NCBI RefSeq assembly: GCF_000013365.1 | Contig: NC_007778.1 | Coordinates: 62,001 to 126,000, forward strand | DNA: 64,000 bases | Origin: Rhodopseudomonas palustris HaA2 | GTDB lineage: Bacteria; Pseudomonadota; Alphaproteobacteria; Rhizobiales; Xanthobacteraceae | Direction of reading: 5' to 3' | Shown here: in pieces, positions 1-64,000 of the stretch | Numbering within the stretch: position 1 is the first letter of the stretch | How the letters are laid out: every line of letters starts with the position of its first letter | The notes under the pieces: model-generated | What the model saw: the letters and a program-made list of their open reading frames with translations, nothing else | Told to the model about the DNA's origin: nothing | Databases searched by the model: none | Translations under genes and position numbers: made by a program

Positions 1-119
1 AGAGGGTTGGGGTGAGGGCGAGCCGAGCACGGATTCAGCGACTCGCCGAGAGCCCTTCCCCCAACCGGATCGCTGACGCGATCCGACCTCCCCCGCAAGC
101 GGGAGAGGTTGCGCCGTGC
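1..119. repeat. Dispersed palindromic repeat, left-edge copy
   Basis: The window opens inside a repeat whose phrase GTTGGGGTGAGGGCGA followed by GATTCAGC recurs near 6610-6645 and, diverged, near 26355-26395. The second part (about 46-119) carries CTCCCGC arms facing CCCCGCAAGCGGGAGAGG. It lies just past the regR stop codon and contains no gene. The shared text is directly visible; a role as a REP/BIME-like element is inference. Confidence 0.7.
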
Positions 120-129
120 CGGTATCGCC

Positions 130-684
130 TCAGCGCGGGGCGCGCTTGGCGAGGATGCGCTGCAGGGTGCGGCGGTGCATGTTGAGGCGACGGGCGGTTT
201 CGGAGACGTTGCGGTTGCACATCTCGTAGATCCGCTGGATGTGCTCCCAGCGGACGCGATCGGCCGACATCGGATTGTTCGGCAGCTCGGATTTCTCAGT
301 ACCGCTGGCGAGCAGAGCGGCGACGACGTCGTCGGCATCGGCCGGCTTCGACAGATAGTCGACCGCGCCCATCTTCACCGCCGTCACCGCGGTGGCGATG
401 TTGCCGTAGCCGGTGAGCACGATGGCGCGCGCGTCCGGGCGCTCCTTCTTCAGCGCCGACACCACGTCGAGGCCGTTGCCGTCGCCGAGCCGCAGGTCGA
501 CCACGGCGAAAGCCGGCGCCGCCTTGCCGATCTGGGCGAGGCCGCTGGAGACGCTGTCACACGACGTGACCTCGAAGCCGCGGGTCTCCATCGCCCGTGA
601 CAGCCGCTCCAGGAACGGCTTGTCGTCCTCCACGATCAGCAGCGAGCGATCGGCGTGGTCGTTCAATTCGGGGATGGCATTCAC
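130..684 (-). CDS. regR: Redox response regulator RegR/RegA (ActR/PrrA family)
   Basis: 184-residue global redox regulator with a receiver domain (about 14-128) and a Fis-type helix-turn-helix (about 140-180). The acidic pocket is E19-D20-D21, the predicted phosphoacceptor is D63 in VVDLRLGDGNGL, and the conserved Lys lies in YLSKPAD. The C-terminal sequence NVSETARRLNMHRRTLQRIL is nearly invariant in the RegA/PrrA/ActR family. The family is phosphorylated by its partner kinase and controls photosynthesis, nitrogen and carbon fixation and respiratory genes. I chose the GTG at 684 because it gives the family length and has an AGGAGAT Shine-Dalgarno; a longer frame upstream is not homologous. 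It follows regS by 166 bp, and a dispersed repeat lies directly upstream. SenC and HvrA genes, usual neighbours in Rhodobacter, are absent. Confidence 0.95.
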   Translation of the reverse strand: MNAIPELNDHADRSLLIVEDDKPFLERLSRAMETRGFEVTSCDSVSSGLAQIGKAAPAFAVVDLRLGDGNGLDVVSALKKERPDARAIVLTGYGNIATAVTAVKMGAVDYLSKPADADDVVAALLASGTEKSELPNNPMSADRVRWEHIQRIYEMCNRNVSETARRLNMHRRTLQRILAKRAPR

Positions 685-702
685 GGCGCGGGATCTCCTA
701 TG

Positions 703-760
703 GCGTTTTCGAGCGATGTGGGACGGTTCGCGTGACGAAAACGCGTCAAAACAAGAATCG
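703..760 (-). repeat. Dispersed repeat copy in the regR leader
   Basis: Read on the minus strand this block matches 32702-32762 on the plus strand almost base for base. Both contain GATTCTTGTTTTGACGCG, then TTTTC, TCACGCGAACCG and TCGCTCGAAAACGC. It sits about 18 bp upstream of the regR GTG, so it is either in the regR leader RNA or overlaps its promoter. The match is seen directly; an effect on regR is inference. Confidence 0.8.
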
Positions 761-850
761 AGAGCGTCGACGCAAAAGATATGGCGACGGGGTGCGACAA
801 TGCCAAGGCCCGGGCCGGAGCCCGCCCTGCGACCGGACGGCGCGCCTCGG

Positions 851-2173
851 TCAAACCTCTGCGACGGCGGAGATTTCGGAATTCTCGAAGCGGTTGCGCG
901 GCCAGGTGAGCTGGACCACCGCGCCGTGATCGGGGAACAGCTTGTTGCGGAACGAGACTTTGGCGCCGGTGCGCTCCAGCAGGGTGCGGGCGATGAACAC
1001 CCCCAGCCCGAGGCCGGAACGCTCGTTCGAGGCGTCGTCGGCATGGCGGCGCCGCGATAGATACGGCTCACCGATCCGCTTCAGGAGGTCGGGTTTGATG
1101 CCCGGCCCGTCGTCCGAGATCATGATCTGGACGGTCTCGGCATTCCACCAGGCGTTGACCTCGACGGTGTCGCGGGCGAAATCGACGGCGTTCTCCAGGA
1201 TGTTGCCGATGCCGTAAAGGATTGCCGGATTACGCATCACCACCGGCTCGGCGACGCCGGAGACCGCGACCCGGATCTTGATCGTGACGCCGAAATCGCG
1301 GTGCGGCGCCACCGCCTCCTCGATCAGCGTCGACAGCGGCATCATGTCGAACGGCGCGCCGGCGGCGTTGAGATGCGAGATCTTGGCGAGGATCTCGCGG
1401 CAGCGCTGCGCCTGCTCACGCAGCGTCTTGAGATCGCCGGCCATCTCCGGCGGCGCGGTCTTCTCCAGTTCGCGCGAGATCAGGAAGATCGTCGACAGCG
1501 GCGTGCCGAGTTCGTGCGCGGCGGCGGCGGCGAGCCCGTCGATCTGGGTCAGATGCTGCTCGCGCTCCAGCACCAGCTCGGTCGCCGACAGCGCGTCGGC
1601 GAGCTTGCGCGCCTCCTCGGTGACCTGGAAGGTGTAGACGCTGGTGACGCCGATCGCGAGCAGGATCGAGAGCCAGACGCCGACCAGATAGATTTCCGGA
1701 AGCTGCACCGCCTCGTCGCCGGCCCAGGGCAGCGGCTGATGATTGTAGCCGAGCAGCGCGGCGCAGCCGGCGGCGAAGACGCCGAGCGCGATCGTCATCC
1801 TTGTCGGCAGCGCGGTGGCGGCGATCAGCACCGGGCCGAGGAACAGGAACGCGAACGGATTCTGCAGCCCGCCGGTGAAATACAGCAGGCCGGCGAGTTC
1901 GGCGATGTTCAGCGCCAGCAGCAGCGCCGCATAGATCGGCTCCATCCGCTGCATCGGATTGAAGGCGATCTGCAAGCCCAGATTGACCACCGCCGAGGCG
2001 AAGATGATGGCCAGGCAGGGCAGCACCGCGAAGTCGAATTCGAGCCCCTGGGCGACGATGAAGATCGCCGAGAGCTGGCCCAGCGCGGCGAGCCAGCGTA
2101 GCCGGAGAATGGTGTCGAGCCGCACATGGCGGCGCGGATGGCGGAAATCGGCGGAGATCAGATCGTCGGACAT
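851..2173 (-). CDS. regS: Redox sensor histidine kinase RegS/RegB (PrrB)
   Basis: 440-residue membrane kinase partnering RegR. About six membrane segments occupy residues 25-180 and include the quinone-sensing GGLQNPF heptad at 101-107. The phosphorylated His is H220 in AAAAHELGTPLSTI, which matches the RegB H-box. C258 in REQAQRCREIL corresponds to the redox-active cysteine of RegB. The ATPase part shows NILENAVDFA (N box), DDGPGI and GLGLGVFIA. The start at 2173 gives the family length. It is transcribed toward regR and diverges from an ABC exporter operon with about 108 bp between starts. The family reads ubiquinone redox state and oxygen. Identity is very secure; target genes cannot be read from this window. 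Confidence 0.95.
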   Translation of the reverse strand: MSDDLISADFRHPRRHVRLDTILRLRWLAALGQLSAIFIVAQGLEFDFAVLPCLAIIFASAVVNLGLQIAFNPMQRMEPIYAALLLALNIAELAGLLYFTGGLQNPFAFLFLGPVLIAATALPTRMTIALGVFAAGCAALLGYNHQPLPWAGDEAVQLPEIYLVGVWLSILLAIGVTSVYTFQVTEEARKLADALSATELVLEREQHLTQIDGLAAAAAHELGTPLSTIFLISRELEKTAPPEMAGDLKTLREQAQRCREILAKISHLNAAGAPFDMMPLSTLIEEAVAPHRDFGVTIKIRVAVSGVAEPVVMRNPAILYGIGNILENAVDFARDTVEVNAWWNAETVQIMISDDGPGIKPDLLKRIGEPYLSRRRHADDASNERSGLGLGVFIARTLLERTGAKVSFRNKLFPDHGAVVQLTWPRNRFENSEISAVAEV

Positions 2174-2281
2174 GAGCCGACACTACGCGCCGCCGCGCCC
2201 GTTCACAATTCGCGGCGAGGTCGCGGACGCCCGCGTCGGCGCTTGCGCAGTCCCGCCGCAATCGGCAAACAGGCCGCCATC

Positions 2282-3091
2282 ATGACCGCCGAGACCGCTC
2301 GCACCCCCGAACCGCCCGCCACCGCCGCGCACGCTGCCGCGGCGATCGAGGTCGCGCATCTGGTCAAGGTCTACAAGGCGACGCGCGCGGTCGACGACAT
2401 CTCCTTCAGCGTCGCGCGCGGCAGCATCACCGGGCTGCTCGGCGGCAACGGCGCCGGCAAGACCACCACGATCGCGATGATCATGGGGCTGGTGCTGCCG
2501 ACCGCCGGCCGGATCCGGGTGCTCGGCCACGACATGCCGGAGCGACGCGCCGACGTGCTCGGCCGGATCAATTTCGAAAGCCCCTATGTCGACATGCCGT
2601 CGCGGTTGACGGTGCGGCAGAACCTGCGGGTGTTCGGCAAGCTTTACGACGTGCCGGATCTGCCCGGCCGGATCGCCGAACTCGCCGCCGATCTCGACCT
2701 CGGCGATTTTCTCGACCGCCCCAGCGGCAAGCTCTCCGCCGGCCAGAAGACCCGCGTGGCATTGGCCAAGGCGCTGATCAACCGCCCCGAACTGCTGCTG
2801 CTCGACGAGCCGACCGCCTCGCTCGATCCCGACACCGCCGACTGGATCCGGTCGCATCTCGAGACCTATTGCCGGCAGCACGGCGCCTCGATCCTGCTCG
2901 CCTCGCACAACATGCTCGAGGTCGAGCGCTTGTGCGACCGCGTCATCATCATGAAGCGCGGCCGGATCGAGGACGACGACGCCCCCGCCGCGATCATGGC
3001 GCGCTACAATCGCGCAACGCTCGAAGAGGTGTTCCTCGACGTCGCCCGCGGCCGCGCGCGGGGCGAAGAGCAGGGAGACCAGCCGGCATGA
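2282..3091 (+). CDS. ABC-2 type exporter ATP-binding protein
   Basis: 269-residue nucleotide-binding subunit of an ABC exporter. It has Walker A GGNGAGKTT near residue 57, signature LSAGQKTR near 155, Walker B LLLLDEPTAS and the H-loop in LASHNM. The start at 2282 is preferred over an upstream in-frame codon because homology begins after a short Ala/Pro-rich leader. Its TGA overlaps the ATG of the next gene (ATGA), so the ATPase and permease are translationally coupled. Such NatA/CcmA-like pairs export lipids, ions or drugs. The substrate cannot be deduced here, and no third component is adjacent. Confidence 0.9.
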   Translation: MTAETARTPEPPATAAHAAAAIEVAHLVKVYKATRAVDDISFSVARGSITGLLGGNGAGKTTTIAMIMGLVLPTAGRIRVLGHDMPERRADVLGRINFESPYVDMPSRLTVRQNLRVFGKLYDVPDLPGRIAELAADLDLGDFLDRPSGKLSAGQKTRVALAKALINRPELLLLDEPTASLDPDTADWIRSHLETYCRQHGASILLASHNMLEVERLCDRVIIMKRGRIEDDDAPAAIMARYNRATLEEVFLDVARGRARGEEQGDQPA

Positions 3092-3918
3092 GATCGCTGA
3101 TCGACAGCCTCGAACTCGGCCGCGGCATCGCCTGGCATCGCATCGCCGCGATGGTGCTGCGCTATTGGTACCTTCTGATGTCGTCGTGGCCGCGGCTGCT
3201 CGAGCTGGTGTACTGGCCGGCGCTGCAGATCATCACCTGGGGCTTTCTGCAGAGCTACATCGCGGACAATGCCGGGTTCTTCGCCCGCGCCGGCGGCACG
3301 CTGATCGGCGCGGTGATCCTGTGGGACATCCTGTTCCGCGGCCAGCTCGGCTTCTCGATCTCGTTTCTGGAAGAGATGTGGGCGCGCAATCTCGGCAACC
3401 TGATGATGAGCCCGCTGAAGCCGATCGAATTCCTGGCGGCGCTGATGATCATGAGCCTGGTGCGGCTGGCGATCGGCATCATCCCGATGGCGCTACTGGC
3501 GATGATCTTCTTCGACTTCAACCTGCTCGGCTTCGGCCTGCCGCTGATCGCCTTCTTCTGCAACCTGATCTTCACCAGCTGGGCGCTCGGCATCTTCGTC
3601 TCCGGCCTGGTGCTGCGCAACGGGCTCGGCGCCGAGAGCATCGTCTGGACGCTGATGTTCGCGGTGATGCCGCTCGCCTGCGTGTACTATCCGGTGTCGG
3701 TGCTGCCGCATTGGCTGCAGCCGATCGCCTGGGCGCTGCCGCCGACCTACGTGTTCGAAGGCATGCGGGCGCTGCTGATGCAGCATCAGTTCCGCGCCGA
3801 CCTGATGCTGTGGTCGCTGGCGCTGAATGCTGTCCTGTTCGCGGCCTCGTTCGTGAGCTTTCTGGTGATGCTGAACAGTGCACGGCGGCACGGATCGTTA
3901 ATTCAAAGCGGCGAATAG
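3088..3918 (+). CDS. ABC-2 type exporter permease
   Basis: 276-residue integral membrane protein with about six hydrophobic segments. It starts four bases inside the preceding ATPase gene (ATGA overlap). The central ARNLGNLMMSPLKPIEF stretch is the cytoplasmic loop typical of ABC-2 permeases, and a conserved-looking SVLPHWLQPIAWALPPTYVFEGMR-type segment (near 205-230) precedes the last helices. It should dimerise and pair with the upstream ATPase. The gene ends 119 bp before the PHB depolymerase start. The substrate is unknown. Confidence 0.88.
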   Translation: MRSLIDSLELGRGIAWHRIAAMVLRYWYLLMSSWPRLLELVYWPALQIITWGFLQSYIADNAGFFARAGGTLIGAVILWDILFRGQLGFSISFLEEMWARNLGNLMMSPLKPIEFLAALMIMSLVRLAIGIIPMALLAMIFFDFNLLGFGLPLIAFFCNLIFTSWALGIFVSGLVLRNGLGAESIVWTLMFAVMPLACVYYPVSVLPHWLQPIAWALPPTYVFEGMRALLMQHQFRADLMLWSLALNAVLFAASFVSFLVMLNSARRHGSLIQSGE

Positions 3919-4037
3919 GCCCTTTCCGGACAGCTTTTGGCCGCTGTCTGTGCTCATAATTCGATCTACCGATTGACGCACCCAGACCCAGCGGCCACTA
4001 TGCTGCGGTGCGAGAAGCGACCAGGGAAACAAATACG

Positions 4038-5363
4038 ATGCCCGTGATTGGTGAATTTGGCCGTCCGCCGGAGCTGCCGGCCGAAGTCAGTCCGGCGATG
4101 ACCACGCCGATGTACTGGTTCTACGAACTCGCTCACGCCTCGCTCAATCCGGCGCGCGCGATGTCGGACGCAGCAAAGCTGATGTTCAAGAATCCGCTGA
4201 ACCCGTGGAGTCACACCGATCTCGGCAAGTCGATCGCGGCGGCCTGCGAAGTGTTCGAGCGTACCACGCGCCGTTACGGCAAGCCGGAATGGGGCCTCGA
4301 CACCACCGAGGTCAACGGCATGCGGGTGCCGATCGAAATTCACAATGTGTGGGAAAAGCCGTTCTGCCGGCTGTTGTATTTCGAACGCAAGCTGGAACAC
4401 CCGCTGCGCCATCCGCAGCCGCGGGTGCTGATCGTGGCGCCGATGTCGGGTCACTACGCGACGCTGCTGCGCGGCACCGTCGAGGCCTTCCTGCCGACCC
4501 ACGAAGTGTACATCACCGACTGGACCGATGCCCGGATGGTGCCGGTCGCCGCCGGCCGCTTCGACCTCGACGACTATGTCGACTATGTCATCGAGATGCT
4601 GCAGACGCTGGGCGGCAACGTCCACGTCGTCGCGGTGTGCCAGCCCTCGGTGCCGGTGCTGGCCGCGGTCTCGGTGATGGAAGCCAACGACGATCCGTTC
4701 GTGCCGCTGTCGATGACGCTGATGGGCGGCCCGATCGACACCCGCCGCAATCCGACCGCGGTCAACAATCTCGCCGCCGAGAAGGGCATCGACTGGTTCC
4801 GCAGCCACGTCATCACCAAGGTGCCGTTCCCGCATCCGGGCGTGATGCGCGACGTCTATCCGGGATTCCTGCAGCTCAATGGCTTCATCAGCATGAATCT
4901 CGACCGCCACATGGACGCGCACAAGAACCTGTTCAACCATCTGGTTCAGGGCGACGGCGACCTCGCCGACAAGCATCGCGAGTTCTACGACGAATATCTG
5001 GCGGTGATGGACCTGACCGCGGAGTTCTATCTGCAGACCGTCGATGTGGTGTTCGTCAAGCACGCGCTGCCGAAGGGCGAGATGATGCATCGGGGCAAGC
5101 TGGTCGAGCCGTGGAAGATCAAGCGCGTGGCGCTGATGACGGTCGAAGGCGAGAAGGACGACATCTCCGGCCTCGGACAGACCGAAGCGACGCACACGCT
5201 GTGCAGCTCGATTCCGGACGAGCGCCGCGTGCACTACGTGCAGAAGGGCGTCGGCCATTACGGCGTGTTCAACGGTTCGCGGTTCCGATCCGAAATCGTG
5301 CCGCGCATTTCCGATTTCATGCTGTCGGCCGCGAACGGCGCACGCGCTAACGCGGCGGAGTAA
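4038..5363 (+). CDS. phaZ: Intracellular polyhydroxybutyrate depolymerase
   Basis: 441-residue hydrolase that degrades amorphous PHB granules to 3-hydroxybutyrate units in the cytoplasm. The nucleophile is a cysteine, C201, in VVAVCQPS, in place of the serine of lipase boxes; this is the hallmark of the PhaZa1-type depolymerases of Cupriavidus. The C-terminal YVQKGVGHYGVFNG supplies the catalytic His. There is no signal peptide, as expected for the intracellular form. I chose ATG 4038 (MPVIGEFGRPP) over an in-frame GTG at 4008 because of the AGGGAAA Shine-Dalgarno and the homology. It is monocistronic, followed by 350 bp without a gene. No PHB synthase or phasin lies nearby. Confidence 0.92.
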   Translation: MPVIGEFGRPPELPAEVSPAMTTPMYWFYELAHASLNPARAMSDAAKLMFKNPLNPWSHTDLGKSIAAACEVFERTTRRYGKPEWGLDTTEVNGMRVPIEIHNVWEKPFCRLLYFERKLEHPLRHPQPRVLIVAPMSGHYATLLRGTVEAFLPTHEVYITDWTDARMVPVAAGRFDLDDYVDYVIEMLQTLGGNVHVVAVCQPSVPVLAAVSVMEANDDPFVPLSMTLMGGPIDTRRNPTAVNNLAAEKGIDWFRSHVITKVPFPHPGVMRDVYPGFLQLNGFISMNLDRHMDAHKNLFNHLVQGDGDLADKHREFYDEYLAVMDLTAEFYLQTVDVVFVKHALPKGEMMHRGKLVEPWKIKRVALMTVEGEKDDISGLGQTEATHTLCSSIPDERRVHYVQKGVGHYGVFNGSRFRSEIVPRISDFMLSAANGARANAAE

Positions 5364-5713
5364 CAGGCGGCGCGGCGATCGCTGTGAAGATCGGGGATCG
5401 GCCTCGTCGCGCGCTCGGTTTACATCGAGGAATCAAGTGGAAGCGCCGAGCCGAGGCAGTTCGAGGTCTGCTCGGCGGATTGTGGGAATCTCGATTCAGT
5501 GCCGTTTCAACGAATGAGGACTGAGTCACGATTCAGCGCCGGTATTTGAATCGAAGTTCGCGAAATTTTCCGGTTCCGGGGCCCATCTTGTAGGGGGATC
5601 GCTCTGCGATCACTCTGTATATTGGGCAAATGATTTGTTTTCGCGCCGGGCGCTTCCAATGGCGGCGGATATGGCAGACTCCAGGCAATCTCCTGTTGTC
5701 CGGATCTGCAGAA
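5364..5713. other. 350-bp intergenic region without a gene
   Basis: No convincing gene is seen on either strand. The short minus-strand frame at 5347-5529 overlaps the end of phaZ and has no start-site signal or recognisable product. The part from about 5560 is richer in A+T and is the likely promoter region for the metallopeptidase that follows. I found no strong sigma-70 hexamers. Confidence 0.5.
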
Positions 5714-6466
5714 ATGGCCTTCCGCGCACTTCTCTATCGGCGGCCCACCGAGCCGTCGACCATCCCCGTTCGTCACGGCTCGCAGTTTTTTGCCGTTCGC
5801 ATCCGGCGTCATCGCCGTGCGACGCGCTACACGCTGCGGATTCATCCGAGTGATCGCGAAGCGATCCTGACGATGCCGCCGCGCGGCACGCTCGCCGACG
5901 CCAAGGATTTCGCACAGCGTCACGGCGCCTGGATCGCCGCGCGTCTCGGCCGTCTGCCGAAGGCGGCGCCGTTCCAGCCCGGCACGCTGGTGCCGCTGCG
6001 CGGCCACGACCATCGCATCGTGCATCGCGCCGGCCGCGGCACGGTGTGGACCGAGACGCGCGAGAGCGGCGAGCGGATCATCTGCGTCGCCGGCGAGGCC
6101 GAGCACATCGATCGCCGCGTCCACGACTTCCTCAAGCGCGAGGCGCGCGCCGACCTGCAGAAGGCCTGCGACCGTTATGCACCCGAGCTCGGCGTCAAGG
6201 TGACGCGGCTGTCGATCCGCGACCAGTCGAGCCGCTGGGGCTCCTGCACCTCGGCGGGATCGCTGTCGTTCTCGTGGCGGCTGATCCTGGCGCCGCCCTA
6301 CGTGCTGGATTATCTCGCCGCGCACGAGGTCGCGCATCTGGTCGAGATGAACCATTCGGCGCGGTTCTGGCGTGTGGTCGGCAAGGTCTGCCCGCACATG
6401 GAGCGCGCCAAGACCTGGCTCGACACCCACGGCAACGATCTGCACCGCTACGGTATCAGCGACTGA
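5714..6466 (+). CDS. YgjP-like zinc metallopeptidase (M48/DUF45 family)
   Basis: 250-residue cytoplasmic protein of the YgjP/DUF45 family. The zinc site is HEVAH at 204-208 with a third ligand at H214 in EMNHSARFW. The preceding QSSRWGSCTSAGSLSFSWRL motif (171-190) is diagnostic for this family. ATG 5714 (MAFRALLYRR) is preferred over the longer frame starting at 5630, whose added residues look non-conserved. The physiological substrate is not established for the family. It stands alone, followed by a dispersed repeat block and the convergent infC. Confidence 0.88.
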   Translation: MAFRALLYRRPTEPSTIPVRHGSQFFAVRIRRHRRATRYTLRIHPSDREAILTMPPRGTLADAKDFAQRHGAWIAARLGRLPKAAPFQPGTLVPLRGHDHRIVHRAGRGTVWTETRESGERIICVAGEAEHIDRRVHDFLKREARADLQKACDRYAPELGVKVTRLSIRDQSSRWGSCTSAGSLSFSWRLILAPPYVLDYLAAHEVAHLVEMNHSARFWRVVGKVCPHMERAKTWLDTHGNDLHRYGISD

Positions 6467-6499
6467 GCGACGGCCTGCTGCCGGCATCGTGCCCGCGGC

Positions 6500-6650
6500 T
6501 TCCCCCACCCCAGCCCTCCCCCGCAAGCGGGAGAGGGAGCACGCCGTGCGCTATGAGAGACACGACCTCACCCCGACCGCTGAAGGCCCCCTCTCCCGCT
6601 TGCGGGAGAGGGTTGGGGTGAGGGCGACGCGGGCACTGATTCAGCAATTC
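6500..6650. repeat. Dispersed palindromic repeat (REP/BIME-like), complete copy
   Basis: Two inverted arms, CCCTCCCCCGCAAGCGGGAG and CCCTCTCCCGCTTGCGGGAG, enclose a spacer and are followed by GGTTGGGGTGAGGGCGACGC and GGCACTGATTCAGC. The same phrases occur at the left edge of the window and, diverged, at 26331-26470. It lies between convergent genes and holds no reading frame of interest. Confidence 0.85.
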
Positions 6651-6700
6651 AGGCGACGATCATCAGCACAACGCCAAAGCGCGTCATCACCCTCGCATCA

Positions 6701-6732
6701 AGAAAAAGGCCCGCCAGATCGACTGACGGGCC
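6701..6732 (-). terminator. Rho-independent terminator of infC
   Basis: On the minus strand GGCCCGTCAG, loop TCGAT and CTGGCGGGCC form a 10-bp stem with one G-U pair, followed by TTTTTCTT. It begins about 37 bp after the infC stop codon. This is the cleanest intrinsic terminator in the left half of the window. Confidence 0.88.
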
Positions 6733-6768
6733 ACACGCGAACTCAAATGCAAATCGGCTTGTCGCGCC

Positions 6769-7308
<540 letters not shown>

Positions 7309-7646
7309 GGTGGCTTCTCCAATATTGTGAACGTTGGTGGCGGACGATCAGATCAACGCATGTCAAAGAAACATCGACGGCTGTGCCGATCGGATCACGC
7401 GCTCCATATAGGTCAGAGCGCGACCGGACGCAAAACCGAGATTGCCCCGGTTGAAAATGCCGAGGCCATGCCCTTCCTGATCGCCGCGCAGTGTGACGGA
7501 AGAACCCCGACCCGGCAAGCCGACTTCCGCCTAAGCGGAGCAAAACCGGCCGATTCGCGGCATTTCCGCCACGCCGGGCGCTGGCCCGACGTTGACGGCG
7601 CGACGCTGCGTATAGCAAACCAACTCCGCAACGAGGCCCTTGATCC
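7309..7646. other. Divergent promoter region infC / hydrolase
   Basis: 338 bp between divergent starts. It must hold the infC promoter and leader and the promoter of the alpha/beta hydrolase. I see the infC Shine-Dalgarno (GGAGAAG on the minus strand, 7314-7320) but no convincing -35/-10 pair, leader peptide or RNA structure. Frames that cross it are shadows. Confidence 0.5.
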
Positions 7647-8441
7647 ATGACAAACAACGCCGCCACCCAAGCCGCGACCGATCCGGACTTCATCACCGTC
7701 GGCGACGGCCCGGCACAGCGCCGGATCGCGGTCCGGGCGCGGGCCGGCCGCGGCCCCGGTCTGTTCTGGCTCGGCGGCTTCAACTCGGACATGACCGGCA
7801 CCAAGGCGGTGGCGCTCGACGCATGGGCCGCCGCGCGCGGCCGCGCCTGCGTCCGGTTCGATTATTCCGGCCACGGCGCCTCCTCCGGCGCGTTCGCCGA
7901 AGGCACCATCAGCCGCTGGCTCGAAGACAGCCTCGCGGTGTTCGACCATGTCTGCAAAGGCCCGCAGGTGGTGATCGGCTCGTCGATGGGCGGCTGGATG
8001 GCGCTGCTGTTGGCGCGCGAACTGCTCCGCCGCGGCCCAGGACCGGCGACCTTGGCCGGCCTGGTGCTGATCGCGCCGGCGCCGGATTTCACCGAAGCGC
8101 TGATGTGGAACGGGTTTTCGCCTCAGATCCGCGAACAGATCGAAACCGAAGGGGTCTGGATGCGGCCCTCGGATTATGGCGAGCCGTATCCGATCACGCG
8201 CACGCTGATCGAGGACGGCCGTAACCACCTGCTGCTCGGCGGCGCCATCAGCACCGGCTGCCCGGTCCGCATCCTGCAGGGCAAGCGGGACCCCGACGTG
8301 CCCTGGACCCATGCCTTCGCCTTGACCGAACGGCTGCCTTGCGAAGACGTCGTGCTGACCCTGATCCAGGACGGCGACCATCGCCTCAGCCGCCCGCAGG
8401 ACATCGCGCGCATGCTGGCAGCGGTGGAGGAGATCGGGTGA
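7647..8441 (+). CDS. Alpha/beta hydrolase (ABHD10-like esterase)
   Basis: 264-residue serine hydrolase. The nucleophile elbow is GSSMGG with S113, the acid probably lies in GKRDPDVPW, and the catalytic His is in DGDHRLS near the C-terminus. The early motif FNSDMTGTKA and the DYSGHGASSG block resemble the mitochondrial ABHD10/acyl-protein-thioesterase group. It is divergent from infC. The natural ester substrate is unknown. Start ATG 7647 is the only sensible one. Confidence 0.82.
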   Translation: MTNNAATQAATDPDFITVGDGPAQRRIAVRARAGRGPGLFWLGGFNSDMTGTKAVALDAWAAARGRACVRFDYSGHGASSGAFAEGTISRWLEDSLAVFDHVCKGPQVVIGSSMGGWMALLLARELLRRGPGPATLAGLVLIAPAPDFTEALMWNGFSPQIREQIETEGVWMRPSDYGEPYPITRTLIEDGRNHLLLGGAISTGCPVRILQGKRDPDVPWTHAFALTERLPCEDVVLTLIQDGDHRLSRPQDIARMLAAVEEIG

Positions 8442-8580
8442 GGCAACCGCAGAATCAGCCCGCGAGAGGTCTGCAGGTGTCTCGCGAAAGCAGGCACCCG
8501 GCATGCCAGAGCGTTGAGGTCACGCGCCCTGCGAATCGATAAGCGTTCTGCCGGGTCTCAATCCGGGCAATGACGTGGCT

Positions 8581-9018
8581 TCACCCCGGCCGCGGCGACC
8601 AGCCCGACGGGGCCAGTTCGAAATGCTCGAACTGGAAACCGGGCGCCACCGTGCAGCCGACCAGCGTCCAGTCGCCGGTCGAGACCGCGGCCTGCCAGGC
8701 CTGCGGCGGCACGATCGCCTGTGGGGTTTCGCCCGCTGCGACGTCCGGTCCGAGCGCGACCGCGCGGTGGCCGTTGTCGTCGGCGATTTCCAGCGTCAGC
8801 GTCGCGCCAGCGTAGTAGTGCCAGATCTCGACCGCGTCGATGCGATGCCAGTGTGAACGTTCGCCGCGCGCCAACAGGAAGTAGATCGCGGTCGAGGCGC
8901 TGCGGCCGGTGGAGTCGCAGCGGGAATCGCGAAACGTCTCGCGATAGTGCCCGCCTTCGGGATGCGGCGCGAGGCCGAGTTGCGCGATCACCTCCGCGGC
9001 GGACAGCGTCGCCCGCAT
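8581..9018 (-). CDS. Cupin family protein (DUF985)
   Basis: 145-residue single-domain cupin of the DUF985 (cupin_5) family. Family marks include HPEGGHYRETFRD near residue 20, SAIYFLL-type strand, and HWHRIDAVEIWHYYAG with putative metal-binding histidines. Its start overlaps the gloB stop (TGATG), so it is translationally coupled; ATG 9018 is preferred to the GTG at 9021. Members bind metals or sugar-like ligands, but no reaction is assigned. Its place behind gloB suggests co-expression with methylglyoxal detoxification, which is inference. Confidence 0.85.
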   Translation of the reverse strand: MRATLSAAEVIAQLGLAPHPEGGHYRETFRDSRCDSTGRSASTAIYFLLARGERSHWHRIDAVEIWHYYAGATLTLEIADDNGHRAVALGPDVAAGETPQAIVPPQAWQAAVSTGDWTLVGCTVAPGFQFEHFELAPSGWSPRPG

Positions 9019-9785
9019 CACGAGTTGTTCTTGCGCTCGCGGAGTTCACCGAACACGTCCGCCGCGCTCTCGCCGGCGAAACCAATGGCCGCTGCGACCG
9101 ACGGCACGTCGGCGCGCAGGAACACATTGGCCTGTTTCTCCTCGCCGAGCGTCACCGGGATGGTCGGCCGGCCGGCGCCGCGCTGCTGCTCGACCTGTTT
9201 GGCGCGCGCCTGCAGGGCGGCGTTCTCGGGCTCGATCGTCAGCGCGAATTTGACGTTCGAGGCGGTGTATTCGTGGCCGCAATAAAGCTTGTAGTCGTCG
9301 GGCAGCGCCCGCAGCTTCAGCAGCGATTCCCACATCATCGGATAGGTGCCCTCGAACACCCGGCCGCAACCGATCGAGAACAGCGTATCGGCGGCGAACA
9401 GCGCGCGGTCGTCGGCGAACACGTAGGAGATGTGGTCGAGCGTATGGCCGGGGGTTTCCAGCACCCGCGCTTCGAGCCCGCCGACCTTGACGACATCGCC
9501 CTCCTCGACCCGCAGATCGGCGTCGGCGATCTTGGCGTTGGCGTCGTGCGGCGCAACGACGCGGCAGTGATACTTCGCCTTCAGTTCGGCGATGCCGCCG
9601 ACGTGATCGCCGTGATGATGTGTCACCAGGATATCCGTGAGCTTCCAGCCTTCCTTCTCGAGCGCCGCGATCAGCGGCGCGGCCTCGGGCGCGTCGATCG
9701 AGGCCGTGGCGCCGCTCGACGGGTCGTGGATCAGATAGCCGAAATTGTCGGTGAGGCACGGAACGATGCGGATGTCGGCAGCCAT
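9018..9785 (-). CDS. gloB: Hydroxyacylglutathione hydrolase (glyoxalase II)
   Basis: 255-residue metallo-beta-lactamase-fold enzyme that hydrolyses S-lactoylglutathione to D-lactate and glutathione in methylglyoxal detoxification. The binuclear metal site shows THHHGDH at 55-61, a later TPGHT, the FAADTLF aspartate and YCGHEYT. Length matches the family. The start at 9785 follows GGGAGAT. The stop overlaps the downstream cupin gene, and a methyltransferase gene diverges upstream. Confidence 0.95.
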   Translation of the reverse strand: MAADIRIVPCLTDNFGYLIHDPSSGATASIDAPEAAPLIAALEKEGWKLTDILVTHHHGDHVGGIAELKAKYHCRVVAPHDANAKIADADLRVEEGDVVKVGGLEARVLETPGHTLDHISYVFADDRALFAADTLFSIGCGRVFEGTYPMMWESLLKLRALPDDYKLYCGHEYTASNVKFALTIEPENAALQARAKQVEQQRGAGRPTIPVTLGEEKQANVFLRADVPSVAAAIGFAGESAADVFGELRERKNNS

Positions 9786-9961
9786 GAGATCTCCCGGGAA
9801 TTGACGGTGCGGATGCGCCCGACGCTGGTGGCGACCGCCGGAGCGACGCAATGCAAAGTCTACCACGGCCGGCGAGTTCGGCGAAATGCGGGAGAATGCG
9901 CGTGTCAACTCCGCAGCACGCCGCTTTGCCGGACCGTCGGCTGCCGTGATAAAAGCCGTGC

Positions 9962-10726
9962 ATGACGATGGACGTGGTCAATCTGCGCGAGTTCTACTCC
10001 AACCGGCTCGGCGTGGTCGCGCGGCGGCTGATCAATCGCGGTATCCAGACGCGCTGGCCGGATGCGCGGGGCCAGCGCGTCCTCGGGCTCGGCTATCCGA
10101 CGCCGTATCTCGGGCTGTTTCGTCACAATTGCGAACGCTGCATCGCTTTCATGCCGGCGGCCCAGGGTGTGCTGAAATGGCCGACCGCCCGCGCCACGCT
10201 GTCGACGCTGGTGGAGGAGCGCGCGCTGCCGCTGCCCGACGCCGCGGTCGACCGCATCCTGCTGGTGCATTCGCTGGAAATGTCCGACGATCCCGACGCG
10301 CTGTTGCGCGAGGTGTGGCGGGTGCTGGCGCCCTCGGGCCGGTTGCTGGCGGTGGTGCCGAACCGCCGCGGCGTCTGGGCGCGGATCGACAACACGCCGT
10401 TCGGCCACGGCCGGCCGTATTCACGCTCGCAGATCTCCGATCTGCTGCGGCGGACCTGGTTCACGCCGATCGGCTGGAGCGAGGCCCTGTTCGTGCCGCC
10501 GCTCGAACAGGCCTGGCTGCTGCGCTGGGCGCCGGCGTGGGAACGAATCGGCGCCGCCATCTCGCTGCCGCTGGCCGGCGTGCATGTGGTCGAAGCGACC
10601 AAGCAGGTGGTGCGGCCGATCCAGGCCAAGCGCGAACGCACCCGGCTGATTCCCTCGCTGGAGCCGTCGCTGGTGCCGTCACCGATGCAGGCGGACGATA
10701 CCGACGCTCCGCTGCTGCCGCGCTGA
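9962..10726 (+). CDS. Putative SAM-dependent methyltransferase
   Basis: 254-residue class I methyltransferase-like protein. The SAM loop is RVLGLGYPTPYLGLF (about 40-54), a less canonical G-x-G-x-P form. The LPLPDAAVDRILLVHSLEM segment and EVWRVLAPSGRLLAVVPNRRG match the Methyltransf_11 fold, motifs IV to VI. The C-terminus is a Pro/Ser-rich tail. It diverges from gloB, an arrangement I associate with related rhizobia. The substrate is unknown. Confidence 0.78.
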   Translation: MTMDVVNLREFYSNRLGVVARRLINRGIQTRWPDARGQRVLGLGYPTPYLGLFRHNCERCIAFMPAAQGVLKWPTARATLSTLVEERALPLPDAAVDRILLVHSLEMSDDPDALLREVWRVLAPSGRLLAVVPNRRGVWARIDNTPFGHGRPYSRSQISDLLRRTWFTPIGWSEALFVPPLEQAWLLRWAPAWERIGAAISLPLAGVHVVEATKQVVRPIQAKRERTRLIPSLEPSLVPSPMQADDTDAPLLPR

Positions 10727-10748
10727 ACGCACAAGGGCCGCGCCGAAC

Positions 10749-10778
10749 GCAAAAGGGCCGCGCCGAAGCGCGACCCTT
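10749..10778 (-). terminator. Rho-independent terminator of the DUF4167 gene
   Basis: On the minus strand AAGGGTCGCGC, a TTCG tetraloop and GCGCGGCCCTT make an 11-bp stem with one G-U pair, followed by TTTTGCG. It starts 27 bp after the DUF4167 stop codon. A second copy of AAGGGCCGCGCCGAA lies at 10733-10747, so the block may also terminate the convergent methyltransferase. Confidence 0.82.
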
Positions 10779-10805
10779 GCTGTCTCGAATCGATATCGGC
10801 CGGGC

Positions 10806-11540
10806 TTACTCGTTGCCGGGCGAAGCGTCCTCGGCCGGCACAGGCGCGGCCGCGGCATCACCGCGTGGCGCGTGCGGCCGACGCCGGCGACGCGGCGGGA
10901 AGCGCTCGCCGCCGCCGCCGGTCGCGCCCTCGAAGGCTGCGGGGCTGATCTGCGGCTGCGGACCGGTGATGAACGAGGGCAGACGATCGACCCCGGCATC
11001 GACGCTCGGCTGCGGCTGCTCGACCCGCGGCGTGAACTGCGGCTGCGGCCGATGCTCGCGCGGCTGCGGCTGTTCGCGCGGCTCACGCGGCTGAAACTGC
11101 GGCTGTTCGCGGGGTTCGCGCGGCTGGAAGGATTGCGGCTGCTGCTGCACCGGGACGAGGCCGGGCTCGGCGCCGAAATTCGAATAATCGCTCTCGCCGT
11201 CGTCGTCGTTCTCCGACATGTCGTTGTCGATGCGGGGCGCCTGCTGCGGCTGGTTCTGCCGGAACTGCTCCTGCGCCGCGGCGATCAGGCGGAAGTAATG
11301 CTCGGCGTGCTGATAATAATTTTCCGCAGCGACCGGATCGCCGGAGGAGCGCGCATCGCGCGCGAGCTGGACGTATTTCTCTGCGACGTGAGAGGCGGTG
11401 CCGCGGATCTTGATATCGGGCCCGTTCGACTCGAACACCCTGGTCATCGGGTTCTGGCCACGCCGATTGTTGTTGTTATTGTTGGTGTTGCTACCGCTGT
11501 TCCGGTTACGCAGCCGCTTGTTGTTCTGCCCGTTTCTCAT
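10806..11540 (-). CDS. DUF4167 protein with Asn-rich start and RE/PQ-rich repeats
   Basis: 244-residue protein restricted to alphaproteobacteria. The N-terminus is RNA-binding-like and Asn/Arg rich (RLRNRNSGSNTNNNNNNRRG), followed by the DUF4167 core with NPMTRVFESNGPDIKIRGTA and AAENYYQHAEHYFRL. From about residue 130 the protein is low complexity, with repeats of QPREPREQPQ and Pro/Gln, ending in an Arg-rich segment and an acidic tail. The gene lies downstream of prmC as in related genomes, but 526 bp away. Function is unknown; basic and Asn-rich composition suggests nucleic-acid contact, which is inference. Confidence 0.82.
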   Translation of the reverse strand: MRNGQNNKRLRNRNSGSNTNNNNNNRRGQNPMTRVFESNGPDIKIRGTASHVAEKYVQLARDARSSGDPVAAENYYQHAEHYFRLIAAAQEQFRQNQPQQAPRIDNDMSENDDDGESDYSNFGAEPGLVPVQQQPQSFQPREPREQPQFQPREPREQPQPREHRPQPQFTPRVEQPQPSVDAGVDRLPSFITGPQPQISPAAFEGATGGGGERFPPRRRRRPHAPRGDAAAAPVPAEDASPGNE

Positions 11541-12066
11541 GTCTTACCTTCTTACGAACCCGTGACATCCCGACGGCCGCAATATTCCGGCAGTCGCGTG
11601 TTCCAAATGGAGTGTATTGCGCGTGCCAGGCATGCACCGCCGCCCGCACGGCCGGCGCCGAACGCAATTCGATCACCCGAAGTGCTGACTCGCCTGATAT
11701 CGCTAGTGCCGCATGTCGCGTTCAACAAAGACGCGTTCCCCAATTCCGGAGTGCGCCGTGCCGCGCCGGCCGGACCATTCGATGAGCCGGCCAAAGCAGG
11801 CTCAGCTTCGCTTGCGTGAGTTCTTCAAGCGTAAATCAGGCTTTCGTTCGCTCCGCGGTCGCGAGCAGCGCGGCTGTCTCAGCCTTCGCGCTCAATCGAA
11901 CCCGCCGTTTGGGAACCCTTCTCGATCCGGGCTCTCGACAAGAACTCTGTTCTTTTCTGGTCTTGGACCGCAGACCCGCGGGACCAGCCGACTGGACCGA
12001 TATCCTGGCCGGAACGTAGTCGCTCTCGGTCGATATTCCAAGCGTTTTTTGCAATCTATTCCGACA
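11541..12066. other. 526-bp region without a convincing gene
   Basis: Between prmC and the DUF4167 gene. Several open frames cross it, but they are short, run antisense or extend as shadows of prmC, and lack recognisable content. The stretch near 11930-12060 is richer in T and may contain the DUF4167 promoter. I saw no RNA fold or repeat that I could support. Confidence 0.45.
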
Positions 12067-12936
12067 TTAACCCGTCAAATTGCGCCCCGTCACCGCCCGA
12101 AAAACGCCACCCAGATCGCGGCGTGGCGGCTCCGGGACGGCGAGCCCAGAGGCCCGCATCAGCGCGGCGACGTCGTCGCCCTGGCCTTGGCCGATCTCCA
12201 CCACCAACGCCCCGCCGCGCCCGAGCAGCCGCGCCGCTTCGGGGATGATCCGGCGATAGGCATCGAGGCCGTCCTCACCGCCGTCGAGCGCGCGGCGCGG
12301 ATCGTGCTCCCGGACCTCGACATCGAGCGCGGCGATCGCGCTTGCCGGGATGTATGGCGGGTTGGAGACGATCAGGTCGAACGAACCGCCGAGCGCAGCA
12401 GCGTAGTCGCAGGCGACGAAGCCGGCGCGATCGGCAAGGCCGAGCGCGGCGGCATTCGCCCGCGCGGCGCGCAAGGCGCCGAGACTGATGTCGGTCGCGA
12501 CGCCGAACGCGTCCGGGCACTCCGACAGCAGCGCCAGCAGGATCGCGCCGGAGCCGGTGCCGAGATCGAGAATCAGCGGGCGGGCGCGCGCCTCGGCGCG
12601 CAGATGGTCGAGCGCGGCCTCGACCACGGTCTCGGTGTCGGGCCGCGGCACCAGCGTGTCGTCGGACAGCCGCAGCGCCAGCCCCCAGAATTCGCGGACG
12701 CCGAGGATCCGCGCCACCGGCTCACCGGCCAACCGGCGCACCGCGAAGGCGTCGAGCCGCTCCGCCTCGTCCAGCGTGAGCACCCGCTCGGCCTGCACGA
12801 TCAGTCCGGTGAGATCGAGTCCGGTCGCCTCGCCGATCAGCAGCCGGGCGTCGAGCTCGGCCGATTCGATGCCGGCGTCCTTCAGGCGCCGGCCTAGCGC
12901 GCGGCGGGCTTCGGCGACAGAATTCTGTTGATCCAC
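12067..12936 (-). CDS. prmC: Release factor glutamine methyltransferase PrmC (HemK)
   Basis: About 289 residues. It methylates the glutamine of the GGQ motif in release factors RF1 and RF2. It has an N-terminal helical domain, the SAM-binding LDLGTGSGAI and the substrate-binding NPPY motif (SNPPYIPASAI), then ALDGGEDGLDAYRRI, all typical of PrmC. The start is uncertain: GTG 12936 is chosen, and TTG 12945 is also in frame and overlaps the stop of the inserted upstream gene (TTGA). Neither has a strong Shine-Dalgarno, so translation may depend on coupling. Its normal upstream neighbour, prfA, is 1.3 kb away because of a low-GC two-gene insertion. Confidence 0.93.
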   Translation of the reverse strand: MDQQNSVAEARRALGRRLKDAGIESAELDARLLIGEATGLDLTGLIVQAERVLTLDEAERLDAFAVRRLAGEPVARILGVREFWGLALRLSDDTLVPRPDTETVVEAALDHLRAEARARPLILDLGTGSGAILLALLSECPDAFGVATDISLGALRAARANAAALGLADRAGFVACDYAAALGGSFDLIVSNPPYIPASAIAALDVEVREHDPRRALDGGEDGLDAYRRIIPEAARLLGRGGALVVEIGQGQGDDVAALMRASGLAVPEPPRRDLGGVFRAVTGRNLTG

Positions 12937-12941
12937 CAGTC

Positions 12942-13721
12942 TCAACTTCGACGCCGTGCCAAGGTATCAATATGCATGAGCCTTGCCGAACTTCTAAGTG
13001 GCGCAGATAAATTATTCGAGCCATTCACCTGATAGTTAAGCTGGCTGGATTTTTCAAAGCTCTTTTCAGAGGGTGGCACGACCTTCCAAGTCATGCGATT
13101 TCGTTCGCCGAGTCCATCTTCAAAGGTAATGACGCGACAACGCTTGTCGGCGGGGTCCTCCACCATAGAAAAGTGGTTAGCTTCAAAATCCTCAACTCGA
13201 ATACAGCAAAATTCGCCCCAATAAGGCCTCCCAACTATGTGCCCGCATGTACCGTACTCGCTTCCGCAAACAGTACAGATCTGCTTCCTTACAATCAGGC
13301 CCGCACTAAAGAAAACTTGAGGCGGGAAAATCGTTCTCTCCAAATCTTCAAGTTGCTTGCCTCTCTCTCTTACATGAGTGAACCCTTTATGCGCTCGGGC
13401 TGCATCTGATGCAGCCATCTGCGCTTCGATCAAATAGTCCCAAGCCTTATCGGGCTCTTCCTGTTTGAGCAGAATCCACATCTTCAACTCGGAGATAAGC
13501 ATGCGCAAAACACATTCAAAACCGAGGGCGAGGTTCGCCAGAACTTCGTTCTGAGAGTCGATCGAATCTGCCTTTAAGGAGCTGCATTTCTCCAAAGCAC
13601 CCGAGAGTGCAGAGCAAGCCTCTTCCTGTAGGGAGCTATCCCTAGTGAGGATGCAGAATATTTCGTTTTCTCGGACGATCTGATTAAGTTCGTCAATTCG
13701 GCCCGTTGCGTTGTCGACCAT
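12942..13721 (-). CDS. Unknown protein with CxxC...CxH...C zinc-binding motif (islet gene B)
   Basis: 259 residues, family not recognised. Residues 1-130 look alpha-helical. The C-terminal part carries C149-x2-C152-x6-C159-x-H161-x10-C172 in the context KQICTVCGSEYGTCGHIVGR then PYWGEFCC, a probable zinc knuckle. It is followed by FSMVEDPADKRCRVITF. I chose ATG 13721, preceded by AAGGTGG, rather than the longer frame to 13823, because that frame would overlap the upstream gene far more. It overlaps islet gene A by 29 bp and ends 5 nt before the prmC GTG. Base composition (about 45-52% GC in sampled stretches) is far below the neighbours, so recent transfer is likely. Function unknown. Confidence 0.8.
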   Translation of the reverse strand: MVDNATGRIDELNQIVRENEIFCILTRDSSLQEEACSALSGALEKCSSLKADSIDSQNEVLANLALGFECVLRMLISELKMWILLKQEEPDKAWDYLIEAQMAASDAARAHKGFTHVRERGKQLEDLERTIFPPQVFFSAGLIVRKQICTVCGSEYGTCGHIVGRPYWGEFCCIRVEDFEANHFSMVEDPADKRCRVITFEDGLGERNRMTWKVVPPSEKSFEKSSQLNYQVNGSNNLSAPLRSSARLMHIDTLARRRS

Positions 13722-14202
13722 CTGCCACCTTCTTGATAAGGGGGGCGAGAGCTTCCAGTCCCTCCAAATCCCCTTCGTAGTCAATCTTCTTGCACGCGTA
13801 ATCGGCAGAATCTTCGATAACAATGCTTAGTTTGACGCTCTTTTTTCCTGAAATTCCTTTGAACAAATCGGAAATGAAGTTGGTCAAAACGCCGAGCGCC
13901 AAGGATACCGCGGAGGGATTCTCTGAGAGAAGGCCGGCGGAAACAAATATGGTCGGGGCCAGCCACTCATAGCTGTTGTTTTGAATGTAGCGGGCTCCCT
14001 CAAAAAACTCCTCCGAAAGCGGCAAGCCTTCATTTCGGAAGAGAGCTCTTACGGTCGCTCCTTCAGAAGGGATGAGAAAATCCGACCTACTTTGCGCGAT
14101 TGTGAAATTGGAAGGCAGGACTGCAAATCCCTCTGGAGCCGCAATTCCAAATTTCTTCACATGGTATCGGACGCAAATAAAATCAGAAATTTCGGTTGCC
14201 AT
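13693..14202 (-). CDS. Unknown 169-residue protein (islet gene A)
   Basis: 169 residues, family not recognised. Residues 80-115 are hydrophobic or amphipathic (LAPTIFVSAGLLS, then VSLALGVLTNFISDLF). The C-terminal third, VKLSIVIEDSADYACKKIDY followed by EGDLEGLEALAPLIKKV, reads like a small alpha/beta domain. Low GC (about 47% in a sampled 60-bp block) matches gene B. It starts 70 bp after the prfA stop and its end overlaps gene B by 29 bp, so the two are one translational unit. No signal peptide is seen. The overlap and foreign composition would suit an effector-partner or defence pair, but nothing in the sequence proves it. Confidence 0.78.
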   Translation of the reverse strand: MATEISDFICVRYHVKKFGIAAPEGFAVLPSNFTIAQSRSDFLIPSEGATVRALFRNEGLPLSEEFFEGARYIQNNSYEWLAPTIFVSAGLLSENPSAVSLALGVLTNFISDLFKGISGKKSVKLSIVIEDSADYACKKIDYEGDLEGLEALAPLIKKVADGRQRNGPN

Positions 14203-14272
14203 GGTTGAGTCGCCCTAGAAAAGGATAATGAGGCACAACATTAGTTCGATTGTAAATTCGCTTTTGTGCGGC

Positions 14273-15358
14273 TCAGGCCGCATGGCCCTGCGCCGCGAGC
14301 TGGGCCACCTGGTGTTCGGTGGTCAGCGCGTCGATCAGCTCGCCGAGCGCTTCGCCGGCGATCACCTGCGGCAGCTTGTACAGCGTCAGATTGATGCGGT
14401 GATCGGTGACGCGGCCCTGCGGGAAGTTGTAGGTGCGGATCCGCTCCGAGCGGTCGCCGGAGCCGACCTTCTGCTTGCGCTCGGCCGAGCGCGCCGAATC
14501 GATCCGCTGCTGCTCGGCGTCGTAGATTCGCGAACGCAGGATGTTCATCGCCGAGGCGCGGTTTTTGTGCTGCGAGCGGCTGTCCTGCATCATCACCACG
14601 ATGCCGGTCGGCAGATGAGTGATGCGGATCGCCGATTCGGTCTTGTTGACGTGCTGGCCGCCGGCGCCCTGTGCCCGCATCGTGTCGATCTTGAGATCAT
14701 CCGGCTTGATGTCGACGTCGACCTCCTCGACCTCGGGCAGCACCGCCACGGTCGCCGCCGAGGTGTGGATGCGCCCCTGCGTCTCGGTGTCGGGCACGCG
14801 CTGCACCCGATGCACGCCGGATTCGAATTTCAGCTTGGCGAAGGCGCCACGCCCCTTCACCTCGGCGATGATCTCCTTGAAGCCGCCGACGGTGCCCTCG
14901 CTGGCCGAGATCACCTCGACGCTCCAGCCCTGCAAGGCCGCGAATTTCTCGTACATCCGGAACAGGTCGCCGGCGAACAGCGAGGCCTCGTCGCCGCCGG
15001 TGCCGGCGCGGATTTCGAGCATCACGTTGCGCTCGTCCATCGCGTCCTTCGGCAGCAGCGCGACCCGGATCTGCTGGATCAGGTCCTCGCGATGGGCATC
15101 GAGCGCGTCGCGCTCGGCCTCCGCCATCGCCCGCATCTCCGGATCGGTCGCGGGATCTTCGAGCAGATCGTCGATGTCGCCGAGTTCGTCGCGGACTTCG
15201 CGATAGGCCTTCACCGCCTCGACCAGCGGATTCAACTCGGACAATTCGCGAGTGATGCGGACGTAATCATTGGCCGCGACCTCGCCGAGCAATTGCGCTT
15301 CGAGCGAGGCATGATGCGCGAGCAGAACGTCGAGCTTGGCTTCGGGCAGGTTGGACAT
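14273..15358 (-). CDS. prfA: Peptide chain release factor 1
   Basis: 361-residue RF1, which reads UAA and UAG stop codons and triggers peptide release. The GGQ loop is in [20 protein letters not shown], the codon-reading P-x-T motif is [15 protein letters not shown], and [20 protein letters not shown] is the family signature. Start ATG 15358 gives the standard length. It lies 73 bp downstream of ptsP and is normally followed directly by prmC, which methylates its GGQ glutamine. Here an unrelated two-gene islet separates them. Confidence 0.97.
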
Positions 15359-15431
15359 CGATCGGTCTCGGACAACGAAATGCGAGAATGGCAAGGATGG
15401 TGGCGACGCGGCGGCGCGGACAACAGCGTCG

Positions 15432-17699
15432 CTACAAGGACAGCCCGTGAGCCTCGGCGAATTCCGCGAGCTTGTGCCGGATCGAGACGCTGCCGGCGGG
15501 CGCATCGAGCAACGGCGAGATCGCCGCCTCGGCCTTGGCAGCGTCGAGTTCGAGGATCATCGCCTTGACCGGGCCGTGCGACACCGCCGACACCGACAGC
15601 GCCCGATAGCCGATCGCGATCAGCGCCAGCGCCCCCAGCGGCTGCGACGCCATCTCGCCGCACAGCGACACCGAGCGCTTGGCGGCCTTGGCCTTGCGCA
15701 CGATGTCGCGCAGCGCCCGCAGGATGGGGGCCGACAGTGTGTCGAAGCGGTCCGACACCTTGGCGTTGCCGCGGTCGACCGCATACAAAAACTGGAACAG
15801 ATCGTTGGAGCCGACCGAAATGAAGTCGACCTTCTTGAACAGTTCGTCGAGCTGATACAGCAGCGCCGGCACTTCGACCATGGTGCCGACGTCGACCCGC
15901 TCCGGCAGCGTGTGGCCGTGCTGGCGCAGATAGGTCAGTTCGCGCTCGACGATCGCCTTGGCGGCGTCGAATTCGGCGACTTCCGAGATCATCGGAAACA
16001 TGATGCGCAGATTGCGCCCGCCGCCGGCGCGCAACAGCGCCCGGATCTGGCTGCGCAGCAGGCCCGGCCGGTCCAGCCCGAGCCGGATCGCCCGCCAGCC
16101 GAGCGCAGGATTCTCCTCGACCACGGTTTCCATATAGGGCAGCGCCTTGTCGCCGCCGATATCGAGCGTGCGGAAGGTCACCGGCTTGGATCCCGCGGCA
16201 TCGAGCACGGCGCGGTACAGCGCGAGCTGATCGCTGGAGCGCGGCAGGCTCTGGCCGATCATGAACTGCAGCTCGGTGCGGAACAGGCCGACGCCGGACG
16301 AGCCGGTGTCGTCGATATGCGGCAGGTCGATCGCCAGACCGGCATTGATCATCAGGTCGATCGGCTGGCCGTCGGTGGTGACGCAGGCGAGATCGCGCAG
16401 CGCGGAATACTGCGCCTGGCGCCGCGCGCGAAAGCGCACCCGCTCGGCATAGGCGGCCTCGACCTCCGCGGAGGGGCGGACATAGATCGAGCCGGAGGTG
16501 GCATCGACGATGATCGCGTCGCCCGGATCGGCGATGCCCGGCGCGTTCGGCACTTCGCCGATCGCCGCAATGCCGAGCGCGCGCGCCACGATCGAGACGT
16601 GCGAATTCGCGGTGCCCTCTTCGAGCACCAGGCCGCGCAGCCTCTTGCGGTCGTAGTCGAGCAGCGCCGCCGGGCCCATCGAGCGCGCGATCAGGATGGC
16701 GTTGTCGGGCAATTGCTCGCGGGACGGTGCGTGATTCTGGCCGACCAGCTGGCGCATCAGCCGGTGGCCGAGGTCCTCGAGATCGTGCAGCCGGTCGCGC
16801 AAATACGGATCGGTCGAGCGCAGCATCCGGGCCCGTGTGTCGGACTGCACGCGCTCGACGGCGGCTTCCGCGGTGAGGCCGGTGGCCACCGCCTCGTGCA
16901 GCTTGTGCGACCAGCCGTGGTCGTTGGCGAACATCCGGTAGGCTTCGAGCACGTCGCGATGCTCGCCGCCGTCGGCGACGTCGCCGCGCTCCAGCAGACG
17001 GTCGAGATCGGCGCGCAGATTGGCCAAAGCGGTGTCGAGCCGCCTGATTTCCTTCGGCAGATCCTCGGCGATGTAGTTGGTGATGACGACGCGCGGCTCG
17101 TGCAGCACGACATGGCCGAGCGCGATGCCGTCGGACAGGATCGCGCCGGTCTTGTGGATCGAGTGCCGTGCCGCGGGCTCGGCGCCGGGCTGCGCCAGCG
17201 CCGACAATTCGCCCGAGGCGATCATTTCGGCGAGCACCATCGCGGTGGTCTGCAGCGCCTCGACCTCTTCCTCGACATAGGTGCGCTTGGCGCGGTTCTG
17301 CAACACCAGCACGCCGAGCGTGTTGCCGGCGCGCAGAATCGGCACGCCGAGGAAGGAGTGATAGATTTCTTCGCCGGTCTCCGGGCGGAACGAGAACGCC
17401 GGATGGCTCTGCGCGTCGGAGAGATTCAGCGGCGTCGCCTCGGAGGCGACGAGGCCGACCAGGCCTTCATGCGCGGTCAGCACGGTCTGGTGCACCGCCT
17501 CGCGGTTGAGGCCTTCGGTGGCGTAGAGTTCGAGCGTATTGTCGACCCGCAGGACGTAGGTCGAGCACACCTCCGCCACCATATTGGCGGCGATCAGCAC
17601 CACGATCTTGTCCAGGCGTTCCTGCGCGGAGACTTGCTCCGCCATGGTTTCACGGAGCCGTCTCAGCAAGACGCGGGGGCCGCCCGACGTGCTCCGCAT
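15432..17699 (-). CDS. ptsP: PTS phosphoenolpyruvate phosphotransferase EI-Ntr
   Basis: 755-residue enzyme I of the nitrogen PTS. It takes phosphate from PEP and passes it to NPr and EIIA-Ntr, linking carbon and nitrogen status. An N-terminal GAF domain (about 20-165) precedes the EI part. The phosphorylated His is H367 in [17 protein letters not shown]. The PEP-binding barrel shows [26 protein letters not shown] and the active-site Cys in [14 protein letters not shown] 17699 follows AGAGGAGATG and fits the family length. It lies between lysC and prfA, as in related rhizobia. Confidence 0.95.
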
Positions 17700-18002
17700 G
17701 TGAAGACATCTCCTCTGAAAATCGTCATAGCCGCCGGCCTGCGGTGCCGGCGACAAACCTCTCGACGCGATCGCGCCGGACGACAATCCGCCCGGCCTCC
17801 GACGCAGGCCCGCGAGCAGGCCAGGTCATGGCCCGATCCGGCCTTCGCGACGCAACAGAAAACCGGCCTCTCAGCCGACCCGCCTGCGCCGCGCGCCCTT
17901 CAGGCCGTATAGCGAATTGACGCTTGATTTGCCAAGCAAAACGCCTGCCACGGACGACGGCAAAAAGCGCCGCGCCCGGCCTGAAATCGCACCGAATTTA
18001 TT
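17700..18002. other. 303-bp intergenic region upstream of ptsP
   Basis: Contains the ptsP Shine-Dalgarno at its left end and presumably the ptsP promoter. A G+C-rich stretch with self-complementary GCCGGCCTGCGGTGCCGGC lies near 17730-17750. I found no gene, no recognisable -35/-10 pair and no obvious terminator for lysC beyond a short T-rich tract on the minus strand near 17970. Confidence 0.45.
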
Positions 18003-19256
18003 CTAAACTTGATCCAATCCGTACAAAGTATGCAATGTCCGCACCGCGAGCTCGGTGTAGGCGGCGTCGATCAGCACCGAGAACTTGATCTCCGAGGTCG
18101 TGATCGCGCGAATATTGATGTTGCGCGCGGCCAAAGCGGCGAATGCCTGGGCGGCGACGCCGGCATGGCTGCGCATCCCGGAGCCGATCACCGACACCTT
18201 GGCGACGTCGGTCTCGCTGTCGAACCGGGCGTAACCGATCTTGTCCTGCGCCGAAGTAATCGTCTGCTTGGCGCGGGCGAAATCCGACGCCGGAACCGTG
18301 AAGGTGAGATCCGTGGTCTTGCCGTCTTCCGAGACGTTCTGCACGATCATGTCGACGTTGATGTTGGCGTCGGCCAGCGGCCCGAAGATCGACGCCGCCA
18401 CGCCCGGCTTGTCCTCGATCCGGCGCACCGAGATCTGGGCTTCGTCCTTGGAAAAGGCGATGCCGGTGACGACGTGGTTCTCCATGATTTTCTCCTCGCT
18501 GCAGATCAGCGTGCCCGGCGGCGTGCCGTGCGGATCGATATCTTCGGGTTTGTCGAAGGAAGAGCGCACGAAGATCGGCATGTTGTGCACCATGCCGAGC
18601 TCGACCGAGCGGACCTGCAGCACCTTGGCGCCCTGCGACGCCAGTTCCAACATCTCCTCGAACGCCACCTTGTCGAGCCGTTTCGCCTTCGGCACCACGC
18701 GGGGGTCGGTGGTGTAGACGCCGTCGACGTCGGTATAGATGTCGCAGCGGTCGGCCTTCAGCGCCGCCGCGATCGCCACCGCCGAGGTGTCGGAGCCGCC
18801 GCGGCCGAGCGTGGTGATGCGGCCGGTCTCGGGATTGATGCCCTGGAAGCCGGCGATCACCGCGACTTCCTTGCGGTCGCCGAAGCGCTTGACGATCTCG
18901 CTGCCGTCGATCTCGACGATCCGAGCCGAGGCATGGGCGTCGCTGGTGCGGATCGGCAACTGCCAGCCCTGCCAGGATCGCGCCTGGATGCCGAGCGCCT
19001 GCAAGGCGATCGCGAGAAGCCCCGACGTCACCTGCTCGCCGGACGCCACCACGGCGTCGTATTCGCGGGCGTCGTGCATCGGCGAGGCTTCGGTGCACCA
19101 GGCCACCAGCTCGTTGGTCTTGCCGGCCATCGCCGACACCACCACGGCAACCTCATGGCCGGCATCGACCTCGCGCTTGACGTGGCGCGCGACGTTCTGG
19201 ATGCGCTCGATATTGGCGACGGACGTGCCGCCGAATTTCATCACCAGCCGGCCCAT
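18003..19256 (-). CDS. lysC: Aspartate kinase
   Basis: 417-residue aspartokinase, first enzyme of the Lys/Met/Thr/Ile and diaminopimelate pathway. It opens with the kinase signature VMKFGGTSVANIERI, has RITTLGRGGSDTSAVAIAAA for substrate binding, and DIYTDVDGVYTTDPR. Two C-terminal ACT domains begin at ISVRRIEDKPGVAASIF and VIGSGMRSHAGVAAQAF and provide feedback control by lysine/threonine. ATG 19256 (MGRLVMKFGG) with AGGGATT upstream is the natural start; the longer frame is not homologous. It precedes ptsP and prfA on the same strand. Confidence 0.96.
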   Translation of the reverse strand: MGRLVMKFGGTSVANIERIQNVARHVKREVDAGHEVAVVVSAMAGKTNELVAWCTEASPMHDAREYDAVVASGEQVTSGLLAIALQALGIQARSWQGWQLPIRTSDAHASARIVEIDGSEIVKRFGDRKEVAVIAGFQGINPETGRITTLGRGGSDTSAVAIAAALKADRCDIYTDVDGVYTTDPRVVPKAKRLDKVAFEEMLELASQGAKVLQVRSVELGMVHNMPIFVRSSFDKPEDIDPHGTPPGTLICSEEKIMENHVVTGIAFSKDEAQISVRRIEDKPGVAASIFGPLADANINVDMIVQNVSEDGKTTDLTFTVPASDFARAKQTITSAQDKIGYARFDSETDVAKVSVIGSGMRSHAGVAAQAFAALAARNINIRAITTSEIKFSVLIDAAYTELAVRTLHTLYGLDQV

Positions 19257-19423
19257 GACGAATAGTGCAATCCCTGCAGACAACGAGTATTGATGGCGCG
19301 GGCTTCGCGAGATAGGCGCCGCGAGGCGCGTATACACAGCGGCGCTGTTCCGGGCAAGCAATCGAGACCGCGACCAGGATGATTCGCGCCGGACAGGCGG
19401 TCAGGAAAGGCGTCTGAGACGGC

Positions 19424-19900
19424 ATGGGGTACATCGACCAGATCCTGCAGCCCGGGGAGAAGGTGCTCTATTCGGCCAAGCCGCACTGGATCTTCTATCT
19501 GCCGGCGCTCGGGCTGTGGATCATCGTTGCCGCGGTCGCCGGCCTGACCCGCATTCCCGCCGTCGTCGCCATGGACCCGCGCATCGAGATCGGTATGCTG
19601 GGACTGGCTGCAGTGATCGGGGTGTTCGCGCTGTATTTGACGCTGAAGGCCTGGTTCCATCGCTGGACCACCGAGACGGACGTCACGTCGCTGCGGCTGG
19701 TCCATAAAACCGGATTCATTCAGCGCCGTACCTTCGAGATGAGCCTGGACAAGATCGAGAGCGTTGACCTCGATCAGAGCATCCTCGGCCGCGTTCTCGA
19801 CTATGGCGACGTCACCGTTCTGGGCGTCGGCGAGGGGCGGGAAACCATCCGGACCGTCGCCGCCCCGCTGGCGTTCCGAAGTTCAATAACCGCGCGATAG
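19424..19900 (+). CDS. Membrane protein with bacterial PH domain (DUF304)
   Basis: 158-residue protein with two transmembrane segments (about 24-42 and 57-75) followed by a bacterial pleckstrin-homology domain of the DUF304/bPH2 type. The domain includes TTETDVTSLRLVHKTGFI and FEMSLDKIESVDLDQSILG. The N-terminal ILQPGEKVLYSAKPHW is also family-like. It is followed 15 bp later by ubiG, and divergent from lysC. Function is not assigned. Confidence 0.85.
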   Translation: MGYIDQILQPGEKVLYSAKPHWIFYLPALGLWIIVAAVAGLTRIPAVVAMDPRIEIGMLGLAAVIGVFALYLTLKAWFHRWTTETDVTSLRLVHKTGFIQRRTFEMSLDKIESVDLDQSILGRVLDYGDVTVLGVGEGRETIRTVAAPLAFRSSITAR

Positions 19901-19915
19901 GAGCACGGCGCATCC

Positions 19916-20677
19916 ATGGCACTGCAATCCGAATCTCCCGGTCCCGTGTCGCCTTCGGTCGATCCGGCCGAAATCGCGAAATTCTCCAAGCTGTCGGCGC
20001 AATGGTGGGATCCGACCGGCAAGATGGCGCCGCTGCACCGGATCAACCCGCTGCGGATCAGCTTCATCCGCGACGCCGCCTGCCGCAAATTCGAGCGCAA
20101 CGCCAAGAGCCTGAGCTGCCTGTCGGGGCTGCGGATGCTCGATATCGGCTGCGGCGCCGGCCTGTTGTGCGAGCCGTTCACAAGGCTCGGCGCCCAGGTG
20201 ATCGGGATCGATCCGTCGGCGACCAACATCGCCGCGGCGAAGATCCATGCCGACAAATCGCATCTGCCGATCGACTATCGCTGCACCACGGTCGAGGAGA
20301 TCGACCCGCGCGAGCGCTTCGACATCGTGCTGGCGATGGAAGTGATCGAGCACGTCACCGATGTCGGCGCCTTCCTCGGGCGCTGCGCGGCGCTGATGAA
20401 GCCCAACGGCATCATGGTGGTGGCGACGCTCAATCGGAACTGGAAGAGCTTCGCGCTGGCAATCGTCGGCGCCGAATATGTGATGCGCTGGCTGCCGCGC
20501 GGCACCCATCAATGGGACAAATTCGTCACGCCCGCCGAACTCGAGCAGCATCTGCACGGCTTCGGGATGATTGTGACCGAACAGTCCGGCCTGGTGTTCA
20601 ATCCGCTCGCCGACCGCTGGAAGCTGTCCGCCGACATGGACGTGAACTACATGGTGGTAGCGGAGACGGCGCCGTAG
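19916..20677 (+). CDS. ubiG: Ubiquinone biosynthesis O-methyltransferase
   Basis: 253-residue methyltransferase that performs both O-methylation steps of ubiquinone synthesis. It has the UbiG N-terminal segment EIAKFSKLSAQWWDPTGKMA with NPLRISFI, the SAM loop MLDIGCGAGLLCEPFTRLGA, and MEVIEHVTD. GTHQWDKFVTPAEL is the late family motif. Start ATG 19916 has GGAGCACG upstream. It follows the PH-domain gene closely; a palindromic repeat terminates the region. Confidence 0.95.
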   Translation: MALQSESPGPVSPSVDPAEIAKFSKLSAQWWDPTGKMAPLHRINPLRISFIRDAACRKFERNAKSLSCLSGLRMLDIGCGAGLLCEPFTRLGAQVIGIDPSATNIAAAKIHADKSHLPIDYRCTTVEEIDPRERFDIVLAMEVIEHVTDVGAFLGRCAALMKPNGIMVVATLNRNWKSFALAIVGAEYVMRWLPRGTHQWDKFVTPAELEQHLHGFGMIVTEQSGLVFNPLADRWKLSADMDVNYMVVAETAP

Positions 20678-20754
20678 CCCATCGACGCCGTCGTGTGGCC
20701 CGCCGAAGGCCGGGCGCCGCCGAAGGCCGGGACAAAGGCACAACTGATTTGATC

Positions 20755-20840
20755 CGTCATTGCGAGCGAAGCGAAGCAATCCAGAGGCGCCCGCGAACTG
20801 GGTTCTGGATTGCTTCGTCGCTTCGCTCCTCGCAATGACG
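20755..20840. repeat. Palindromic repeat, CGTCATTGCGAG type
   Basis: Imperfect inverted repeat. The left arm CGTCATTGCGAGCGAAGCGA plus AGCAATCCAGA is mirrored by TCTGGATTGCTTCG and CTCCTCGCAATGACG. It lies between convergent ubiG and the MBL-fold gene. The preceding 20690-20735 also repeats GCCGAAGGCCGGG. Such elements are common in Bradyrhizobium-group genomes. Confidence 0.85.
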
Positions 20841-20851
20841 ACGCTTGCCTT

Positions 20852-21667
20852 CTATACCCCCCGCAGAATGATCACCGTCGGCGCGCCCGGCAGTGTCTCC
20901 CGCGATATCCGCAGGGCGCTGTCGCCGCGCTGATCGATCGCGAACGATTGGCCGATGCGCCGCATGAACTCGTCGAGCGGCGTCATGAAGCGGTGCATCG
21001 GCAGCACCACCGCGGCGCGCAGCCGCTTGGTGATCGCCGAAATGCCATCGAGCGACATCGTGTAGCTGCCGTCGATCGGCACCATCAGAATGTCGATCCG
21101 GCCGATCGCGGCGAAATGGCTGTCGTCGAGCGTGGTGTGCAGATGACCGAGATGGCCGATGCACAGGCCCGCGACCTCGAAGATGAAGATCGAATTGCCG
21201 TCCTTGATCATGCCGGCATTGCCGTCGTCGAACATATAGCGGCGGATGTCGGTGGTGACGTTGCGGATCATCACGTCGCCGACGCGCAACCGGACATGCG
21301 CCGGCTGGCCGTCGTCGCCCCAGCCGTGCAGCACATGCGCGATCTTCGGGTCGGGCGCCAGCGTGTAGTGCGTCGAATGCGCGCGGTTCATGGTGACGAC
21401 GTCCGGTACGCGGCCGGTAGCGTAGGCGCCGTTGTAGTCGGTGGCGATCATCACGCCGCCGGGGGTTTCGATCGTGTAGGTCGAGTGCCCGCGATAGGTG
21501 ATCAGCACCTGCTCGGCCGCAGCCGTCCGCCGCAGGCTGACCGGCACCGCGCGCGGCGGCGCTTGCGCCATCGCCAGACACTCGCTGCCGCGGAAGCCGT
21601 CCTCGGCCAGCGCCGGCGACGACAGCACGGCGAACAACGCGACGAAGGCGGCAAGGCAGCGCAGCAT
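20852..21667 (-). CDS. Exported MBL-fold metal-dependent hydrolase (UlaG-like)
   Basis: 271 residues with a cleavable signal peptide (MLRCLAAFVALFAVLSSPALA). The mature part resembles UlaG/RomA-type beta-lactamase-fold proteins, with ITYRGHSTYTIETPGGVMIAT, MNRAHSTHYTL and IGHLGHLHTTLDD carrying the likely metal ligands. VVLPMHRF near the end gives another histidine. The start ATG 21667 follows GGGAGTGACG. Substrate unknown; periplasmic location is inferred from the signal peptide. Confidence 0.82.
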   Translation of the reverse strand: MLRCLAAFVALFAVLSSPALAEDGFRGSECLAMAQAPPRAVPVSLRRTAAAEQVLITYRGHSTYTIETPGGVMIATDYNGAYATGRVPDVVTMNRAHSTHYTLAPDPKIAHVLHGWGDDGQPAHVRLRVGDVMIRNVTTDIRRYMFDDGNAGMIKDGNSIFIFEVAGLCIGHLGHLHTTLDDSHFAAIGRIDILMVPIDGSYTMSLDGISAITKRLRAAVVLPMHRFMTPLDEFMRRIGQSFAIDQRGDSALRISRETLPGAPTVIILRGV

Positions 21668-21822
21668 GGCGTCACTCCCGGTCGGGCTCCGACAAGAGTG
21701 TAGCGCCAAATCGTCCGGGCGCCAGCGCGGCGCCAGCGCGCAACGCTGGCATGAGCCGGTTCCGGTTGACCGCAGCAAGCCGGCCGGCCACGGTGCCCCG
21801 CCATTCCAGCCCAGATCCGTTC

Positions 21823-22722
21823 ATGCTCACAGCCGCCTCGCTCTGGATTCCGTTCGCGCTCGTCGCCGCCGTCGGCCAGGTCGCGCGCAATGCGATGCAG
21901 CGCTCGCTGACCGGGCCGCTCGGCACCTGGGGCGCGACCAACATCCGCTTCCTGTTCGGATTTCCGTTCTCGATCCTGTTCCTCGGCGTGGTGATCGCGG
22001 CGACCGGCGACGCGCTGCCGTGGCCGGGCCTCGATTTCTGGCCGTGGCTGCTGCTCGGCGCGCTGTCGCAGATCGCCGCCACCGGCCTGATGCTGGCGGC
22101 GATGAACGAGCGCTCCTTCGTCGTCACCACCGCCTATCTGAAGACCGAGGCGATCCAGACCGCGATCTTCGGCTTCGTCTTCCTCGGCGATCATCTCACC
22201 GTGCTGAAGGTCGGCGCGATCCTGATCGCCACTTTCGGCGTGGTGATCACCGCGTTGCGGCCCGGCAGCGCGCGCAACCTCGCCAGCCTGCGACCGACGG
22301 CGCTCGGGCTCGCCGCTGCCGCCGGCTTCGCGCTGTCGGCGGTCGGCTTTCGCGGCGCCATCATCGTGGTGCCGGGCGTCGGCTTCGTCACCGCGGCGAC
22401 GTTCACCCTCGTCTTCGCCCTCGGCGTGCAGACGCTGGTGCTGACGATCTATCTGCTGGCGCGCGCGCCGCAGGTGCTGCGCGATATCCTGCATCTGTGG
22501 AAGCCGTCGATGCTTGCGGGCTTCGTCGGCGCCGCGGCCTCGCAGTTCTGGTTCCTCGCCTTCGCGCTCACCGCCGCCGCCAATGTCCGCACGCTGGCCC
22601 TGGTCGAAGTGCTGTTCGCGCAGGCCGTCGCCACCTACTCGTTCAAGCAGCCGATGTCGGCGCGCGAACTCGGCGGCATCGCGCTGATCGTGCTCGGGGT
22701 CGCGTTGCTGGTCGCGGTGTGA
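21823..22722 (+). CDS. EamA/DMT-superfamily transporter
   Basis: 299-residue membrane protein with about ten transmembrane helices in two EamA repeats. The first repeat ends LKTEAIQTAIFGFVFLGDHL, and the second ends LVEVLFAQAVATYSFKQPMS, the matching position. This is the drug/metabolite transporter fold; members export amino acids or other small metabolites. I chose ATG 21823 because the hydrophobic region starts directly after it; the in-frame ATG at 21751 would add a non-hydrophobic leader. Substrate unknown. Confidence 0.83.
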   Translation: MLTAASLWIPFALVAAVGQVARNAMQRSLTGPLGTWGATNIRFLFGFPFSILFLGVVIAATGDALPWPGLDFWPWLLLGALSQIAATGLMLAAMNERSFVVTTAYLKTEAIQTAIFGFVFLGDHLTVLKVGAILIATFGVVITALRPGSARNLASLRPTALGLAAAAGFALSAVGFRGAIIVVPGVGFVTAATFTLVFALGVQTLVLTIYLLARAPQVLRDILHLWKPSMLAGFVGAAASQFWFLAFALTAAANVRTLALVEVLFAQAVATYSFKQPMSARELGGIALIVLGVALLVAV

Positions 22723-22787
22723 CCCGAGCGCACCGCGCCGGCGAAACTAGACTGATTGAAGCAATGCGGCCTTCTCGCGCGCAGAAT

Positions 22788-22908
22788 CGTCATCCTGAGG
22801 TGCGCGCGTAGCGCGCCTCGAAGGATGCGGCCCGAGGTGCCAGCGGCCCATCCTTCGAGGCCCGCCGCGCCGCGCACAGCGCGGCCCGGCGGGCACCTCA
22901 GGATGACG
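22788..22908. repeat. Palindromic repeat, CGTCATCCTGAGG type, copy 1
   Basis: Bounded by CGTCATCCTGAGGTGC and its complement GCACCTCAGGATGACG, with inner CCTCGAAGGATG facing CATCCTTCGAGG. Related copies lie at 37601-37700, 38963-39063 (degenerate) and 57089-57211. All are intergenic and downstream of genes. It could fold into a long stem when transcribed. Confidence 0.9.
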
Positions 22909-22919
22909 GCGGAACTGCT

Positions 22920-24704
22920 CTAGTTGCCGGCCGCCGTGGCGCCGCGGGTGCGGGGATCGGGGGCGCCGTGGAAGCCGTCGGCGTCGATGACGATGCTGTT
23001 CGCCGAGGTCTGGCCGAGCGGCGTGGCGATGCGGTGGCCCATCGCGCGCAACGCATCCAGCGTCGCGTCCGGAAAGCCTTGCTCGACGCGGAGCTCGTCC
23101 GGCAGCCATTGATGATGCAGCCGCGGCGCGCCGACAGCGGCGGCGATGTTCATGCGATAGTCGAGCACATTGACGATCACCTGCAGGGTCGCCGAGATGA
23201 TCCGGCTGCCGCCCGGCGAGCCGGTGACCAGCACCGGTTTGCCGTCCTTCAGCACGATGGTCGGCGACATCGACGACAGCGGCCGCTTGCCGGGCGCCGG
23301 CAGATTGGCGCCGAAGCCGACCAGCCCATAGGCGTTCGCCGCGCCGGGCGCCGCGGTGAAATCGTCGAGCTCGTTGTTGAGCAGCACGCCGGTGCCGTCG
23401 GCGACGAGGCCCACCCCATAGGAGAAATTCAGCGTATAGGTGTTGCTGACGGCGTTGCCCTGATCGTCGGCGACGGAATAGTGCGTGGTGTTCTCGCCCT
23501 CCTTCGGCTGCGGCGGCGCGACGACGGCAGGCGTGGCGCGGTCGGCGTCGATGCCCGCACGCAGTGTCGCCGCATAGTCCTTCGACAGCAGCGTCGACAG
23601 TGGCGCGTCGACATAGGCCGGATCGCCGAGATAGCGGGCGCGATCCGCATAGGCGCGCTTCATCGCCTCGATCAGCAGATGCAGCGACGGCGCGCTGCCC
23701 TGCTCTAGCGACGGCATCGGAAAACCTTCGAGGATGTTCAGCGTCTCGATCAGCACCACGCCGCCCGACGACGGCTGCGGCATCGCCACGATGTCGTAGC
23801 CGCGATAGTTGCCGCGGACGGGCGCGCGGACGATGGCCTGATAGTTCGCCAGATCATCCGTCGTGATGATCCCGCCGGCGTCCCGAATGCCGCGCGCCAG
23901 TTTGTCCGCGACGCCGCCGCGATAGAAGCCGTCGGGGCCGTGATCTGCGATCGCCTGCAGCGTCGCGGCGAGGTCGGGCTGCACCAGCCGGTCGCCCTCG
24001 CGCAGCGGCGAGCCGTCGGGCCGGGCGAAGATCTTGCGCGTCGACGGCCAGCGCGACAGCCAGGGATGCCAGTCCGGCAGCGTGTCGGCGGTGTCGTCGG
24101 CGACGCTGATGCCGTCGCGCGCGAGCGCGATGGCGGGCGCAATCACCTCGGCGAGCGAGAACTTGCCGGAGCCGTATTTGTCGAGCGCCAGCGCCAGACC
24201 CGCGACCGTGCCGGGGACGCCGATGCCGAGCGCGGATCGGCGGGACTTGTCCGGATCGGGCTTGCCGTCGGTGAGGAACATCTCGCGGGTGGCGGCCTGC
24301 GGCGCGGTCTCGCGATAGTCGATCGCGACGTCCTCGTTCCTGGCGGCGGCGTGGATCAGCATGAAGCCGCCGCCGCCGAGATTGCCGGCGCGCGGATAGG
24401 TCACCGCCATCGCGAAGCCGGTCGCGACCGCGGCATCGATCGCGTTGCCGCCGCGCGCGAGAAAGCGCGCCCCCACTTCCGCCGAGAGCCGCTCCTGCGC
24501 CACCACCATGCCGTGTCGGGCGACGACGGCGGAGGCCGCACCCGGCGCCCGCGCGGCGCCGCCGCGCATGTCCTGTGCCGGGGCGGTGGCCGGGACCACG
24601 ACCAGCGCGACCATTGCAACCAGCGCTGTCACGGCTTTGCGATGAAGCATCGTCATCGTACGGGGCGGGGTTTCCGACGGTGCAAGTGTTGTGCTGTCCT
24701 GCAT
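22920..24704 (-). CDS. ggt: Gamma-glutamyltranspeptidase
   Basis: 594-residue periplasmic enzyme that cleaves the gamma-glutamyl bond of glutathione and related compounds. A hydrophobic signal segment (AVTALVAMVALVVVPATAPA) lies about 25 residues in. The self-cleavage site and catalytic nucleophile is the first Thr of ENTTHYSVAD, and the gamma-glutamyl-binding GSPGGSRII is present. ATG 24704 (AGGAT upstream) is used; ATG 24656 or 24650 would place the signal peptide right at the start and is a real alternative. It diverges from an MFS transporter. Confidence 0.93.
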   Translation of the reverse strand: MQDSTTLAPSETPPRTMTMLHRKAVTALVAMVALVVVPATAPAQDMRGGAARAPGAASAVVARHGMVVAQERLSAEVGARFLARGGNAIDAAVATGFAMAVTYPRAGNLGGGGFMLIHAAARNEDVAIDYRETAPQAATREMFLTDGKPDPDKSRRSALGIGVPGTVAGLALALDKYGSGKFSLAEVIAPAIALARDGISVADDTADTLPDWHPWLSRWPSTRKIFARPDGSPLREGDRLVQPDLAATLQAIADHGPDGFYRGGVADKLARGIRDAGGIITTDDLANYQAIVRAPVRGNYRGYDIVAMPQPSSGGVVLIETLNILEGFPMPSLEQGSAPSLHLLIEAMKRAYADRARYLGDPAYVDAPLSTLLSKDYAATLRAGIDADRATPAVVAPPQPKEGENTTHYSVADDQGNAVSNTYTLNFSYGVGLVADGTGVLLNNELDDFTAAPGAANAYGLVGFGANLPAPGKRPLSSMSPTIVLKDGKPVLVTGSPGGSRIISATLQVIVNVLDYRMNIAAAVGAPRLHHQWLPDELRVEQGFPDATLDALRAMGHRIATPLGQTSANSIVIDADGFHGAPDPRTRGATAAGN

Positions 24705-24768
24705 GCCGGAATCCTATAGTGGTTTCGGCGCGGCGCGCCAAACGCCGGTCGGGAACGAGGAACACAAG

Positions 24769-26157
24769 ATGACGTCATCGACCGCGGCGGACCACTCGCG
24801 AGAGAGTGTGCCGAGAACCTATCCGTCGCGCGCCGCGGTCGGCGGCTGGATCCTGTTCGACTGGGCGGCGCAGCCCTATTTCACGCTGATCACCACCTTC
24901 ATCTTTGCGCCCTATTTCGCCACTTACGTCGCGCCCGATCCCGCCACCGGGCAATCGCTGTGGGGCTTCGCGACGGCGGCGAGCGGGCTGTTGATTGCTT
25001 TGGCCTCGCCGATCCTCGGCGCGGTCGCCGATGCGAGCGGCCGGCGCAAGCCGTGGATCGCGGTGTTCGGCGCGATGCTGGTGATCGGCTCGTCACTGAT
25101 GTGGTTCGGCCGGCCGGGCGATGCCGGCGTGATCCTGCCGCTGCTGATCGCCTACGCGATCGCGACCATCGGGGTCGAATTCGCCACCGTGTTCAACAAC
25201 GCGATGATGCCGAACCTGGTGCCGCCGGAGAAAATCGGCCGGCTGTCCGGCACCGGCTGGGCCACCGGCTATGTCGGCGGCATTCTCTCGCTGATTCTCG
25301 TGCTCGGCTTCCTCGCCGCCAACCCGCAGACCGGCAAGACGCTGATCGGCGTCACGCCGCTGTTCGGGCTCGACGCGGCGAGCCACGAGGGCGACCGCAT
25401 CACCGGCCCGCTCACCGGGCTGTGGTTTATGGTGTTCGTGCTGCCGATGTTTCTGCTGACGCCGGATTTTCCGGCCAAGCTGTCGGTGAAGGCGGCGGTC
25501 GGCGAGGGCCTGCGCGAATTGCGCGAGACGCTGCGCGACCTGCCGCAGCGGCGCTCGCTCGCCTCCTTCCTGCTCGCCAACATGATCTACACCGACGGGC
25601 TCGTCTCGCTGTTCGCCTTCGGCGGCATCTACGCCACCGGCACGTTCGGCTGGGGCACCATCCAGATCGGCAGCTTCGGCGTGATTCTGGCGATCGCCGC
25701 GACCTTCGGGGCGTTCATCGGCGGCCGGCTTGACGACGCGCTCGGATCGAAGCGCGTGATCGCCGGATCGATCGTGCTGCTGCTGATCGCGATCAGCGGC
25801 ATCCTGCTGATCGATCCGTCGCATATCCTGTTCGTCGAGGTGACGCCGCCGCAGCCGGGCGGCGCTCTGTTCGCCGCCCCCGCCGAGCGCGCTTATCTGC
25901 TGCTCGGCTGCCTGATCGGCATCGCCGGCGGGCCGCTGCAGGCGGCGTCGCGGACGCTGCTGATCCGCATCGCCCCGCGCGACCGCATCGCGCAATATTT
26001 CGGCCTGTTCGCGCTGACCGGCAAGGTCACGTCGTTCGTCGGCCCGCTGCTGATCGCCACCGTCACCGCCATCACCGCGAGCCAGAAGGCCGGCATGGCG
26101 GTGCTGGTGCTGTTCTTCGTCGGCGGCCTGGCGCTGCTGACGCGGGTGCGGAATTAG
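24769..26157 (+). CDS. MFS transporter, UMF1/ATG22-like
   Basis: 462-residue transporter with about 12 membrane segments. The N-terminal WILFDWAAQPYFTLITTFIF is characteristic of the UMF1 family (related to yeast vacuolar effluxer Atg22), and ADASGRRKPWIAVFGAML is the MFS loop 2-3 motif. Another typical block is FNNAMMPNLVPPEKIGRLSG. Start ATG 24769 follows GAGGAAC. It diverges from ggt, so export of amino acids or peptides released by Ggt is possible but only an inference. Confidence 0.85.
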   Translation: MTSSTAADHSRESVPRTYPSRAAVGGWILFDWAAQPYFTLITTFIFAPYFATYVAPDPATGQSLWGFATAASGLLIALASPILGAVADASGRRKPWIAVFGAMLVIGSSLMWFGRPGDAGVILPLLIAYAIATIGVEFATVFNNAMMPNLVPPEKIGRLSGTGWATGYVGGILSLILVLGFLAANPQTGKTLIGVTPLFGLDAASHEGDRITGPLTGLWFMVFVLPMFLLTPDFPAKLSVKAAVGEGLRELRETLRDLPQRRSLASFLLANMIYTDGLVSLFAFGGIYATGTFGWGTIQIGSFGVILAIAATFGAFIGGRLDDALGSKRVIAGSIVLLLIAISGILLIDPSHILFVEVTPPQPGGALFAAPAERAYLLLGCLIGIAGGPLQAASRTLLIRIAPRDRIAQYFGLFALTGKVTSFVGPLLIATVTAITASQKAGMAVLVLFFVGGLALLTRVRN

Positions 26158-26187
26158 TTAGAGGCGAAGCATCCCACCAGATAACGA

Positions 26188-26289
26188 CGTCATCGCCCGG
26201 CTCGACCGGGCGACCCAGTACGCCGCAGCTTTGCAGAAGGACTGCGGCGCCCTGGAATACTGGGTCGCCCGCCTGCGCGGGCGACGACG
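26188..26289. repeat. Palindromic repeat, CGACCCAGTA type
   Basis: The arms CGTCATCGCCCGG and GGGCGACCCAGTACGCCGCAG are mirrored by CTGCGGCGCCCTGGAATACT, GGGTCGCCCG and GCGGGCGACGACG. It lies directly downstream of the MFS gene and adjoins a copy of a second repeat family. No gene is present in 26158-26474; the whole gap is repeat sequence. Confidence 0.82.
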
Positions 26290-26330
26290 GTGGATCGAGT
26301 TGATGAACTAACAACAGCCACAGCCTGCTC

Positions 26331-26470
26331 CCTCGCCCCGCTCTTGCGGGGAGAGGGCTGGGGTGAGGGGCGACGCGGGCACTGAGTCTCGGCTGCGCGG
26401 AGACGCCCCCTCACCCGACCGGCTACGCTGCGCTTCGCCGGTCGACCTCTCCCCGCGCGCGGGGAGAGGT
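26331..26470. repeat. Dispersed palindromic repeat (CTCGCCCC... type), diverged copy
   Basis: CCCTCGCCCCGCTCTTGCGG with GGGGAGAGGGCTGGGGTGAG and GACGCGGGCACTGA, then a mirrored GACCTCTCCCCGCGCGCGGG. The phrase GACGCGGGCACTGA matches the copy at 6500-6650. It abuts the purH stop codon. Confidence 0.8.
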
Positions 26471-26474
26471 TAGT

Positions 26475-28067
26475 TCAATGCCGGAAATGCCTGGTCCCGG
26501 TGAACACCATGGCGATGCCGGCGTCGTCCGCGGCCTTGATGACTTCGTCGTCGCGCACCGAGCCGCCGGGCTGGATCACCGCGGTGGCGCCGGCTTCGAT
26601 GCAGGCGAGCATGCCGTCGGCGAACGGGAAGAACGCGTCCGATGCCACCACCGAGCCCTTGGTCATCGGCGCCGCGAGTTTCAGCTCGGCGGCGGCATCC
26701 TGCGCTTTTCGCGCGGCAATGCGGGCGGAATCGACCCGGCTCATCTGGCCGGCGCCGATGCCGACGGTGGCCAGATCCTTGGCGTAGATGATGGTGTTGG
26801 ACTTGACGTGCTTGGCGACCCGGAAGGCGAATTTCAGGTCGCGCAGTTCGGCCTCGCTCGGCTGCCGCTTGGTGACGACCTTGAGCGCCATGTCGTCGAC
26901 CACCGCATTGTCGCGCGACTGCACCAGCAGCCCTCCGGACACGCTCTTGTAGGTCAGGCCGGCGGCGCGCGGGTTGGGCAGGCTGCCGGCCAGCAGCAGC
27001 CGCAAGTTTTTCTTCGCCGCCACGATCGCGATCGCTTCCTCGCTCGCCTCGGGCGCGATGATCATTTCGGTGAAGATCTCGACGATCGCGCGTGCGGCTT
27101 CGGCGTCGAGCGTGCGGTTGAGCGCGACGATGCCGCCGAACGCCGAGGTCGAATCGCACGCCAGCGCCTTGCGATAGGCATCGAGCAGGCTCGATCCTTC
27201 GGCGACGCCGCAGGGATTGGCGTGCTTGACGATGACGCAGGCTGCAGTGCGCTTGGCGTCGAACTCGCCGACGCATTCATAGGCCGCGTCGGTATCGTTG
27301 ATGTTGTTGTAGGACAGTTCCTTGCCCTGCACCTGCCGCGCGGTGGCGACGCCCGGACGCTTCTCCGGGGTGGCGTAGAACGCCGCGGTCTGATGCGGGT
27401 TCTCGCCGTAGCGCAGGCTCTGGATCAGCCGGCCGCCGATCGCGCGGAAATCCGGCGCATCGGTCTTCAATTGCTGCGCGAACCAATTGGAGATCGCGGC
27501 GTCGTAGGCCGCGGTGCGGGCATAGGCCTTGGCGGCGAGGCGCTTGCGCAAGCCGTGCGAGGTGGCGCCGGCATTGGCCGCGAGTTCGTCGAGCACCGCC
27601 TGATAGTCGGACGATTCGACGATCACCGCGACGTCGTCGTGATTCTTCGCTGCGGCGCGGATCATCGCCGGGCCGCCGATGTCGATGTTCTCGATGCAGT
27701 CCTCGTAGGAGCCGCCTTTGTCGACGGTGGCCTCGAACGGATACAGATTGACCACGAGGAGGTCGATCTGGGCGATGCCGTGCGCCGCCATCGCCTGCTT
27801 GTGCTCGTCATTGTCGCGGACCGCCAGCAGGCCGCCATGCACCTTGGGATGCAGCGTCTTGACCCGGCCGTCCATCATCTCGGGAAAGCCGGTGATCTCG
27901 GAGACGTCCTTGACCGGCAGCCCGGCCGCCGCGATCGCCTTGGCGGTGCCGCCGGTCGAGACCAGTTCGACGCCGTGGCCGGCCAGCGCGCGGGCGAAAT
28001 CGACCAGCCCGGTCTTGTCGGAAACGGACAACAGAGCGCGGGTCACGCGGCGCGGAAGATCGGTCAT
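26475..28067 (-). CDS. purH: Bifunctional AICAR transformylase/IMP cyclohydrolase
   Basis: 530-residue enzyme catalysing the last two steps of IMP synthesis. The N-terminal IMP cyclohydrolase domain has [18 protein letters not shown] and [19 protein letters not shown]. The C-terminal transformylase domain shows [38 protein letters not shown] and [23 protein letters not shown] 28067 is the standard start. It ends within a few bases of a repeat block and lies 102 bp downstream of the heparinase-like gene, in the same direction. Confidence 0.97.
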
Positions 28068-28169
28068 GGAATGCGTCCTTTGGGCGGGAGAATGCCCGCC
28101 TAGCATGGTTTTCCGTGCGATGAAACCGGCCAAAACGGCGGGTCTGGGACCCGCCTGCGGCATTCGCCG

Positions 28170-29924
28170 CTACAGCGGCAATTCCGGTTCGCGGCGGGCG
28201 GCGCGGCGGGCGGAGGTCTGCTGCGGCGAGGTATTGGAGCGGATGAAACTCCAGCGGATGCTCGGCGCCTCGATCGAATTCTGCCGGATCACGATCTGGG
28301 TGGTGCGGCGCGGCCCGTCATTGCCGGCGAGGAAGACGCTGTCTTCGAGGTCGACCTTGTCGTCGAGCGCCTCGAAGGTCCAGACCTCACGATTGGGCAA
28401 CACCAGCATCACACCGTGCGCGTCGCCGAGCCGGCTCGCCTTGATCGACGGGTGCAGATGGAAGCGCACGGCATAATCGGCCTGCCCGGCGCGATGGCGG
28501 CCGCCCTGCGCCGGCGACAGCGTGTCCTCGCCGTCGACGCGGCTGCCGTCGTGCTTCACCATGACGACGCGCTGATGGATCACGCCGAACTTGTCGCGAT
28601 AGCCGTCATGCGAGGCCGTCAGCAGCACGCCGCCCGCGACCGCCTCGCGGCGGTTGTCGACCAGGGTCGGGCCGCTGACGATCGGCGCCCCTTGCAGCAG
28701 GCGCTTCATCGCCGAGCGTTCGACGAACTGACAGGACGAGGTGTCGTGGCAGGTGACGGTGGAATGCGCCGCCGTCGAGCGCGCGAAGCCGCGCCAGCTC
28801 TCACGATTCGTACTGGGCATCCCGCAATTGGTGACGATCCGGCATTGCCCGGAGGACATTTCGAACGACAGGCAGCCGGCATGGCCGTCCTGGCTGACAT
28901 TCGGCGGCGGCGGCAGTCCGGCGTCGATGATGACCAGCGTCGAGCCGGCATCGATCCGCTGATAGCCCGAATGCGGCATGCTCGGCATCGGGATGCCGTG
29001 GCTGTCGTCATAAGCGAGCAGCGTCGCCAGCAGATCCGACGGCGTGCCGCTCATGCCGTTGAACAACGCGATGTTGCCGTCGCCGTGGCGGAAGAACCGC
29101 AGCATCGGCATCATCCGGTCGATCGCGTTCAACAGCGCCGGCGGCGGCGCGATATTGCGCGCGGCAAACGTCTGCCGCAGCGGCAACAGGTCGATCAAGA
29201 GGTCGATCAGCGCGCCGGGATTGCGCGAGAAATGCCCGCCATCCGGCAGGATCTGGCGCTGCAACTCGTCGGACAGCCGCTTGGTCGCGCCGCGGATGTT
29301 GCGCGCCTGATTGGCGAGGCAGAGCGCCGCATAGCACAGAGCGATCGTCACCTGCAGCCGCGCCACGCCGTCCGGCACGTCGAGCAGCGCGAGCCGCAAC
29401 GCGCGGATCTCCCGGGTCAGGCCGCGCAGATAGCGGCGATAGAATTTGCCGTCGGTGTCCGACAGCACCAGGGGCGCCTGCGACAACAGCGAAATCACCC
29501 GCCGCGCCATCACGTCGGGGCGTCGTCCGACGGTGCGGTTGCGGGCCATGTTGCCGAGCCAGTCGTCGACCAGCGAGCGGGCGTTGGCGCGGGTGATCGC
29601 GGTGTCGGCGGCGCGCAGATGGCGCAGCCAGCCGAAGCCGAACAGAGCGGCTTCCCAATCGTCCGACGGCGGCTCCAGATCGAAGATCGAACGGCCGTGG
29701 CAGGTGACGATCTTGCCGGCGAACACGAAGCGGCCGGCATAAATTTCGGCGGCGCGGGTGGCGTCGGCGGTGCGCAGATCATGCGGCGCAATGATCAGCC
29801 GGTCGGTGCGGCCCGGCCACAGCCGCGTCAGCGCCGCCGAGCCGCCCGACGCGCGCGCCACCATGTTCCGCGCGAAGCGGCCCACGATCAGGCTCGAGAT
29901 CCGTCTGCGGTGAGCGGATGACAC
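28170..29924 (-). CDS. Heparinase II/III family protein
   Basis: About 584 residues from the GTG chosen here. The N-terminal half is an alpha-helical toroid (for example DVMARRVISLLSQAPLVL and LPDGGHFSRNPGALIDLLID). The C-terminal half is a beta-sandwich of heparinase type with FEMSSGQCRIVTNCG and HDGYRDKFGVIHQR. The family contains polysaccharide lyases; the natural polysaccharide is unknown. In these bacteria it is usually next to rsmB, as here. An ATG at 30059 would add 45 residues; GTG 29924 is preferred because RRRISSLIVGRFARNM looks like the natural N-terminus. The start is therefore uncertain. Confidence 0.82.
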   Translation of the reverse strand: MSSAHRRRISSLIVGRFARNMVARASGGSAALTRLWPGRTDRLIIAPHDLRTADATRAAEIYAGRFVFAGKIVTCHGRSIFDLEPPSDDWEAALFGFGWLRHLRAADTAITRANARSLVDDWLGNMARNRTVGRRPDVMARRVISLLSQAPLVLSDTDGKFYRRYLRGLTREIRALRLALLDVPDGVARLQVTIALCYAALCLANQARNIRGATKRLSDELQRQILPDGGHFSRNPGALIDLLIDLLPLRQTFAARNIAPPPALLNAIDRMMPMLRFFRHGDGNIALFNGMSGTPSDLLATLLAYDDSHGIPMPSMPHSGYQRIDAGSTLVIIDAGLPPPPNVSQDGHAGCLSFEMSSGQCRIVTNCGMPSTNRESWRGFARSTAAHSTVTCHDTSSCQFVERSAMKRLLQGAPIVSGPTLVDNRREAVAGGVLLTASHDGYRDKFGVIHQRVVMVKHDGSRVDGEDTLSPAQGGRHRAGQADYAVRFHLHPSIKASRLGDAHGVMLVLPNREVWTFEALDDKVDLEDSVFLAGNDGPRRTTQIVIRQNSIEAPSIRWSFIRSNTSPQQTSARRAARREPELPL

Positions 29925-30237
29925 GCGCGCGAATGCCCCGGGTTCATGCAACGCATCGACGGCCTGCTGAGGTCGTCGAGCGGCGAATTTCAGATTCAGC
30001 AAGACGTCCGCGACTTTCGCGGTCCAAAGCGGCTTTGTCTGAAACAGCTCTGCGGGCATCTGCGCGGCGGAGGCGAAAGGATGTTGTGAACCAAAGCAAC
30101 CTCGGATTAACGAAAATTCGTTTCAAATCCTTTTAGTCCGGAATTGGCCATGCACACACCCTGCCGTTGGGCGGGGTGTGGACGGGCACCGTTTCGGCGT
30201 CCCCGGCGGGGCGCCATGGCTGCCAATTTCAAAATGA

Positions 30238-31590
30238 TTACAAAGACTTCGTAAGACGGGCGGCGTAGAACCCATCGAACCCCGCGAGCCTCGGATCAGC
30301 ATGGGGCAGATGCGACGGCAGGGTCCGAACATCGCCCTCGGCGGTCACGATCTCGGCAAGGCCGGCAACCTCGGCGGGCTCCACCGGGAGGCGCCGCATC
30401 CCGGGCTCGGCGTCCAACAGCGCGCCGACCACCTGCTCGCCTTCCTCCGGCTCCAGCGAACAGGTGCAATAGACCAGCGTGCCGCCCGGCTTGAGCAGCG
30501 CGACCGCCTTGTGCAGCAGCCGGCTCTGCACCGCCGACAGCGCGCCGATGTCGCTCTCCTGCTTCAGCCAGGCGACATCGGGATGCCGGCGGATGGTGCC
30601 GGTCGAGGCGCAGGGGGCGTCGACCAGCACGCCGTCGAAACTGCCGGGGGCATCGCTGCGCCATTCGGTGGCGTCAGCCACGGCGGTCTCGGCCTCGAGT
30701 CCCAGCCGCGCCAGATTTTCGCGCAACCGCGCCACCCGCGCCGGCGAGCGATCGATCGCGCTGACCCGCGCGCCGGCCTGCGCCAGTTGCGCGGTCTTGC
30801 CGCCCGGTGCGGCGCAGAGATCGGCCACCGATTTGCCGGCGAGATCGCCGAACAGCCGCGCCGGCAAAGCGGCGGCGGCATCCTGCACCCACCATTGGCC
30901 GTCGTCGAAGCCCGGCAGCATCTTCACCGAGCCCTGCAGCAGCGTCCGCACCGTGCCGGTCGGCAGCAATTCGCCATACAGCCGCCCGGCCCAATGGTCG
31001 GGATCGGATTTGACGGTGATGTCGAGCGACGGCTCATGGCTGATCGCAAGCGCGATCGCCTTGGCGGCGTCGTCGCCGTAATGCGCGCGCCACCGCGCCA
31101 TCAGCCATTCCGGCACGTCGAGCGCCTGGCCCGCGACCGCGTCGATCAAGGGATGCCCCTCGCGCGCGCAGCGCCGCAGCACGGCGTTGACAAGGCCGGC
31201 ATATTTGGCGGCACGGCGGTCGGACTGCACCAGCCGCACCGACAGATCGACGGCGGCGTGGTCCGGAACATCCATCCACAGGATCTGCGCGGCGCCGATC
31301 AAGAGCGCGCTCTTGGCGCGCGGCGCATCGGTCGGAACCCCGCGATCGAGCATCCGCGCCAGCAGATGTTCGAGCGTGCCGAGCCGGCGCAGAATGGTCG
31401 CCACCAGCCGGCGCATCAGCGCGCGGTCACGATCCGGCAGCGTCTTGAGCCCGGGATGTGCGGCGGGGCCTTCGAGCTGGTCGTCCAGCATCCGGCGCTT
31501 CTGCAGGACGCCGTCGAGGATGTCGGCGGCGATCCGGCGCGCTGCCAGTCCGGGCACCTCCGACGGCTGTGCGAATCTTGGAGCAGGCAT
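30238..31590 (-). CDS. rsmB: 16S rRNA (cytosine-C5)-methyltransferase RsmB (Fmu/Sun)
   Basis: 450-residue enzyme that methylates C967 of 16S rRNA in E. coli. The N-terminal NusB-like RNA-binding domain spans about 15-140. The methyltransferase part shows the SAM motif LCAAPGGKTAQLA, motif IV DAPCAS with one catalytic Cys, and YCTCSLEPEEGE with the nucleophilic Cys. GFDGFYAARL is the family C-terminus. It is followed at 178 bp by the heparinase-like gene; a hairpin lies at about 30151-30183. Confidence 0.94.
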   Translation of the reverse strand: MPAPRFAQPSEVPGLAARRIAADILDGVLQKRRMLDDQLEGPAAHPGLKTLPDRDRALMRRLVATILRRLGTLEHLLARMLDRGVPTDAPRAKSALLIGAAQILWMDVPDHAAVDLSVRLVQSDRRAAKYAGLVNAVLRRCAREGHPLIDAVAGQALDVPEWLMARWRAHYGDDAAKAIALAISHEPSLDITVKSDPDHWAGRLYGELLPTGTVRTLLQGSVKMLPGFDDGQWWVQDAAAALPARLFGDLAGKSVADLCAAPGGKTAQLAQAGARVSAIDRSPARVARLRENLARLGLEAETAVADATEWRSDAPGSFDGVLVDAPCASTGTIRRHPDVAWLKQESDIGALSAVQSRLLHKAVALLKPGGTLVYCTCSLEPEEGEQVVGALLDAEPGMRRLPVEPAEVAGLAEIVTAEGDVRTLPSHLPHADPRLAGFDGFYAARLTKSL

Positions 31591-31755
31591 GGATTGAGGG
31601 TATCACATTGGAGGGGATGATGCCGCGCGCGAGGCGGCGCGAATTCGGCGATGGATGGCAGGCGAATATGCCGATTCTAAGAATCGCCGCGACGCCGCCG
31701 CGATACGCTGACATAGACCAAACGACTGAATCGCGCGCAATGAAAGGCGAAGCCG

Positions 31756-31977
31756 ATGACCAAATCCGATCCGCAGCCCGTGCCGGCGGCGCCGACCGAA
31801 CCGCCGCGGCGGGAACTGCCTGACGCCGCAAAGCGCGCGCTGGCCGAAGCCGATGCCCGGCGGGTCGAAGCCGCGCAACACGCCGCCGCGCGCGCCAAGG
31901 AGTATCAGGGTCCGAAAGGCCCCGAACCGACCCGCTACGGCGACTGGGAAGTCAAAGGCATCGCGTCGGATTTCTGA
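31756..31977 (+). CDS. DUF1674 protein, SDHAF4-like succinate dehydrogenase assembly factor
   Basis: 73-residue protein. Residues 53-73 hold the DUF1674 motif GPEPTRYGDWEVKGIASDF, the same domain as eukaryotic SDHAF4/Sdh8. That protein binds the flavinylated SDH flavoprotein and shields it before complex assembly. The N-terminal half is Pro/Ala-rich and probably flexible. ATG 31756 follows AAAGGCGAAG. It is divergent from rsmB and no sdh genes are in the window, so the role is inferred from the domain. Confidence 0.85.
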   Translation: MTKSDPQPVPAAPTEPPRRELPDAAKRALAEADARRVEAAQHAAARAKEYQGPKGPEPTRYGDWEVKGIASDF

Positions 31978-32072
31978 GCCCTCGCGTCCGATGTTGGACT
32001 GCGGCGTCCGGAATTGCTCACCGAACGTCTTCGTGCCTTGCGGGTGTCGCCGACTCGCGTTATCATAGGAAT

Positions 32073-32651
32073 ATGTCCCCACTCTTCAGAACGAACCCGG
32101 TACGGATCGCGCGACTGCCCTGGCGTGGGCGGCTGAGGTCGATCTGGCCGTGGGTGTTCGTGCTCGGCGTCGCGGCCGGAATGATGCTGCCGGCGCGGCA
32201 CTGGGTGCAGTGGCCCTGGGCTGAGCCCGATTCGCAGGCGCTCAGGAACGACAGCGAGACGGTGTGGCGGCGCGCCGGTAACCCGGCGGTGCGGCACCCG
32301 GTCGACGTGCTCTATATCATCGACGGCGACACGTTCGAGGCGCGGGTGCATCTGTGGCCGGGAACGGATCTCGCGACCCGCGTTCGGCTGCGCGGCATCG
32401 ACGCGCCGGAGCTGAAGGCGCAGTGCGCGCAGGAACTCAAGCTTGCCGAAGCCGCGACCGGCGCCCTGCGCGACCTGCTGCGGCAGGGTGAGGTGGCGAT
32501 CTACAATATCGGCCCCGACAAATATCAGGGCCGCGTCGTCGCCGACGTCGCGACCAAACGCACCCCCAGCGTCTCCGCCGCGCTGCTGGAAGCCGGCTAC
32601 GCCCGGGCTTACGGCAGCGGGCGTCGCGAGGGCTGGTGCGGCGGGCGGTGA
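32073..32651 (+). CDS. Membrane-anchored thermonuclease-like (SNase) protein
   Basis: 192 residues. One N-terminal membrane segment (IWPWVFVLGVAAGMMLPA) is followed by a staphylococcal-nuclease-like OB fold: VLYIIDGDTFEARVHLWPG, RVRLRGIDAPELKA, and KYQGRVVADV with VSAALLEAGYARAY. These correspond to the Ca/Arg active-site blocks of SNase. It is likely anchored in the inner membrane facing the periplasm. AGGAAT precedes the start. A dispersed repeat follows. Confidence 0.85.
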   Translation: MSPLFRTNPVRIARLPWRGRLRSIWPWVFVLGVAAGMMLPARHWVQWPWAEPDSQALRNDSETVWRRAGNPAVRHPVDVLYIIDGDTFEARVHLWPGTDLATRVRLRGIDAPELKAQCAQELKLAEAATGALRDLLRQGEVAIYNIGPDKYQGRVVADVATKRTPSVSAALLEAGYARAYGSGRREGWCGGR

Positions 32652-32670
32652 CGCCGTCGCTCGAGCAATT

Positions 32671-32762
32671 CCGGTTCTGATAGAATCAGAATCGGTACTC
32701 CAGATTCTTGTTTTGACGCGTTTTCTTCACGCGAACCGGTTTCCACTTCGCTCGAAAACGCT
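32671..32762 (+). repeat. Dispersed repeat with TTCTGAT hairpin
   Basis: Begins with a perfect small palindrome TTCTGATAGAATCAGAA and continues with GATTCTTGTTTTGACGCG, TTTTCTTCACGCGAACCG and TCGCTCGAAAACGCTC. The second part matches, inverted, the block upstream of regR at 703-760. It sits between the nuclease gene and the phosphatase stop codon at 32763. Confidence 0.85.
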
Positions 32763-34517
32763 CTATTTCGCCGAGGCCGCCGCGAGCCCGAGCGCCTCGG
32801 CCATGACCCGGAACACGTCGGTGTTTTCCATCGCGCCGTGGACCCGGTCGCTGCCCGGCCCCGCCGCGGTGAGGATCACGTCCTCGCCGGAATGCACGCT
32901 GGCGTTCATCATCGCCGGCAGATTGCCGAGCCGCAAAACCGCCCCCGGCACGGCCTTGTACTTCTCGTTGGCCTTGAAGGTGCCGGGCTTGTCGCCGGCC
33001 TCGGTCGGCTGGTTCGGGCCGTCGAGCTTCGGCCGCAGCGTCTCGTAGTGATCGGGCAGGCTGGCCGAGAAGATCGCCAGGCGGCGACTGACGTCGACGC
33101 GATCCGGATAGCCGTCCTTGTCGGGCGCCGGGTAGTTCGGAAAGCCGGCTCTCTGATACACGCCGATGCGTTCGCGCAGCGGCACGTCCTCGCCCTCGGC
33201 GAGATCGTCGCGCACGGTGCCGACCAGCGCGTTGGGATGGTTGTGATCGGCGACCACCAGGATCAGCGTGTCGTCGCCGCGTGCCTTGGCCCAGTCGCGC
33301 GTTTGCCGCACCGCATTGTCGAGCATGATGGTGTCGTAGACCGCGCGCTCCATGTCGAGCGCGTGGGCGTATTTGTCGATCATCCCGGATTCGACCATCA
33401 AGAAGAAGCCGGCCTCGTTCTTCGACAGGACGTCGAGCGCGACCGCGACCTGCTCGGTCAGATCGGGCTGATCCGGATTCTTCGCGACGCCGCCGCCTTT
33501 CAGGAAGCGGCGATCGAGCACGCCGTCCATGTTGCCGGGCGCGAACAGGCCGAGCAGTTTTCGCGTGTCGGGCTTGCCGGCCGCGGCCAGCTCGGTCGCA
33601 CTGGTGGCGACCGCGTAGCCGGCGTCGCGGAACTTCGCCAGATAGTCGACGTCGTCCTTGCGCTTGCCCTGCGCGCTCTTCGGCAGGAAATACGCGGCGC
33701 CGCCGCCCATCAGCACGTCGGGACTTGCGGCAAAGAACTGCGCGACGATGTCGTCATACGCGGCGCGACGGCGGGTATGGGCGATCACCGCCGCGGGCGT
33801 GGCGTCTTCCACCTCGGTATTGGTGACGATGCCGATCGCAAGTCCCAGCCGCCGCTTCGCCAGCGACGCCAGCGTCTCGACCCTGGGATCGTCGAGCGGG
33901 CTCGCGGTGCGGTCGGCATAGACGCCCATCGCATTGACCGCGGCCTTGTGGCCGGTGGCGTAGGCGCTCGCCGCATTGGCGGAATCGGTGATGATCGAAT
34001 CGCTGCCGGCGGTCGACACCAGCGCCATCTGCGGCATGTCGTCGATCGCCAGCTTGCCGCCGGCGCGGCCTTCCTTGATGCCCTTCGACAGCAATCGCGC
34101 AGCGACGCGATGCGCGGGCGACAGCCCGTCGCCGATGAACAGGATGACGTTCTTGGCCTTGCGCGGCCCAGTGTCGTACACCGTCCAGCCGACGCTGCGG
34201 CGGTCCGCGCCGTCGCCGGCCTCGACCGTGTAGGCGCCGGGTTTGTCGAGCGCGACGTCGCGCAGCAGCAGCGCCGATTGCGGTCGGCCGTCCTCGCGCG
34301 CGATCAGCTCCGGAGCCTTGCCGAACACCGCTGCGGCATCCGTGCCGTTGACGGTCAGCGTCGCCTTGTCGGCGGAGACTTCGCCGGCGAATTCGACCTT
34401 GAGATCGAACCGGGCGCCGGCCAGAATTTCGGCGCGGTCGATCGGATAGATCGTCTGCGCCGCGGCGAACGAAGTCGACACCAGCAAGGCAAAAAAGGTC
34501 GTGGCGAAACGCATCAT
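32763..34517 (-). CDS. phoA: Alkaline phosphatase
   Basis: 584-residue secreted phosphatase. Signal peptide MMRFATTFFALLVSTSFAAA. The metal site shows NVILFIGDGLS, and the phosphorylated Ser is in ITDSANAASAYATG (D-S-A motif). Metal-binding residues also lie in MVESGMIDKYAHALD, LVVADHNHP, and the final MNASVHSGEDV. A 110-residue extra N-terminal domain precedes the phosphatase fold. ATG 34517 (MMRF) is chosen because the signal peptide follows directly; the longer frame to 34559 is not needed. The final stop abuts a dispersed repeat. Confidence 0.9.
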   Translation of the reverse strand: MMRFATTFFALLVSTSFAAAQTIYPIDRAEILAGARFDLKVEFAGEVSADKATLTVNGTDAAAVFGKAPELIAREDGRPQSALLLRDVALDKPGAYTVEAGDGADRRSVGWTVYDTGPRKAKNVILFIGDGLSPAHRVAARLLSKGIKEGRAGGKLAIDDMPQMALVSTAGSDSIITDSANAASAYATGHKAAVNAMGVYADRTASPLDDPRVETLASLAKRRLGLAIGIVTNTEVEDATPAAVIAHTRRRAAYDDIVAQFFAASPDVLMGGGAAYFLPKSAQGKRKDDVDYLAKFRDAGYAVATSATELAAAGKPDTRKLLGLFAPGNMDGVLDRRFLKGGGVAKNPDQPDLTEQVAVALDVLSKNEAGFFLMVESGMIDKYAHALDMERAVYDTIMLDNAVRQTRDWAKARGDDTLILVVADHNHPNALVGTVRDDLAEGEDVPLRERIGVYQRAGFPNYPAPDKDGYPDRVDVSRRLAIFSASLPDHYETLRPKLDGPNQPTEAGDKPGTFKANEKYKAVPGAVLRLGNLPAMMNASVHSGEDVILTAAGPGSDRVHGAMENTDVFRVMAEALGLAAASAK

Positions 34518-34590
34518 GGGAACGGCTCCAAATCGGAGCGCGGACCGTATGAGCGGCAAATGACGGTTCGATGACGGTGTTTAGCAGCGG

Positions 34591-34798
34591 CAGTCATTCC
34601 GGGACGCGCGCCTGATCACTACGATTGACCACTTGCGTCATTCCGGGGCGCGCCACCGGGTCCGGCCTTCGGCCGGCCCGATGACAGGCTCCGCGCGAGC
34701 CCGGAATCCCGAACTGTTCTGCGTCCGACCGCGAGGTGCCCTGAACTTCGGGATTCCGGGTTCGCCCGCAGCTTCGCTGCGTGCGCCCCGGAATGACG
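34591..34798. repeat. Palindromic repeat, GTCATTCCGGGG type
   Basis: The arms CGTCATTCCGGGGCGCG (34636) and GCGCCCCGGAATGACG (34783-34798) are inverted. Inner parts GAACTG/GAACTTCGGGATTCCGGG also mirror each other. A partial CAGTCATTCCGGGACGCGCG lies at 34591. It fills the space between phoA and argG; no gene is present. Confidence 0.85.
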
Positions 34799-34814
34799 TT
34801 GAAGGTGGGCCGCC

Positions 34815-37044
<2,230 letters not shown>

Positions 37045-37086
37045 GGCGGGGGTTTAACCGAGGCGTCGGGGGATGGAAAGGCGGCG

Positions 37087-37578
37087 CTATGCGGCAGGGG
37101 GCGGTTGGGGCGACGGCGGTGCGACGGCCGTCGGCTGCCGCGGCGGGTCGCGCCACAGGCCGGCATTGCGGCCGGCAATCAGCCAGTACACCAGCCCGCC
37201 GATGATGCCGGCGCCGGTCATGATTTCGAGATGCCGCCGCACGATGCCGTCGAACTGCAGCGTGCCGGGGTCGAACGGCACCAGCCCGAGATAGCAGCCG
37301 ACGCCGACCAGGCCGCCGCCGATCGCATAGACCAGCGCGCTGCGGATCGAAAACGCTTCGGTCACCAGCACGATGATCAGCGCCGGCAGCAGCGCGAAGC
37401 CGGATACGAAGATGAAGCCGAAGCCGAGCACGATGTTGAGCGCATCCGGATCGAGCGGGCCGCCGGCGAGGTCGCTCAGTTCCGGAAACAGCATCGTGCC
37501 CACCACCACGAGCCCGGCCGCGAGGCTGGCGAACAGGAAGCCGAAGGCGATGGCGAACAGCCGGCCGATCAGCGACAT
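37087..37578 (-). CDS. Hypothetical four-helix membrane protein
   Basis: 163 residues with four predicted transmembrane helices (about 7-30, 47-72, 80-97 and 118-137) and a Pro-rich cytoplasmic tail (DPPRQPTAVAPPSPQPPPAA). I do not recognise the family with certainty; similar small proteins occur next to PAP2 genes in rhizobia. The start is ATG 37578. It is upstream of the PAP2 gene with 42 bp between them, so a shared transcript is likely. Confidence 0.75.
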   Translation of the reverse strand: MSLIGRLFAIAFGFLFASLAAGLVVVGTMLFPELSDLAGGPLDPDALNIVLGFGFIFVSGFALLPALIIVLVTEAFSIRSALVYAIGGGLVGVGCYLGLVPFDPGTLQFDGIVRRHLEIMTGAGIIGGLVYWLIAGRNAGLWRDPPRQPTAVAPPSPQPPPAA

Positions 37579-37600
37579 CAGTATCTCCGCGAGTCCTGGC

Positions 37601-37700
37601 CGTCATCCTGAGGAGCGAGCTCTTGCGAGCCTCGAAGGATGACTTCGTGCGCACATCCTTCGAGGCGCGCCGCAAGCGCGCCGCGCACCTCAGGATGACG
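37601..37700. repeat. Palindromic repeat, CGTCATCCTGAGG type, copy 2
   Basis: Bounded by CGTCATCCTGAGGAGC and CACCTCAGGATGACG, with CCTCGAAGGATG facing ACATCCTTCGAGG inside. It is the same family as 22788-22908 and 57089-57211. It lies between the rlmN stop and the small membrane protein gene. Confidence 0.9.
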
Positions 37701-37720
37701 TTCGGCAGCGATCTTGCCCA

Positions 37721-38920
37721 TCAATCCGTCATCGCCATCGCGCGGAGCGCGTCGCGTTCGCGGACCGAGAGCTTTTCGGTCTCCGACTTCAACTGTCCGC
37801 AGGCGGCGAGAATATCGCGGCCGCGCGGGGTACGGACCGGCGAGGAATAGCCGGCGTTGAAGACATACTCCGAGAACTTCTCGATCTGGTCCCAATCCGA
37901 GCACTCGTATTTCGAGCCGGGCCAGGGGTTGAACGGGATCAGATTGATCTTGGCCGGAATGCCCTTCAGCAACTGCACCAGCCGCCGCGCATCGTCGAGC
38001 GAATCGTTGACGCCCTTCAGCATCACATATTCGAAGGTGATACGGCGCGCATTCGAGGCGCCCGGATAGTCGCGGCAGGCCTGCAGCAGCTCTTTGAGTG
38101 GATATTTGCGGTTCAGCGGCACCAGTTCGTCGCGCAATTCGTCGCGCACCGCGTGCAGCGAAATCGCCAGCATCACGCCGATCTCGTCGCCGGTGCGGGC
38201 GATGTTCGGCACCACACCGGAGGTCGACAGCGTCACCCGCCGCCGCGAGATACCGATGCCTTCATTGTCGGTGACGATCAGGAGCGCGTCGCGCACCGCC
38301 TCGAAATTGTACAACGGCTCGCCCATGCCCATCATCACCACGTTGGTGACGAGACGGTTGCCATTGGGGGTCTCGCGATCGATCCAGTCGCCCAGGCGAT
38401 CCCGCGCCACCATGACCTGACCGACGATCTCGCCGGCGGTGAGGTTGCGCACCAGCCGCTGGGTGCCGGTGTGGCAGAACGAGCAGTTCAGCGTGCAGCC
38501 GACCTGGCTCGACACGCACAGCGTGCCGCGGTCGGTCTCCGGGATGTAGACGCACTCGACCTCGTGCGCCTTCTGCACATCGTCGCCACTCGGCAGCCGC
38601 AGCAGCCATTTGCGGGTGCCGTCGGCGGAGATCTGCTCGGCGACGACCTCGGGCCGGTCGACCGTGCAATGCTCCGCCAGCGTCGCTCGCATCTCCTTGG
38701 AGACGTTGGTCATCTCGGCGAAATCGCGGGCGCCGCGGACATACATCCAGTGCCACAATTGCTGCGCCCGCATCTTGCGCTGCGCCGGCGCCACGCCGAT
38801 CGCGCCGAGCCGTTCGGCCAGTTCGGCGCGCGACAGCCCGATCAGCGACGGCTTGGCCGGCGGCACATAGGTCTCCAGCGGGGTCTTTTCGAGCGGTGCG
38901 ACGGCAACAGCGAGGGTCAT
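37721..38920 (-). CDS. rlmN: 23S rRNA (A2503-C2)/tRNA-A37 methyltransferase RlmN
   Basis: 399-residue radical SAM enzyme that methylates C2 of A2503 in 23S rRNA and A37 in some tRNAs. The cluster motif is [11 protein letters not shown] (Cx3Cx2C). [26 protein letters not shown] and [11 protein letters not shown] are core blocks. The end has [13 protein letters not shown] and [14 protein letters not shown], with the catalytic Cys in the last motif. ATG 38920 (MTLAVAVAP) is chosen; the long upstream frame passes through a repeat. No strong Shine-Dalgarno is seen. Confidence 0.95.
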
Positions 38921-38962
38921 GGCGGTCCGGTTCAGGCAAAAGGCAATCGCGGCAGAACGGGC

Positions 38963-39063
38963 CTCATCCTGAGGAGCGGCCATAGGCCGCGTCTCGAAGG
39001 AGGAAGCGCAGGGCACGTCGTGGTTCGAGACGCCCGCCAGAGGCGGGCTCCTCACCATGAGGG
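38963..39063. repeat. Palindromic repeat, CTCATCCTGAGG type, degenerate copy 3
   Basis: CTCATCCTGAGGAGC faces GGCTCCTCACCATGAGG; inner GCGTCTCGAAGG faces TTCGAGACGC. It diverges from the other family members but keeps the layout. It is located upstream of rlmN, so it may be in the rlmN leader. Confidence 0.75.
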
Positions 39064-39151
39064 ACCAGCGAGATCGCCCGGGCCCGAAAACCAGATTTCA
39101 GATAGGCTTTTTCGGCCGTTCTGCAAAGCCGCTAAACGCGGCAGTCGGGCC

Positions 39152-39736
39152 TCAGCCGCCGCAGCTCTGCGCCACCTTGTCGAGCGCCTGCGCCAGGCCC
39201 TTCAACGAAAACGTGTCGGTGGTCGCGGTTCCCTTGGCGGAAACGCCCTTGACGGTGACCTCCGGCCCCTTGCGCAGCGCCTCGACCAGACGGTCTTCCT
39301 CGGCGGCGTTCTTGATCCAGAGGCCGTCGCCCTGGGTGTACATCGCGAACGACGCTCCGCCGATCTCCATGGTCGATTCCGAGCCGGGTTTCAGCGGATA
39401 ACCGATCATCACCGAAACCTCGTTGATCACCTTTTCGGCCGGCCGGGTCGAGATGAAGGCATAGGCCGGATCGCGCGGCCGGTTCGGCGGGGTGGTCTTG
39501 GACGACGACGGTTTGGCGAGGACGAAGCAGACCCGCTTGCCGTTCGGGGTCGCCATATAGGCGCCCCAACTGCCGAACTGGCCGATCAAAGTCGGCTCGG
39601 CGCTGTTGGACGCCGCGGCGGCCGGCTCCGGCTTGGCGGTCGCGCCCTTCGACGCCGGACGCGCCTGTGCGGCGCTGCCGGCGCTCCACAGCATCGCTCC
39701 CGCCATCGCGGCAATCAGAATTCGCCTCGCACTCAT
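39152..39736 (-). CDS. Invasion-associated locus B (IalB) family protein
   Basis: 194-residue exported protein. The signal peptide is MSARRILIAAMAGAMLWSAG followed by SAAQA. The mature part shows the IalB layout: FGSWGAYMATPNGKRVCFVL, then a block with VINEVSVMIGYPL and a final Cys (VAQSCGG), which may pair with the first Cys. IalB helps erythrocyte invasion in Bartonella; environmental homologues have no known role. ATG 39736 is preferred over 39757 because the signal peptide starts there. It is divergent from the quinone oxidoreductase gene. Confidence 0.85.
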   Translation of the reverse strand: MSARRILIAAMAGAMLWSAGSAAQARPASKGATAKPEPAAAASNSAEPTLIGQFGSWGAYMATPNGKRVCFVLAKPSSSKTTPPNRPRDPAYAFISTRPAEKVINEVSVMIGYPLKPGSESTMEIGGASFAMYTQGDGLWIKNAAEEDRLVEALRKGPEVTVKGVSAKGTATTDTFSLKGLAQALDKVAQSCGG

Positions 39737-40026
39737 GCACACGTCCGTCATGGGCAAGTCTGGTCCCTCATCATTGTGACTGCAACATGGCTTGCGGGAT
39801 CCGCCTGATCACCAGACCCGGAATAGCCGGGATGGTCGATTCGGCAAAGCGGCGAACCGCCGCCGCGCCCATCCGATCGCGCCGCAGGTCGCTGCCGTAC
39901 CGTTCGAATCTCAGGCCCCCACCCAGCGGGGACGTCATTGCGCGCGGCGCGGGCCGAATCCGATTGTCCGTCGCGGCCAAATCCGGCAAGAACGCCCGAC
40001 AACCAGAAACCTCCAAGGGTGGATTC

Positions 40027-41001
40027 ATGAAGGCGATACTCTGCCAGCAATATTGCGGTCCCGACGATCTCGTTCTCACCGAGGTCCCCGATCCGGTCGC
40101 CGGCCCCGGCGAAGCGGTGATCGCGATCAAGGCGGCGGCGCTGAACTTCTTCGACATCCTGATGATTCAGGGCAAGTACCAGATCAAACCGCCGTTTCCG
40201 TTCTCGCCGGGCGCTGAAGTCGCGGGCGTGATCGAGAGCATCGGCGAAGGCGTCACCGATCTGAAAGTCGGCGACCGCGTGGTGGCGTCCTGCGGCCACA
40301 ACGGCGCCCGCGAGAAGATCGCGCTTCCGGCCTCGGCGATCATCAAGATCCCGGACAATCTCGACTACGACCGCGCCGCGGGCATCATCATCATCTACGG
40401 CACGGCGCTGCATGCGCTGGACGATCGCGCCAGCCCGAAGCCGGGCGAAACGCTGGCCGTGCTCGGCGCCGCCGGCGGCACCGGGCTTGCGGCCTGCGAG
40501 CTCGGCAAGCTGATGGGCCTCAAGGTGATCGCCTGCGCCTCGTCGGACGAGAAGCTGGAATTCGCCAAACAGCACGGCGCCGAGCTGACGCTGAACTACG
40601 CCAAGGAAGATCTGAAAGAAGGCCTGAAGAAGCTGACCGGCGGCAAGGGCGTCGACATCATCTTCGATCCGGTCGGCGGCACGTACGCCGAAGCCGCCTT
40701 GCGCTCGATCGCGTGGGAAGGCCGCTTCCTGGTGATCGGCTTCGCCGCGGGCGACATCCCGAAAATGCCGCTCAACCTCGCGCTGCTCAAGGGCTGCGAC
40801 ATCCGCGGCGTGTTCTGGGGCGCCTGGACCAGGATCAACCCGGCCAAGCACCGCGCCAATCTGGAAAAGCTGGTGCAGTGGGCCGCCGAGGGCAAGATCT
40901 CCTCGCATGTCGACCGCACCTTCCCGCTGGCGCAGACCGCCGACGCCCTCAACGTCCTCGGCGGCCGCCAGGCGATGGGCAAGGTGATCCTGCATCCCTG
41001 A
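40027..41001 (+). CDS. NADPH:quinone oxidoreductase (zinc-free MDR family)
   Basis: 324-residue medium-chain dehydrogenase/reductase without zinc. It has the GAEVAGVIESIGEGV motif, VLGAAGGTGLAACELGKL for NADP(H) binding, and DIIFDPVGGTYAEAALRSI. The sequence type fits quinone oxidoreductases and some acryloyl- or crotonyl-CoA-type reductases. ATG 40027 (MKAILCQQYCGPDD) is preferred over the longer frame starting at 39667, which covers the ialB region. It is followed by a repeat. Confidence 0.87.
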   Translation: MKAILCQQYCGPDDLVLTEVPDPVAGPGEAVIAIKAAALNFFDILMIQGKYQIKPPFPFSPGAEVAGVIESIGEGVTDLKVGDRVVASCGHNGAREKIALPASAIIKIPDNLDYDRAAGIIIIYGTALHALDDRASPKPGETLAVLGAAGGTGLAACELGKLMGLKVIACASSDEKLEFAKQHGAELTLNYAKEDLKEGLKKLTGGKGVDIIFDPVGGTYAEAALRSIAWEGRFLVIGFAAGDIPKMPLNLALLKGCDIRGVFWGAWTRINPAKHRANLEKLVQWAAEGKISSHVDRTFPLAQTADALNVLGGRQAMGKVILHP

Positions 41002-41013
41002 GAATGAGAGACT

Positions 41014-41138
41014 GTGTCCCGGACAAGCGGCAGCGCGTCAGCGCTGCGGCGCAGATCCGGGACCCCGATCTGCCACCGAAATAACCGGGGCCCGGATCAG
41101 CAGCGCACCGCTTCGCGGTCCGCTTTGTCCGGGGCATG
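41014..41138. repeat. Palindromic repeat, GTCCCGGACAAG type
   Basis: GTGTCCCGGACAAGCGGCAG and GATCCGGGACCCCGATC are mirrored by CCGGGGCCCGGATCAGCAGC, CGCTTTGTCCGGGGCA. It runs between two convergent genes and overlaps the last codons of the minus-strand FAD oxidoreductase, which stops at 41097. Confidence 0.8.
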
Positions 41139-43265
41139 GGACTTTGGCGTAAGTAAACTGATCGACGCTGTCGCCTCGCTTCCAGCCCGCGCCAGCAATC
41201 CCGGCACCAGCGCTTCGGCGGCATTGGCGCCGGAGATCACCACCGCTTCGACCCCGGCGCCGATATTGCCGCCGCCGGCGATCACCAGATGGCGCAGCGC
41301 GGTTTTCGAGCCTTTGAGCTGTCCCGCGGTCGACATCCCGTAGATCGCGCCGAAGCTCGCCCAGTCGTAGCGCGCATAGGTCACCGGGCTGGCGTCGGTG
41401 CGATACACGATGTGCTGCGACAGCCCGGGGATCGCCGTCTCTGCGGCGGCGATCATGCGGTCGCCGAATTCCTCCTTGCGCCGCAAGTAATCTTCGGAGC
41501 GCCGCCACTCCTTCCAGTCGTTGCCGCCACTCTCCTGCGGAAACCAGCTCTTCGCCTCGTCATGCGGCACCAGCGCGATCAGGGAGAGGATCGCATGTCC
41601 CGGCGGCGCGGCGGTGGGGTCGCATTTCGACATCATCGCGATGCCGAGCGGCATTGGCGCGTGCAGATGCGTCGAGGGACCGAGGTCCGGGACGAAATCG
41701 ACGCCGAGATGCACGCTGAAGCAAGAATTCGCCGGCGCCGCCGCGGCGAGATCGTCGCGAACGCCGCGCGGCAGCGCCGCCGCGGGCACCAGTTCGAGCA
41801 GCGTGCGCTTGAAGTCGGCATTCGACACCACCGCACGGGCGCGCACCCTCTCGCCATCGGCGAGCACCACGCCGGCGGCGCTTCCGTTCTCGACGATGAT
41901 CTGTTTCACGGCGGTCTTCAGCCGCACCTCACCATCGCGCGCTTCGATCGCCTCGACCAGCGCATCGGCGACCACGCCCGAGCCGCCGCGCGGATAATAG
42001 CCGCCGTGGAAGTAGTAGCCGAAGATCGGCACCATCCGGGCGCAGCTCGGCGGCTCGCTGCCGTCGCCGATATAGCCCGCCAGCCCGTCGATCACTGCGA
42101 CCACAGCGGGATCGCGGACATGCGCCGCGACCAGCTCGGCGAACGGCCTGTTCATCCATTTGTAGGCATGCGGATGCGCGCGCGGAAACGCCAGCAATTC
42201 GTCGATCGTCGACGGCGGCCCGGGAACGCCGCCGCGGCTCGCGGCGGTCGAGAACATGTCGTCGAAGATCGCCTTGATCTCCTCGAACAGCGACTTGATC
42301 CCGGCGGCGCTGTCCGGAAACCGCTCGCCGAGCACGCGGACGTAGTCGCGCCAGTCCGGCGGCACGTCGATTGCGCCGCGCGCGGTGTGGAAGCTCTGCG
42401 TCACCCGCTCCCACGTGATGCGGTCGGCGACGCCGAGTCGTAGCAGCAACGTGGCGAACGGCCCGCCCGGCTGCACGCCGGAGAAATCGTGCGGCCCGGC
42501 GTCGAAGCGATACAGCACCGGCTTGTTGAGGTGATGCGCCTTGCGCAGATAGGTATGGCAATAGCCGCCGGCGACGACGTGCTGATCGAACACCTTCACC
42601 TTCAGCCCCGCATCGGCGAGCAGCGCCGCGGCGGTCAGCCCGCCGATGCCGGCGCCGATCACCGCAACGTCGCAATCCGCCGCATTGTCGCGCGCGAAGG
42701 ACGGCGCCGGCCAACGATAGGTTTCGCCCGAAGCGGCCAGCCGCTGCAGAACAAAGCGGATCGCCAGCCTCGGCCCGAAGATCGAGATCAGCGCGCCGCC
42801 GATGACGAGGGCGGCAATCACACCGCCCGGCGCGCCGGCATAGCGGCAGGCGGCGATCGCGGCGAACAGCACCGCCCACAGCGCGGTGATCGCGGCGTTG
42901 ATGACGAAGAACTGCGGCGTGGCGGCATTGTCCGGATAGGCGGCGCGGGCGTAGTCCGAGGTCCACGGCCGGCGCACAACCAGGCTCGCGATGCTGATCG
43001 CGGACAGCCCCGCGAACGAGAGCCACAGCGCGGTCGGCGCCGCGAGATCGGGCACCACGAGCAGCAACCCGCCGAGGCCGAGAAACAGCACCAGCCCGCC
43101 GACTTCAAGCACGAACAATTCGCGCCGCCACGCACGCCAAGCATTGCCGATCAGAGCCAGCACGAGCCCCGCGCCGATTGCCCAGTCGACGTGGCCCATC
43201 GCCAGCAGCGCCCAGAACAGCGCGAACGGCACCAGCACCAGTTTCACGGTCAGGAAGGTCTTCAT
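41097..43265 (-). CDS. Membrane-fused phytoene-desaturase-like FAD oxidoreductase
   Basis: 722 residues. Residues 1-190 hold about six transmembrane helices (KTFLTVKLVLVPFALFWALL onward). From about 205 a CrtI-like flavin domain begins: CDVAVIGAGIGGLTAAALLA (dinucleotide-binding), then VVAGGYCHTY and YRFDAGPHDFSG. GGSGVVADALVEAI and a late VIAGGGNIGAGVEAVVISG complete the pattern seen in CrtI/CarC-type desaturases and saturases. The likely reaction is desaturation or saturation of an isoprenoid or other lipid; the substrate is unknown. ATG 43265 follows GGAGGCC; the longer frame to 43949 is antisense to tetR. The last 12 codons are made of repeat sequence. It is divergent from tetR, with two putative operators between. 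Confidence 0.83.
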   Translation of the reverse strand: MKTFLTVKLVLVPFALFWALLAMGHVDWAIGAGLVLALIGNAWRAWRRELFVLEVGGLVLFLGLGGLLLVVPDLAAPTALWLSFAGLSAISIASLVVRRPWTSDYARAAYPDNAATPQFFVINAAITALWAVLFAAIAACRYAGAPGGVIAALVIGGALISIFGPRLAIRFVLQRLAASGETYRWPAPSFARDNAADCDVAVIGAGIGGLTAAALLADAGLKVKVFDQHVVAGGYCHTYLRKAHHLNKPVLYRFDAGPHDFSGVQPGGPFATLLLRLGVADRITWERVTQSFHTARGAIDVPPDWRDYVRVLGERFPDSAAGIKSLFEEIKAIFDDMFSTAASRGGVPGPPSTIDELLAFPRAHPHAYKWMNRPFAELVAAHVRDPAVVAVIDGLAGYIGDGSEPPSCARMVPIFGYYFHGGYYPRGGSGVVADALVEAIEARDGEVRLKTAVKQIIVENGSAAGVVLADGERVRARAVVSNADFKRTLLELVPAAALPRGVRDDLAAAAPANSCFSVHLGVDFVPDLGPSTHLHAPMPLGIAMMSKCDPTAAPPGHAILSLIALVPHDEAKSWFPQESGGNDWKEWRRSEDYLRRKEEFGDRMIAAAETAIPGLSQHIVYRTDASPVTYARYDWASFGAIYGMSTAGQLKGSKTALRHLVIAGGGNIGAGVEAVVISGANAAEALVPGLLARAGSEATASISLLTPKSHAPDKADREAVRC

Positions 43266-43347
43266 CGCGGCCTCCGGGGTCGAATCATCGCCGGTGGCTG
43301 CGCCGGAGCCATTGAGCGGCCGCAACATTGACGCCGCCGGCGCTTCC

Positions 43348-43395
43348 GGTACCATCGGGTACCAATCCATAGCACATCCGGTACCGATTGGTACC
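43348..43395. promoter_or_regulatory. Two tandem palindromic operators for the divergent TetR regulator
   Basis: Two 16-bp sites of the form GGTACC-N4-GGTACC: GGTACCATCGGGTACC at 43348-43363 and GGTACCGATTGGTACC at 43380-43395. They start 32 bp apart, about three helical turns. They lie between the divergent starts at 43265 and 43431. This is the usual layout for TetR self-regulation; binding itself is inference. Confidence 0.8.
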
Positions 43396-43430
43396 AACAA
43401 TTGCCACCTGCGACGAAGACACCTAACCCG

Positions 43431-44054
43431 ATGAATGAACAGGCTAAAACCAGCGACGACCCGCGCCGCGCCGCGATTTTGCAGGCGGCTTTCGACGTCT
43501 TCGTCGAAAAAGGCTTCGAGGCGGCGACCACCGCCGAGATCGTCCGCCGGGCCAAGACCTCGAAGCGGACGCTGTACGAATTCTTCGCCAGCAAGCAGGA
43601 CATCCTGAGCGCCCTGGTGCGCTACGGCAGCCAGAAGATGCAGCCCTCGCTCGATCTGCCGGCGCCGCAGGATCGCGCGCAGTTCCTCGTCGTGCTCGAG
43701 CAGTTCGGGCAGCGCTTTCTCGGCGAATTGCTGCATCCGGAGCGAACCGCGATGTATCGCCTCGCGATAGCCGAAGCCGGGCGCGGCGGCGGCATGGTGG
43801 CGCGCGAACTCGACGCCAACGGCCGGCAGCCGGTGATGCGGGCGGCGACGCGGTTCTTCGATCAGGCCGCGGCGCGCGGCATCATCCGGGGCGACGACAT
43901 CGCAACGCTGCTCAGCGTGTATTTCTCGGTGCTGATCGGCTTCGCGCAACTGCAGACGCTGCTCGGTGCCGAACCGCCGTTCGACGCCGAGGCGATCGCC
44001 CAGCGGGCCGCGCTGGCGACGCGTGCGACGGAGCGGATGATGCGGCCGGCGTAG
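43431..44054 (+). CDS. TetR-family transcriptional regulator
   Basis: 207 residues. An N-terminal HTH domain at about 12-58 reads AAILQAAFDVFVEKGFEAAT and IVRRAKTSKRTLYEFFASK, typical of TetR. The C-terminal ligand-binding domain includes DRAQFLVVLEQFGQRFLGEL and a late DIATLLSVYFSVLIGFAQLQ, as in the AefR/AcrR-like group. ATG 43431 is chosen; the frame from TTG 43401 adds a short leader without homology. It likely represses the divergent membrane-fused oxidoreductase and itself through the GGTACC operators. Confidence 0.88.
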   Translation: MNEQAKTSDDPRRAAILQAAFDVFVEKGFEAATTAEIVRRAKTSKRTLYEFFASKQDILSALVRYGSQKMQPSLDLPAPQDRAQFLVVLEQFGQRFLGELLHPERTAMYRLAIAEAGRGGGMVARELDANGRQPVMRAATRFFDQAAARGIIRGDDIATLLSVYFSVLIGFAQLQTLLGAEPPFDAEAIAQRAALATRATERMMRPA

Positions 44055-44069
44055 CTGTCGCGCCGCCCG

Positions 44070-44444
44070 TCAGGTCTCGTCTTCGAGCCCGCGCTGCATC
44101 GCCGCCCGCGCCGCTTCGCGGTGCGCGGGGGTGATGTTGCTCGCGACCATGCGCAGCGCGGTGGCGAGAATCGCGGCGTCGTCGGTGAAGCCGAGGATCG
44201 GCAGGATGTCCGGCATGAAGTCGAACGGCAGTACGAAATAGGCGATGGCGCCGAGCAGCGCGACCTGGACATGCCGCGGCGTCTGGCGGTCGAACGCGCA
44301 GTAATAGGCGGCCAGGATATCCTCGGCGAACGGCAGATGCGCCGCGACCCGCTTGATCTTGTGCCAGAACCGGCGGCGCACGCTCTCGGGATCCTGCGCG
44401 AGCTTGTCGGCCGGCTCGAAACCAACGCTGTGTTCGGTGGTCAT
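44070..44444 (-). CDS. DUF1232/YkvA-family membrane protein
   Basis: 124 residues with the DUF1232 core: LPFAEDILAAYYCAFDRQTP, then ALLGAIAYFVLPFDFMPDIL and PILGFTDDAAILATALRMV. The P-x-D-x-x-P-D motif (LPFDFMPDILP) is the family signature. Two membrane-inserted segments are likely. ATG 44444 is preceded by GGAGGAGA. It is convergent with tetR. Function unknown. Confidence 0.88.
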   Translation of the reverse strand: MTTEHSVGFEPADKLAQDPESVRRRFWHKIKRVAAHLPFAEDILAAYYCAFDRQTPRHVQVALLGAIAYFVLPFDFMPDILPILGFTDDAAILATALRMVASNITPAHREAARAAMQRGLEDET

Positions 44445-44531
44445 CGCGTCTCCTCCGCGCGTGCGGAAATGCAATCGTTCTTGCCCTTTCATCTGGTGAT
44501 GAGGACGTCCCGCCGCAACCTGGGCGGAACC

Positions 44532-44837
44532 TCACGCGACGCCGAATTGACCCGCGATCGCATTCATCGCCGCCGCCAGATCGATGTCGCGGCGGGTGAC
44601 GCCACCGGCGTCGTGCGTCGTCAGCACCACCTCGACGGTCTTGTAGACGTTGCGCCATTCCGGGTGATGGTCGGCCTTCTCGGCGACCAGCGCGACGCGG
44701 GTCATGAAGCCGAACGCCTCGTTGAAATCCGTGAACACGAAGCTGCGCGCGATTGCATCGCGGCCCTCGACCTCGCGCCAGCCGGCGATGCTCTGCAATG
44801 CCTGCTGTCGCTCCCTGCCCGTCAGCCGCTCGACCAT
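44532..44837 (-). CDS. Pterin-4a-carbinolamine dehydratase
   Basis: 101 residues. It dehydrates 4a-hydroxytetrahydrobiopterin, recycling the cofactor of aromatic amino-acid hydroxylases. The catalytic HHP motif appears in [20 protein letters not shown], followed by [40 protein letters not shown] is the conserved preceding block. ATG 44837 has GAGGAGA upstream. No phenylalanine hydroxylase is nearby, so the link to PhhA is only by family. Confidence 0.92.
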
Positions 44838-45003
44838 GCTCGCTCTCCTCACGTCAAATTTATCGCCGGGGCACCGTCTGCGCCAACTCGGCCACAAAGC
44901 GCGGGCCCAATGCGTCGCCAGCGCCGATTCACCATATCGGCGCGGGGCGGCGAAACGAAAGGTCGCACGGCGATGGAACTGCTATGATGGGGCTCTGACC
45001 GGG

Positions 45004-46446
45004 ATGGATTTCAAGCGACTATTCGCCCGGTCGATGGACGAGCCCGAGCCGGTGGACCCTTTGCTGCATATGTCTGCGCGCCCGGTGCGACGCAAGACGA
45101 CGCTGATTTCGCTGGCCGCGATCCTGGCGCTGGTCGGCGCCATCAGTGCTGCGTATTATTTCGCGATGCGGCCGACGACGCTGAAGATCGCCGTCGGTCC
45201 GCAGGCCAGCGACGATCTGCGGCTGATCCAGGCGCTGGCGCAGGCGTTCTCGCGCGAGCGCAACATCGTCCGGATGCGGCCCATCGTCACCGACGGCCCG
45301 GCCGCCAGCGCCGCGGCGCTGAAATCAGACACCACCGATCTTGCGGTGATCCGCGGCGATCTGCCGGTGCCGCGCAACGCCCGCTCGGTCGCGGTGCTGC
45401 ACAAGAACGTCGCCGTGCTGTGGGCGCCCGGCCGGCCCGCGAGCGGCAAACGCAGGAAAGCCGCTGTCGCCGGGGTCACTACCATCACCCAGCTGGTCGG
45501 CAAGCGCGTCGGCGTGATCGGCCGCACCGAAGCCAATGCGGGGCTGCTCGCGGTGATCCTGCGCCAATACGGCATCGACCCCGCCAAGGTCGAGAGCGTG
45601 CAGCTCACCGCGGCCGACGTCGCAGAGGCGGTGCGGACCGGCAAGGCCGACGCGTTTCTCGCGGCCGGACCGCTCAACAGCAAGGTGATCGGCGAGGCTT
45701 TGGCGGCCACTGCGAGTTCCGGCCGGGAGCCGGTGTTCCTCGGCATCGATTCGTCCGAAGCGCTGGCCGCCAACCATCCGTCGTATGAATCGGCGTCGAT
45801 CCCCGCCGGCGCCTTCGGCGGCGCCCCGGCGCGGCCGGGCGACGACGTCAAGACCATCAGCTTCTCGCATTACATCGTGGCGCGCGACGGCGTCTCCGAC
45901 GCCACCATCGCGAGTTTCACCCAACAATTGTTCACGGCGCGCCAGACCGTGATGACGGAGAATCCGCTGGCCGCGAAGATCGAGACGCCCGACACCGACA
46001 AGGACGCGGTGATCCCGGTGCAGGCGGGTGCCGCTGCCTATGTCGACGGCGAGCAGCGCAGCTTTCTCGACCGCTACAGTGACCTGATCTGGTTTTCGCT
46101 GATGGGGCTGTCGGCGACCGGCTCGCTCGGCGCCTGGTTCGCGAGCTATCTGCGGAAAGACGAACGCAACACCAACGCCTCGCAGCGCGACCGGCTGCTC
46201 GACATGCTGGCGGCGGCGCGGCGCTGCGACGCGCAGGACGAACTCGACGCGATGCAGACCGAGGCCGATGCGATCCTGCGCGACGCGCTGAACTGCTACG
46301 AGAACGGCGCGATCGACAGCGCGGCGCTGACCGCCTTCAGCATCGCGCTGGAGCAGTTCCACAACGCCGTGGTCGATCGCAAGATGCTGCTGGCGGCGAT
46401 CCCGCCGGCGCCACCGATCCGCCCGGCGCGGCCGCAGGTGGTGTGA
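45004..46446 (+). CDS. TAXI-like TRAP substrate-binding protein with membrane anchors
   Basis: 480 residues. An N-terminal transmembrane segment (LISLAAILALVGAISAAYYF) precedes a TAXI-type solute-binding domain: TLKIAVGPQASDDLRLIQAL, TDLAVIRGDLPVP, VGVIGRTEANAGLLAVIL and GKADAFLAAGPLNSKVIG. A second hydrophobic segment (IWFSLMGLSATGSLGAWF, about 345-362) is followed by a cytoplasmic helical tail (residues 370-460). This tail makes it unlike classical soluble TRAP-TAXI proteins. ATG 45004 is chosen over earlier in-frame codons that lie in antisense of the pterin dehydratase gene. No TRAP permease is adjacent. Confidence 0.8.
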   Translation: MDFKRLFARSMDEPEPVDPLLHMSARPVRRKTTLISLAAILALVGAISAAYYFAMRPTTLKIAVGPQASDDLRLIQALAQAFSRERNIVRMRPIVTDGPAASAAALKSDTTDLAVIRGDLPVPRNARSVAVLHKNVAVLWAPGRPASGKRRKAAVAGVTTITQLVGKRVGVIGRTEANAGLLAVILRQYGIDPAKVESVQLTAADVAEAVRTGKADAFLAAGPLNSKVIGEALAATASSGREPVFLGIDSSEALAANHPSYESASIPAGAFGGAPARPGDDVKTISFSHYIVARDGVSDATIASFTQQLFTARQTVMTENPLAAKIETPDTDKDAVIPVQAGAAAYVDGEQRSFLDRYSDLIWFSLMGLSATGSLGAWFASYLRKDERNTNASQRDRLLDMLAAARRCDAQDELDAMQTEADAILRDALNCYENGAIDSAALTAFSIALEQFHNAVVDRKMLLAAIPPAPPIRPARPQVV

Positions 46447-46458
46447 GCCCCGCCGTGA

Positions 46459-47907
46459 TCACGCGCGGCGCAGCCGCCGCCAGCCGAGCAGGATGCCGCT
46501 GACCGAAATCACCAGCCCCGCCAGCGACAATACAATCACCACGATGTCCCACGCCGGCCGGTGCGCGATCAGCACCGGGAAATCGAAGCTGTGCAGCGCG
46601 TTGAACAGCCAGCGATAGACCCGGCGGCTGCGATCGCTGCGCCCGAGAATTTCGCCGGTCGACGGGTCGAGATGATACCAGGTAGCGGCGGCATCGTCGA
46701 AGCCGGCGCGCAGCACCGGCAGCACGCGCTGATGATGATGCGAGTACCAATAGGCGTCGGGCTCCTCCAGCCGCTGCCGCAGCGTCATCGTGGCGTCAGG
46801 GAGCAGCCGCGCCGCCGCGTCGAAGATCCGCTCCGGTGACAGCGTCCGCGATGCGCCGCTCGCCGGATCGGCCACGCTCTGCGATCCGTCGCGATGCGCC
46901 AGCAGCATCAGCGGCGCGCCGCCGACCCAGATGAAGCGCGCTTCGACGACGCCGGGCCGGTCGCGTGCGGGGAGTGTGGACGCGATCGTCGGCGCGTCGT
47001 GGCCGGCATAGCGCTGCAGCGCCTCGCGACTGTCGCCGCGGCGCGCGAACAGCTCAAACGGATTGACCGACAGCCAGCCCGAGGCCATCCAGGTCAGCAC
47101 CAGTACGCCGGCGACGAGGCCGGTGAGGTGATGCCACGCCATCCAGCCGCGATAGGGCGTGATCCGGCCCGACGCATAGCGCCGCCGCAATCCGGCGCGC
47201 AGCAGCCCGATCCAGATCCCGCTGATCGCGACCAGCAAACAGATCCCAGAGGTCCACATCACCACCTGTCGCCACAGCGGCGCGTCCTGGCGCAGCAAGG
47301 TGAGATAGATCCAGTGCGGAATCGCGCCGAGCCAGTTCCAGACCCGCTCGTGACGATTGGTGTCGAGCACGATCTCGCCGGTCTTCTGCGAGACGTAAAG
47401 CTCGGTGCCGGCATCGTCGCCGAGCCCGATCAGAAACAGCGGCCGCAACGGATCGAACCGCGCGGTGACGCTCCATTGGTCGCGATCGACGATGTCGAGC
47501 AGCGCCGGCGCCACAGCGGCGGGATGATGCCGCGCCACCGCCAGCGCCTGTTCGGGCGATATGTCGCCGAGCGCCCGGCCGTCGACGGCGGAGATCGCCT
47601 GCCGCCGTCTGTTCGTGCCGGCGAGTCGGTACACCGGCTCGCCGTCCTGCATCGCAAGACGGAGTTCACGCGGATAGGTCGTCAGCCCGGCCGCCGCCAT
47701 CGCCTGATCGGGGGCGAGCCGGATTTCGCTGAAGGCGAGATCCGGCAGCGCTGCCCGGCGCTCCTTAGCGTCGAATTGCGGGAACGCCACATACATCATC
47801 ACCACGCCGGAGATGAACCAGATCGCGAACAACAGACAGCACGCGATCCCGAGCCAGCGGTGGCCGAGATACAGCCACCGCTTCAGCCGCCTGGTGATGC
47901 GGCGCAT
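46459..47907 (-). CDS. PepSY-associated membrane protein
   Basis: 482 residues with at least four membrane helices: LGIACCLLFAIWFISGVVMM (about 20), one near 275, one near 315 and a C-terminal pair ending VIVLSLAGLVISVSGILLGW. PepSY-type blocks include PEQALAVARHHPAAVAPALL and ELYVSQKTGEIVLD. A HHLTGLVAGVLVLTW segment resembles the heme-ligand-like histidines of PepSY_TM proteins. It starts 2 bp after the TonB receptor stop, so it belongs to the same riboswitch-controlled unit. Members near siderophore receptors are thought to reduce metals, which is inference here. Confidence 0.85.
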   Translation of the reverse strand: MRRITRRLKRWLYLGHRWLGIACCLLFAIWFISGVVMMYVAFPQFDAKERRAALPDLAFSEIRLAPDQAMAAAGLTTYPRELRLAMQDGEPVYRLAGTNRRRQAISAVDGRALGDISPEQALAVARHHPAAVAPALLDIVDRDQWSVTARFDPLRPLFLIGLGDDAGTELYVSQKTGEIVLDTNRHERVWNWLGAIPHWIYLTLLRQDAPLWRQVVMWTSGICLLVAISGIWIGLLRAGLRRRYASGRITPYRGWMAWHHLTGLVAGVLVLTWMASGWLSVNPFELFARRGDSREALQRYAGHDAPTIASTLPARDRPGVVEARFIWVGGAPLMLLAHRDGSQSVADPASGASRTLSPERIFDAAARLLPDATMTLRQRLEEPDAYWYSHHHQRVLPVLRAGFDDAAATWYHLDPSTGEILGRSDRSRRVYRWLFNALHSFDFPVLIAHRPAWDIVVIVLSLAGLVISVSGILLGWRRLRRA

Positions 47908-47909
47908 CG

Positions 47910-50177
47910 TCAGAACTTGACGTTGTAAGACAGCTCCGCGGTGCGGGGCCGCCCCAGCAGCCATTGGTTGTCGACATAGCTCGACGTCGCATAGACCTTG
48001 TCGAAGATGTTGTAGAGCCGCAGCGATAGCGTCGAGGCGGCGTCCGGCTTCCACTGCAGACCGGCATTGACAAGCGTGTAGCCCGGCATCTCCAGCGTGT
48101 TGGCGGCGTCGGCAAAGCGCTTGCCGACCACCTGCACGCCGGCATTGGCGGACCAGCCGGCCGCAAACGCCCAGGTCAGCCACGCGTTCGAGACGTTGAG
48201 CGGCACGTTGATCGGCACGTTGCCGGCGAAGTTCACGCCCACGTCATTAACTGACTGCACGAAGTCGTCGTATTTCGCCTGCAGGAAGGTGGTGTTGGCG
48301 TCGACCCGCCAACCGTGGTCGAGCGCCAAGCCAACCGACGCTTCGATACCGCGTGACGATTGCTGCCCGACTTGGACGACCTGATCTGGATCTTCCGAAG
48401 AGCGCGCAAGCAGGTTGTTCTTGACGATGTGGTAGCCCGCCAGGGTCCACTCGCCACGCCCGCCCCAGAACGATTGCTTGACGCCGATCTCGACCTGCTT
48501 GCCGGTCGCCAGTTCGAACTTCGCATTGGCGTTGCTCGCCGTCACCAAACCGCCGACCGGATCGACCGCGGTCGAATATTGGCCGTAGAAGGCGAGGTCC
48601 TGGATCGGCGTGTACACCGCCCCGGCCCGCCACGTCGTCGAAGAATACGATCGGGTGTAATTGTTAGCCGGGTTTCGCAGATCGGTCCGCTCCACGGTCG
48701 GCTGGTCCTGCCGGATGCCGCCGATCAGCGCCAATTGCTCGGTGAGTTGCAGACGGTTCTCGGCGAACACCGCATACTGATTGGTGACGCTGGAATAGCC
48801 CGGTCGTGTCAGATCCGGGCTCGCAAACAAGCCCGGATCGAAATTGTACGGATCGACCGACGACGTTCCGCCGTAGGGCGAATTATTGGTGTGCTTGAAG
48901 TTGATGCGGTTGACGTCGAACCCGGCGACAAAGGTGTTTTCCAGTCCGAACAGATGGCCGCGCACCGTCGCATCCATGCGGTCGCCAATCTGCTGCTGGT
49001 CGTGGAAGATCTCCAGATAAGTGCTGCGGTCGACCTGGCGGGTGGTCGGGTTGAAGGCGTATTCCTCCGCGCTCTTCCAGTGCCTGCGGCTGTTCAGATA
49101 GTACAGCGCGTTGCGGACGGTGATGCTGTCGGTCACCTGCCACTCGGACTTCAACTGCGTCCAGCTGTCCTGATAGCGGATGCTGCTGTCGCCGACGTTG
49201 TAGTTCTTGAAACGCAGCGATTCGTCGAGCCGGCCATTGACCAGCGGCGTGCCGTAATACAGCGACGGGTGGCGGTCGCCATAGGCGGTGGACAGGGTCC
49301 AGGTCAGGTGGTCGGTCTGCTTCACCTTGACGGCGGCCGAGACGGCGATGTTCGAAGTCTTGTCGCGATCGACCCAACCGTCGGACATGTTGCCGGTGGC
49401 GGTGATGCGATAGGAGACATCCTTGTTGATCGGACCACCGGAGTCGACCGCGATCCGTCGCGTCAGATTGGTGTCGAGCGACACTTCGGCCTGGTTGCGC
49501 TGCACGTCGAGCGGCTGCTTGGTGATCACGTTGATGGCGCCGCCGATCGCGCCTTCGCCGTACATCACCGAGGCGGGGCCGCGTAGCACCTCGATGCGCT
49601 CGGCCGACCAGGTGTCGAACGGGAAGGTCACGGTGCCGGCGCCGACATACAGGCGGGTGCCGTCATACAGGGTCATCACCGAACCGGTGCCGCTGAAACC
49701 GCGGGTCGAGAACACCACGCCGCCATTGCCCGGCTCCGGTGTTGCCGTGATGCCTGTGGCGTTCTGAGTGACCGCGTCGAGCACATCGCGCTGGCCGCGC
49801 TCGGCGATGGTCTGTGCGGTGATGATGTCGACGGAGGCGGGGGTCTGCAGCGGCGTCAATCCGAGGCGGCTGGCGGTCGATGCCATCGTGCCGAGATTGA
49901 AGGTCGGCACGGCTGCGACGGCGGCTGACGGCGCGGCAGCAGGCGCGGCAGGCGGGCGTGACGCGGGCGCCGAGGCCCGGCGCGTCCGCGACGAGCCGGC
50001 CGCGGACGAAGCCGCGCGCGGCTTGGACGGCCGCGCGGTCTGGCCTTCGACCACGATCGGGTCGAGGCCGCGCGGCGCGGATTGGGCGTGGCCGGCAGCG
50101 GGCCACAGCAGAGCCGTCAGGGCGACGGAGGACAGCAGGCGACGGTTGCGCCCGGAAGCAGTCGGAGAGGGAGACAT
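47910..50177 (-). CDS. TonB-dependent outer membrane receptor under B12 riboswitch control
   Basis: 755 residues. The signal peptide ends at about AGHAQ (32). A Pro/Ala/Arg-rich stretch (40-95) precedes the plug: TPASVDIITAQTIAERGQRD, GVVFSTRGFSGTGSVMTLYD, RIEVLRGPASVMYGEGAIGG and AINVITKQ. The barrel ends with Phe (ELSYNVKF). By sequence it looks like the ferric-siderophore (FhuA/FhuE-like) group. The leader carries a cobalamin riboswitch, so the natural cargo may instead be cobalamin, a corrinoid or a cobalt complex. The PepSY gene is next in the operon. Confidence 0.9.
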   Translation of the reverse strand: MSPSPTASGRNRRLLSSVALTALLWPAAGHAQSAPRGLDPIVVEGQTARPSKPRAASSAAGSSRTRRASAPASRPPAAPAAAPSAAVAAVPTFNLGTMASTASRLGLTPLQTPASVDIITAQTIAERGQRDVLDAVTQNATGITATPEPGNGGVVFSTRGFSGTGSVMTLYDGTRLYVGAGTVTFPFDTWSAERIEVLRGPASVMYGEGAIGGAINVITKQPLDVQRNQAEVSLDTNLTRRIAVDSGGPINKDVSYRITATGNMSDGWVDRDKTSNIAVSAAVKVKQTDHLTWTLSTAYGDRHPSLYYGTPLVNGRLDESLRFKNYNVGDSSIRYQDSWTQLKSEWQVTDSITVRNALYYLNSRRHWKSAEEYAFNPTTRQVDRSTYLEIFHDQQQIGDRMDATVRGHLFGLENTFVAGFDVNRINFKHTNNSPYGGTSSVDPYNFDPGLFASPDLTRPGYSSVTNQYAVFAENRLQLTEQLALIGGIRQDQPTVERTDLRNPANNYTRSYSSTTWRAGAVYTPIQDLAFYGQYSTAVDPVGGLVTASNANAKFELATGKQVEIGVKQSFWGGRGEWTLAGYHIVKNNLLARSSEDPDQVVQVGQQSSRGIEASVGLALDHGWRVDANTTFLQAKYDDFVQSVNDVGVNFAGNVPINVPLNVSNAWLTWAFAAGWSANAGVQVVGKRFADAANTLEMPGYTLVNAGLQWKPDAASTLSLRLYNIFDKVYATSSYVDNQWLLGRPRTAELSYNVKF

Positions 50178-50296
50178 CGAGGGACTCGCGGTTAACGTGG
50201 CACGTCACCGCAAGCCAAGGCCTTGCCGCAGCCGGACGGCCGCAGTTCGACACTCACCAGGACACCCCGCCCGATGCGCTCGCGTGTGACCACGAA

Positions 50297-50467
50297 CGAC
50301 GGCAGGTCTCCTGGCTCGCGGGTCCGTGCCTTTCGCCGCCTTCCCAGGCACGAGGCCCAGTGGCGTGTGGCGAAAGGCTCGCCGCTCACAGTTGCGGGGG
50401 CAGCCGCGGAATCGGATCGCGCGCGACCCTCACCGCATTCCCTATTGATCCCTTGCGGGAACCGTCG
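50297..50467 (-). ncRNA. Cobalamin (B12) riboswitch
   Basis: On the minus strand the aptamer runs 5' to 3': GGTTCCCGCAAGGGATC, AATAGGGAATGCGGTGAGGG, GATTCCGCGGCTGCCCCCGC, AACTGTGAGCGG, CCACTGGG, CTGGGAAGGCG and the B12 box AGCCAGGAGACCTGCC (50316-50301). CGACGG at the 5' end and CCGTCG at the 3' end can pair as P1. All landmark elements of the class are in order. The TonB receptor ATG at 50177 is 120 bp further, enough for an expression platform. B12 binding would lower expression. Confidence 0.95.
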
Positions 50468-50473
50468 GGCGCG

Positions 50474-50503
50474 ACCGTACTGGAGCTCTCCGAATGCTGT
50501 CAA
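50474..50503 (-). promoter_or_regulatory. Candidate sigma-70 promoter for the riboswitch transcript
   Basis: On the minus strand TTGACA (50503-50498), 18 bp and TACGGT (50479-50474), ending a few bases before the aptamer 5' end at about 50467. The -35 is perfect; the -10 matches three of six. Placement relative to the aptamer supports it. Confidence 0.55.
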
Positions 50504-50612
50504 CGAACCCGCCCGTTGTTTTCCCGTCCGCTAGTCCGACCGGGCTCGGAGGTCCGCCGACCGCGTCGCGGGATGGCGGGACCCTGACTGCGAGACGAGA
50601 AGTTCCGTATAC

Positions 50613-50645
50613 GCAACGTTATAACATTACATATACTGTCCGCAA
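50613..50645 (-). promoter_or_regulatory. Zur-like palindrome overlapping a candidate promoter
   Basis: The imperfect palindrome GCAACGTTATAACATTAC (50613-50630) resembles the TGTTATA/TATAACA core of Zur operators. On the minus strand it overlaps TATAAC (50623-50618), which with TTGCGG (50645-50640) at 16 bp spacing could be a promoter reading toward the receptor. The region is markedly A+T rich compared with its surroundings. The assignment to Zur is by eye. Confidence 0.4.
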
Positions 50646-50814
50646 GCCTTCCCGTCTGAGATTGGCCGGTTCGTTTCGACCGCCAAGCTTCGGACACGTG
50701 GACGGTAATACGAGACTGCTGACCGTCCGGGCCCGCCATGCGAAACGGCGCGCCGGCCTCAGTCCGCGCAACCCCCGGACGCAGCTGATGAAAACAACAA
50801 ATCCCCGATCGTCA
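50646..50814. other. Intergenic remainder between receptor leader and typA
   Basis: No gene is supported. Frames that cross it have no plausible product. The stretch precedes a promoter-like and terminator-like pair. Together with the flanking elements the whole 50178-51014 interval is regulatory. Confidence 0.4.
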
Positions 50815-50842
50815 TTGTTTTTTCGCGATTTTTGGTTATATT
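50815..50842 (+). promoter_or_regulatory. Candidate promoter upstream of typA or a short RNA
   Basis: TTGTTT (50815-50820), 16 bp, TATATT (50837-50842) on the plus strand in an A+T-rich block. A transcript would begin near 50849 and meet the intrinsic terminator at 50863-50894. Confidence 0.45.
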
Positions 50843-50862
50843 GCGTCGCAACGCGTGCAAGT

Positions 50863-50894
50863 GCCCGGCCCTCATTCGGCCGGGCCTGTTTTTT
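50863..50894 (+). terminator. Intrinsic terminator/attenuator upstream of typA
   Basis: GCCCGGCC (50863-50870), a 7-nt loop and GGCCGGGC (50878-50885) form a perfect 8-bp stem, followed by CTGTTTTTT. It lies 120 bp before the typA ATG in the same orientation. No plus-strand gene ends just before it, so it either ends a very short RNA or attenuates typA. Confidence 0.8.
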
Positions 50895-51014
50895 GGAATT
50901 GCCCCGCGCGTTTCAGGCACAGGCAGATTGCGGCGCGCCATGAAGGCGCCCTCCGTGGCTTGTCTGCGATCGCGCTGAACCGGCACCCGGCCCGCAGGAC
51001 CCGACAGAGAACCC

Positions 51015-52838
51015 ATGACCCTTCGTAACATCGCCATTATCGCACACGTCGACCACGGCAAGACCACCCTCGTCGACAAGCTGCTGCAGCAGTCCGGCAC
51101 CTATCGCGACAACCAGCGCCAGGTCGAACGGGCGATGGACTCCAACGATCTCGAGCGCGAGCGCGGCATCACCATTCTGGCCAAGTGCACCTCGGTGGTG
51201 TGGGACGACACGCACATCAATATCGTCGACACCCCCGGCCACGCCGATTTCGGCGGCGAGGTCGAACGCATCCTGTCGATGGTCGACGGCGTGATCGTGC
51301 TGGTCGACGCCGCCGAAGGCCCGATGCCGCAGACCAAATTCGTGGTCGGCAAGGCGCTGAAGCTCGGCCTCAAGCCGATCGTCGCGATCAACAAGGTCGA
51401 CCGCTCCGACGCCCGCGTCACCGAAGTCGTCAACGAAGTCTTCGACCTGTTCGCCGCACTGGACGCCACCGACGATCAGCTCGACTTCCCGATCCTGTAC
51501 GGCTCGGGCAAGAACGGCTGGATGTCGGACAAGCCCGACGGCAGCCACGAGGACGGCATGCGGCCGCTGTTCGAACTCGTGCTCAAGCACGTCCCGCCGC
51601 CGGCGGTGGAAGAAGGCCCGTTCCGTCTGCTCGGCACCATCCTCGAAGCCAACCCCTATCTCGGCCGCATCATCACCGGCCGGATCGCGTCGGGCTCGGT
51701 CAAGCCGAACCAGAGCGTCAAGGTGCTGTCGCGTGACGGCAAGCTGGTCGAGACCGGCCGCATCACCAAGATCCTCGCTTTCCGCGGCCTCGAGCGCGTG
51801 CCGCTCGACATCGCCGAAGCCGGCGACATCGTCGCCATCGCGGGCCTCACCAAGGGCACCGTCGCCGACACCTTCTGCGACCCGTCGGTCGACACCCCGA
51901 TCCAGGCCCAGCCGATCGATCCGCCGACCGTGTCGATGTCGTTCATCGTCAACAACTCGCCGCTCGCCGGCACCGAAGGCGACAAGGTCACCAGCCGCCT
52001 GATCCGCGACCGCCTGCTGCGCGAAGCCGAAGGCAACGTCGCGCTGCGCGTCGTCGAGGCCGCCGACAAGGACGCGATGGAAGTGTCGGGCCGCGGCGAA
52101 TTGCAGCTCGCGATCCTGATCGAGAACATGCGCCGCGAGGGTTTCGAACTCAGCGTGTCGCGTCCGCGCGTCGTCCTGACCCGCGACGAAGACGGCCAAT
52201 TGCTAGAGCCGATCGAGGAAGTCGTGGTCGACGTCGACGAGGAATTCTCCGGCGTCGTCGTGCAGAAGATGAGCGAGCGCAAGGCCGAGATGATCGAGAT
52301 GCGCCCGTCCGGCGGCAATCGTCTGCGGCTGGTGTTCTACGCGCCGACCCGCGGCCTGATCGGCTATCAGGGCGAACTGATGACCGACACCAAGGGCACG
52401 GCGATCATGAACCGGCTGTTCCACAACTACCTGCCGTATCGCGGCGAGATCCAGGGCCGCCGCAACGGCGTGCTGATCTCCAACGATCAGGGCGAGGCGG
52501 TCGCCTACGCGATGTTCAAGCTGGAAGACCGCGGCCCGATGATGATCGAGCCCGGCTGGAAGGTCTACAAGGGCATGATCGTCGGCGAGCACACCCGCGA
52601 CAACGATCTCGAGATCAACGTGCTCAAGGGCAAGCAGCTCACCAACATCCGCACCACCTCGAAGGACGAGGCGGTCCGCCTCACCCCGCCGATCCGGATG
52701 ACGCTGGAAAAGGCGCTGGCCTATATCGAGGAAGACGAGCTGGTCGAGATCACGCCGAAATCGATCCGCCTGCGCAAGCGCCATCTCGACGCCAACGAGC
52801 GCAAGCGCGCCGAGAAGTCGAAGCAGGCGGTCGCCTGA
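51015..52838 (+). CDS. typA: Ribosome-associated GTPase TypA/BipA
   Basis: 607-residue translational GTPase related to EF-G and LepA. G1 is [15 protein letters not shown]2 region RERGITI, G3 [13 protein letters not shown]4 INKVD. It is known to aid 50S assembly and stress or cold adaptation. Domains V and the C-terminal domain follow ([20 protein letters not shown] and [11 protein letters not shown]). ATG 51015 is the standard start. A terminator-like hairpin precedes the gene and another follows it. Confidence 0.97.
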
Positions 52839-52865
52839 TCCACCACTGGATCGTCCTGAATTGCA

Positions 52866-52899
52866 CAATGCCCAGCCTCGCGCCGGGCATTGTCGTTTC
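52866..52899 (+). terminator. Probable terminator of typA
   Basis: CAATGCCCAGC, loop CTCGC and GCCGGGCATTG form an 11-bp stem with one mismatch, beginning 28 bp after the typA stop. The trailing TCGTTTCG is a weak U-tract. Confidence 0.6.
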
Positions 52900-52967
52900 G
52901 GGCACGCTCTGTCACATCCAATCGTGACATCGTAGCGCCGTCATCGGCGTGGTAAGAGCGCTGAACC

Positions 52968-54236
52968 ATGTCTCAGCAACGCTTCCCCTCCTCCGTCGAT
53001 ATCGCCATCATCGGCGCGGGCGCGGCCGGCCTCGGCGCCGCCCGAACGCTGGAGAATTCCGGCCTGTCGGTGATCGTGCTGGAGGCGCGCGACCGGGTGG
53101 GCGGCCGCGCCTTTACAAGGATGGTGACGCCCGAGATCGCCTTCGACGTCGGCTGCGGCTGGCTGCATTCGGCCGACGAGAACTGCTTCGTCGGCATCGC
53201 CGGGCAACTCGGCATCGCGATCGACACTACCCACCCGCCGTGGAGCGAGCGAAGCTTCGGCGACGTGTTTCCGCCACGCCAGCGCGCCGCCTTCGGCAAG
53301 GCGCTCGACGCCTTCTACGAGCGCGTCTGGCGCGCCGCCAAGCGCAAGACCGATGCGGCCGCCGCAACCCTGCTCGAGCCCGGCAACCGCTGGAATCCGA
53401 TGATCGACGCGGTGTCGACCTACGTCAACGGCGCCGAACTCGACCGCATCTCGATCCACGACGTCGAGGCCTATCGCGACACCGGGGTCAACTGGCGGAT
53501 TCGCGCCGGCTACGGCGCGCTGATCGCCGCCTATGGCGCGCCGTGTCCGGTGGCGCTGAATTGCCCGGTCAGCGTGGTCGATCACTCCGGCCTGCAACTG
53601 AAGATCGAAACATCGCAAGGCCCGCTCACCGCGGACAAAGTGATTATCACCGTGCCGACCAACCTGATCGCCGACGGGGCGATCCGGTTTGTGCCCGAGC
53701 TTCCCGACAAGGTCGAAGCCGCGCGCGGATTGCCGCTCGGCGCCGACGACAAGGTGATGCTGAAGCTGTCCGACCCGAACGGCTTTCCCGCAGACGGCAA
53801 TCTGCGCGGCGCCACGATGCGGGCGGCGATGGGGAGCTATCATCTGCGGCCGTTCGGCCTGGACTGCATCGAAGGATTCTTCGGCGGTCGCTTCGCGCGT
53901 GAGCTGGAAGACGCCGGCGACGGCGCGTTCGCGGCACAGAGCATCGACGAGATCGCCGACCTGCTCGGCAACGACATTCGCCGCAAGCTCACGCCGCTGG
54001 CGGAATCGCGCTGGTCGCGCGACCCGTTCACGCGCGGCTCCTACTCGCACGCCTTGCCCGGCCACGCCGGCGCCCGCGCCATCCTGGCCGCGCCGGTCGA
54101 CGACCGCCTGTTCTTCGCCGGTGAAGCCACCTCCCCGCACTTCTTCTCCACCGCCCACGGCGCAAGAGATAGTGGCGAGCGGGCCGCCAGAGAGGTGATG
54201 GCGCGACGCGTAGTAGCGGTGGCGAAGCTTGTGTGA
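52968..54236 (+). CDS. Flavin-containing amine oxidase family protein
   Basis: 422 residues. FAD-binding motif DIAIIGAGAAGLGAARTLEN, then VLEARDRVGGRAFT and DVGCGWLHSADENC. The C-terminal block DDRLFFAGEATSPHFFSTAH with GARDSGERAAREVM is the amine-oxidase FAD signature. The family oxidises amines or polyamines, or acts in carotenoid-like chemistry; the substrate is unknown. ATG 52968 is the natural start, 129 bp after typA. No operon partner is obvious. Confidence 0.87.
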   Translation: MSQQRFPSSVDIAIIGAGAAGLGAARTLENSGLSVIVLEARDRVGGRAFTRMVTPEIAFDVGCGWLHSADENCFVGIAGQLGIAIDTTHPPWSERSFGDVFPPRQRAAFGKALDAFYERVWRAAKRKTDAAAATLLEPGNRWNPMIDAVSTYVNGAELDRISIHDVEAYRDTGVNWRIRAGYGALIAAYGAPCPVALNCPVSVVDHSGLQLKIETSQGPLTADKVIITVPTNLIADGAIRFVPELPDKVEAARGLPLGADDKVMLKLSDPNGFPADGNLRGATMRAAMGSYHLRPFGLDCIEGFFGGRFARELEDAGDGAFAAQSIDEIADLLGNDIRRKLTPLAESRWSRDPFTRGSYSHALPGHAGARAILAAPVDDRLFFAGEATSPHFFSTAHGARDSGERAAREVMARRVVAVAKLV

Positions 54237-54410
54237 TCGCCCGGGGATCCGTTCAGCGCTGCGGTGCAGAAGGGATCGCCATCGCCGCTTCCGCCCACCC
54301 TGTCCGATTCCGGCACAATCCTGTCCGCGGTGATGCAGAAAATCCACATGTTAACCGATAATTAACGTTGGACCTTGATGCCGCGCCCGCGACTTGCTTT
54401 GATCAGTCGC

Positions 54411-54920
54411 ATGAGCACAACGCTGATCGAGGTTCGGCCGGCCAGGGCTGCGGATGCTTCCGCGGTCGCCGGCACCCATGACGAAGCCTGGCGGTCTGCC
54501 TATCAGGGCATCATCCCCGGTGCCGAGCTGGAAAAGCTGATCAACCGTCGCGGCCCGAACTGGTGGGACTCGGCGATCCGCAAAGGCAGCCGGGTCAGCG
54601 TTCTGTGCTTCGGTGACAAGGTCGCCGGCTACGCCAATTACGGCCGCAACCGCGCCCGCAGCCTGCATTTCGACGGCGAAATCTACGAGCTGTATCTGCG
54701 CCCCGAGTTCCAGGGGCTCGGCTTCGGCCGGCGGCTGTTCGCTGCGGCGCGTCGTGATCTGGCGCAAAGCGGCCTGAAAAGCATGGTGATCTGGGCGCTG
54801 TCGGACAACGAGGCGGCGACCGAGTTCTATCGTGCGCTCGGCGGCCGGATGGTGGCGCGGTCCTCGGAACGGTTCGGCCCGAAGTCGCTCGACAAGGTCG
54901 CCTTCGCCTGGAGCAACTGA
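54411..54920 (+). CDS. GNAT-family N-acetyltransferase
   Basis: 169 residues. The GNAT fold shows IEVRPARAADASAVAGTHDE at the N-terminus, then YELYLRPEFQGLGFGRRLFA (Q-x-x-G-x-G acetyl-CoA motif) and SDNEAATEFYRALGGRMV. The acceptor is unknown. ATG 54411 (MSTTLIEVRP) is preferred over TTG 54375. ppa follows after 75 bp. Confidence 0.88.
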   Translation: MSTTLIEVRPARAADASAVAGTHDEAWRSAYQGIIPGAELEKLINRRGPNWWDSAIRKGSRVSVLCFGDKVAGYANYGRNRARSLHFDGEIYELYLRPEFQGLGFGRRLFAAARRDLAQSGLKSMVIWALSDNEAATEFYRALGGRMVARSSERFGPKSLDKVAFAWSN

Positions 54921-54995
54921 CGTTTTTGCGCTGGCGAACGGCGCAGGCTCGGGCTATTCGGGACGTCCCCGTCATTCTTTACCCCGGAGTTCTCG

Positions 54996-55532
54996 ATGCG
55001 CATTGACGCAATTCCCGTCGGCATCAACCCACCCCACGATGTCAACGTGATCATCGAGGTTCCGGTCGGCGGCGAGCCGATCAAATACGAGATGGACAAG
55101 GACGCCGGCACGCTGGTGGTCGATCGGTTTCTTTATACCGCCATGCGCTATCCCGGGAATTACGGCTTCATTCCGCATACGCTGTCCGACGACGGCGACC
55201 CCTGCGACGTGCTGGTCGCCAACACCCGCGGCATCGTGCCGGGCGCGATGATGAGCGTGCGGCCGGTCGGCGTGCTGTTCATGAGCGACGAGGCCGGCCA
55301 CGACGAGAAGATCATCGCGGTGCCGTCGTCGAAGCTGACTCAGCGCTACGACCGCATCAAGACCTATTCCGACCTGCCCGAAATCACGCTGCAGCAGATC
55401 CAGCACTTCTTCGAGCACTACAAGGATCTCGAACCCGGCAAATGGGTGAAGATCCTGCGCTGGGGGGGCGCCGAGGATGCGCACAAGCTGATCGTCGAAG
55501 GCATCGAGCGGGCCAAGGCCGCAAAGAAATAA
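54996..55532 (+). CDS. ppa: Inorganic pyrophosphatase (family I)
   Basis: 178-residue soluble family I pyrophosphatase, which hydrolyses PPi to phosphate and drives biosynthetic reactions. The signature [20 protein letters not shown] carries catalytic aspartates. [19 protein letters not shown] and [12 protein letters not shown] complete the site. Length and ATG 54996 agree with bacterial Ppa. An M20 peptidase gene follows after 35 bp. Confidence 0.97.
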
Positions 55533-55567
55533 GCCGCGGCTGGCCCGCGGCCTCAAAGGGGACTGCG

Positions 55568-57049
55568 ATGCGCCGGCTGCTGAGATGGATCCGCAATATC
55601 GTGGTGGTCGCGGTGATCGCGATCGCCGGCCTGGCCGTAGCGCTGACCTACAATACGTTTCGTCAGCCCTCGCGGCAGATCGACGTCGCTGCCGTTGCGC
55701 CGGTGGCGGTGGACGAGGACGGCGCCGCGCGGCGGCTCGCCGAAGCGATCCGCTTCCCGACCATCTCCAACTTCCTCAACCCGGAGCAGGACGCCGAGGC
55801 GCTGCGCGGCCTGCAGGCGCATATCGTGGCGAGCTTCCCGGCGTTTCATGCCGCCGCGACCCGCGAAGTCGTCAACGGCAAGAGCCTGCTCTACACGTGG
55901 CAGGGCACCGACCCCCAGGCCCGGCCGATCGCGCTGCTGGCCCATCAGGACGTGGTGCCGATCGCGCCGAAGACCGAACAGGACTGGCAGCACAAGCCAT
56001 TCGATGGCGTGATCGCCGACGGCTTCGTCTGGGGCCGCGGCTCGTGGGACGACAAGGGCAATCTCTACGCCATGCTGGAAGCCGTCGAGGCGATGGCGAA
56101 GCAGGGCTTCCGGCCGAAACGCACGATCTATTTCGCCTTCGGCCACGACGAAGAAGTCTCCGGCCTGCGCGGCGCCAGGCAGATCGCCGACCTGCTCGCC
56201 GCGCGAAAAGTCCGGCTCGACTTCGTGCTCGACGAGGGCCTGCTGATCACCGACGGCATCATGAAGGGCCTCGACCGGCCGGCAGCGCTGATCGGCGTCT
56301 CGGAAAAGGGCTACGCCACGCTGGTGCTGACCGCACGCGGCACGCCAGGCCATTCCTCGATGCCGCCGCGCGACACCGCGATCGGAATGCTCGCGGCGGC
56401 GCTGACGCATCTCGAAGACAACCGCCTGCCGATGCGGGTGCGCGGCTCGGTCGCCGACATGTTCGACACGCTGGCGCCGGAAATGCGCGGCTTCAATCGC
56501 GTCGTGCTGTCGAACCTGTGGCTGTTCAAGCCGCTGTTGCTACGCGAATTCGCCAAGAGCGGCACCACCGAGGCGATGGTCCGCACCACCACCGCGCTGA
56601 CCGTGTTCAACGCCGGCGACAAGGACAACGTGCTGCCCGGCATTGCGGAGGCCAGCGTCAATTTCCGGCTGCTGCCGGGCGACACCCAGGCCGGCATCAC
56701 CGACCATGTCCGCAAGACCGTCGCCAACGACCGGATCGCGATCGCCGGATCGGAGGGCAATTTCGATCCGCCGCCGGTGACCGGCACCGCGAGCGCTTCC
56801 TACGAGGCCCTCAACCGCACCATCCGCGAAATCTTTCCGGACGTGGTTGTGGCGCCCGGCCTGATGATCGCCGCCACCGACTCGCGGCACTATGCCGGCG
56901 TCGCCGACAATATCTTCCGGTTCTCGCCGGTCCGCGCCACGTCCGAGGACCTCAAGCGCTTCCACGGCACCAACGAGCGCATCAGCATCGCCAACTACGC
57001 CGACATGATCCGGTTCTATGTGCGGCTGATCCAGAACACCGCCGGCTGA
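55568..57049 (+). CDS. M20-family carboxypeptidase, membrane-anchored
   Basis: 493 residues. An N-terminal membrane segment (IVVVAVIAIAGLAVALTY) is followed by an M20 dimetal peptidase resembling yeast Gly-X carboxypeptidase Cps1 and human PM20D1. Metal ligands and catalytic acids lie in PIALLAHQDVVP, GRGSWDDKGNLYAMLEAVEA and FAFGHDEEVSGLRGA. The C-terminal AATDSRHYAGVADNIFRFSP supplies another metal-binding His. ATG 55568 is chosen since the signal anchor starts there. It sits 35 bp after ppa, so cotranscription is possible. Confidence 0.88.
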   Translation: MRRLLRWIRNIVVVAVIAIAGLAVALTYNTFRQPSRQIDVAAVAPVAVDEDGAARRLAEAIRFPTISNFLNPEQDAEALRGLQAHIVASFPAFHAAATREVVNGKSLLYTWQGTDPQARPIALLAHQDVVPIAPKTEQDWQHKPFDGVIADGFVWGRGSWDDKGNLYAMLEAVEAMAKQGFRPKRTIYFAFGHDEEVSGLRGARQIADLLAARKVRLDFVLDEGLLITDGIMKGLDRPAALIGVSEKGYATLVLTARGTPGHSSMPPRDTAIGMLAAALTHLEDNRLPMRVRGSVADMFDTLAPEMRGFNRVVLSNLWLFKPLLLREFAKSGTTEAMVRTTTALTVFNAGDKDNVLPGIAEASVNFRLLPGDTQAGITDHVRKTVANDRIAIAGSEGNFDPPPVTGTASASYEALNRTIREIFPDVVVAPGLMIAATDSRHYAGVADNIFRFSPVRATSEDLKRFHGTNERISIANYADMIRFYVRLIQNTAG

Positions 57050-57088
57050 GGCGGTCTGGTTCCCGCAGAAACCTCTCGACGAATACGC

Positions 57089-57211
57089 CGTCATCCTGAG
57101 GTGTCGCCGCAAAGCGGCGGCCTCGAAGGATGGGGCACGCGTACCGGCAGCTGGCACTCGTGTCCGCATGCTTCGAGGCGCGCCGAAGCCGGCGCGCACC
57201 TCAGCATGACG
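57089..57211. repeat. Palindromic repeat, CGTCATCCTGAGG type, copy 4
   Basis: CGTCATCCTGAGGTGTCGCC faces CGCGCACCTCAGCATGACG, with CGGCCTCGAAGGATG facing GCATGCTTCGAGGCGC inside. It lies between the convergent M20 peptidase and folD genes. Confidence 0.88.
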
Positions 57212-57223
57212 ACGCTGGATGGG

Positions 57224-58111
57224 TTAGACGGCCGGCTTCGGCAAGCCGTGAATCGCGCTGGCGGCGCGGACGGTGTTGACCAGGAGGCACGCCACCGTCA
57301 TCAGGCCGACGCCGCCCGGCACCGGGGTGATGGCGCCGGCGATGTCCTTGGCTTCGGCAAAGGCGACGTCACCAACGAGCTTGTCCTTGCCGCCGTCCGG
57401 CGACGGCGTGCGGTTGATGCCGACATCGATCACGGTCGCGCCCGGCTTGATCCAGTCGCCTTTCACCATCTCGGGCCTGCCGACCGCGGCGAACACGAGA
57501 TCGGCCTGCCGGCACAGCGCCGGCAGATCGCGCGAGCGCGAATGCGCGATCGTCACGGTGGCGTTCTCGTTGAGCAGCAATTGCACCAGCGGCTTGCCGA
57601 CCAGATTGGAGCGGCCGATCACGATGGCATTCATGCCTTCCAGCGAGGCATGCACCTGCTTGGCCATGATGATGCAGCCGAGCGGCGTGCACGGCGTCAG
57701 CGCGAACAGCCCGGAGGCCAGCCGGCCGGCATTGACCGGATTGAGGCCGTCGACGTCCTTGGCAGGATCGATCGCATCGATCACCGCATTGCTGTCCAGC
57801 CCCTTCGGCAACGGCAACTGCACCAGGATTCCGTGCACCGCCGGATCGGCATTGAGCTGGCCGATCAGCGCCAGCAGCTCGGCCTGCGGCACATCGGCCG
57901 GCAGCCGGTGCTCGAACGAGGCCATGCCGGCCTCCTGGGTCTGCTTGTGCTTGCTGCGGACATAGACCTCGGAGGCCGGATCGCTGCCGACCAGCACCAC
58001 CGCGAGCCCCGGCGTGATGCCGTGATCGGCCTTGATTCGCGTCACCTCCGCGGCCACCCGCGCGCGCAGCTCGGCCGAGATGATTTTTCCGTCGATGATC
58101 GTGGCAGTCAT
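57224..58111 (-). CDS. folD: Methylenetetrahydrofolate dehydrogenase/cyclohydrolase
   Basis: 295-residue bifunctional enzyme that interconverts methylene-, methenyl- and formyl-tetrahydrofolate. The signatures [35 protein letters not shown] and [18 protein letters not shown] are present, with [17 protein letters not shown] for the NADP site. ATG 58111 follows GAGGGGAC. An intrinsic terminator of the upstream DUF167 gene lies just before the promoter. Confidence 0.97.
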
Positions 58112-58146
58112 GTCGTCCCCTCGCCTGGGATGATGCGTGCGCATCG

Positions 58147-58177
58147 CAAAACAAAAAGCCTCTCCGGACGGAGAGGC
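58147..58177 (-). terminator. Rho-independent terminator after the DUF167 gene
   Basis: On the minus strand GCCTCTCC, loop GTCC and GGAGAGGC form a perfect 8-bp stem, followed by TTTTTGTTTTG. It is 32 bp after the stop of the DUF167 gene and separates it from folD. Confidence 0.9.
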
Positions 58178-58209
58178 GATCGGAGCAGCCCTCGGGGCCT
58201 CCCTGTTCG

Positions 58210-58536
58210 TTACCCGGCCGGCTTCGCCGCCGTGAGCTGACGAAGCGTCTCGCCGAGGCTCTTGGGATCGCCGTCGATGGCTATCTGCTTCTGCCGCGAC
58301 GTCGCCCCCGATAACAGCCGGACGTTGCGTTTCGGCACGCCGAGCGCCTTGGCCAACAGCTCGATCACCGCCCGGTTGGCCTCGCCGCCATCGGCGATGG
58401 CGCGAACCCGCAGCTTCACCACGGGCCGGCCGTCCGACAACGTTTCCAGCCCATCAATCTCGTCGCGATCGCCGCGTGGCGTGACCCGCACCGCGACGGC
58501 GACACCCTGGGCAGAATACCGCCAGGCCTCGGCCAT
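58210..58536 (-). CDS. DUF167 (YggU) family protein
   Basis: 108 residues of the YggU/DUF167 family. Core motifs [16 protein letters not shown] and [20 protein letters not shown], followed by [18 protein letters not shown]. It follows yggT by 28 bp, the usual pairing (yggT-yggU) in bacteria. Function unknown. Confidence 0.92.
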
Positions 58537-58564
58537 GGAAACTCCGGGTCTGGCGATCTGTGGC

Positions 58565-58855
58565 TCAGAACACCGACGGGTAGATGTAATAGGTGATCAC
58601 CCGCTGCAGGAACATGATCAGCAGGATCAGGATGATCGGAGAAATATCCAGCCCGCCGAGCGACGGCAGCATCCGGCGGATCGGGCCCAGCAGCGGCTCG
58701 GTGATCCGGTACAGGAATTCCGACACTGCGGAGACGAACTGGTTGCGCGTGTTCACGACGTTGAAGGCGATCAGCCAGGACAGGATCGCCGAGGCGATCA
58801 ACAGCCAGATGTACAGATCGAGAATGATGAGAACGATGTCGAGAATGGCGCGCAT
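58565..58855 (-). CDS. YggT family membrane protein
   Basis: 96 residues with two membrane helices (AILDIVLIILDLYIWLLIAS and ISPIILILLIMFLQRVITYY) around the conserved FLYRITEPLLGPIRRMLPSL segment that names the family. YggT helps osmotic-shock tolerance in E. coli. ATG 58855 is chosen from homology. It is upstream of the DUF167 gene. Confidence 0.93.
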   Translation of the reverse strand: MRAILDIVLIILDLYIWLLIASAILSWLIAFNVVNTRNQFVSAVSEFLYRITEPLLGPIRRMLPSLGGLDISPIILILLIMFLQRVITYYIYPSVF

Positions 58856-59050
58856 GGCGGTGGAAATCTCGCGGGTTCGAACGCGGAAGGGCTGGCCCGT
58901 AAATATCGGTTCGGGCCCGTGCAAACAAGGGAACTCCCGGCAAATAAAGCCCGATGCCGTCGGCGCGGCACGTCCTTGACTTGGCCGGATCAGGCACTGT
59001 AAATGGCGGCGTTCGCTGACCGGCGCATGACAATGCCTGCCGGCCGCGGA

Positions 59051-59125
<75 letters not shown>

Positions 59126-59126
<1 letters not shown>

Positions 59127-59180
59127 CGCTTCGCCTGCGGCTTCGCGTGGCGCAGCCACGTCAAGCCGCAGGCGAAGCGT
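59126..59180. repeat. Perfect 18-bp hairpin directly after tRNA-Ala
   Basis: ACGCTTCGCCTGCGGCTT (59126-59143) is the exact complement of AAGCCGCAGGCGAAGCGT (59163-59180), with a 19-nt loop that contains its own GTGGC/GCCAC stem. It starts at the last A of the CCA. It may end the tRNA transcript or guide processing; no U-tract follows. Confidence 0.85.
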
Positions 59181-59301
59181 GTCCGGCGTAGCCCGAAGGG
59201 CGAAGACGGACAGCCCGCAGACCGGCCACCGCGACGCGACACAATCCCAGCATCAGTACCTTCGATAAACTGCTTCGCGAGGCGACAAGATCGCCCAAAT
59301 C

Positions 59302-59392
59302 CGTCATGGCCGGGCTTGTCCCGGCCATCCACGTCTTGTTCGAGGCGACCGCCGCAAGGCGTGGATGCCCGGCAACAAGGCCGGGCATGACG
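59302..59392. repeat. Palindromic repeat, CGTCATGGCCGGG type
   Basis: CGTCATGGCCGGGCTTGTCC with GGCCATCCACGTCTT is mirrored by AAGGCGTGGATGCCCGGC and AACAAGGCCGGGCATGACG. It lies between the tRNA and the crotonase stop codon. Intervening 59181-59301 holds no gene. Confidence 0.88.
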
Positions 59393-59411
59393 CGTGGTAG
59401 CCGTATCGCCC

Positions 59412-60239
59412 TCACACGCTGCGGAACTGCGGCGGGCGCTTCTCGACGAAGCTGGCGACGCCTTCCTTGAAATCGTCGCTGCCGAGCGAGACGACCATCT
59501 CGCGATTGGCCTCGATGGTCGCCTCGGCGAGCGTCTGGAACGGCACCTCGTAGAGCTGCCGCTTGATCACCCGCATCGACGCCGGCGAAACATTGTCGGC
59601 GAGATCGCGGGCGTAGGCGTAGGTCTGCTCGCGGAGCTGCTCGGACGGAACCAGCCGGTTGACGAGACCAATCCGCAGCGCCTCCTCGGCCGAGACCCGC
59701 CGCGCCGACAGCAACAGGTCGAGCGCATTGGCGTGGCCGACGATCCGCGGCAGCATCCAGGAAATGCCGTGCTCGGCGATCAGCCCGCGCCGCGCGAACG
59801 CGGTGGTGAACACCGCGCTGTCGGCGGCAAAGCGGACGTCGCAATACAGCGCGTGCACCAGCCCGATTCCGGCGGTGGCGCCGTTCAGCATGCCGATGAT
59901 CGGCTTGGGAATCGCCGGATAGAACGCGTAGCGGGTTTGCCAGTCGGCCCGGCGGTTCATGTCGAACGGCGGCAGGCTCGAGGCGCGGCGGACATCGGAC
60001 GGATCGATGGTCTGCAGCACCTGCATGTCGGCGCCGGCGCAGAAGCCGCGGCCGGCGCCGGTCAGCACGATGACGCGGACCTCGGCGTCTTCTGCGGCTG
60101 TTTCCATCGCCTCGCGCACCTCGCGCTCCATCACCGGCGTCCACGCATTCATCCGGTCCGGCCGGTTCAGCGTGATCGTCGCGATCCTGTCGGCGACCTC
60201 ATAGAGGATGTCCTGATAGAGGATGTCCCGGGTGCTCAT
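59412..60239 (-). CDS. Enoyl-CoA hydratase/isomerase family protein
   Basis: 275-residue crotonase. The oxyanion-hole segments are LTGAGRGFCAGADMQVLQ and NGATAGIGLVHALYCDVRFA, and the acidic residue lies in RRGLIAEHGISWMLPRIVG. The N-terminus contains the tandem duplication DILYQDILY. The reaction is probably hydration or isomerisation of an acyl-CoA, but the chain length is unknown. It is monocistronic between repeats and a glutamine amidotransferase gene. Confidence 0.88.
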   Translation of the reverse strand: MSTRDILYQDILYEVADRIATITLNRPDRMNAWTPVMEREVREAMETAAEDAEVRVIVLTGAGRGFCAGADMQVLQTIDPSDVRRASSLPPFDMNRRADWQTRYAFYPAIPKPIIGMLNGATAGIGLVHALYCDVRFAADSAVFTTAFARRGLIAEHGISWMLPRIVGHANALDLLLSARRVSAEEALRIGLVNRLVPSEQLREQTYAYARDLADNVSPASMRVIKRQLYEVPFQTLAEATIEANREMVVSLGSDDFKEGVASFVEKRPPQFRSV

Positions 60240-60377
60240 CGGCGTGTCTCCCTTTTTTGCTTTTTGTTACGCCCTTCCCGGGCATTCTCGCTGCGGCAGT
60301 GCGCTTCCGCGCCGCCTGCGCCGCAGAGTAGCAAGCGCATCCGGTGGATGGAAACCAGTCCGTGAATCGCGGGGACG

Positions 60378-61181
60378 TTATTCGGCCGCTTCGCGCAGCG
60401 GCAGCGCCGGCAATGCGGCCGGCATTCGCGTCAGCCAGTGATCGAGGAAGTCCGCCAGCCAGGCGCGTTCGGCCGCGTCGTGCAGCGCGCGGTCGGCGAA
60501 GTGATCGCGGCGCGGCCGGGCGCCCGGCAGCTCCAGTCGCTCATGGCCCCGGGTGGTCCAGCGATGCAGCATCGCGCAGGTGACATCGGGGTGGAACTGC
60601 AACCCGTAAGCACTGCCGGCGCGGATCGCCTGCACCGGGAAGTCGCCGCCCTCGGCCAACAACTCGGCGCCGGTCGGCAGAGCGAAGCCCTCGCAGTGCC
60701 AGTGATACACCTGCCGCGGCCATTGCGCGCACATCGCCAGACCGGCCGCGGTCGGGCGAATGTCGTAATAGCCGATCTCGGCGCGGCCCTCCGGATGCGG
60801 CGAAACGCGGGCGCCGAGCTGCGCCGCCAGCATCTGCGCGCCGAGGCAGATTCCGAGAAACGGCCGCCTCTCCCGCAGCGGCACGGCGATCCAGTCGATC
60901 TCGCGGCGGATATAGTCGTCGGGATCATTGGCGCTCATCGGGCCGCCGAACACCACCACGCCGGCGTGGCCATCGAGCGTCTCCGGAAGGGCGGCGCCGA
61001 ATCGCGGCCGGCGGATATCGAGCGGATGGCCCAAAGCGCGCAGCGCGTTGCCGACCCGGCCGGGCGTCGAGGTCTCCTGATGCAGGATCATCAGCACCGG
61101 CCGCGTGTCCGCCGCCTGGCCGGCGGGCTGCAGCGCGGGCGAGGCCACCCGGGAAAAATCGTCAATCGGTCGCAGGAGCAT
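60378..61181 (-). CDS. Class I glutamine amidotransferase-like protein
   Basis: 267 residues. The nucleophile elbow is PFLGICLGAQMLAAQLGA, and the catalytic His lies in YGLQFHPDVT. The third residue of the usual Cys-His-Glu triad is Asp (HPD rather than HPE). It resembles GuaA-like stand-alone amidotransferases such as YfeJ/gamma-glutamyl hydrolases of unknown substrate. ATG 61181 is kept; an unstructured 25-residue leader precedes the fold at PVLMILHQETSTPG. No synthetase partner is adjacent. Confidence 0.82.
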   Translation of the reverse strand: MLLRPIDDFSRVASPALQPAGQAADTRPVLMILHQETSTPGRVGNALRALGHPLDIRRPRFGAALPETLDGHAGVVVFGGPMSANDPDDYIRREIDWIAVPLRERRPFLGICLGAQMLAAQLGARVSPHPEGRAEIGYYDIRPTAAGLAMCAQWPRQVYHWHCEGFALPTGAELLAEGGDFPVQAIRAGSAYGLQFHPDVTCAMLHRWTTRGHERLELPGARPRRDHFADRALHDAAERAWLADFLDHWLTRMPAALPALPLREAAE

Positions 61182-61313
61182 GGCGTCTCGGAGCTGGCGA
61201 ATCGATCAGGATCGTCGCACCGTCGTGCAATTGCCTCGACGGATTGAGTTTTCTCAGTCGCCAGCTACTAAAGCAAGCTCCGGGCCAAATGATGGCCGTG
61301 CGCGGCGGGCGCT

Positions 61314-62093
61314 TCAGCGCTGCCGCTGCTGATAGCCGCCGACCGCGGCCAGAATGAAGCCGCGCGGGAAGAATCGCAGCAGGAACGGCACGATCTTGAC
61401 GCCGAGGCCCGGCAACACCAGCCGCCTGTTGTTCATCAGCCCCTGATAACCTTGGCGGGCGACCTCGGCGGGCGAGACGTTGAGCACCGCCGAATCGAAG
61501 CCGGGCTCGAAGCCCGCGCGCGACTGGAATTCGGTCGACACCGGCCCAGGACAGATCGCCGTGACCCTGACGCCCTTCTTGCCCAGTTCCTGATGCAGCG
61601 CCTCGCTCAGCGACAGCACATAGGCCTTGGAGGCATAGTACACCGCCATGCCGGGCCCCGGCAGGAAGCTGGCGATCGACGCGACGTTGAGGATGCCGCC
61701 GCGCAGTTTCGCGACGCTGTCGGCGAAGCGCAGCGACAGGTCGGTCAGCGCGCGGATATTGACGTCGATGATGCCGAGCTGATCCTCGCGGTCGATCTCC
61801 GCGGCGCGGCCGAACAGGCCATAGCCGGCATTGTTGACGAGGTACTCGACCTCGACCCCGGCCGCAGTCAGCCGGGCCACGATCTCGTCGACCGCCTCGG
61901 GCTTCGCCAGATCGCAGACGATGATGATCGGTTCCTTGCCGCCCTTGGCCGTGATTTCCGCAGCCAGCGCCTCGAGCCGGTCGGCGCGTCGCGCCACCAA
62001 GGCCACTCTGTGAGCATTTGCCGCGAAAATGCGCGCCAGCTCCGTGCCGATGCCAGCCGATGCCCCCGTTATCAACGTCACGCGTTCAGTCAC
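61314..62093 (-). CDS. Short-chain dehydrogenase/reductase
   Basis: 259-residue classical SDR. The NAD(P) site is LITGASAGIGTELARIFA, NNAGYG gives the second motif, and the catalytic tetrad is in NVASIASFLPGPGMAVYYAS with Y-x-x-x-K (YYASKAY). The C-terminus is hydrophobic (KIVPFLLRFFPRGFILAAV), suggesting membrane contact. Start GTG 62093 (VTERVTLITG) is chosen; upstream codons in frame are not homologous. Substrate unknown. Confidence 0.86.
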   Translation of the reverse strand: MTERVTLITGASAGIGTELARIFAANAHRVALVARRADRLEALAAEITAKGGKEPIIIVCDLAKPEAVDEIVARLTAAGVEVEYLVNNAGYGLFGRAAEIDREDQLGIIDVNIRALTDLSLRFADSVAKLRGGILNVASIASFLPGPGMAVYYASKAYVLSLSEALHQELGKKGVRVTAICPGPVSTEFQSRAGFEPGFDSAVLNVSPAEVARQGYQGLMNNRRLVLPGLGVKIVPFLLRFFPRGFILAAVGGYQQRQR

Positions 62094-62355
62094 GATGAGA
62101 GACTCATGAATTGAAAGACTTGAATCGAGAGGCCGGATGGCCCGCGGATCATCACTAGGCCTTATGCAAGATGCAAGCAGCGTGCAAGGCCATTGGCGGC
62201 TCCGGTTCCGACCGCGCAACGGCCGCCGCCAAGCGCTTCATAAAACAGACGCATCCCAGTCACGCCGCAGCTGCCGCCGCGTGAGGTGTCCCGATCGGAC
62301 ATGCGGTCGGCGGTCTCCGTTCGATGTCCCGCACCTCTCGCCAGAGCTTCGCAGG

Positions 62356-62835
62356 TTAGTTCGCGGGGTCGGTTTCCGATTGCTGTGCGGCGACCTGGCG
62401 CTTGAGATTGATACGGTCGCGCGACGACACCGCGAGCAGGTCGGCCGCGCGCCACACCACGTTCTCCTCGAACTCGGTGACCTGGCCGTCGGCGAACACC
62501 AGCTCCCACATCATCTCGATGATCCGCAGCCGGCCCTGCTCGTTGACCGAGCGCATGATGACGCTGGTGAAATTATACAGATCGACCGCCTCTCCCTCGA
62601 CCAGCGTCGCCGAGGCGATCAGCCGGCTCGCGGTCGCCGCATCGAGCTCGAAGCGGGTCTCCAGCAGATCCTGCAATTTGCGGCGTTCGACCTCGGAGGG
62701 ATCGCCGTCGAGCGAGATGACGTGAATCAGCAACGCCGTGGCGGCCAGCCGGTAGCCGCCGTCGTCGAGGGTGAGTTCGTCCGGCGCGGTCGGCGCGACG
62801 ACGTCGGAAATGAATTGGCGCAGTTTATCCAGCAT
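62356..62835 (-). CDS. TerB-like tellurite-resistance family protein
   Basis: 159 residues with the TerB/DjlA-like helical fold. AATALLIHVISLDGDPSEVE and MMWELVFADGQVTEFEENVV each carry the D-G acidic motif. LDKLRQFISDVVAP begins the protein at ATG 62835. The family binds metals, but tellurite resistance is not implied. It is encoded next to the cyclase gene. Function unknown. Confidence 0.85.
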   Translation of the reverse strand: MLDKLRQFISDVVAPTAPDELTLDDGGYRLAATALLIHVISLDGDPSEVERRKLQDLLETRFELDAATASRLIASATLVEGEAVDLYNFTSVIMRSVNEQGRLRIIEMMWELVFADGQVTEFEENVVWRAADLLAVSSRDRINLKRQVAAQQSETDPAN

Positions 62836-62957
62836 CGGCGTTCGGACTCTCGCGAAGGGGGCGAACTCAGGCTCGCTTGATGAGGCGAAATCGTAACGTT
62901 GGCAATCCGGCCGGGTTCCGGCGGGCTTCATGACGGTTCGGCAATGTCGCCAATGCG

Positions 62958-64000
62958 TTAAGGAATTTCATAGACCAGCACCTTGTCGGCAATGCCGCGC
63001 AGCGCGGCGTGCTTTTCGATCGGCGCGATCGCCTCGCGATCGAGCATCGCGGTGACCGCCGGCGTATCGATTACCGCCCCGGTGAGATGAATCGCCTGGG
63101 TGGTGGCGAGGCCGAGAACGCGCGCCGCGATGTTGACGGTCTGGCCGAAATAATCCTGCCGCTCGTTCAGCATCACCGCAAGGCACGGGCCTTCGTGAAT
63201 GCCGATCTTCACCACCAGATCCCGGGTGCCGCGTTCCTCGTTGAGCGCATCCATCGCCTCGCGCATCCGCAGCGCGGCGGCGAGCGCGTCCTCGGGGCGG
63301 TTGAAGGTCGCCATCACCGCGTCGCCGATGGTCTTCACCACCGCGCCCTTTTCGGCGGCGATGATCTCGAGCAGCGCGCGGAAATGCGCCCGCACCAGAT
63401 CGAACGCTTTGAGGTCGCCGACGCGCTGATACAGCGCCGTGGAGCCCTTGAGATCGGTGAACAGGAAGGTCAGCGAGGTGATCTTCAGCCGCTGGTCGGG
63501 ACTGAGGTTGTCGGCCTTGAAGACGTCGCGGAAGGTCTGATTGGTCAGCATCCGCTTCGCGGTGAGGATCGGCTTGCGCTTGCCGAGCAGCGTATGCAGC
63601 GCGTCTGCGGCGACCCAGACCGCGGGTATCACCCGCTTGTCCGCATGGTTGGTCAGCGACAGTTTCAGCGGCCCCGGCCGCAGCGACAATGTCGGCGTCA
63701 GCGGGTGCTGGCGCTCGAAGCTCAGCGCCAGCGATTGCACTTCGTCGGTCGGCTCCCCGGCGACGTCGATGAACTGCGCCGAATGCGTCACCGGCTCGAA
63801 GACGATGATGAACTCGCTCGGCAGAGCGATCGACAGCTCGGCGGTCTCGCCGGGCTGCAGCGCCGCGGCGCCCAGCGTGTCCTGATCGGACAGCCGCGCC
63901 AGCACATCCTCGTCGAGCTCGATGCCGGAGCTCCAGAACATCTGCCGGGTGTAGTCCCATAGCGGCAGGCTGTCGGGATCGTGCGCGCCGATCCGGCGGA
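62958..64000 (-). CDS. Adenylate/guanylate cyclase (partial, 5' end outside the window)
   Basis: At least 347 residues; the frame remains open to base 64000, so the N-terminus is cut off. The visible part has an upstream domain (possibly DUF5939-like) with SLRPGPLKLSLTNHADKRVI and AKRMLTNQTFRDVFKADNLS. A class III cyclase domain then starts at LTFLFTDLKGSTALYQRVGD, has KTIGDAVMATFNRPEDALAA and GIHEGPCLAVMLNERQDYFG then QTVNIAARVLG. Metal-binding Asp residues are in FTDLKGS and IGDAVMA. It is 122 bp upstream of the terB-like gene. Confidence 0.88.
   Translation of the reverse strand, partial: RRIGAHDPDSLPLWDYTRQMFWSSGIELDEDVLARLSDQDTLGAAALQPGETAELSIALPSEFIIVFEPVTHSAQFIDVAGEPTDEVQSLALSFERQHPLTPTLSLRPGPLKLSLTNHADKRVIPAVWVAADALHTLLGKRKPILTAKRMLTNQTFRDVFKADNLSPDQRLKITSLTFLFTDLKGSTALYQRVGDLKAFDLVRAHFRALLEIIAAEKGAVVKTIGDAVMATFNRPEDALAAALRMREAMDALNEERGTRDLVVKIGIHEGPCLAVMLNERQDYFGQTVNIAARVLGLATTQAIHLTGAVIDTPAVTAMLDREAIAPIEKHAALRGIADKVLVYEIP

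Follow-up and report, generated by a model that had tools for sequence, protein, structure and literature searches.

The window analyzed here, a stretch of 64,000 nucleotides from Rhodopseudomonas palustris HaA2, contains an islet of two genes (12942-14202, minus strand) between prfA and prmC. These genes, which we denote A and B, are co-directional with the flanking genes. The features of the locus are as follows:

14273-15505, minus strand: prfA (NCBIfam peptide chain release factor 1, 2.2e-151)
14203-14272, minus strand: left junction; the islet starts directly past the prfA stop, and TGAGCCGC is common to the window and congener L004
13693-14202, minus strand: gene A, an ORF of 169 aa, the 5' gene of the pair
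13693-13721, minus strand: overlap of A and B, 29 bp
12942-13721, minus strand: gene B, the 3' member of the pair, an ORF of 259 aa when started at the ATG at 13721
12915-12945, minus strand: right junction, at the first codons of prmC, with candidate starts TTG 12945 and GTG 12936
12067-12945, minus strand: prmC (NCBIfam RF_mod_PrmC, 3e-77)

A reading of this DNA from the sequence alone had picked out the locus as a low-GC gene pair inserted between prfA and prmC. The GC content of the islet is indeed 48.9%, with a 400-bp profile that drops from 0.67-0.75 to 0.475-0.51 across it, and GC3 is 0.53 in A and 0.52 in B versus 0.86 in prfA and prmC; 1327 bp separate the prfA stop from the prmC start in this genome. 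The shared direction and the 29-bp overlap of the two genes likewise follow from the ORFs. The longest mechanical frame of B reaches 13823, and the ATG at 13721 was taken as its start. Inspection by eye revealed purine-rich sites upstream of both starts, AAGGTGG (13726-13732) for B and AGGGCGA (14210-14216) for A.

The border of the islet at prmC required correction, the right junction lying at the very start of that gene. Of the two candidate start codons, TTG 12945 would overlap the stop codon of B, and GTG 12936 is the better match to congener L004. Because prmC starts at or beside the B stop in either case, its translation may depend on B.

Foreign origin of the islet

The expectation that prfA and prmC normally sit side by side was borne out: in all 15 congeners (the same-genus genomes searched, excluding the genome under study), the two genes adjoin without the islet, and prmC either starts at most about 120 bp from the prfA stop or overlaps it. 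Neither A nor B was detected in 295 other sampled genomes of the family, B was not found in 296 other genomes of the order sample, and in the phylum sample B was found, besides its own genome, only in G793. This distribution rules out an ordinary or core gene pair. The low GC and GC3, together with the absence of the islet at this place from 15/15 congeners and of its genes from the 295 family genomes, support a foreign, horizontally acquired islet, in agreement with the sequence-only reading. Neither of the two outcomes that this reading would have counted against itself was observed: the islet is absent at the same place in the 15 congeners, and no housekeeping family was assigned to either protein.

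The proteins also remained unassigned more generally, as that reading had found them: no match of A or B reached the Pfam, NCBIfam, or PADLOC cut-off, and PADLOC-DB 2.0.0 contained 0 families for the window A and B. Among 10 proteins from relatives, the PADLOC search returned one chance-level match, to Csn2 (0.0013), which was discarded as below the cut-off. Single-member Pfam matches (EF-hand, dynein MT, Mg_chelatase, DUF722, and others) were scattered and below the cut-offs, and were discarded as well. A literature search that covered few subscription papers returned no paper for the accessions of the pair and, by title or the start of the abstract, none on such a pair for prohead or head maturation protease combined with defense.

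The A-B pair as a mobile unit

Adjacent A and B genes in identical order and strand were identified at 11 distinct loci, including this window; the genes overlap in nine of these and are separated by 17 bp in two. This count leaves out L028 (the same element as the virus Humcor2), L038 (one base off L037), and L029 (both genes broken), and keeps L027 despite a frameshift in B near the N-terminus. Searched by tblastn, plasmids and phages yielded A and B next to each other on a plasmid of Rhizobium jaguaris, with 46% identity to the window pair for A and 44-48.5% for B, and in the Halorubrum pleolipovirus Humcor2, as well as B on a Haloterrigena plasmid and a weak B match on enterobacterial plasmids, with an A-type gene preceding B in each. 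According to its description (PMC7911831), Humcor2 is a Halorubrum coriense provirus that was induced and turned up in a stock of Hardycor1, a predicted siphovirus. The pairs of the Rhizobiales contig L027, of Acinetobacter and Pseudoalteromonas, of the integrase-bearing IMG/VR contig L037, and of the Pseudomonadota genomes G793 and G996 came from additional scans. Most similar to the pair of the window is the one in G996 (A 48%, B 49%), outside its class sample, followed by the Rhizobium pair. When 148 genomes from the family of G793 were searched, matches to the profile of A fell in the same two genomes as B. A scan of genome contigs with two narrow patterns found 3 loci, a poor guide to frequency. 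No relative emerged from viral contigs, for which the queries were single proteins, A1, and a DNA pattern for the zinc knuckle; the only match to the pattern (L031) arose by chance from a different reading frame within other genes.

The pair thus spans Pseudomonadota and haloarchaea and occurs on plasmids, on a prophage-like, integrase-bearing IMG/VR contig, in an archaeal pleolipovirus, and in chromosomal islets. The co-occurrence of the homologs as a pair, proposed from the window alone as a point to be checked, is seen at 11 loci. Over 55 comparisons among these loci, the identities of A and B correlate (r = 0.90, Mantel p = 1e-4, n = 11), and between two close copies, dN/dS is about 0.12 for A and 0.18 for B, values that point to purifying selection on both genes, although the start of B in L027 is frameshifted. 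The A-B pair is a mobile unit carried between replicons.

Some copies are degraded. In Paraburkholderia unamae (L029 7462-8599), A contains a stop and B is split over two frames; in the Rhizobiales contig (L027 6338-7015), the frame of B is broken close to its N-terminus and A is intact. In both Rhizobiales loci, a small gene of about 93 residues lies directly upstream of A (L023 11670-11951, L027 5483-5776); it was not seen upstream of the window A.

The enterobacterial form is found in 24 of 5,426 Escherichia coli genomes. Among 72,556 plasmid records, enterobacterial A was detected in 205, and B in 205 enterobacterial ones by genus counts (211 for all genera), the two counts not being matched record by record. 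These members lie amid insertion sequences, on resistance-type plasmids. The form that ends in SEC-C (L026 4552-5816, L034 8001-9265) is common on enterobacterial conjugative plasmids, adjoining an FRG-domain gene. One Klebsiella record carries a B gene split by an IS1 element. The PLSDB record NZ_CP077849.1 (L032, L056, L058), labelled a plasmid, comprises 3,658,084 bases with 45 features listed and looks like a misfiled chromosome.

The gene neighborhoods bear on the suggestion of the sequence-only reading that the pair is a defense-type or selfish module. On a Klebsiella plasmid, it lies amid the PADLOC candidates PDC-S15, PDC-S31, and PDC-S11, and on the Haloterrigena plasmid, near PifA (4.3e-126) and an OLD-like ATPase-TOPRIM protein. 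The gene beside the pair in G793 encodes a Schlafen/AlbA_2 protein (Pfam 1.1e-7) that had no PADLOC match at 1e-3. The neighborhoods were compared with a second region of the same replicon at the 7 of 11 loci for which such a region was retrievable. At 1e-15, 74 PADLOC models were matched among 96 neighbor ORFs versus 8 among 107 control ORFs, counts that run too high, as a single gene can hit many models; since, in addition, only 25 of the 74 matched models were listed, loci were counted instead. The matches of the neighbor ORFs, pooled over the seven loci, also included RT, and those in the control regions were housekeeping-like (DinG, SspA, DndA, mad2, and mad3). Counted by locus, clear defense-gene neighbors were present in two of the seven, and recognizable ones were absent in the other five; the window islet, flanked by prfA and prmC, has no defense genes beside it. 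What stands of that suggestion is a compact, foreign, traveling pair, with a defense or selfish nature as a hypothesis.

Domains of proteins A and B

Protein B comprises two recognizable parts:

13329-13721, minus strand: residues 1-131, N-terminal helical-repeat domain of five helices (AlphaFold2, block pLDDT 71-93 over residues 11-130)
13119-13328, minus strand: residues 132-201, serine/zinc segment of the head-maturation-protease type (assigned from phrog_16951, hhalign, and invariant residues)
13305-13307, minus strand: codon of Ser139, which aligns with the serine in the EVS(V/I)G motif of the proteases

Residues 195-259 are predicted to be disordered. The best solved-structure matches of the helical domain are generic helical repeats and Bro1 domains, with Z-scores up to 12.3, within the range that the tool rates, for helical bundles, as possibly chance. 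When B was compared with the structures in PDB and BFVD, no hit reached E 0.001, and no protease was found by this route alone; the VIA structure list was filled by the helical domain and is uninformative on the serine/zinc segment.

The segment, a finding beyond the sequence-only reading, is instead apparent from profile comparisons. The window B matches phrog_16951 (6.8e-8), and so do five of the six further B proteins that were scanned; two B proteins also match phrog_18299, "head maturation protease" (2.5e-4 and 3.7e-4). With hhalign, the profile built from 8 B proteins, all collected without recourse to protease similarity, aligned over 65 columns with that of 8 phage proteases at a pairwise E of 2.1e-14. 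With Cys and His masked, the match persisted at 5.1e-9, and Cys and His alone gave 5.5e-4; in a column-shuffle control, 20 of 20 shuffles scored 0.39 or worse (0.39-0.95). Given the masked match and the shuffles, the likeness exceeds the zinc pattern, and homology of the B segment to phage head-maturation proteases is, at the level of sequence profiles, well supported.

The shared part (B residues ~138-202) consists of the serine motif, a CxxC...CxH knuckle, and an E-x-S-x-V strand; the conspicuous residues in B are S139, then C149, C152, C159, and H161, and then Y167 and C172. Ser139, presumed to correspond to the catalytic residue, is invariant in 11/11 B proteins, with Gly141 completing an S-x-G motif in 10, and the four zinc ligands are invariant in all 11. 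With Ser139 and these ligands as a testable residue set, the A-B pair is a family that deserves a name even without a function.

The zinc-knuckle prohead proteases (phrog_16951, phrog_18299, phrog_80; Cormatin, fHoEfm07) have in addition an N-terminal half and a place in the head operon, and B has neither, carrying the helical domain in place of that half. In 8 of 8 phage proteases, a His that we take to be catalytic follows a G-x-x-h-h stretch in the N-terminal half (six in one column, two one column off). The aligned 65 columns cover only the serine/zinc part, and no counterpart of this His was detected in B; the sole invariant His of B is the ligand in the zinc pattern, and across the 11 loci there is no further one in A or B. 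As to genomic place, the phrog_16951 member encoded by Flavonifractor phage Cormatin carries the annotation "major head and protease protein" and has its gene between those of the portal and major head proteins, a member in a Paenibacillus plasmid-borne phage region adjoins head decoration and major capsid genes, and the Enterococcus phage fHoEfm07 relative, annotated "head maturation protease," is encoded just upstream of the major head protein. The window B adjoins prfA and prmC instead, and the other annotated loci are also free of head genes. The zinc-knuckle head-maturation proteases found here come mostly from phages that infect Bacillota or have no recorded host, not from phages infecting the hosts in which the pair occurs. 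The function of phrog_16951 is unlisted in PHROGs, and its members (L035 4106-5104, L036 4668-5930) lie at the place of the head-maturation protease.

The B proteins of Enterobacteria, Acinetobacter, Pseudoalteromonas, and the IMG/VR contig end in a CxC...CC pattern resembling the SEC-C motif (the C-terminal peptide of SecA/YchJ); however, all matches seen were below the Pfam cut-off, and the window B does not contain the motif.

Protein A offers fewer clues. A hydrophobic segment at about residues 83-117 is followed by a strand-strand-helix tail, and the only invariant residues in the alignment of 11 proteins are M1 and G144. A profile search with A returned no match. The AlphaFold2 model is weak (mean pLDDT 53) and too poor for its structure matches to carry meaning. 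Matches of A to the solved structures of 8hwi Cap12 and H2B were weak, differed between members, and were rejected. The best 19-residue hydropathy value is 1.37 in the window protein, the usual transmembrane threshold being 1.6. As this threshold is exceeded in only 4 of the 11 members, action of A at the membrane is weakly based.

Possible function of the pair

From the anatomy of the pair, which is well supported, we infer a function with some caution. The mobility of the pair, the nature of its carriers, and the captured head-protease segment favor an anti-phage or superinfection-exclusion module. Our tentative reading, to which we give somewhat less than even confidence, is a horizontally acquired two-gene module that moves between replicons as a unit and protects its carrier, be it a cell, a prophage, a plasmid, or a non-tailed virus, against tailed viruses. 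Counting against it are the scarcity of clear defense neighbors (two of seven loci), the failure of structure comparison by itself to reveal a protease in B, and the hosts of the phages with zinc-knuckle proteases. That the serine is kept and the His is missing argues for a mimic sharing the binding partners of the protease. B would then lack proteolytic activity and, imitating the real protease, would bind one of its partners in assembly (the procapsid shell, the scaffold, or the protease itself), and this binding would either poison head assembly or report it. A, small and with its hydrophobic segment, would be the membrane-side partner or effector, a role that is the weakest step of the reading. 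In its full form, which we consider doubtful, the proposal is that of an undescribed immune module of bacteria, archaea, and mobile elements including a non-tailed virus, in which a captured, dead serine/zinc protease half would enter or read the head-assembly line, with a hydrophobic partner at the membrane.

Several other explanations of the same anatomy were weighed. The B segment might be a reused, zinc-stabilized scaffold whose phage ancestry is irrelevant, with the pair serving mobile elements in regulation, stability, or stress rather than against phages. Such reuse would fit the short shared stretch of 65 columns lacking the His half, the five of seven loci devoid of recognizable defense neighbors, and the setting of the enterobacterial members amid insertion sequences and on resistance-type plasmids; but the serine, for which zinc binding has no use, is kept in 11/11 proteins, and the pair is borne by, among others, a prophage-like contig and a virus, both with reason to exclude rivals. 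We regard this explanation as rather unlikely. A toxin-antitoxin or addiction pair, with A as a small membrane-active toxin and B as its neutralizer, would fit two small genes that overlap, share a direction, and occur on plasmids and in islets, with 205 plasmid records for enterobacterial A and 205 enterobacterial ones for B. However, the Pfam, NCBIfam, and PADLOC scans matched no toxin or antitoxin family and no DNA-binding domain in B, and it would be unusual for an antitoxin to have 259 residues, two domains, and a viral protease segment. We consider this explanation improbable, and the related toxin-immunity option raised by the sequence-only reading gained no positive evidence.

That B is an active serine peptidase, its His supplied by a partner, is suggested by the invariant Ser139 and the S-x-G motif in 10/11 proteins. 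A was ruled out as the missing His half: it has no similarity to the protease profile (E 0.56, probability 0.1), and no His column is common to 5 or more of the 11 A proteins. With the sole invariant His of B engaged in the zinc pattern, a split protease is very improbable. We give still less credence to a satellite-like helper, by which the element would redirect the heads of a helper phage for its own packaging. The presence of a head-protease segment on mobile elements is what such a helper would call for, but the pair also occurs in chromosomal islets, on conjugative plasmids, and in a pleolipovirus, the last of which, to our knowledge, has no need of tailed-virus heads, and no packaging genes were noticed adjoining the pair in the annotated loci.

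Among known systems, the two-gene EACC1 conflict system resembles the pair in that its 5' gene encodes a hydrophobic helix between alpha+beta parts and its 3' gene a peptidase-type domain; the system is reported there mainly from multicellular bacteria (PMC7159879). A search with the EACC1 model PF19953 gave no match at E 1 or better in the 11 A proteins; the same model gave none in the genome under study or in 14 control genomes, so that the search was without a positive control. No Pfam caspase model, the peptidase type of the EACC1 3' gene, matched any B scanned. Capsid-sensing immunity, as reported for CapRel (PMC9712102) and a TIR-based system (PMC11312562), is keyed to phage head proteins, as we propose for the pair. 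In contrast to these systems, with which no common domains were recognized, B resembles a head protease rather than a capsid receptor, and sensing by the pair is a proposal.

If the pair does protect its carriers against tailed viruses, the defense would exploit the head protease, a step common to many tailed viruses, and viral morphogenesis machinery would have been turned against viruses in bacteria and archaea alike. The presence of the pair in a non-tailed archaeal virus would then be explained by the exclusion of tailed rivals from the host. The pair further suggests a function for phrog_16951. In the course of these comparisons, a protein of Microcystis phage MACPNOA1 annotated as "nicotinate-nucleotide diphosphorylase" (L040 3941-5026) was found to resemble head-maturation proteases (tblastn 1e-5), without the zinc knuckle; this annotation is probably wrong.

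Follow-up and report, generated by a model that had tools for sequence, protein, structure and literature searches.

A cobalamin riboswitch, a TonB-dependent receptor and a PepSY_TM protein in Rhodopseudomonas palustris HaA2: a candidate operon for cobalt-chelate uptake

In Rhodopseudomonas palustris HaA2 the genes of a TonB-dependent receptor and a PepSY_TM membrane protein are placed behind a cobalamin riboswitch, and the question raised by this locus is which compound the receptor imports. The evidence considered here comes from the window (the whole stretch of 64,000 nucleotides that was analysed), from the rest of the host genome and from the loci of related receptors. The features of the window that enter the argument are the following:

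50613-50630, read as GTAATGTTATAACGTTGC on the minus strand: Zur-type palindrome (a single match across the window; 100 shuffles gave none)
50474-50503, minus strand: probable promoter of the riboswitch transcript (positions of TTGAC(A) and TAnnnT conserved among relatives)
50284-50481, minus strand: cobalamin riboswitch aptamer, RF00174 (cmscan, 130.5 bits, E 1.5e-32, full length)
50411-50415, minus strand: CCGAT in loop L5, forming the kissing contact with L13 (complementary to ATCGG, 50275-50271)
50271-50275, minus strand: ATCGG in loop L13, forming the kissing contact with L5 (complementary to CCGAT, 50415-50411)
50185-50214, minus strand: expression-platform hairpin CTTGCGGTGACGT-GCC-ACGTTAACCGCGAG (13 pairs; folds alone)
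47910-50177, minus strand: TonB-dependent receptor, 755 aa, CrtA-like (PF00593, PF07715, TIGR01783, CrtA match, pocket, tree)
46459-47907, minus strand: PepSY_TM protein, 482 aa, CrpH/FoxB-like (PF03929, alignments, Foldseek)

The riboswitch leader and the gene pair

The riboswitch and the gene pair are certain. A B12 riboswitch on the minus strand had been proposed in the original prediction and was borne out by cmscan, RF00174 giving a single match in the window that covers all 189 model positions and lies far above the gathering score of 31.5 bits; it is also the top-scoring of the seven RF00174 matches in the genome (5.33 Mb, one contig). The span first proposed, 50297-50503, takes in the promoter and most of the aptamer, but the Rfam match reaches 13 bases further downstream. 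The promoter consists of TTGACA (50503-50498), a spacer of 18 nt and TACGGT (50479-50474). A generic promoter scan found no match at these two elements; nevertheless, the promoter placed just before the aptamer in the original prediction is upheld and is probably real, since TTGAC(A) occurs at the same place in nearly all inspected relatives, followed by TAnnnT just before P1, a conservation that rules out a chance occurrence of TTGACA. Transcription would be expected to start at or adjoining P1.

In the alignment of 40 relatives, the five bases of the L5-L13 kissing loop are paired in 85% of cells, with modest covariation and few double changes, and those of the hairpin at 50214-50185, whose 3' end lies 8 nt ahead of the receptor ATG, in 98-100%; as a control, sliding the partners leaves 26-53% of cells paired. 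The leader pairs are mainly invariant or altered on one side, and the pairing shows conservation more than covariation. The hairpin probably hides the ribosome-binding site, the simplest reading being that of a translational off-switch, and expression lowered by adenosylcobalamin (AdoCbl) is the predicted behaviour of this RF00174 leader.

The remaining riboswitches of the host precede a second TonB receptor, a run of NiCoT, btuC, btuD, btuF and cobD (locus L009, 6696-11695) and other cob genes, one of them lying upstream of cobN; CobN is encoded in this genome. From its gene order the NiCoT run would place cobalt and corrinoid import under a single switch. The second riboswitch-controlled receptor (L008, 7882-10308) is putatively BtuB-like; its score too lies far under the B12-receptor cut-off (109 of 599.7 bits), and no close solved relative was found for it.

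The receptor of the window scored 282 bits against the siderophore-receptor model TIGR01783, over the cut-off, and 99 bits against the B12-receptor model TIGR01779 (equivalog cut-off 599.7). Its plug region is weakly similar to B12-receptor models, and BtuB holds merely rank 47 among its fold matches. These results agree with its earlier assignment to the siderophore group rather than to classical BtuB. By far the nearest PDB chain is CrtA of Bordetella pertussis (9rvq, E 1.9e-109), with 35% identity across the whole length and 696 alignable residues. CrtA (BfrG; PDB 9rvq/9rvx) is a receptor for chelated copper in which H358 is essential, and its gene is followed by a PepSY_TM gene in more than 75% of loci (PMC12914433, PMC13038864). 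Recruitment from the siderophore family, as originally proposed, thus holds in outline, the nearest characterised relative being this copper-chelate receptor and not FhuE. The structures 6i96 and 6i97 were considered as a pseudopaline receptor; as both entries bear the title FoxA, they are not used here to argue for a link to a metallophore.

Of the six residues of the CrtA site, the counterparts of E337, Q356, H358, R395 and W265 in the window receptor are E371, I390, H392, H429 and Y308. Among 84 riboswitch-linked receptors, E337 corresponds to Glu in all and H358 to His in 82, Q356 to Ile in all and R395 to His in 71, and W265 mainly to Phe. The metal-facing Glu/His pair is therefore retained in this clade, as read from the alignment with CrtA, and a second His (H429) is gained in most members. 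Since the same signature is present in two relatives lacking the switch (L115, and L117 on a Comamonas endophytica plasmid), it marks the clade and not the regulation. In the tree, CrtA pairs with a Variovorax receptor (L109; 100/100), while the window receptor and the riboswitch-linked receptors form another group (95/99) on a long branch, in which just three rows have no switch. Plain orthology to CrtA was rejected, as it is contradicted by the tree and the pocket.

A PepSY membrane protein had been foreseen after the receptor, and the gene at 46459-47907, which starts 2 bp after the receptor gene, indeed encodes a PepSY_TM protein (PF03929, 66.1 bits; cut-off 28.8). H16, H198, H259, H260 and H439 are invariant in an alignment of 20 sequences, and H198 and H439 correspond, by order and spacing alone, to H200 and H444 of CrpH, the periplasmic pair that is needed in that protein according to the CrpH paper, where the two haems of FoxB are described as well. 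A predicted model (pLDDT 79) had FoxB as its top Foldseek match (7abw, probability 0.99, E 3.6e-4), but with a TM-score of 0.22 over the whole chain, and VIA-align returned single-domain PepSY matches only, the FoxB row being absent. A profile search of PDB sequences from the PepSY alignment gave nothing useful, a sequence match to FoxB being undetectable. The best reading of this protein is that of a candidate FoxB/CrpH-like haem reductase.

Relatives of the pair and their operon partners

The 80 best receptors (50-73% identity) were taken from a scan of genome contigs, so that the frequencies given here are no census. A riboswitch was detected upstream by nhmmer in 77 of them, in alpha- and betaproteobacteria from Bradyrhizobium to Cupriavidus. 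Two of the other three begin at a contig edge, and Bradyrhizobium diversitatis (L040) is the only relative with full upstream DNA but without a riboswitch. The Cupriavidus riboswitches have weak nhmmer scores, yet the loci tested pass Rfam, which also confirmed the riboswitch in 10 distant or plasmid-borne relatives, with switches ahead of distant receptors in Paracoccus, Novosphingobium, Sphingobium, Sphingomonas, Comamonas and Caulobacter. Rfam found no switch before the Variovorax locus, which carries a gene for a SCO copper chaperone and a DUF2946 gene that we take to be CruR. Neither CruR nor a copper chaperone or SCO gene was found among the locus genes beside the window pair.

The next gene encodes a PepSY_TM protein in 66 of the 80 relatives. 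In Cupriavidus basilensis the riboswitch is followed by the genes of the receptor, PepSY and NiCoT (TIGR00802, 419 bits), in that order, and in C. pauculus CobW directly follows the receptor (TIGR02475, 501.7 bits; cut-off 332.1). In Azospirillum, Telmatospirillum, Rhodoplanes, Paracoccus and Comamonas the PepSY gene is replaced by an ABC importer whose substrate-binding protein is 24-29% identical (76-112 bits) to CbtJ of Sinorhizobium meliloti and gave no convincing match to host BtuF. CbtJ was located as the first gene of a riboswitch operon on pSymB, and CbtJKL has been reported as a Co(II) carrier (PMC7689651). Riboswitch and cobalt genes thus share one operon in relatives such as L076, L082, L074 and others; in the window operon itself no cobalt gene adjoins the pair, the cobalt partners being found in the relatives and elsewhere in the genome. 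NiCoT and CobW each occur in few loci, and members of the NiCoT and CbtJ-like families can also carry other metals. CobN is present in all 20 tested genomes with the receptor, a co-occurrence that is anticipated in these genera anyway.

No corrinoid-specific partner (btuCDF, cobU, cbiZ or similar) was seen next to the receptor among the relatives. Because the partners are NiCoT, CobW and CbtJ-like ABC importers and such a corrinoid-specific neighbour was not found, cobalt is favoured over corrinoids; of the ligands originally put forward, a corrinoid, cobinamide or a cobalt chelate, the last is the one now preferred.

Two apparent partners were discarded. A small gene of the Azospirillum operon, considered as CbiX, shows only a 2Fe-2S thioredoxin-like domain in Pfam and was dropped as cobalt evidence. 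The upstream cluster of the B. elkanii type, considered as a zinc ABC operon, consists of genes for a CobW-like GTPase that scores below the cut-off, an amidohydrolase-like protein and an ABC protein of general type.

Several loci of unusual composition were encountered in this survey. On plasmid p2 of Caulobacter sp. FWC26 (L119, 2113-5732) a riboswitch is followed by a CbtB-domain gene, the receptor and the PepSY gene, the last two each annotated as two overlapping pieces and therefore possibly frameshifted. On the Comamonas endophytica plasmid (L117, 6359-8986) a receptor gene belonging to the riboswitch clade lacks the riboswitch and lies downstream of a DUF2946 gene that may encode CruR; this arrangement may be read as copper-type control of a receptor with the cobalt-clade pocket. 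In Methylobacterium sp. Leaf125 (L089, 5020-5407) apparently tandem or partly repeated cobalamin riboswitches precede the receptor; this stretch contains Ns and may be an assembly artefact. A conjugative plasmid of Sinorhizobium meliloti 1132 (L112, 4401-7854) has a cobalamin riboswitch, a DUF1636 gene and a CbtJ-like ABC importer in surroundings with copper-related genes (sulfocyanin-like, CopC/CopD).

The Zur box beside the riboswitch

The Zur-type palindrome of the window lies 132 bp upstream of the aptamer, in a divergent region shared with typA, and was not part of the original prediction. It has 13 of 15 positions in common with the aztA site of Paracoccus, where Zur binding is proven by EMSA. 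The host genome contains one further site (at most 3 mismatches), 75 bp before a ZigA-like gene (590.5; cut-off 600). In the 80 relative loci 21 sites (at most 4 mismatches) were found where a Markov model expects none. Without exception they are located in the riboswitch/receptor control regions, these regions accounting for 8% of the DNA. More sites stand ahead of ZigA and zinc ABC genes in the genomes of the relatives, which bears out the motif.

Besides the window, 20 of the 80 relatives have the box adjoining the switch. Among the 21 sites, 8 are placed upstream of the switch (as in the window, Rhodopseudomonas and Azospirillum) and 12 between switch and gene (Methylobacterium and some Bradyrhizobium), and one belongs to the switch-less L040. 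Because the receptor operon and the divergent typA have this region in common in the window and in Rhodopseudomonas, the box might there act on typA as well, and its assignment to the receptor rests on the other genera. The arrangement suggests joint control of the operon by zinc and B12, Zur binding being predicted from the motif.

A further locus of Bradyrhizobium diversitatis (L142, 10613-16908; G004:C42) encodes a paralogous receptor-PepSY_TM pair, 30% and 38% identical to that of the window, with a Zur box of its own; after the pair come a further Zur box and the genes of two COG0523 GTPases, and Zur-boxed zinc ABC genes occur in the same 17-kb stretch. This pair is a probable zinc counterpart of the window operon.

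As a tentative and rather doubtful explanation, a single cobalt-uptake operon might be read by two sensors, zinc-bound Zur on the DNA and AdoCbl on the RNA, and be on when cobalt is wanted for B12 and when zinc is short, cobalt perhaps standing in for zinc under zinc shortage. A box between switch and gene could then make either shortage sufficient, and a box upstream of the switch might require both.

Proposed function, alternatives and known systems

Based on the available evidence, the receptor and the PepSY_TM protein are best understood as a two-gene cobalt-acquisition operon repressed by adenosylcobalamin, the uptake of a cobalt chelate being its best-supported function and a reasonably probable one. 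We infer the cobalt cargo, the reduction of Co(III) and the direction and logic of the regulation along the following lines. With ample B12, the aptamer would close P1 and the L5-L13 kissing loop, and the hairpin at 50214-50185 would form and hide the start of the receptor message; with scarce B12, the operon would be made. The receptor would then move a cobalt complex across the outer membrane via TonB, and the PepSY_TM protein, with haem on its conserved histidines, would free the metal in the periplasm by reducing inert Co(III) to labile Co(II). Complexes of Co(III) are inert and those of Co(II) labile, which makes a reductase chemically sensible for cobalt. An inner-membrane permease, for which the riboswitch-controlled NiCoT is the likeliest candidate in this host, would then take up the Co(II), and the metal would go on to CobN, the Zur box supplying a zinc input. 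The succession of a receptor, a periplasmic PepSY reductase and a free-ion permease is established for iron in Bradyrhizobium japonicum (FsrB, FeoAB).

The Zur box and the Zur-linked paralogous pair also point to zinc, and the strongest rival is consequently a zinc or mixed zinc/cobalt role, in which zinc, or zinc and cobalt alike, would be imported as complexes with a broad divalent metallophore, the riboswitch and Zur each signalling a separate need that is served by one scavenging system. Such a role would account for the box in the window and the confinement of all 21 sites to the control regions; the motif moreover matches EMSA-proven Paracoccus sites and, in other parts of these genomes, stands ahead of ZigA and zinc ABC genes, and in Bradyrhizobium diversitatis the riboswitch-less receptor has a perfect box and the paralogous pair lies near znu and COG0523 genes. 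The riboswitch, however, is kept much more consistently than the box (at 77 and 21 of the 80 loci, respectively), zinc is not redox-active and would leave a haem reductase without obvious use, and NiCoT and CobW, as direct partners, are linked to cobalt or nickel; we consider this role unlikely.

Import of a corrinoid (cobalamin, cobinamide or another cobamide) by the receptor, with its cobalt reduced in the periplasm by the PepSY protein, is quite improbable. Although BtuB is the classical target of AdoCbl riboswitches, corrinoids too hold Co(III) and the plug bears the weak similarity mentioned above, BtuB or a corrinoid receptor was ruled out as first choice by the model scores and gene partners: the TIGR01779 score and the fold rank of BtuB are low, the nearest relative CrtA binds small carboxylate copper chelates, the receptors of the relatives stand beside no btuCDF, cobU, cbiZ or similar gene, and a further riboswitch-controlled receptor as well as a btuCDF operon are present in the host. 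Alternatively, the pair might be the copper receptor CrtA and the copper reductase CrpH with a replaced regulator, given the identity to CrtA over the whole length, the same PepSY_TM partner and the same essential His and Glu. Against this stand the separate clade with its long branch, the replacement of Q356 by Ile and, mostly, of R395 by His in the riboswitch-linked relatives, and the absence of a CruR or SCO gene next to the window pair, such genes being present beside the true CrtA relative in Variovorax, so that copper appears very improbable indeed. Cobalt-chelate uptake remains the preferred reading.

B12-switched cobalt receptors are of a kind already known as prediction: TonB-dependent cobalt receptors under B12 switches have been proposed, among them that of Novosphingobium aromaticivorans by Rodionov and colleagues, and no cobalt-specific one has been confirmed (reviewed in PMC7689651). 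A search of the literature (open-access full text) brought up no mention of a Zur box at B12-switched receptors, of the pocket signature or of the relation to CrtA/CrpH, and cobalamin goes unmentioned in the CrtA and CrpH papers (PMC12914433, PMC13038864). The present family offers a large and well-bounded set of cobalt-receptor candidates in culturable bacteria, and its copper-receptor sister CrtA, of known structure and binding site, provides a comparison in which single residues become candidates. Altogether, the evidence suggests that receptor-reductase pairs of the CrtA/CrpH type are under copper, zinc or cobalt (B12) control in different lineages, in which case not every such pair would fit the published description as a copper system that serves respiratory oxidases. 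Should the joint control by Zur and B12 be real, the supply of zinc would be coupled to that of cobalt.

Compared with known systems, the window pair resembles CrtA/CrpH in the essential His and Glu and in the PepSY_TM gene directly next, with histidines of matching order and spacing, and differs in having a B12 riboswitch and a Zur box where CrtA has CruR, in the Ile fixed for Gln356 and the His mostly found for Arg395 in its clade, and in the cobalt, not copper, partners of its relatives. With FsrB/FeoAB of Bradyrhizobium japonicum and FoxB of Pseudomonas aeruginosa it shares the scheme of receptor, periplasmic PepSY_TM reductase and free-ion permease; those systems, however, handle ferric siderophores, and the superposition on FoxB is poor. 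BtuB is likewise a riboswitch-controlled TonB receptor, but the window receptor fails the B12-receptor models and has other gene partners. The predicted receptor of N. aromaticivorans, known here from its description in the review, is also a TonB receptor behind an AdoCbl riboswitch and is linked to NiCoT and CobW, whereas in the window pair the PepSY_TM gene adjoins the receptor and NiCoT is encoded elsewhere.
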